Origin: Thraustochytrium sp. TN22
Taxonomy: Eukaryota; Sar; Bigyra; Thraustochytrida; Thraustochytriidae
Assembly: GCA_013306675.1 (NCBI GenBank)
Contig: JABLUY010000352.1
Location: 6,526 to 28,594 of the forward strand
DNA: 22,069 nucleotides
Direction: 5' to 3'
Both the position numbers and the translations under genes were made by a program. The notes under the pieces were generated by a model, which saw nothing but the letters and a program-made list of their open reading frames with translations, was not told the origin of the DNA and searched no databases. Of the stretch, positions 1-22,069 are shown piece by piece (the first letter of the stretch is position 1; every line of letters starts with the position of its first letter).

Positions 1-2
1 CG

Positions 3-434
3 GTGAAACCTATTCGCGCAAGTGCCAAGCCGACCCCGAGCTGCTTCACGCTCCTCGTGCCGGGCGACAAGAATCGCAAACCGAGTTTCGGTTCGCTCGC
101 CCAGCTCGATGCGCACCAGCAGCACATGGCTTCCCTCCTCTACCAGGACATGCTCAAGCTCTTTCGCGCTGGCGAGCTCGCCTACGTCCTGCAGGGCAAG
201 TCTCCCGTGCTCGACGCTCGCATCAAGAGCCGCCTCGACGACATCACCGAGCGCTTCGGCACCTTGCCGGAGCCCGCTCTCAAGGAGGTCGACGACCGCG
301 AGCGCAACCTGCGCCTCGAGCAGCAGCGTCTGGCCGAGGAGAAGGAGCAGATTTGGCAGGAGGTCCAGCCGACCATCTTCGAGCAGCTCCTCGAGCAGGA
401 GCGCCGCTTCGAGGCTGCCAAGGCCAAGAACTAA
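3..434 (+). CDS. 3' end of an unrecognised gene; C-terminal coiled-coil protein, 5' truncated by the window
   Basis: The frame is open from the first complete codon and ends at TAA 432-434. Codon 3-5 is GTG, so the true start is probably upstream of the window. About 143 residues are visible. The first 30 or so are basic and Pro-rich. Next comes a hydrophilic stretch, and from about residue 92 to the end there is a strongly charged helix rich in Glu, Arg, Gln and Leu (for example RLEQQRLAEEKEQIW), which predicts a coiled coil. I see no catalytic motif, membrane segment or zinc ligand, and I do not recognise the family. Codons are strongly C/G-ending at third positions, as in the other real genes here, which supports coding. 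The 3' flank becomes A/C-rich at once, as expected of a 3' UTR. The gene is probably real; its function is unknown. Confidence 0.6.
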   Translation: MKPIRASAKPTPSCFTLLVPGDKNRKPSFGSLAQLDAHQQHMASLLYQDMLKLFRAGELAYVLQGKSPVLDARIKSRLDDITERFGTLPEPALKEVDDRERNLRLEQQRLAEEKEQIWQEVQPTIFEQLLEQERRFEAAKAKN

Positions 435-1230
435 AATCCCAACACCACGACAACACACCACGCAACCGCACTTTCATCGTCACCAAGGCAGAAACCCATC
501 CTTTTATTTCTCTCTCTCTTCGGCACCTTGGCGTGCGCACGCGCCCGTGCGCACTCTTCATGCCGCTGCCTTCTCACCTGCCCCCACATTCATCCCCTCA
601 CCTCCTTCTTGCCGGCCAGCGAGCGTCATGAAGCGCTTCCCCGCACTCGCCATCCGTGCCCCGCAGCCCCTCCTTTCCCACGGCATCCCGCCCCCTCTGG
701 CGGCTCCAGTGGCGCCGGGGCGCGCGCGCCCCAGTGGCGCGTGCCCTCCACCATGGCCACAGGAGGAAGGGGGGGCGCGCCCACGCCCACACGCGCCCCG
801 CAGCGGCCGCGCCGAGCGAGGGAGGCGCGCGCCCACTGCACGCCGCCAGCCAGCCGCAAGCTTTCTTTCTTTTCCTTCTTGTGTTAGCGCGCGCGCTCAG
901 CTCTCGGAGCCCGGACTCGCACGATGCGTGCGCGCAGGTCTCGCTCTCGAGCTGTCTGTGTTTGTTTCCTGGCGCGGCCGGTGCCGGGCCGCGCGCCAAG
1001 GCTTGGCGCGCGCCACGCCACGCCTCGGCGGGCGGCGAGAGCGCCGATCAAACTTCTCCGTGCCGTGCCGCCCCTAACTAGAGAATGTGTCCTTCGCCGC
1101 GCTCAGAAGGCTTCGTCGTCAACCAACCATGAACGAATGCGCGTGCGCGCGCGGCGCGTGCGTGTGCGGTGCCGCTCCCGGTTTCCTTCGCTTGGCCGCC
1201 TGGGCAGCTGCCGCTGATGCTGACTGGGCT

Positions 1231-1285
1231 GTTTGTTTTGCTTTGTTTGCTTTGCTTTGCTTTTCTTTGCTTTGCTTTGTTTTGG
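1231..1285. repeat. (TTTGC)n pentanucleotide tract, polypyrimidine-like
   Basis: Imperfect copies of TTTGC and TTTGT run across this T-rich stretch. It is followed 24 bases later by GCGCGCAG at 1302-1309. This may be a simple microsatellite, or the pyrimidine tract of a 3' splice site for a leader intron upstream of the EF-hand gene. Confidence 0.7.
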
Positions 1286-1437
1286 TTGGATGCTCGTGCG
1301 TGCGCGCAGGTCACGGTGCTGTTCACCGGCGCCTCGGCCAGCTCGGAGGCCGGCCCGCCCGAGGCTGTCTTTTCCCTCGCTCGCCCGCGCGGCGCCGGGT
1401 CGCTCACTCGCTCGCGAGGGCAGCAGATCGCGATCCA

Positions 1438-1530
1438 TCGGGCGGGCAGGCGAGCGGCAGGCAGGGCAGGCGGGCAGGCGAGCGAGCGCGCGCACGCACG
1501 CACGCACGCAGGCCAGGCCAGGCCAGGCGA
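1438..1530. repeat. Compound GC-rich short tandem repeat (GCAG, CGCA and GGCCA units)
   Basis: GGCAGGCGAGCGGCAGG-like units are followed by CGCA repeats around 1490-1511 and then GGCCA repeats around 1510-1526. The block ends about 40 bases before the EF-hand start codon, so it probably lies in the 5' UTR or core promoter. Confidence 0.7.
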
Positions 1531-1568
1531 GACCGCGGCGCGGCACAGCGCGGCGCATCGAAGGGAGG

Positions 1569-2477
1569 ATGGCGAGCATGCTGAAGCGGCTGAGCCAGCG
1601 CGCGCTGGGCTCGACCAAGGAGTCGGCGGCGCAAAAGGCGTTCAAGGAGGACCTCGACCCGTCGGCGATCGCGTACTTCAACGAGGTGGCGCGCAGGCCC
1701 TTTGCGGAGCAGGCCGTCGCATTCCTGAACGCGTACTGGGCGGAGATTGGCGACCAGGCGCCCTTCATCTTTGATGTCGCATGGCCCACCATTCGCTATG
1801 CGGAGATGCACACCACCGGCGTGCAGTACATCCACCTGTACGACGAGGGCTACGAGCTCGACTTTAACGTGGCGCTCTACTTTTATGAGAAGCTCATGCA
1901 GAAGGTCTTCGATTCCGAGGAGGGCCGCCCCTGGCGCGACGACCCGCAGTGGGCTCCCTCGCTCCCGGAGAGCATGACGGCCATCGTGCGCAAGCAGGAG
2001 CTCCGCGAGAAGGTCGACGTCAACTTCGACGGCAAGATGTCCTTCCTGGAATACCTGCTCTACCAGTACCGCAACCTCACGTCGCCGGCCGAGTTCGTCT
2101 CGCGCACCATGGCGGCCGACGCCAACGAGCCGCCGCAGGTCACTGCGGCGCGCGAGGCGCTCGAGGAGGTCAACGCTCGCATCCGCGAGTTTGAGGCCGA
2201 GAAGGCGCGCCTCACCGAGCTCGCCAAGCAGCCTGGCGTCAAGGGCCTCGGCGCCAAGCACCAGCTCGCCAGCCTCATGAGCTCGCCCATCGCCGAGGAG
2301 CTCCAGGTCGCTCTCATCAAGGCCGAGGCTGCTGTGCGCATTGCCGTGCGCGCAGCCAAGGCCGAGCTCGCTGCGCAGGGCGACAACTCGGCTGCCGCCG
2401 GCCGCCAGGGCTCCATGTTCTGGATGCAGGCTGACCTCAAGGCCAAGCAGAAGCTTTACGGCACCCGTGCCAAGTGA
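1569..2477 (+). CDS. EF-hand calcium-binding protein with C-terminal coiled coil (302 aa)
   Basis: I start at ATG 1569 (context GGGAGGATGG). Upstream in-frame sequence is Arg/Ala repeat-derived and looks noncoding, and the well-composed protein begins MASMLKRLSQRALGS. Stop is TGA 2475-2477. Residues 30-140 form a globular helical region. Residues 150-161 are a canonical 12-residue EF-hand loop (DVNFDGKMSFLE), with Asp150, Asn152, Asp154, Gly155, Ser158 and the bidentate Glu161 all present, so Ca2+ binding is likely. Only one loop is evident, so pairing may be by dimerisation or with a cryptic hand. Residues 186-270 are Ala/Glu/Lys/Arg-rich and helical, interrupted by a GVKGLGAK segment at 223-230. 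From memory, related single-EF-hand proteins with a GVKG segment occur in protists; the role is unknown to me. There is no signal peptide or membrane segment, suggesting a cytosolic protein. It converges on the MoaC gene, with 204 bp between stops. Confidence 0.85.
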   Translation: MASMLKRLSQRALGSTKESAAQKAFKEDLDPSAIAYFNEVARRPFAEQAVAFLNAYWAEIGDQAPFIFDVAWPTIRYAEMHTTGVQYIHLYDEGYELDFNVALYFYEKLMQKVFDSEEGRPWRDDPQWAPSLPESMTAIVRKQELREKVDVNFDGKMSFLEYLLYQYRNLTSPAEFVSRTMAADANEPPQVTAAREALEEVNARIREFEAEKARLTELAKQPGVKGLGAKHQLASLMSSPIAEELQVALIKAEAAVRIAVRAAKAELAAQGDNSAAAGRQGSMFWMQADLKAKQKLYGTRAK

Positions 2478-2681
2478 CGGGGCAACGAACAAGTCACCGA
2501 GTCGGGTGCGTGGCTCCCTCCACTCCTGCACTTTTGGCCTGCCTCTCTTATGCTGTCTTGTTGAACATCGCCACATTTCGTTTTTTGTTTCCCTGTTCTT
2601 CACACCTTTGCCCATAAACACGAAACAAGAACTTCCCCTCCCTTCTGCTGCCTCGCTTCGCTTCGCTTCGCTTCGCGTCGA
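2478..2681. other. Shared 3' intergenic region between convergent genes, with (CTTCG)n repeat
   Basis: This 204-bp spacer lies between two converging stop codons. The plus-strand half is T-rich and contains CATAAA near 2613, a possible polyadenylation element for the EF-hand transcript. Positions 2651-2680 carry a CTTCG pentanucleotide repeat next to the MoaC stop. Confidence 0.55.
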
Positions 2682-3266
2682 TCAAAAGTCGCGCTTCCCA
2701 CCGGTCTTGCTCACCAGCTTCGTCTCGCGAATCACAATCTCGTGCGAGACGGCCTTGCACATGTCGTACACGCACAAGGCTGCCACGCTCGCGCCGGTCA
2801 GAGCTTCCATCTCCACACCGGTCTTGTGCGTGCATGCTGCCTCGCAGTCGATCACCAGCTCGTTGCCCTGCAGCTCCATGCGCACGTCCACCTTGTCCAG
2901 GGGCAGCGGGTGGCAAAACGGGATGAGCTGGCTCGTCGCCTTGGCGCCTTGCACCCCGGCAATGATTGCCGTCGTCAGCACCGGGCCCTTGGGCCCGCGC
3001 AGCTCCGTCGGGGACTCGAACAGGGCCACCACCTCCTGCGGCAGCGTCACCACCGCCCGTGCGTGTGCCGTGCGTCGAGTCGCGCGCTTCTCGCCCACGT
3101 CCACCATGCGGGGTTCATTGCGCTCCGTGTCCACGTGTGAAAGCTTCGACAGCCCTCGCCGCGCTGTCCGCGCGCATCCTCTGCCTCCCCACTGCGCCGC
3201 CCTTGCCCTCGCCGCCGCCCTCGCCGCTACCGCCGCCGCCGCGCCGCTACCGCCGCTGCGCAACAT
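2682..3266 (-). CDS. moaC/CNX3: Cyclic pyranopterin monophosphate synthase, MoaC/CNX3 type (194 aa), predicted mitochondrial
   Basis: MoaC converts 3',8-cyclo-7,8-dihydro-GTP (the MoaA/CNX2 product) into cyclic pyranopterin monophosphate, completing the first stage of molybdenum-cofactor synthesis. Residues 44-194 match the whole family from HVDTERNEPRMVDV to the final KTGGKRDF. The residues equivalent to the E. coli catalytic set are present: Lys93 (GPKGPV), His119 (LIPFCHPL), Asp168 and Lys171 (VYDMCKAV), plus the conserved GVEMEALT segment at 150-157. I chose ATG 3266-3264 because it follows CGAAA and opens a 43-residue Ala/Arg-rich stretch without acidic residues, a typical mitochondrial presequence; plant CNX3 is mitochondrial. 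The frame stays open upstream to 3470 with further possible ATGs, so a longer protein cannot be excluded. Bacterial MoaC is about 160 residues. No MoaA domain is fused to it. Confidence 0.95.
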   Translation of the reverse strand: MLRSGGSGAAAAVAARAAARARAAQWGGRGCARTARRGLSKLSHVDTERNEPRMVDVGEKRATRRTAHARAVVTLPQEVVALFESPTELRGPKGPVLTTAIIAGVQGAKATSQLIPFCHPLPLDKVDVRMELQGNELVIDCEAACTHKTGVEMEALTGASVAALCVYDMCKAVSHEIVIRETKLVSKTGGKRDF

Positions 3267-3540
3267 TTTCGAGTTTGTGCTCTGGCAAGTCGTGCCCTTG
3301 CGCACCTCTGGCGATGCCATTGAGCCCAAGGACTTCGACCCAGGCATCACTCGCTGCGGCGGCCAGACGCCTACAGGAAGATCGAAAACGTGCATGAGTA
3401 ACCTGTGTCTACTCCGACAACGCGTGGTGTACGACCTCTGGACGAGCGAGCTCGCCGTCGCACAGAACATCTCGTCTCCACCTGCACGGCCAAGCGCAGC
3501 CCGTGCACTCCTTCCTGTGCCTCAGGAATGGCTTTGTGTA

Positions 3541-3590
3541 GCGTGGCGTTGCGTGGCGTTGCGTTGCGTGGCGTTGCGTGGCGTGGCGTA
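3541..3590. repeat. Tandem repeat of GCGTGGCGTT / GCGTT units
   Basis: The 5-mers GCGTG and GCGTT alternate about ten times without interruption. It lies about 275 bp upstream of the predicted MoaC start. Confidence 0.85.
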
Positions 3591-3828
3591 GAAAGCGTAG
3601 ATTTTGCTCGGCAAGCAAATGTTCTCTCTCGAGATAAGGTTACGTAGAGGTTAGATCCATCCTCGTGCCAAGCTGCCCGATGTTACTGGGCATGCAAGCG
3701 CCGCCGCTCTTCACCTTCTGAAACCGCAACAACGACTGGCTTTGCTGAAGCTGCCTGCACAGAACGGAGAGCAGAATCTTGGTCCCATCAGGCGCTGTGT
3801 GGTGGTCTCACCGCACTCCACCAAAAGC

Positions 3829-3851
3829 CATCATCATCATCATCATCATCA
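3829..3851. repeat. (CAT)n trinucleotide repeat in 3' UTR of the zinc-finger gene
   Basis: This is an uninterrupted CAT/ATC run on the plus strand, GAT in transcript sense, ending a few bases from the stop codon at 3857-3859. Confidence 0.85.
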
Positions 3852-3856
3852 CATCG

Positions 3857-4879
3857 TCACATTTCGGTCTGCTTCAACTCAAGCCAATGCGACCTGCACA
3901 AGTTCCCAGGCTTAGTGACATGCATGGAACAATGTCGACAGCGACGGCCACCGCCATGCGACTTGCAGTAAATACCAAGACCGCCTGGCTGAGCATACTT
4001 GTCACACCCAGTATGCGCGCACGTCTTGGGCCTGCTGTGTCTGAAGCAGAACGACGACCCGGAACGGCGCTGTCGCTCGCAGTCCAAAGAGGCACACAGA
4101 CGTCCACCGCCGTGCGCACAGCAGAGCGCCACTGAGCCTGTCGGCGCCTTGGCCTTGGTGCATCCCGGAAAGCGGCACCGCCTGCCGCCACCGTGCGCGA
4201 TGCAAAAACGCCGACCGCCCTCACCAGGCTGTGCGCACTTGCCGCAACCCGCGTGCTCGCAACGCTTACCTCCACCGTGAGCCACGCACAGCTCATTCAA
4301 GCCGCCTGTATATGAAACGCCCTTGCTACAACCTGGATGCCGACATCGCATCCCGCCTCCGTGCGCCACGCATCGCCGTATTCCAGGCATGTGCACACCG
4401 TTTGCGCAACCCTGGTGATCGCAAATCATACCGCTTGCGTGTGCCCTGCACAGGCCCTTTTCCACCGCCTTGCGCTTGCACGTGCCCTCTTTGCACCTCG
4501 ACGTGTCCTTGACCAGCTCGCTCAGGTCGATCGTGCCTTTTTCATCAGGCTGCGCAGAGACCTGCTCCAGCGTTTCGGCCGCCACAAACTGCCTGTGCAC
4601 CTCAAAGATCTCCGCCTTGATTTCCTCCACGGTCTGGCACGCCTGCTTTTGCCTTTTCTTTTGCCTTTTCCTTTGCTTTAGCTTTCGCTCTTGCTCTTGC
4701 CCTTGCTCTTGCTCTTGCTCTTGCTCTTGCTCTTGCTCTTGCTCATGCTCTTGCCTCTGGCGTTTCCCGCGGCGCCGCTGTTCAACTTCCGAGACCGTGC
4801 GGCTGCTGCGGCGCCGGCTGTCCTGGAACCATGATAGGAGCAGCCGCCGCGTCGACGCGACGCCGTCCGCGTCCGCCAT
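3857..4879 (-). CDS. Cys/His-rich HGGG zinc-finger repeat protein (340 aa)
   Basis: I start at ATG 4879-4877; the frame is open upstream to 5005 but would overlap the divergent gene's start. Residues 9-16 carry TRRLLLSW. Residues 43-64 are a Glu-Gln repeat encoded by a CTTGCT hexamer tract, and residues 65-110 form a basic helix. From 129 to 331 there are eight finger units of the form C-x4-C-x(9-13)-C-x2-H, most followed by GGG and a basic RC. The ligands begin at C129/C134/C144/H147 and end at C314/C317/C328/H331; the last unit is C-x2-C. Similar repeats are annotated in oomycetes and algae as 'WRKY19-like' zinc fingers; no WRKY domain is visible here. The array probably binds Zn2+ and may act in the nucleus, with DNA, RNA or protein contacts unknown. 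It pairs head-to-head with the gene at 5004-6518, which shares both ends. Confidence 0.8.
   Translation of the reverse strand: MADADGVASTRRLLLSWFQDSRRRSSRTVSEVEQRRRGKRQRQEHEQEQEQEQEQEQEQGQEQERKLKQRKRQKKRQKQACQTVEEIKAEIFEVHRQFVAAETLEQVSAQPDEKGTIDLSELVKDTSRCKEGTCKRKAVEKGLCRAHASGMICDHQGCANGVHMPGIRRCVAHGGGMRCRHPGCSKGVSYTGGLNELCVAHGGGKRCEHAGCGKCAQPGEGGRRFCIAHGGGRRCRFPGCTKAKAPTGSVALCCAHGGGRLCASLDCERQRRSGSSFCFRHSRPKTCAHTGCDKYAQPGGLGIYCKSHGGGRRCRHCSMHVTKPGNLCRSHWLELKQTEM
4684..4756. repeat. (CTTGCT)n hexanucleotide repeat coding Gln-Glu
   Basis: About eleven imperfect hexamers lie in frame in the zinc-finger gene and encode an alternating Glu-Gln run at residues 43-64. Because the unit is six bases, length changes would keep the frame. 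Confidence 0.85.
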
Positions 4880-5003
4880 GCGCCGCGCCGCGCCGCTCGC
4901 GGCTCGTGAACAGGGTCTGCCACCCGCCCGCCTGGCTGCCGGACTGCCTGCCCATCGCCAAGTGGCCGTGAGGATAGCGGCAAACCCCCAACTCCGCGCG
5001 CCC
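4880..5003. promoter_or_regulatory. Putative bidirectional promoter between head-to-head paralogues
   Basis: Only 124 bp separate the ATG of the minus-strand zinc-finger gene from the ATG of the plus-strand gene. The stretch is GC-rich with CGCCGCGCCGCG runs and no TATA-like box that I can see. A shared core promoter is inferred from spacing alone. Confidence 0.4.
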
Positions 5004-6518
5004 ATGGGCGAGGCCGCAGCCGAGACGCGCCGCGTGCTGCTGTCCTGGCTGCGCGCGAGCTATGCCGCCGCCGCCAGCGCCGAGCGCCGGCGTCTTGTCG
5101 CCGTCCTCGACCTCAACGACGACGACCACGACGACCACGACCACGACTTGCGTCGTGCGAGCAAGCGCAAGCAAGACGACGACTTGGACACCCCCTCGAC
5201 GAGCAAGCGCAAGAGGCCGTGCGAGCAACGTGCAGAGAAGCAAGACGAGACGAGCGTCAGAGGCTCTGATGCGCCTGCTGCATCAACATCATCAATCAAG
5301 GCGCAGAATCGGAGAACGGACAGCGCACACAAGCAGTGCGCGGCCGAGAAGTTGAAGTTGCAGAGCAGGAATGCCCAAACGAGCATCGAAGGCACAAAGG
5401 CACCTGCTACATCATCATCATCATCATCATCATTGATCCAGGCGCAGAGCAGGGATGGCGCACACAAGCAAAGCACGGCCGCCAAGGTGCAGAGCAGGAC
5501 TGCCAAGAGCAATGTCCGAACGTTGAGCCAAGGCAAGACGAACATTCAAGGCACTGCCACATCATCATCGGCGTCAACGGCGGCGGCAGCGGCAGCAGCA
5601 GCAGCAACCAAGGCGCAGAGTAGGGACGGCGCACCAAAGCAAAACACGGCCGCCAAGGTGCAGAGCAGGACTGCCAAGAGCAATGTCCGAACGTTGAGCC
5701 AAGGCAAGACGAACATTCAAGGCACTGCCACATCATCATCGGCGTCAACGGCGGCGGCAGCGGCAGCAGCAGCAGCAACCAAGACGCAGAGCAGGGGCGC
5801 AACAGTTCAAAAGATGCCCAGCAGGGCCAAGAGCGAACTCGAGCCGAGCAAAGGCGCGTACACGCCTACGTCGTCGTTGTCATCATCATCATCCAAGTCG
5901 CAGAGCAGCACCACCCTGCAATCCAGGGGCGCAAAGATGCAGAGCACGCCCGCACAGCTGCCGAGCAGAGGCCAAGGCGACGTCCCTACGCCCAGCCGAC
6001 CTAGGAGTCACATCCAAGGCATTGAGGCAGCCATCTCCTCCTGCTCCTCCTCATCATCATCCGGGACGCAGAGCAGCACCAAAATGAAAACCGCGGCCAC
6101 AAACCTGCAGAGCAGGAGCAGGAGCGACATCCAAATACCTAGCGCAACGACCTCAACCGCCGCCACCGTGGCCAAGAGCGCACAGAAGCACGGCGGTGCC
6201 CAGAGTGGTTGTCAAGTGCGACACGACGGCAAGCATGGCATTGTACCCAAGCTGCAGAGCACCATCAAGAGCAATGCCAAAGAAGGAGGGCACAAACCCG
6301 GACCATCTAGCACCGTAACGCCCGCATCCAAGAAGACACTCGGAACCGAAACAAAGGCAGTCTCCAAGATGAAGCGCAGCAAGTCTTCTCAAGCATCATC
6401 ATCGAAATCCGCGTCACGTCCTCGCTGCGTTTATTGCTCTTTGGCTGCAAGAAAACCTGGCAGTCTCTGTAGCAGCCATTGGAGGCAGCTCAAGTCCGCA
6501 TGTGATTACATTTTGTAA
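5004..6518 (+). CDS. Ser/Ala/Lys-rich repeat protein with single C-terminal CxxC-x10-CxxH finger (504 aa)
   Basis: ATG 5004 is chosen because it opens MGEAAAETRRVLLSW, matching the N-terminal motif of the divergent neighbour. The frame is open upstream to 4470, but that overlaps the neighbour's coding sequence. Residues 36-45 are an Asp/His run, and 48-73 are basic with KRKR-like nuclear-signal candidates. Residues 90-470 are low-complexity Ser/Thr/Ala/Lys/Gln with recurring QSR and poly-Ser/poly-Ala blocks, including a 57-residue tandem duplication. Residues 475-492 form one Cys/His unit, C475/C478/C489/H492, with exactly the ligand spacing of the last finger of the neighbour, followed by the same W plus LK pattern. 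The protein is probably largely disordered and nuclear. The shared ends suggest an old inverted duplication after which the finger array was lost here or gained next door. Function is unknown. Confidence 0.7.
   Translation: MGEAAAETRRVLLSWLRASYAAAASAERRRLVAVLDLNDDDHDDHDHDLRRASKRKQDDDLDTPSTSKRKRPCEQRAEKQDETSVRGSDAPAASTSSIKAQNRRTDSAHKQCAAEKLKLQSRNAQTSIEGTKAPATSSSSSSSLIQAQSRDGAHKQSTAAKVQSRTAKSNVRTLSQGKTNIQGTATSSSASTAAAAAAAAATKAQSRDGAPKQNTAAKVQSRTAKSNVRTLSQGKTNIQGTATSSSASTAAAAAAAAATKTQSRGATVQKMPSRAKSELEPSKGAYTPTSSLSSSSSKSQSSTTLQSRGAKMQSTPAQLPSRGQGDVPTPSRPRSHIQGIEAAISSCSSSSSSGTQSSTKMKTAATNLQSRSRSDIQIPSATTSTAATVAKSAQKHGGAQSGCQVRHDGKHGIVPKLQSTIKSNAKEGGHKPGPSSTVTPASKKTLGTETKAVSKMKRSKSSQASSSKSASRPRCVYCSLAARKPGSLCSSHWRQLKSACDYIL
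5410..5434. repeat. (ATC)n trinucleotide repeat coding poly-Ser
   Basis: An uninterrupted ATC/TCA run in frame gives a run of seven serines. Shorter ATC runs recur at about 5560, 5731, 5880 and 6050 in the same gene. Confidence 0.8.
5441..5782 (+). repeat. 171-bp in-frame tandem duplication (two units, 57 codons each)
   Basis: Unit 1 is 5441-5611 and unit 2 is 5612-5782. The two align without gaps, with only a handful of substitutions clustered near the 5' end (around HKQST versus PKQNT), and the last 125 or so bases look identical. A third unit begins (GACGCAGAGCAGG) and diverges at once. Each unit codes a basic QSRTAKSNVRTLSQGK segment followed by Ser and Ala runs. Confidence 0.95.
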
Positions 6519-6789
6519 ACTGCGCTACCACCCATACGACAGTCTTGATGGAAGGCTCGACCTCGGGCAACTCGCTCTGGCACGATGGCATGAGCAACTC
6601 GCTCTGGGACGACTGCATGAGCAATGGCACGAGCAACTCCCTGAGCAACTCGCTCTTGCACAATGTCACGCGCAATGGCACGAGCAACTTCTCGCTCTGG
6701 CACGTTTCCCTCGCTCTGGCACAATGGCGTAAGAGAACGCCTCCCTCTGGCACGGGCAACTCGGTCGCAAAAGATCACGTCAATCTCTT
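6519..6789. repeat. Degenerate repeat region based on GAGCAACTCGCTCTGGCAC
   Basis: From about 6557 to 6755, variants of GAGCAACTCGCTCTGGCAC with ATGGCA spacers recur six or more times at irregular intervals. Short frames stay open on both strands, but none shows a recognisable domain. The tract follows the 3' end of the Ser-rich gene and fills the space where the TPR pseudogene loses similarity, so it may have expanded inside that gene's 3' part. Confidence 0.6.
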
Positions 6790-7646
6790 TCCTCTGCCAG
6801 GTCACCAGACCTTTACTTGCGTGTCGAAACGCTTTCGCGGCAAAAGCCTGCGTGTTGGGATGGTCTGCTCCCATCGCCTCGAGCAGAATGCTCAAGGCCT
6901 GCTCATAGAGGTTCAGGGCGGCGCCTCAGTCCTTTCGGGCGCGGTGCACCCAGGCGAGGTTATTGAGCGAGGCTGCGATGTAGGGATGGCGAGGCCCAAG
7001 GGCTTCTTGACGAATCGACAAGGCTTCCGTGTGGCACCGCATTGCTTGCTCAAAGCTCTCCTGCTTGTCATACACGGAACCCATTTTGTTGAGAGTGTTC
7101 GTCACGAAGACGTCGCGCGTGCCGCACGCTTCTTGCCGAATGGACAGGGACTCCTTGTAACACCGCGGCGCGTCCTCGCAGCGATCCATGTCTGCGTACA
7201 CCATCACCTATGCTGTTGAGCGTCCCTGCCACGTCACGACTCTGCGGCCCGTTGCTTTCTCGAAAAATGGGCAGGCCTCCCTCGAGGCTCCGCAGCGCCT
7301 CTTCGTGTAGGCCATGCTCCTTGTACACGTCACCTATGTTTCTGAGCAAGGTTGCAACCGAAGAATTCCGCGGGCCGAGCTCCACTTTAATTTTAACAAT
7401 CTCCAGGGCCTCGCGATAGTCTTGCAGCGTGCCGTCGTAGTTGCCTTGGGTCGCGAGCACGACCCCCACTTGGTTGAGCACACTCACCATCTCCATCATG
7501 TCGCCGCCTTGCCACCGCGTCTCCTCGACCTTGTCGCGTGGAATACTGGTGGGCCAGTCGCGCTGGCGACGTTGCACGTTTGCGTTCAGCGTTGTATATC
7601 TGTCCGGGAGCTTGTCCTCATCGGCGGCACTGTCGACTTGCCTCAC
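6790..7646 (-). pseudogene. Decayed kinesin-light-chain-type TPR gene (one frameshift, one in-frame stop)
   Basis: Reading the minus strand from about 7499, TPR units follow the usual 42-residue pattern (LNQVGVVLATQGNYDGTL, then LLRNIGDVYKEHGLHEEAL). At 7205 one extra base shifts the frame after TLNSIG; the next frame carries on exactly with MVYADMDRCEDAPRCYKESL and LNKMGSVYDKQESFEQAM, up to LNNLAWVHRARKD. TGA at 6928-6926 then interrupts the helix, and the same frame resumes with GAALNLYEQALSILLEAMGADHPNTQ until about 6790. Two independent lesions inside one continuous TPR array indicate a pseudogene, unless the assembly has errors. No TIR-like domain or good ATG with a folded N-terminus is visible upstream, so the 5' part also seems lost. 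A 152-bp gap separates it from the stop of the next TPR gene on the same strand. Confidence 0.75.
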
Positions 7647-7798
7647 GCGCGAAGCAAGCGGGTGACGCGAAGAGGGAAATCAGAGCTTCTGCTTCTTTCC
7701 TTTTGCCGATGGGGCGCGAGTGGGTGATAGTGAATGAACGAATGCCGGAGCGTCGACTTGATCCGGCTTCTCGCGAGCCTCGCTCTCTTCCCAGCAAA

Positions 7799-10036
7799 TT
7801 AAAGATGCAACGCAGGTCCCCTTTGCTTTTGCAGACGCACAGCGCGATCCCTGGCGGCCATGGCGGGAATAGAATCCTCGCCATGAGCGGTCACCCGAAG
7901 CTCCGCGAGCTCGTCCGCGTAGATGCACGCGAGTCCCCAATCCTTGAGCGAAGAGCACACGTCGATGAGATCGGTGAGGACTTCGTCCGTAAGGTCTTGC
8001 TGCGTAGATCTGGCGGGCTTGCAAAGGTCGTACGTTTGCTGCAGACATCGGACCGCAGCTTGAGGGCGACCCGCTTCTCTGTGGAGACGCGCGATCGCGT
8101 GGAACATGCCTGGGAGCTCGGTAAAAACGAGAGCGTCGTCGTACAAGATGCAGAGCGCATCCAAGGCACGCTCCGACAGGACCGCGCCGCGCCGCCAGTC
8201 GCCCTGCATCGTGCAGAGGCTGGCGTAGGTGGAATAGAGCATAGGCTCCACTTCGTGCAGCACGAGCTCCCGGGCCACGGCAAGAGCTCGGTCCAAGGCG
8301 GCGCGCGCATCATTGAAGCTACCAATCTTCATGAAAGCGCCGGCCTGAGCGTCGCAGGCGGCAACTGCGATGAGCCCACGATCCGCCCTCCGCTGCCGCA
8401 TGCGATCAATAAGCACCAGAGCCTCGGCGTGACGGCCCTCCGCCACGTGCAAAGATGCCGTCACTTTCAAGACGGAGTCTACAGAGTACGAGTGGAAGGC
8501 GGCCGCCTCGTCCGATGCGAACTGCGCCGCCTCGTCCAGACATCTGGCCGCCGCTTGGAGCTCCTCCTGCTCCACGTACGCCTCGCCCATGAATTTCAGC
8601 AGGCCCGCCTTGCGAAGTCGCGCCGCAGCGCCCGACTCGCCTCGGGCGCGCTCCAGTGCCTCCTTCCACACCTCCAGCGCCTCGCCGTGTCGTCCCGCGC
8701 GCATGTGCACTTCGCCCAGGCTCTCCAACACCGCGCACACGCGATCATCGCCCGGATCCAGCGCGTCCAAGGCGATGCGTAAAGCTACCTCCAAGAACTC
8801 CTGCGCCTTGGCGTACCGGATCCAACACAGATAGAACTCCCCCAGAGCGCTCAGCGTCTTAATCGTCGTCGGGTCTTCCGCGCCCCGCGCGGACCGCTGC
8901 AGGTCGAGCGCCTCCTCCAGAGTCTCCAGCGCCGCCTTCGCCTCGGACGAGTCCATCATGAAGCGCCCCAGCCCCAGCAGCATGTCAGCCGCGCCATCCA
9001 CGTCTCCCTGCGCCTGCAAAGCATCCGCCCTGCCCCGCGCGCTGCGCTTGAGCCACCCCACGCGCAGTTCTCTCACGCGCGCGTTCACGGTGGCAAAGCC
9101 GTCCCCGTCTTCCTCTTGTTCTTCCATGACTTGCATCAGCGCCGCGTCCTCGCTCGTGCGCTCGCGCGCCGCGCGCCGCGCGTCCACCTCGTCGCGGAGA
9201 CTCCACGCCACTTCCTCGGGCCGGCGCAACATCGCCGCCCAGAAGGCCTCCTCCTCGCCGGCACAGAACGCCGCGCTCACCATCGTCGCCTCGCCCACGT
9301 TGGCCAGCTCCCATATGCACCACGCGCGCTGCACCAGGGAGGGCCGCTCCCAGGCGTCCAGGACCGCCACCACGCCGCCTTGGAAGAGGCCCAATGCGTG
9401 CCGCAGCCCGTGCTTTACGAAGCGTCGCTCGCTCGCCGCCGCTGCCTGGCGCTGCGCCGCACAAAACACGTCCAGCCACACGTACGCATCCTCGCCCACA
9501 TGTGACGCCAGGGCCTCGACAAGGTCCACGAACCGCATCTCATGCGCATGCACGACGTAGCAGCCCTCGAACCGTCGGCTCGTCTCCGCTTCCATGTACG
9601 CAATGTACGGCCGCTGCTGCGAGCCCGTCGCTGCCGCCCCCACCACGAACATGGCCACGTCCGCCGTCGTCCAGTCCTCGCGTCGCACCTCTCGCGCGTT
9701 CGCCCCGAGGACCACCTCGACCACCACGTCCTGCCCGTCGTCGCGCCTCCTTTTGGCGCGCACGACCCCGGGCTGCTCCAGCCGGGCCAGCACCTGCAGC
9801 CGCGTCCCCTCGCCCACGCCGGCGTCCACGTCCTGCGTGGTCTCCACGAGCTCCACGTCCGCCGCCTCGTTCTCCGCCACGCCCTGCAGCCACTGCACGC
9901 TCACGCATCTGTAGTCCACGCGCCCCTCGCGCTCCTCCTCCAGCGCCGCCAGCGCGTGCGCGTGCGCGTGCCTGCGCGCCGCGCGCTCGCCCTGGCGGCT
10001 GCCGCGCAGCAACCGCCGCGCGCTGCGTCGGAGCAT
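7799..10036 (-). CDS. TIR-like domain plus TPR array protein A (745 aa)
   Basis: I start at ATG 10036-10034 (MLRRSARRLL); the frame is open to 10192, but the upstream residues are not conserved in the paralogue. Residues 1-44 are Arg/His-rich. Residues 45-87 share a pattern with the paralogue at 11544 (VS..L, DV, G-T-x-L, A-x-LE). REDWTT is at 119-124. Residues 160-244 follow the order of a TIR fold: a strand (YVVHAHE), helix (RFVDLVEAL), strand (YVWLDVFC, 185-192), helix, then strand and helix VLDAWERP...RAWCIWEL, with Glu243 where TIR NADases have the catalytic Glu of WCLxEL. From about 330 on, diverged TPR-like repeats (roughly nine, such as LESLGEVHMRAGRHGEALEVW) run almost to the end. 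No NB-ARC or P-loop is visible. The likely role is an intracellular sensor or scaffold; NAD cleavage is an inference. Confidence 0.8.
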   Translation of the reverse strand: MLRRSARRLLRGSRQGERAARRHAHAHALAALEEEREGRVDYRCVSVQWLQGVAENEAADVELVETTQDVDAGVGEGTRLQVLARLEQPGVVRAKRRRDDGQDVVVEVVLGANAREVRREDWTTADVAMFVVGAAATGSQQRPYIAYMEAETSRRFEGCYVVHAHEMRFVDLVEALASHVGEDAYVWLDVFCAAQRQAAAASERRFVKHGLRHALGLFQGGVVAVLDAWERPSLVQRAWCIWELANVGEATMVSAAFCAGEEEAFWAAMLRRPEEVAWSLRDEVDARRAARERTSEDAALMQVMEEQEEDGDGFATVNARVRELRVGWLKRSARGRADALQAQGDVDGAADMLLGLGRFMMDSSEAKAALETLEEALDLQRSARGAEDPTTIKTLSALGEFYLCWIRYAKAQEFLEVALRIALDALDPGDDRVCAVLESLGEVHMRAGRHGEALEVWKEALERARGESGAAARLRKAGLLKFMGEAYVEQEELQAAARCLDEAAQFASDEAAAFHSYSVDSVLKVTASLHVAEGRHAEALVLIDRMRQRRADRGLIAVAACDAQAGAFMKIGSFNDARAALDRALAVARELVLHEVEPMLYSTYASLCTMQGDWRRGAVLSERALDALCILYDDALVFTELPGMFHAIARLHREAGRPQAAVRCLQQTYDLCKPARSTQQDLTDEVLTDLIDVCSSLKDWGLACIYADELAELRVTAHGEDSIPAMAARDRAVRLQKQRGPALHL

Positions 10037-10280
10037 GCTTCTTGATTGAGAAGTGAAGCTCGCACGCGAATTCTTTGATTGCAACTTGTTGAAGAAGGTG
10101 AAGCGGCAGTGTGTGTCATGTGCGCGCGGCAGCGATGACGAGCGCGTTTGAACAACTTGAACAACAAGACACGTAGGCCTACTGCACGACAAATCATGAT
10201 CAGTGACAGGCGAGCGAGCTGCCCGCCCAAGGATGGGAACTCTCCGGAAGCTGGTTATGTTACACTTTCTTAGTTATTCG
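10037..10280. promoter_or_regulatory. Short spacer: promoter side of TIR-like/TPR A and 3' end of the INO80C-like gene
   Basis: This 244-bp spacer separates two minus-strand genes. It is less GC-rich than its flanks. The end nearest the INO80C-like stop is A/T-rich and, in transcript sense, reads GTGTAACATAACC, a possible cleavage or polyadenylation region. No other motif is clear. Confidence 0.4.
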
Positions 10281-11117
10281 TTAGGCGGCGTCGAGACGTG
10301 CACGTACACGAGCGCGCTCGTCAGCAATGATGCGAAGCGCCTCGTGAAAGGGCGCTGTCGCAGACGCCCGCACCCATGCAGGCGGCTGCTCACGGAGCTG
10401 CTCAAAGGCACGCGCATGCGCATAGTACAAGGAGCTCTCAGGGTCCTTGTACGGCGCAGGCAAGCCCGTGATTGCACAGAGCTTGCGGGCTGGGTAGCGA
10501 GGCTCGCCAGCGCGCGCAGAAAAGTAGTCCGGCGCATCCACGTCCGCAACCGAGGTTGCAAGACTCAGCTTGCGCGCGTTCTCGTCCAGCAAAATGTCAG
10601 CCAGCGCACGCACCTTGCGCTTGGGCTTGGGCTTTGCGGCCGCCGCCGACGCAGCAGTCGCCTTCTTGCCGCCCGACGCCGTAGCGGCCACCGCCTTTTT
10701 GGCCTTTTTGCTGGCTGCGCGCTCGCGCTTGCGCGCGCGCCCCGACGCGGCCCGCTTGCGCGAAGCCGCGGCGGCTCCCGGCGCCGCGCCGCCCGCCTCG
10801 CTCGCGTCCGAGTCCGAGTCGGCCTCGGACGCAGGCTCCTCGAAGGCGTCGCTGTCCCCGTCGTCGCCGCCGTCGTCGGCGTCGCCTTCGATGAGCGCGT
10901 CGCCCACGTTGGTGCTCTCCAGCCGCTCCACGCGCGCCTCGCGCTTGCGCTGCAGCGCGTCCACGCCGTCGTACGCCGTCCACCGCCGCGTCTTTTGCCG
11001 CCGCTCGCGCTTCTCCGCATCCGCGCGCGTCGTGCGCCGCCGCCCGCCCGCGCCATCCGCCGGCAGCCGCACGCCCAGCTCGTCCTGCAGCGTGTCGCCC
11101 CACCCGTCGCGCCCCAT
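10281..11117 (-). CDS. INO80C/IES6-like: YL1_C-domain protein, INO80C/Ies6-like chromatin-remodelling subunit (278 aa)
   Basis: ATG 11117-11115 (MGRDGWGDTL) is chosen; the frame is open to 11330, but that part does not look protein-like. Stop is TAA 10283-10281. Residues 25-70 are basic and helical, 78-107 an acidic Asp/Glu/Ser tract, and 115-170 a Lys/Ala/Arg-rich linker with nuclear-signal-like clusters. Residues 170-245 hold the conserved part: LADILLDE, then PDYFSARAGEPRYPARK and CAITGLPAPYKDP...YYAHARAFEQLRE. This matches the YL1_C domain and specifically the layout of Ies6/INO80C (ILxSE, then NYFS, then GLxAxYTDP), which binds in the Arp5 module of the INO80 nucleosome remodeller. SWR1 subunit YL1/VPS72 also ends in YL1_C, but its N-terminal histone-binding part is not recognisable here. 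It is nuclear by inference and is transcribed divergently from TIR-like/TPR B. Confidence 0.8.
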   Translation of the reverse strand: MGRDGWGDTLQDELGVRLPADGAGGRRRTTRADAEKRERRQKTRRWTAYDGVDALQRKREARVERLESTNVGDALIEGDADDGGDDGDSDAFEEPASEADSDSDASEAGGAAPGAAAASRKRAASGRARKRERAASKKAKKAVAATASGGKKATAASAAAAKPKPKRKVRALADILLDENARKLSLATSVADVDAPDYFSARAGEPRYPARKLCAITGLPAPYKDPESSLYYAHARAFEQLREQPPAWVRASATAPFHEALRIIADERARVRARLDAA

Positions 11118-11543
11118 CCTCCCTGCGCTACCCGGCGGCCCGCCCCGGCCTTCGAGCTTTGATTGTCTTTGTTTGTTTGCTGACTGTGTCAGACTCGGAG
11201 CAACGGTGATGATGAGAGACCAGAATGACAGAATCGTCACAATCAAGAACCGACTCGGAGCCGCGAGCGTGCCGCCGTGCAGCGGCGTGGCGTGACCGTC
11301 GCAAGATCGTATCGTATACCTGGCTTGCAACGACTTGTCAGGTGGTTTGCGGCGCTGCCTGCACGGCGCTGTGCGGCACGATCATCATCTCAGACTGGCG
11401 CACACACACCCTTGCCAAATGGGATCCGCAGACGACCGACCGCAGCCTGCCAGTGGCGCAGCCTGGCGTAGCCCGGCGGCACGCGCCAGCCGTGGCCGAA
11501 GTATCAATCTCGCAATACGCAGGCTCAGGCTCGGAATCGCGCG
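11118..11543. promoter_or_regulatory. Divergent intergenic region between the INO80C-like gene and TIR-like/TPR B
   Basis: These 426 bp hold the promoters of two divergent genes. The part near 11160-11260 is less GC-rich, with AAACAAACAAAG on the minus strand and a repeated GACTCGGAGC at about 11192 and 11250. I see no TATA box and no coding potential. The leader just before ATG 11544 is rich in GGCTCAGGCTCGG-like sequence. Confidence 0.4.
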
Positions 11544-13643
11544 ATGGCCGAAGCGCGGCTGACGCCGGTGAGCCTGCGGCTGCTGCGTGCGCTGCAGACT
11601 GGGGTGGAGAGGGAGCTGGTCGCGGAAGACGTGCGGCTCTTCGTGGCGCAGCGCGACCTGAGCGAAAAGGTAAGGCGAGGGTCGACGCTCGTGCTCGTGG
11701 CCGACCTGGAGGGCGACATCAAGCAGGGCAAGGCAGCGCATCAGCAAGACGCCGTCTGCCTCTTCGTGGACGGACTTGACGCCATCGAGAAGCGCCGCGA
11801 GGACTGGACCACGGAGGACGTGGCGCAGCATGTCCTGTGGCCGCGCATGCCGAGCGACACGAGGCGATACACAGAGTGCTGCGCTCCATCAGGCCTCGGC
11901 AAGCCAGCGCAAGGCGCCTACGTGTGCCATGCGCGCGGAGCGCGCTTCGCAGACCTCGTCAATGCGCTGCTCGCAGCGCACGCGGACCAGGACATCAACG
12001 AGGCCTTCGTGTGGATCGACGTCTTTTGTGAGGACTTTGCCGTCGGACCCGCGCGCCAACAAGAAGCCGCGCTGCGCATCGAGCGCACCGTTGCCGCCAT
12101 CGCCAGCTTCGACCGCGTCCTCGCCGTTTTGGACGCATGGGACGAGCCCGCCATCCTGGGCCGCGCCTGGTGCACGTGGGAACTGCTCACCGCGGAGCGC
12201 AAAGGCCGCCCCGTGGAACCCGCGCTGCCGCCCACCCAGCGCGAAGACTTCGAGCAACTGCTGCTAAATCAACCTGACGAGGTCGTGCGCGCGCTCAGCG
12301 CCGACTTTGACGCGCGCAACGCGCAGACCAGCCTCGCCACCGACCGAGCGGCCCTGGCCAGCGCCATTGACTCCACCCTCCAAGGCGGCCATGCCGCGCT
12401 CAGCACGCAACTCAACGCGCTCGCGCGCACCTGGATTACGCGCCTCGCACGAGACGCCGTAGATGCTGCAAAACATACCGCCGCGCAAGAATCCTCCTCC
12501 GCCTCCTCCTTCGCCTCCTCCTCCTTGACATCCTCCTCCCCGGCCCAGGTGCTGCACAGCCACTTGCTGGACCGCCTCGCACTCGTGCTCACGGCGCAGA
12601 CACGCCTGGACGAGGCGCTCCTGGCCGCCGAGGAGGCGCTCGAGCTGCGTCGACGCACCTGCGGCCCGCATCACGCCGACGTGGCCGCCTCGCTGCAGGC
12701 CACAGGCCGCATCCTGCTCAAGCTGGGTCGCACCGACGAGGCGCGCGACCGCCTCGACCAGGCGCTCCACACCCGCAGACAAGTGCTCGGCCCGCGCCAT
12801 GCCAGCGTCGCCACCACGCTCAACGCCATCGGCCAGATTGACGCGGCCGAGGGCCGCCTCGACGATGCCCTGCTTGCATACCAGGAAGCCCTCGAGCTCC
12901 TGCGAGACGCGCTCGGGCCGCGCCACCCAGACGTGGCGGCCGTTCTCAACAACCTTGCCATGACATACCACGCGCAGGGCCGCAGCGACGAGGCCCTCCG
13001 CCTCTGCGACGAGGCGCTTCACATTGGCAAGGAGGAGACGCTTGGCCCGCGCCACGCGCACGTCGTCACCACGCTCAACAACATGGCGCTCGTCCTCGGT
13101 GACTGCGGCCGCCACGACGAGGCGCTACGCCGCATGGAGGAGGCGCTCCAAGTCGCCACCAAGACGCGCGGTCCGCGCGACCCGGTCGTCGCCAGCACGC
13201 TCTCCAATATCGCTGCGGCGCTCTGCCACCACGGGCGCTACGACGAGGCGCTGCGCCACATGCACGAGGTCCTCGCACTGCGCCGCGATCTCCTCGGCCC
13301 GGCTCACCCGGACACCGCCGCTGCGCTCGCCGGCATCGCCCGTCTGCACTTCGCCGAGGGCCGCCTCGACGAGGCGCTGCGCTACCACCTCGACGCGCTG
13401 CGCATCTACGAGTCCTCTCCCTTACCGTCGCCTCCTCACGATCTCGCCGCCGTGCATCAGGACATAGCCGTCATCCACGAGGCGCAAGGCCATTTACCTG
13501 CCGCCGTCGATGCCTGCACTCGAGCTCTCCGTGTCTTGCAGCACGCCCCGCTGCCCCCGGACAATGCGCAGCTTGCCGACATCAACGCCCATCTCCTCGC
13601 GCTGCGTCGTCGTCGTCGCGCGGCTCGTTGTCTCGTGCAGTGA
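11544..13643 (+). CDS. TIR-like domain plus kinesin-light-chain-type TPR protein B (699 aa)
   Basis: ATG 11544 opens MAEARLTPVSLRLL. Residues 9-56 match the N-terminal module of protein A. REDWTTEDVA is at 85-94. Residues 125-214 show the TIR-like order: YVCHARG, helix RFADLVNAL, strand FVWIDVFC (155-162), helix, then VLAVLDAWDEP...GRAWCTWEL, with Glu213 at the position of the TIR catalytic Glu. Residues 315-334 are a Ser-rich linker. Residues 340 to about 680 form eight regular 42-residue TPRs of the kinesin-light-chain type, with LGPRHPDVAA-like turns and LNNLA/EAL signature helices. The array therefore appears as 126-bp in-phase repeats in the DNA at about 12560-13580. The C-terminus is Arg-rich. 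Protein B's TPRs are closer to consensus than protein A's, and nearer to those of the pseudogene. Probably cytosolic; ligand and partner are unknown. Confidence 0.85.
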   Translation: MAEARLTPVSLRLLRALQTGVERELVAEDVRLFVAQRDLSEKVRRGSTLVLVADLEGDIKQGKAAHQQDAVCLFVDGLDAIEKRREDWTTEDVAQHVLWPRMPSDTRRYTECCAPSGLGKPAQGAYVCHARGARFADLVNALLAAHADQDINEAFVWIDVFCEDFAVGPARQQEAALRIERTVAAIASFDRVLAVLDAWDEPAILGRAWCTWELLTAERKGRPVEPALPPTQREDFEQLLLNQPDEVVRALSADFDARNAQTSLATDRAALASAIDSTLQGGHAALSTQLNALARTWITRLARDAVDAAKHTAAQESSSASSFASSSLTSSSPAQVLHSHLLDRLALVLTAQTRLDEALLAAEEALELRRRTCGPHHADVAASLQATGRILLKLGRTDEARDRLDQALHTRRQVLGPRHASVATTLNAIGQIDAAEGRLDDALLAYQEALELLRDALGPRHPDVAAVLNNLAMTYHAQGRSDEALRLCDEALHIGKEETLGPRHAHVVTTLNNMALVLGDCGRHDEALRRMEEALQVATKTRGPRDPVVASTLSNIAAALCHHGRYDEALRHMHEVLALRRDLLGPAHPDTAAALAGIARLHFAEGRLDEALRYHLDALRIYESSPLPSPPHDLAAVHQDIAVIHEAQGHLPAAVDACTRALRVLQHAPLPPDNAQLADINAHLLALRRRRRAARCLVQ
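12560..13580 (+). repeat. 126-bp-period coding repeats (eight TPR units)
   Basis: Each 42-codon unit repeats GGCCCGCGCCA...GACGAGGCGCT-like blocks, as in 12640-13370. Units differ at many positions, so this is an old array kept by protein selection. Recombination between units, or with the other TPR genes nearby, would keep the frame. Confidence 0.8.
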
Positions 13644-14276
13644 GCGATGTTTCGTCAGAGGCTGGCTGGCATCGCTTCCGACTTGCCTGAAGAGTGAGTT
13701 CTTTGCCGGTGGCAGGCCTCTGCAGTGCAGTGCTGGCTCGTGCTGCCTGCCTGCCTGTGGGCCGACTCGGCGATTGGCCGCAGTGGCGACATCGGTTTTC
13801 CGGCCAAGTTGACTCGGAATCTCGGACCGGACCGGTGCTGCCGGCGCCTGGCCGGTAGTAGTAGCAGCCTTCGTAGTGCTCAGCTCACTGCTTTTCAGCG
13901 CCGCGCCGGGCCGTGCATCCGTGCGGCGAGGCCGACTCTGTAGCCGCTCCTGCGATCGGCGTGCAGCGCTCTGTCTCTCTCTCTCTGTCTCTCTCCGGCT
14001 TTCTCTTTCTCTCTCTCTCTCAGGCTCCCAGGCTCCTTCCTCTCTCTCCGAGTCCGAGTCGTGATTCATTCTGCGCCCGACCACTGCCAGGCCGCAGCTT
14101 GTGCCACGCCGTACGCCGCGCGGACCACAGCCACTGGTAGTGGACCGCAACTGCGGACAGGCCAGCGGCGGTCGGAGAGGCGCGCGACGACCACGTGATG
14201 GCGCGCGCGGTGGAGGGCGCGACGCAGCAGTCCACTTTGGCCGGGCCGGCCGGCCGAGCCCAGAGGCCCCGCTGGC
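13644..14276. promoter_or_regulatory. Intergenic region and leader of the ABCA gene, with CT-rich tract
   Basis: No convincing gene lies in these 633 bp. Positions 13644-13700 are the 3' flank of TIR-like/TPR B. Positions 13970-14023 are an almost pure pyrimidine tract of CT repeats ending in CAG, typical of an initiator-type pyrimidine patch or of a 3' splice site of a leader intron. An in-frame TGA at 14196-14198 precedes the ABCA ATG at 14277, which supports that start. Confidence 0.5.
13970..14023 (+). repeat. CT-rich polypyrimidine tract ending in CAG
   Basis: TCTCTCTCTCTGTCTCTCTC-like sequence is broken once by CCGGC and then runs TTTCTCTTTCTCTCTCTCTCT to CAG at 14021-14023. Whether it is a simple repeat, a core-promoter element or a splice acceptor cannot be told from sequence alone. 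Confidence 0.65.
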
Positions 14277-17200
14277 ATGGCGTCGGCGTCGAGCTCGTCG
14301 GCGCTCGAGTCGGAGCTGGAGGACTGCTTCGGGACAAGCGCGCTCGAGTCCCTGACATTGGACGGGCTCTGGGAGCGCGATGCGGACTACGCGAGCTGCC
14401 TGAACGCCTCGGGCCTGGTCACGTACGAGCCGGAAGTGGACTGGAGCTACAGCGAGGCAGAGGCGCCGGAGGTGTACCTGAATGCGTCGTCCAGCGTGTG
14501 CGGCGCGACGCCGGAGGACCCGAGCGAGGCGTGCTGCCAGGCGCTCTCGCGCGCGTCGGCATGCTCGCCCGGCGCCAACTCGAGTGTGACGCAAGAGTGC
14601 AAGGCCATGCTCGACAGCATCGTCTTCGAGACGTACGAGTGCGAATCGCCGGTGCTGCAGTATGTGGCGCTCATCTGCATCTTGGGCGGGCTCGGCGTGC
14701 TCAGCGTGGTCTGTGTCACCTGCCTTCGCCACTGGCGCTTCGGCGCGCTGCTGCGCAAGAACTACATCCTCTGGCGTCAGCGTCTGCTCGCCACACTCAT
14801 GGTGCAGACTTTCGCGCTCGTGCTGGTCGGGGCGCTCTCCGGCGTTCTGCTTGGCTTCACCGGCACGGTCACCACCTACTATACAGTGGACATGCTCGGG
14901 ATGACGCTGGCCGTAACGACGCCGGACGAGAACCGCAAGCTTATCTACCAGCAGCTGCGGCCCTTTGGCGGCCTCTTCTTCCTCATCACCTTCACGTACC
15001 CGATCGCCAGCATGACCGTCGCGCTCGTCGCGGAGAAGCAGATGCGCATGCGCGAGGCGCTGCGCATCTCCGGCATGCGCGACCTGGAGCAGATGCTCAC
15101 GTGGCTCATCACCTTCGTGCTCAAGTTCGCGCCGCTCGTCGTCGGCGCCGCCGTGCTCGCGCACCTGGGCGAGGTCTTCCCCAACACCAACATTGGCACG
15201 CTGGCGCTCTTCTTCATGTCCTTTACGCTGGCCATGGCCGGCCTGGCCTTTTTCGTGGCGGTCTTCTTCAGCCGCACGCGCCCTGCCGCGGTTGCCAGCA
15301 TCTTCGTCTCATACGTGGTTTTCTTCTCCAGCTTCCACTTCTTCAACGTCGGCACGCTCGAGGCGCAGCAGCAGGGCTGTCTGTTGGCGCCCGTCTGCCT
15401 CGCACTCGGCGTCAACACCATGCTAGACGACGCCTCGCTCGGCACGGGCTTTGCGCGTGCGGCTTCGCTCTTCGTCGACGACTCGCTCGCAGACCTCATT
15501 TCGCCCGAGGAGTGCTCGCGCCGCATGGTTCTGGCCGCCTTCATCTACCTCGCCGCCGCCTGGTACCTGGACCACGTCGTGCCGCAGGCGCACGGCGTGC
15601 GCCAGCGCCCGGACTTTTTCCTACAGCCGTTCTACCCGTACGCGCAGCGGCTCGCGCTGGCGCTGCAGGACGGCTTTCTGCGCCGGGCCGGGCCCTCCCA
15701 CTGCCGTCGCCACGCGCAGGCCCAGGCCACCGACGCCAGAGACCAGCTGCGCAAGTCCGCAAGCCGGTCCTCGGCCTCGTCGCACTCGACGCCCGCGAGC
15801 GAGGAGGTGAGCTTCGATCCGGAGGCCGTCCCAGCGGCCGCGGCGGATGTTGCGTCCGTCAGCAACACGGTGGAGATCAAGCGGCTGTCCAAGCACTTTC
15901 GCATCAACGGGCTGCGCGGCAAGCGCAAGGCGGTGGACGACCTCTCGCTGAGTCTGCAGCGCGACCAGGTCACGGCGCTGCTGGGTGCCAACGGCGCCGG
16001 CAAGAGCACGCTCATCAAGGTGCTCACGGGCATGCTGGCGCCCAGCAGCGGCGACGTCTCGGTCTTTGGCCAGTCCATCCGCTCCGAGATGCAGAGCATC
16101 CGCGGCCGCCTGGGCTGGTGCCCGCAGCACGACATTTTGTACCCCACGCTTACCGTCAAGCAGCACCTGGAGCTCTTTTCGGCGCTGCGCGGCAAGCGGC
16201 TGGACCTTGCGGCCAGCCGCCAGCTGCTGCGCGAGCTTAGCATGGCCGACAAGATGCACGCCAAGGCGCGCACGCTCAGCGGCGGCCAGCGCCGCAAGCT
16301 GTGCCTGGCCATGGCGCTCATCGGCGACACGGACGTGATTTTTCTGGACGAGATGACGGCCGGCGTGGACCCGGTCTCGCGCCGCGCTTGCTGGAACGTC
16401 ATTCTCAACAACCGCCCGGGCCGCGCCATCCTGCTCACCACGCACTTCCTCGACGAGGCCGACGTGCTCGGCGACAAGATCGCCATCATCGCCAACGGCG
16501 CTCTCTGCTGTGAGGGCACCTCGCTCGACCTCAAGCGCCGCTACGGCGACGGCTACCGCCTCGTCGTCGGCATCCCGCCCGCCGTGCGCTGCACGGCCGC
16601 CGATGTCGCCGCCGCCGTGCACGAGGCCATTCCGGCGGCCGCCGACCTCAGTTCGGACGGCTCCTCCAACGAGCCGCAGTTTAGCCTGCCGTTTGCGTCG
16701 GTGCGCGCCTTCCCACCGCTGCTGCGCCGCCTCGAGAACGGCCTGGGCTGTCAAGTCTCCATCTCCATCACCACGCTCGAGCAGGTCTTCCTCAAGGTGG
16801 CGGCCGCGCACACCGAGGAGGACATGAGCCTGGCGCACTTGGCGGCCGTCGCGCCCTATGTGCAGACGGCCAAGCGGCGCCCGCGCGCCTTTGGCGCCAT
16901 CGTCTGGATCAAGCGCCTCAACATTGCACTGCGCGACGCGCGCGCCTTTGGGCTCATCATCCTCATCCCGGTGCTCTTTTGCTGCGCGCTGCTGCTCGTG
17001 CCGCAGCTCCAGCTGTACTCGCTCATCTACTCTGGCGACGGCATCCTCGCGCCGCAGGGCACGGCAGCCTGCGAGGCCAGCATACCGGCCGGGGACTTGG
17101 GCTGGGCAGACACGAACTCCAGCCCGGTGGACTACCCGTCCTCGCTCTCGGGTGCGCTCGTCACGGAGGGCCGCACGTGCTGCCCGGCGCCCAACGCGAC

Positions 17201-18374
17201 CAGCGCGGCGCGCATCACGACCTACTTCCAGCGTTGCATCGAGGAGCTGCCGCAGTGCGTGCACCAGCAGGACGCCCGCCGCGAGCAGCGCAACTGCTAC
17301 ACGTCGCTGTACAGTTTCTGCTACGCGCTGCCGTGGCTCTGCACGCCCTCCGAGTGCTGCGACCCGCGCCACCACAAGTCGCCCTACTACCTGTGCCAGT
17401 CCGCGACGGCGTTGGACCCGACCAACCTCTTCACGACCGAGGACAAGCGCAACTACAATGTCTACTGCAACACGCGCGAGGTAGGCGTCGCGCAGGAGTA
17501 CGTGAACGCCTTTGTGCGCACGCTCGTAATCTTTTTGGGATTCGTCTTCCCGCCGGGCTCGGTCATCGCCTTTGCCGTGCTCGAGACCGAAGAGGCCCGC
17601 CAGACCAAGTTCCAGCAGCTCGTCAACGGCGTGTCCACATCCATCTACTGGGCGGCGCACGCCGTCTTTGACCACGCCACCACGCTCGTCCCCGTGGCCG
17701 TGCTGCCTGGCGTGCTGCTGCGCTGCACGGAGAGCTCCATCAACTACTCGTCTTCGGTTGTGCTGCAAGTCTGCCTGCTCACCGTGCTTTTCGTCGTGGC
17801 CTGCGTGCCGCTGGCCTACGCCATGAGCTTCTCCTTCCGGCGGCACGCCGACGCGCTCATCTGGATGATCATCTTCCAAGTGATTACGGGCGGCGCGCTC
17901 TCCGTGCTGGCCTACGTGCTCAAAGTGGTCCCGCTCGACGCTGGCTCCATCACAACCAACGACCTCGTCGAGGACTACTTGCGCTACGTCTTGGCGGTGC
18001 TGCCGGGCTACGCCTTCACGGACGGCCTGCTCCGTGCGCAGATCCAGATCGTCGACGCCTGCGCGTCCTACGACATTTGGGCCACGCTGTCGCAGTGCAC
18101 CACGCTCTACGATGTCGCCGGCTCCTACGCGTCCGCGTCCGAGGCTGTCAACGCCATGTCCAATGTGTCTGAACTGAGCGGCCACTACGAGCCAGACACC
18201 TCCGACACCTACATCAGCCTGGCCTACCTGGCGGCCGCCGCACTGCTTGGCTACTTGTACGTGGCGCTGCGCGAGGCCGGCCTCGTCTCCAGCTGGGCCT
18301 GCTTCGGCTGCACGCGCCGGGACGCGGCGCTGGTGCGGCACCGCAAGCTCGCCTCGGCATCAGCGACGGCGGCA

Positions 18375-18419
<45 letters not shown>

Positions 18420-19892
18420 ACCCTGGCGCTGGCCGCGTCGGCGCCCGTGGCGCACACCGTGGCGCCCGTGGCGCCCGTGGCGCACGCCACCTTAGTCGGC
18501 GAAGAGCCCGCCGAGGCGGCGACCGCGGTGGCGCCGGGCGGGGCCTCGCGGCGGCGCCTGCTGCAGCACCGGCGCAGCCAGTCGGCGCGCCTGGTGGAGG
18601 CTGGCACGCAGGACGTCGCAGCAGAGCGCGCACGCGTGCAGGCTACGACGGACGATGCCGTGCAGCTCCTGGGCGTGACCAAGTCGTACGACGGCGGCCG
18701 CGGCAGGCCTGCCGTGGACGACCTCTGGCTGGGCGTGCGGCGCGGCGAGATTTTCGGGTACCTGGGCGTGAACGGCGCCGGCAAGAGCACGACCATCAAG
18801 GTGCTGACGGGCGCCGAGCGCCCGACGCGCGGGACGGCCAGCGTGCTGGGCCACAGCGTGCGCACGCAGGTGGGCCGCGTGCGCCGCTCGCTCGGGTACT
18901 GCCCGCAGTACGAGGCGCTGTACGAGCTGCTCACGGTGCGCGAGCACCTGCGCATGTACGCGCGGATCCGGGGTCTGGCGGACCCGGGCGAGGCCGTGCG
19001 TCGCAGCATTGCGCGCATGCAGCTTGCGCGCTTCGAGAACGTCATCGCCAAGCACCTCTCCGGGGGCAACAAGCGCAAGCTCTCGGCGGCCATCGCCATG
19101 CTCGGGTCGCCCGAGGTGGTCGTGCTCGACGAGCCCACCAGCGGCGTCGACGCGCTCTCGCAGCGCTTCCTCTGGGAGGTGGTACGCGACACGACGCGGC
19201 GCACGCAGTCCGCCGTCCTGCTCGTGAGCCACAGCATGCCCGAGGTGGAGGCGCTCTCCTCGCGCATCGGCATCCTCATGGCCGGCCGTCTGCGCGCGCT
19301 CGGCACGGCCTCGCACCTCAAGCGCCTCTACGGGTCCTCCATCGCGGTCGAGCTCACGCTGCGCGCGCCCTCGGAGCAGCTCGCGGCCTCCAGCCTCCGC
19401 CTCGGCGACTACGTCGCGGCGGACCACCTCGACGCCGTCTGCGCGGCGCTCGGCAAGCCGCACCGCGCCCGTGCGCTGCGCCCGGGCGGCTCGGCGGCCG
19501 CCAGCGCCGTGGCCTACGCGCTCAACGCGCCGCCCTCGTACCGCGCGCGCTGGGACGACTTGCGCTCCTGGTGGCTGCTCGAGGACGCCGCCGAGGCCGC
19601 GCTGGCGGCGCTCGAGGCGCGCTGGGGCGGGCCCGACCGCGTCCTGCTGCAGGACCGCCACGGCCCGTATTTGCTGCTCAACGTCGCCAACCCTGACCTC
19701 CCCGTCGCCGACGTCTTCGAGCTGCTCGACCGCGACAAGGACGCCCTCGGCCTCGCCTCCTACTCCATCTCCACCACCGGCCTGGAGGCCGTCTTCCACA
19801 CCGTGGTTAACCGCGCCGGCGCCGACGCCGGTGCCGACGCCGACGCCGATGCCGATGTCGATAGTGAAAGCGAGGGGCGAGGGCGATGGTGA
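14277..19892 (+). CDS. ABCA-like: ABCA-subfamily full ABC transporter (1871 aa)
   Basis: This is a full transporter in the ABCA layout, likely moving lipids or other amphipathic substrates across a membrane using ATP. Residues 1-125 are a Cys-rich N-terminal extension with sequons at Asn43, Asn69 and Asn101, followed by a membrane span at about 127-150. The usual ABCA beginning, LLRKNYILWRQR, comes only at 158-169. Spans follow to about 432. NBD1 has Walker A GANGAGKST (570-578), CPQHD, LSGGQ (667-671), Walker B VIFLDE (687-692) and His723, then the ABCA hallmark TTLEQVF (832-838). A span at about 880-905 leads to a Cys-rich extracellular loop at about 910-1080 and further spans to about 1340. 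An Ala-Thr repeat linker starts near 1362. NBD2 has Walker A GVNGAGKST (1497-1505), LSGGN (1594-1598), VVVLDE (1614-1619) and His1652. The tail carries LEAVF near 1836 and an Asp-Ala run. The frame is a single open exon. Oddities are DEM for DEP in NBD1 and LSGGN in NBD2. Confidence 0.95.
18367..18421 (+). repeat. (GGCGAC)n hexanucleotide repeat in the ABCA linker
   Basis: About eight hexamers encode alternating Ala-Thr at roughly residues 1364-1381, in the linker between the second membrane domain and NBD2. Length changes would preserve the frame. Confidence 0.85.
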
Positions 19893-20015
19893 TGGCCTCG
19901 TGCCTGATTGATCTCGTAGCTAAGCTCTTAGCCGAGGAGCTCCAAGAGCCTGCCATCGCGAGCCTGGGCGAGAGTTGGTGATGGCAGGAGGACTCCAAGG
20001 CCAGTCCGAGACCAT

Positions 20016-20056
20016 GCAAGCAAGCAAGGAAGCAAGCAAGCAAGCAAGCAAGCAAG
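20016..20056. repeat. (AAGC)n tetranucleotide repeat
   Basis: About ten AAGC units are interrupted once by GAAGC. They lie about 125 bp past the ABCA stop codon, probably in its 3' UTR or just beyond it. Confidence 0.85.
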
Positions 20057-20490
20057 GCCTGGAGGCGCCTCGGACGCGGAGCGGCGCCCGAGCGCCTGCG
20101 CAGAAAGAATCCAAGCTGGCCTCTGAGAACGCCGGCGCATGCCGGCCGGCGCTAAAAGCACGGAGGGCCGGAGCATCCGCAGGCGCCTCTCGGCTGCTGG
20201 CCTGTCCCGGCCTGTCCTGGCAGGCTGCTCGGATCCGAGAGAGCTGGCGCACGTGCTCAACGCAGTGGCAGATGCACTCGATCATCGATGCGAGTCCATG
20301 CGAGTCCATGCAAGGCCAGGCGAGCACGCGAGCGACTTGCATGCAAGCGAGCGAGCGAGTGGAGCGATTCCGGATCGCCACGCCTCTCGAAAACCTTCCG
20401 TCTCATCTCTCCCGGCGGGTGGGGGGCTCGCCCCAACCAGGCTCGAGCCGCGTGCAGCCGTCGACCATACGCCGCACCTTCGCCGCGTGG

Positions 20491-20751
20491 TTGCAGCCTG
20501 AGCTGGCCGTGCGTGCACCGAGTTGTGTCCTCCAGCCGCTGGCCCTCCTGCGCCGCGCGTTGGTGGCCATGCGGCGCCGCAACTTGGAGCAAGACCGGTT
20601 GGTGGTGTTGGTACCTTTGCAGCCTGAGCTGGCCGTGCGTGCACCAAGTTGTGTCCTCCAGCCGCTGGCCCTCGGAGCCCTCCTGCGCCGCGCGTTGGTG
20701 GCCATGCTGCGCCGCAACTTGAAGCAAGCCCGGTTGGTGGTGTTGGTACCT
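20491..20751. repeat. Two-copy direct repeat, 126 bp and 135 bp
   Basis: Copy 1 is 20491-20616 and copy 2 is 20617-20751, directly adjacent. They differ by a few substitutions and by one 9-base insertion (GGAGCCCTC) in copy 2. Each copy runs from TTGCAGCCTGAGCTGG to TTGGTGGTGTTGGTACC. Confidence 0.95.
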
Positions 20752-21392
20752 ATCGAGGGGCCGCCACGCGCGCCACTGGAACGACCAACTCCAGGCCCCA
20801 CTGCAGGCAGGCCAGAGCAAGCAACCCAAGCTAAGGTTAAAACTGTAAGTGGATGACACGTCGTCCCGGGGCCGAGTCGGACGTCCGGAGTCCGGACCCA
20901 GCCTTACTAGCTGGCTGTCCGTCGCCAGCAGGACGCAGCGATCCATTCCAGGCCTGGTCCGGGCCGGCCGTCTGGCGCCGTCTGTCATGATCACGTTTCG
21001 AGAGCTCTGCGGCCCGCGCCTGTCCCTCGCGCACTGGCGTCGTCGCCATCGTGCCATCACGGTCCTGCGCGCTGCCAGCACTGCCAGCAGCCAGTGATCG
21101 TGATGTGAGCCGGCCTCAGCTCGCCAGACTCGGAGGCGGGGGGAGGCGCGCCCTTCGAGTCGTTCTCCGCGGCTTTCAGGCGTGGCGCTTGATCGCGGCT
21201 CTCGGCTCCCCGCCGCGCTGCGCGTCGCGTGCGCTGCGCGCGCCCACTGATGTGACGAGCCAAGTCACCCACCGCTCCGCTCGCTGCCGCCTCCGCTGGC
21301 CACTGCCCGCAGCGCACTGCATCCACTGGCACTGCAGTGGCAGGCATCGGTGCGGTTGGCGGCAACTTGGCGCATGATCATCATGTCAGCCC

Positions 21393-21425
21393 CTAGGCCC
21401 TAGCTCTAGAGCTAGCTGGGCCTAG
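21393..21425. repeat. Palindrome / inverted repeat with 15-base arms
   Basis: The core CTAGCTCTAGAGCTAG is a perfect 16-base palindrome. The arms extend with CTAGGCC on the left and GGCCTAG on the right, separated from the core on the right side by a 3-base bulge (CTG). It could form a hairpin in RNA or a cruciform in DNA; no gene end is evident beside it. Confidence 0.8.
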
Positions 21426-21600
21426 TCAGGGAACCCCCCAGCCGCGCGTGTGGAGGCCACTGGGCTCCTGTCCCGCCCCCGCTGTTGCGGCCTCCGCGCT
21501 GCGGCACATACACACGGCCAAGGAAGGCGCTCCTCGCGCGCGCCGCTGGCCAGGCCATGCTCAGCTGGCTGGCTGCCAGCCGCATTGATGTGAGCGCGCA

Positions 21601-21683
21601 CTCGCCTCTCGCCTCTCGCCTCGCCTCGCCTCGCCTCGCCTCGCCTCGGCGCGGCGCGCTCGCCTGCCTGCCTGCCTGCCTGG
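21601..21683. repeat. (CGCCT)n then (CCTG)n microsatellites
   Basis: CGCCTCT and CGCCT units run to about 21649; after a short GCGGCGCG break, CCTG units run 21663-21682. Confidence 0.85.
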
Positions 21684-22017
21684 CAGTGCCTGCACCGCTG
21701 CGTCCCGCGCCCTCCCGGACGCGGGGCGCCTCCCCGCACCCCCTCGCCCGCCAACAGCGCCCCGCCGTCCCCTCCGCAGTCCGCGGCGCCCGCGCTGCGG
21801 GGCCCCGCCGTGGCCTCCTGGTCTGTCCCCGCTGCGCGGCCAAGCCCCGCTCACTGGCAGCTGTGGTGGCGGCTGCTCATGTCTGCTTCTCTTGCAGTGG
21901 GCCGAGGAGCCGGCGCGTGCGCGACCAAGATGCATCTCGCGGGAGAACAACCCGCGGACGCCGCCGCCGCCCGCCGCCGCTACTGACTGCCCTGCCGCGC
22001 GCCCTGCTCTGCCTGCG

Positions 22018-22069
22018 CGCTGCGCTGCGCTGCGCTGCGCTGCGCTGCGCTGCGCTGCGCTGCGCTGCG
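22018..22069. repeat. (TGCGC)n pentanucleotide microsatellite at the window edge
   Basis: Ten or more perfect GCTGC/TGCGC units run to the last base, so the array continues past the window or the contig ends in it. Confidence 0.9.

Follow-up and report, generated by a model that had tools for sequence, protein, structure and literature searches.

A thraustochytrid protein family joining a remote TIR/HET-like domain to TPR arrays: candidate intracellular receptors with no visible NTPase switch

TIR domains that cleave NAD+ are known from SARM1 and from plant TIR proteins, and the TIR domains of animal Toll receptors act by assembly and partner recruitment. To our knowledge, little is known of the immune receptors of single-celled marine protists. 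A search of the open-licence literature returned no paper on thraustochytrid or "labyrinthul-" TIR domains, and the main text of a comparative-genomics paper on thraustochytrids (PMC12258536) contains none of the terms tetratricopeptide, kinesin light chain, NLR or immun-. In fungi, the HET (PF06985) proteins, including the HET-NACHT-WD40 type, form a large family in which an N-terminal effector is followed by a repeat array. According to portions of two papers (PMC12881547, PMC10890737), the HET domain is sufficient for fungal cell death, by a killing mechanism described as unknown; elsewhere, the first of these describes the HET/TIR module as having NAD+ hydrolase activity. HET is described as related to TIR, with homologues in stramenopiles, in a section of Dyrka et al. 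2014 (PMC4986451), and a functional Glu common to HET and TIR is noted in part of a 2022 review (PMC9153377).

The proteins described here share the layout of the fungal HET proteins, an N-terminal putative effector followed by repeats. They differ from them in having no significant match to the Pfam HET model, an extra N-terminal region, no NACHT or NB-ARC in the chain and a non-fungal host. They also resemble the plant TNP/XTNX (TIR-NBARC-TPR) proteins in carrying a TIR or TIR-like domain and TPRs in one chain, a likeness drawn from the description of the plant proteins in an excerpt of the same review (PMC9153377), but no NB-ARC was found in chains of this family.

The window, a stretch of 22,069 nucleotides from Thraustochytrium sp. 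TN22, contains two such proteins. Protein A (7799..10036, minus strand) is 745 aa long from its first ATG, at 10036; the frame remains open to 10192 on the same strand, giving 797 aa (7799-10192) if counted from the TTG used by the ORF finder. Protein B (11544..13643, plus strand) is 699 aa long. Each begins with a region common to the family, DYR.VS...L...V ... G..L ... REDWTTxDV in A, which the N-terminal alignment places, with approximate bounds, at 9566..9916 (minus) in A and 11562..11912 (plus) in B. Next comes the TIR/HET-like core, at 9233..9565 (minus) in A (YVVHA ... VWLDVFC ... VLDAW ... RAWCIWEL) and 11913..12257 (plus) in B (YVCHA ... VWIDVFC ... VLDAW ... RAWCTWEL), delimited approximately by its motifs and by comparison of the family profile with TIR. 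A TPR array follows, again with approximate bounds, at 7913..9025 (minus) in A (Pfam TPR_12, 7.5e-24) and 12702..13610 (plus) in B (TPR_12, 8.5e-79), where it is of the kinesin-light-chain type with 42-aa units.

An earlier note on this DNA had read the motifs YV.HA, RF.DLV.AL, VW[LI]DVFC and VLDAW..P....RAWC.WEL as the outline of a TIR domain, and all of them are present in both proteins. The candidate catalytic Glu of the WxxxE motif is, as that note had numbered it, residue 243 of A counted from the ATG (codon 9308..9310, minus strand) and residue 213 of B (codon 12180..12182, plus strand). The motifs go beyond chance: 52 family rows, A and B among them, repeat the same set and its order with only a few deviations.

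A YL1-type gene (10281..11330, minus strand; PF08265, 9.9e-11) lies between A and B and is outside the system. Adjoining A is a truncated, frame-broken third family copy (about 6506-7646, minus strand; from the ORF list, by eye), made up of the C-terminal end of the domain and then TPRs split over frames. The other genes of the window are of F-actin-bundling, zinc-finger, ABC-transporter and MoaC type, a content that points to a eukaryote. The WRKY19-type zinc-finger gene (3857-5005, minus strand) is overlapped on the opposite strand by a long low-complexity ORF (4470-6518, plus strand), with a similar C-terminal motif at its end. Elsewhere in the genome, a 3044-aa frame (2540 bits to PfaA) stands beside an oppositely oriented 2083-aa frame, an arrangement we take to be the PUFA-synthase layout of thraustochytrids and a sign of a thraustochytrid host.

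A search of the 37.9 Mb genome (453 contigs) with the domain of A gave 113 match rows at E<=1. At E<=1e-3 there were 106 rows, which merge into 102 places on 79 contigs, and at 1e-5 there were 93 merged family places; all these counts are lower bounds. The domain was read in 55 frames, about half of the family places, the other half being mostly weaker matches. Excluded from the count of 52 rows are L016 and L033, whose frames are cut by stops, and L032, whose gene is already represented by the second ORF of L041; the tree additionally omits L055. The frames read have the N-terminal region, the domain and a further stretch in that order, and TPRs then follow in those frames that were scanned. 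Some members form local arrays, for instance on contig C448 (21825-41644), where six rows follow one another on a single strand. Judged by these comparisons, A and B belong, as divergent members, to a family of about 100 genes and are not an isolated pair. The two had been called paired, and they are indeed adjacent, but we found no evidence for a functional pair and rejected the idea: they are only 36-37% identical and sit on separate long branches of the tree. A branch with support 96/89 splits them, although the exact placement of such long branches is unsure, as the program warned.

Searches with single sequences gave no clear identity for the domain. At E up to 10, no Pfam TIR or HET model was among the families listed for A or B. 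Among 45 family members, HET matched two (best E 0.079) and ThsB_TIR, the best of the TIR-type models, matched one (E 0.2), neither significantly. The PADLOC model of ThsB, the TIR-like protein of bacterial Thoeris systems, gave weak matches in 5/45 members (best E 0.0097) and to the family consensus (0.041), while the 120-aa core of the consensus matched nothing in PADLOC. In contrast to ThsB, the family has no confirmed relative in the prokaryotic collection (39 pattern matches) or the viral collection (64 pattern matches). Several other matches were set aside. PepSY_2, the most frequent weak Pfam match (6/45 members, best E 0.015) and the only one to the family consensus (0.01), was taken for chance, as was WVELL (one of 45 members, E 0.0015), though both score better than HET or ThsB_TIR. 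NCBIfam returned 12 unrelated families with one member each and no significant family for the domain, and a profile search of solved structures returned four immunoglobulin-binding protein A chains (E 0.13-0.3), likewise rejected as chance.

Comparison of profiles was more informative. The family profile was aligned by hhalign with a set of 16 TIR domains, 13 hand-picked from bacterial plasmids and three from the same genome, giving a score of 34.2 (Prob 47; E 2e-4 for a single comparison). None of 400 column-shuffled profiles reached this value (mean 13.3, maximum 24.2); the reversed profile scored 11.0, and profiles of the TPR part and the N-terminal region scored 11.0 and 11.7, respectively. 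Leaving out one TIR at a time gave 28.4-39.3, with all 16 sets above the best shuffle. The match nevertheless depends on the mixed TIR set, since the score fell to 23.6 with the 13 bacterial domains alone (a value exceeded by one of the 400 shuffles, which were made against the full set) and to 17.3 with the genome's own three. The alignment is colinear, running through strand A (FVSQAR with FLSHxS), helix A, VWLD with xWLDe, a helix and a strand, and ending with the family WCxxEL on the TIR WxxxEL.

In this respect the domain resembles the NADase TIRs, being alignable at profile level from strand A to WxxxE with Glu on Glu; it departs from TIRs in that TIR models do not recognise it singly and that more residues separate VWLD from the helix after it. 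The earlier proposal that the last motif lines up with a TIR motif bearing a catalytic Glu agrees with the alignment to bacterial and own-genome TIRs, where the family Glu falls on that of the TIR W..xE. As for TIR homology in general, a remote kinship at profile level stands, but a Pfam TIR match does not accompany it. Three TIR matches over the Pfam cut-off occur in the genome (L001, L002 and L003); read by eye, the frames suggest a TIR joined to ARM/HEAT-type repeats in L001 and to ankyrin repeats in L003.

The family profile also aligned with L058 (C110:185600-187400), a protein of the same genome with a HET domain over the Pfam cut-off and MORN repeats. The score of 39.5 was reached by none of 400 shuffles (maximum 21.4), and the match is a single 26-column segment with a shared VFVWxDxxCxxQ. 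By eye, HET blocks of the types FVSHxW, VWIDxxCxxQ and RxWxxxE stand in the same order in L058 and in the family, but hhalign aligns VWxDxxCxxQ only, over those 26 columns. Compared with the TIR profile, L058 scored 19.6, which is not significant; it has no relative among solved structures or plasmids, and in the genome it matched only itself. Taken together, the profile comparisons suggest that the domain likely belongs, remotely, to the TIR/HET superfamily, with HET as a further candidate relative beside TIR.

Of the 52 rows, 51 retain the WxxxE Glu (E172 in L017 numbering); it is lost only from L055, the one copy read among the six on C448. This answers a question raised by the earlier note, which had made conservation in homologues a check on the Glu, and it fits either a catalytic or a structural role. 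Four other residues, W108, D110, W168 and W171 (L017 numbering), are each kept in 52/52 rows, so that the conservation may be structural. The domain could accordingly be a TIR/HET-like scaffold that assembles and recruits partners without catalysis, the Glu having a structural function. We consider this rather unlikely: the Glu survives in 51 divergent rows while other motif positions vary, and TIRs that serve only as scaffolds are often without this residue. An adaptor role for HET has, on the other hand, been proposed in a passage of Dyrka et al. 2014 (PMC4986451).

A and B do not represent the family well. They match 39 and 43, respectively, of 60 conserved columns (differing at 21 and 17), which ranks them third and fourth least conserved among the 52 rows, and they are the only two to have lost His142 (L017 numbering), kept in the other 50. 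Being among the least conserved and the only rows without this His, they would be poor choices for a catalytic test. They may themselves be altered or decaying versions; that they are in decay, or have neofunctionalised, and no longer carry the ancestral activity seems to us quite possible, if somewhat short of probable. The family alignment shows B to lack most of the LT.GLH.AI segment and a broken copy adjoins A, in keeping with decay, but each protein has an open frame of some 700 codons or more that retains WxxxE, VW[IL]D and the TPRs.

The earlier description of a TPR array with no visible NB-ARC or other NTPase holds for both proteins and extends to other members. Against Pfam at E up to 10, all 14 families matching A are TPRs or other helical repeats, and the best 25 of 26 families matching B include no NTPase. 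Nine further family frames scanned at E<=0.01 all have TPRs and no NTPase, one of them (L047) judged on the best 25 of 27 families and another (L054) cut at both ends. The genome does encode such NTPases (NB-ARC, two over the cut-off; NACHT, seven singly over the cut-off and three more with their neighbours), but none lies in a frame with any listed family row, as judged from coordinates and frame lengths. The family thus differs from NLR (STAND) receptors in having no central NB-ARC or NACHT in A, B or 9/9 other frames. With no NTPase switch detected in the chain, any assembly of these proteins would depend on the TPRs, the N-terminal region or a partner.

The TPR arrays of other members carry a distinctive pattern of variation. 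In a scan that listed only periods of 126 or its multiples, 4 of 21 sequences had tandem repeats of 126-bp period, with 79-96% matches. From 57 frames, with L032 counted beside L041, 136 TPR units were extracted by a motif anchor, and 142 close pairs of units (at least 27/42 residues identical) were obtained from 14 proteins, which do not include A or B. In these pairs the mismatch was 0.617 at positions 2, 5, 9, 12 and 13 vs. 0.098 at the other 37, and only 2 of 20000 random five-position sets were as high. These five positions form the ligand face of the TPR; mismatch was also raised at positions 31 and 41, the latter about one helical turn before position 2.

The ratio pN/pS in the 14 proteins was 1.29 at the five face positions vs. 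0.29 at the rest, and 1.28 (bootstrap over proteins 1.09-1.48) when positions 31 and 41, picked after seeing the data, were added. At these seven positions pN exceeded pS in 10/14 proteins. The ratio is a simple Nei-Gojobori count, the pairs are non-independent and several of the 14 proteins are close kin. Between paralogues (12 pairs; units with at least 25/42 residues identical), 164/265 comparisons differed at the five positions vs. 140/1855 at 35 others. The TPR part had a higher nonsynonymous/synonymous ratio than the domain in all 11 paralogue pairs of one set; in the youngest clade the domain dN/dS was above that of the TPR part in 4/5 pairs, with few changes. Among L018, L025, L028 and L030 (five pairs), the domains are near-identical (pS about 0.02-0.05) and the TPR parts more diverged (0.06-0.29), a contrast that may stem from recombination or gene conversion among the copies, or from repeats that were paired wrongly.

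A comparable case has been described in Podospora, where, according to a portion of Dyrka et al. (PMC4986451), the TPRs of one NLR have positively selected sites on the concave side. The 14 members thus resemble fungal NLRs in the variability of their repeats on the binding face, and the family resembles a part of such receptors, a repeat sensor with a diversifying face, in these members and not in A or B. The suggestion that the TPRs act as a sensor therefore gains from the hypervariable positions of other members, but the pattern is not seen in the two proteins for which it was made.

The best relatives of the TPRs of B among solved structures are chains of kinesin light chain 1 (2.2e-43), and single-sequence searches give no TIR or HET call. 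Both points would suit cargo or cytoskeletal adaptors, that is, TPR proteins resembling kinesin light chains, with an alpha/beta domain specific to the lineage and no immune link. We find this improbable in view of the roughly 100 family places, the pN/pS above 1 that the near-identical repeat units of 14 members show on one helix face, and the profile similarity to TIR and HET. A second alternative is that the proteins serve allorecognition, in the manner of fungal het genes, sensing unlike kin after contact or fusion rather than pathogens. The HET-like segment of the domain speaks for it, and fungal HET genes are described in parts of two papers (PMC10197012, PMC10890737) as large variable families, several of them controlling incompatibility. 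The present data do not separate alleles from paralogues, however, and we hold allorecognition to be equally improbable.

The reading we favour, and judge modestly probable, is that of an intracellular receptor family in which a TIR/HET-type effector is joined to a diversifying TPR sensor without an NTPase switch. The N-terminal half would be a divergent effector domain of the TIR/HET superfamily that keeps the WxxxE Glu, and the C-terminal half a kinesin-light-chain-type TPR superhelix whose helices A bind a ligand or partner through their inner face. Recent duplicates would keep the effector and the TPR framework and change the face residues, yielding a set of recognition specificities. Ligand binding by the array may then bring effector domains together, as happens in other TIR proteins. 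The assembled domains would signal or kill, most likely through the action of the Glu on NAD+ or a related nucleotide, or else recruit partners.

The sequence comparisons establish the family, the conservation of its motifs, its domain order, its remote profile similarity to TIR/HET and, in members other than A and B, the diversified TPR face. From these we infer for the family a fold, self-assembly, NAD cleavage, cell death and an immune role, and the evidence speaks more strongly for the receptor logic than for the chemistry. A fuller proposal, which we put forward tentatively and regard as somewhat doubtful in its entirety, is that thraustochytrids, unicellular stramenopiles, possess about 100 intracellular receptors that diversify fast. 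In these, a hypervariable TPR sensor would act directly, with no NTPase switch in between, on a nucleotide-cleaving domain of TIR/HET type, and the receptors would form an NLR-equivalent system of immunity or self/non-self recognition. If true, this family would represent a receptor design that dispenses with the NTPase switch; it would also connect the HET proteins of fungi with TIR proteins and make the chemistry of HET-like domains testable outside fungi.
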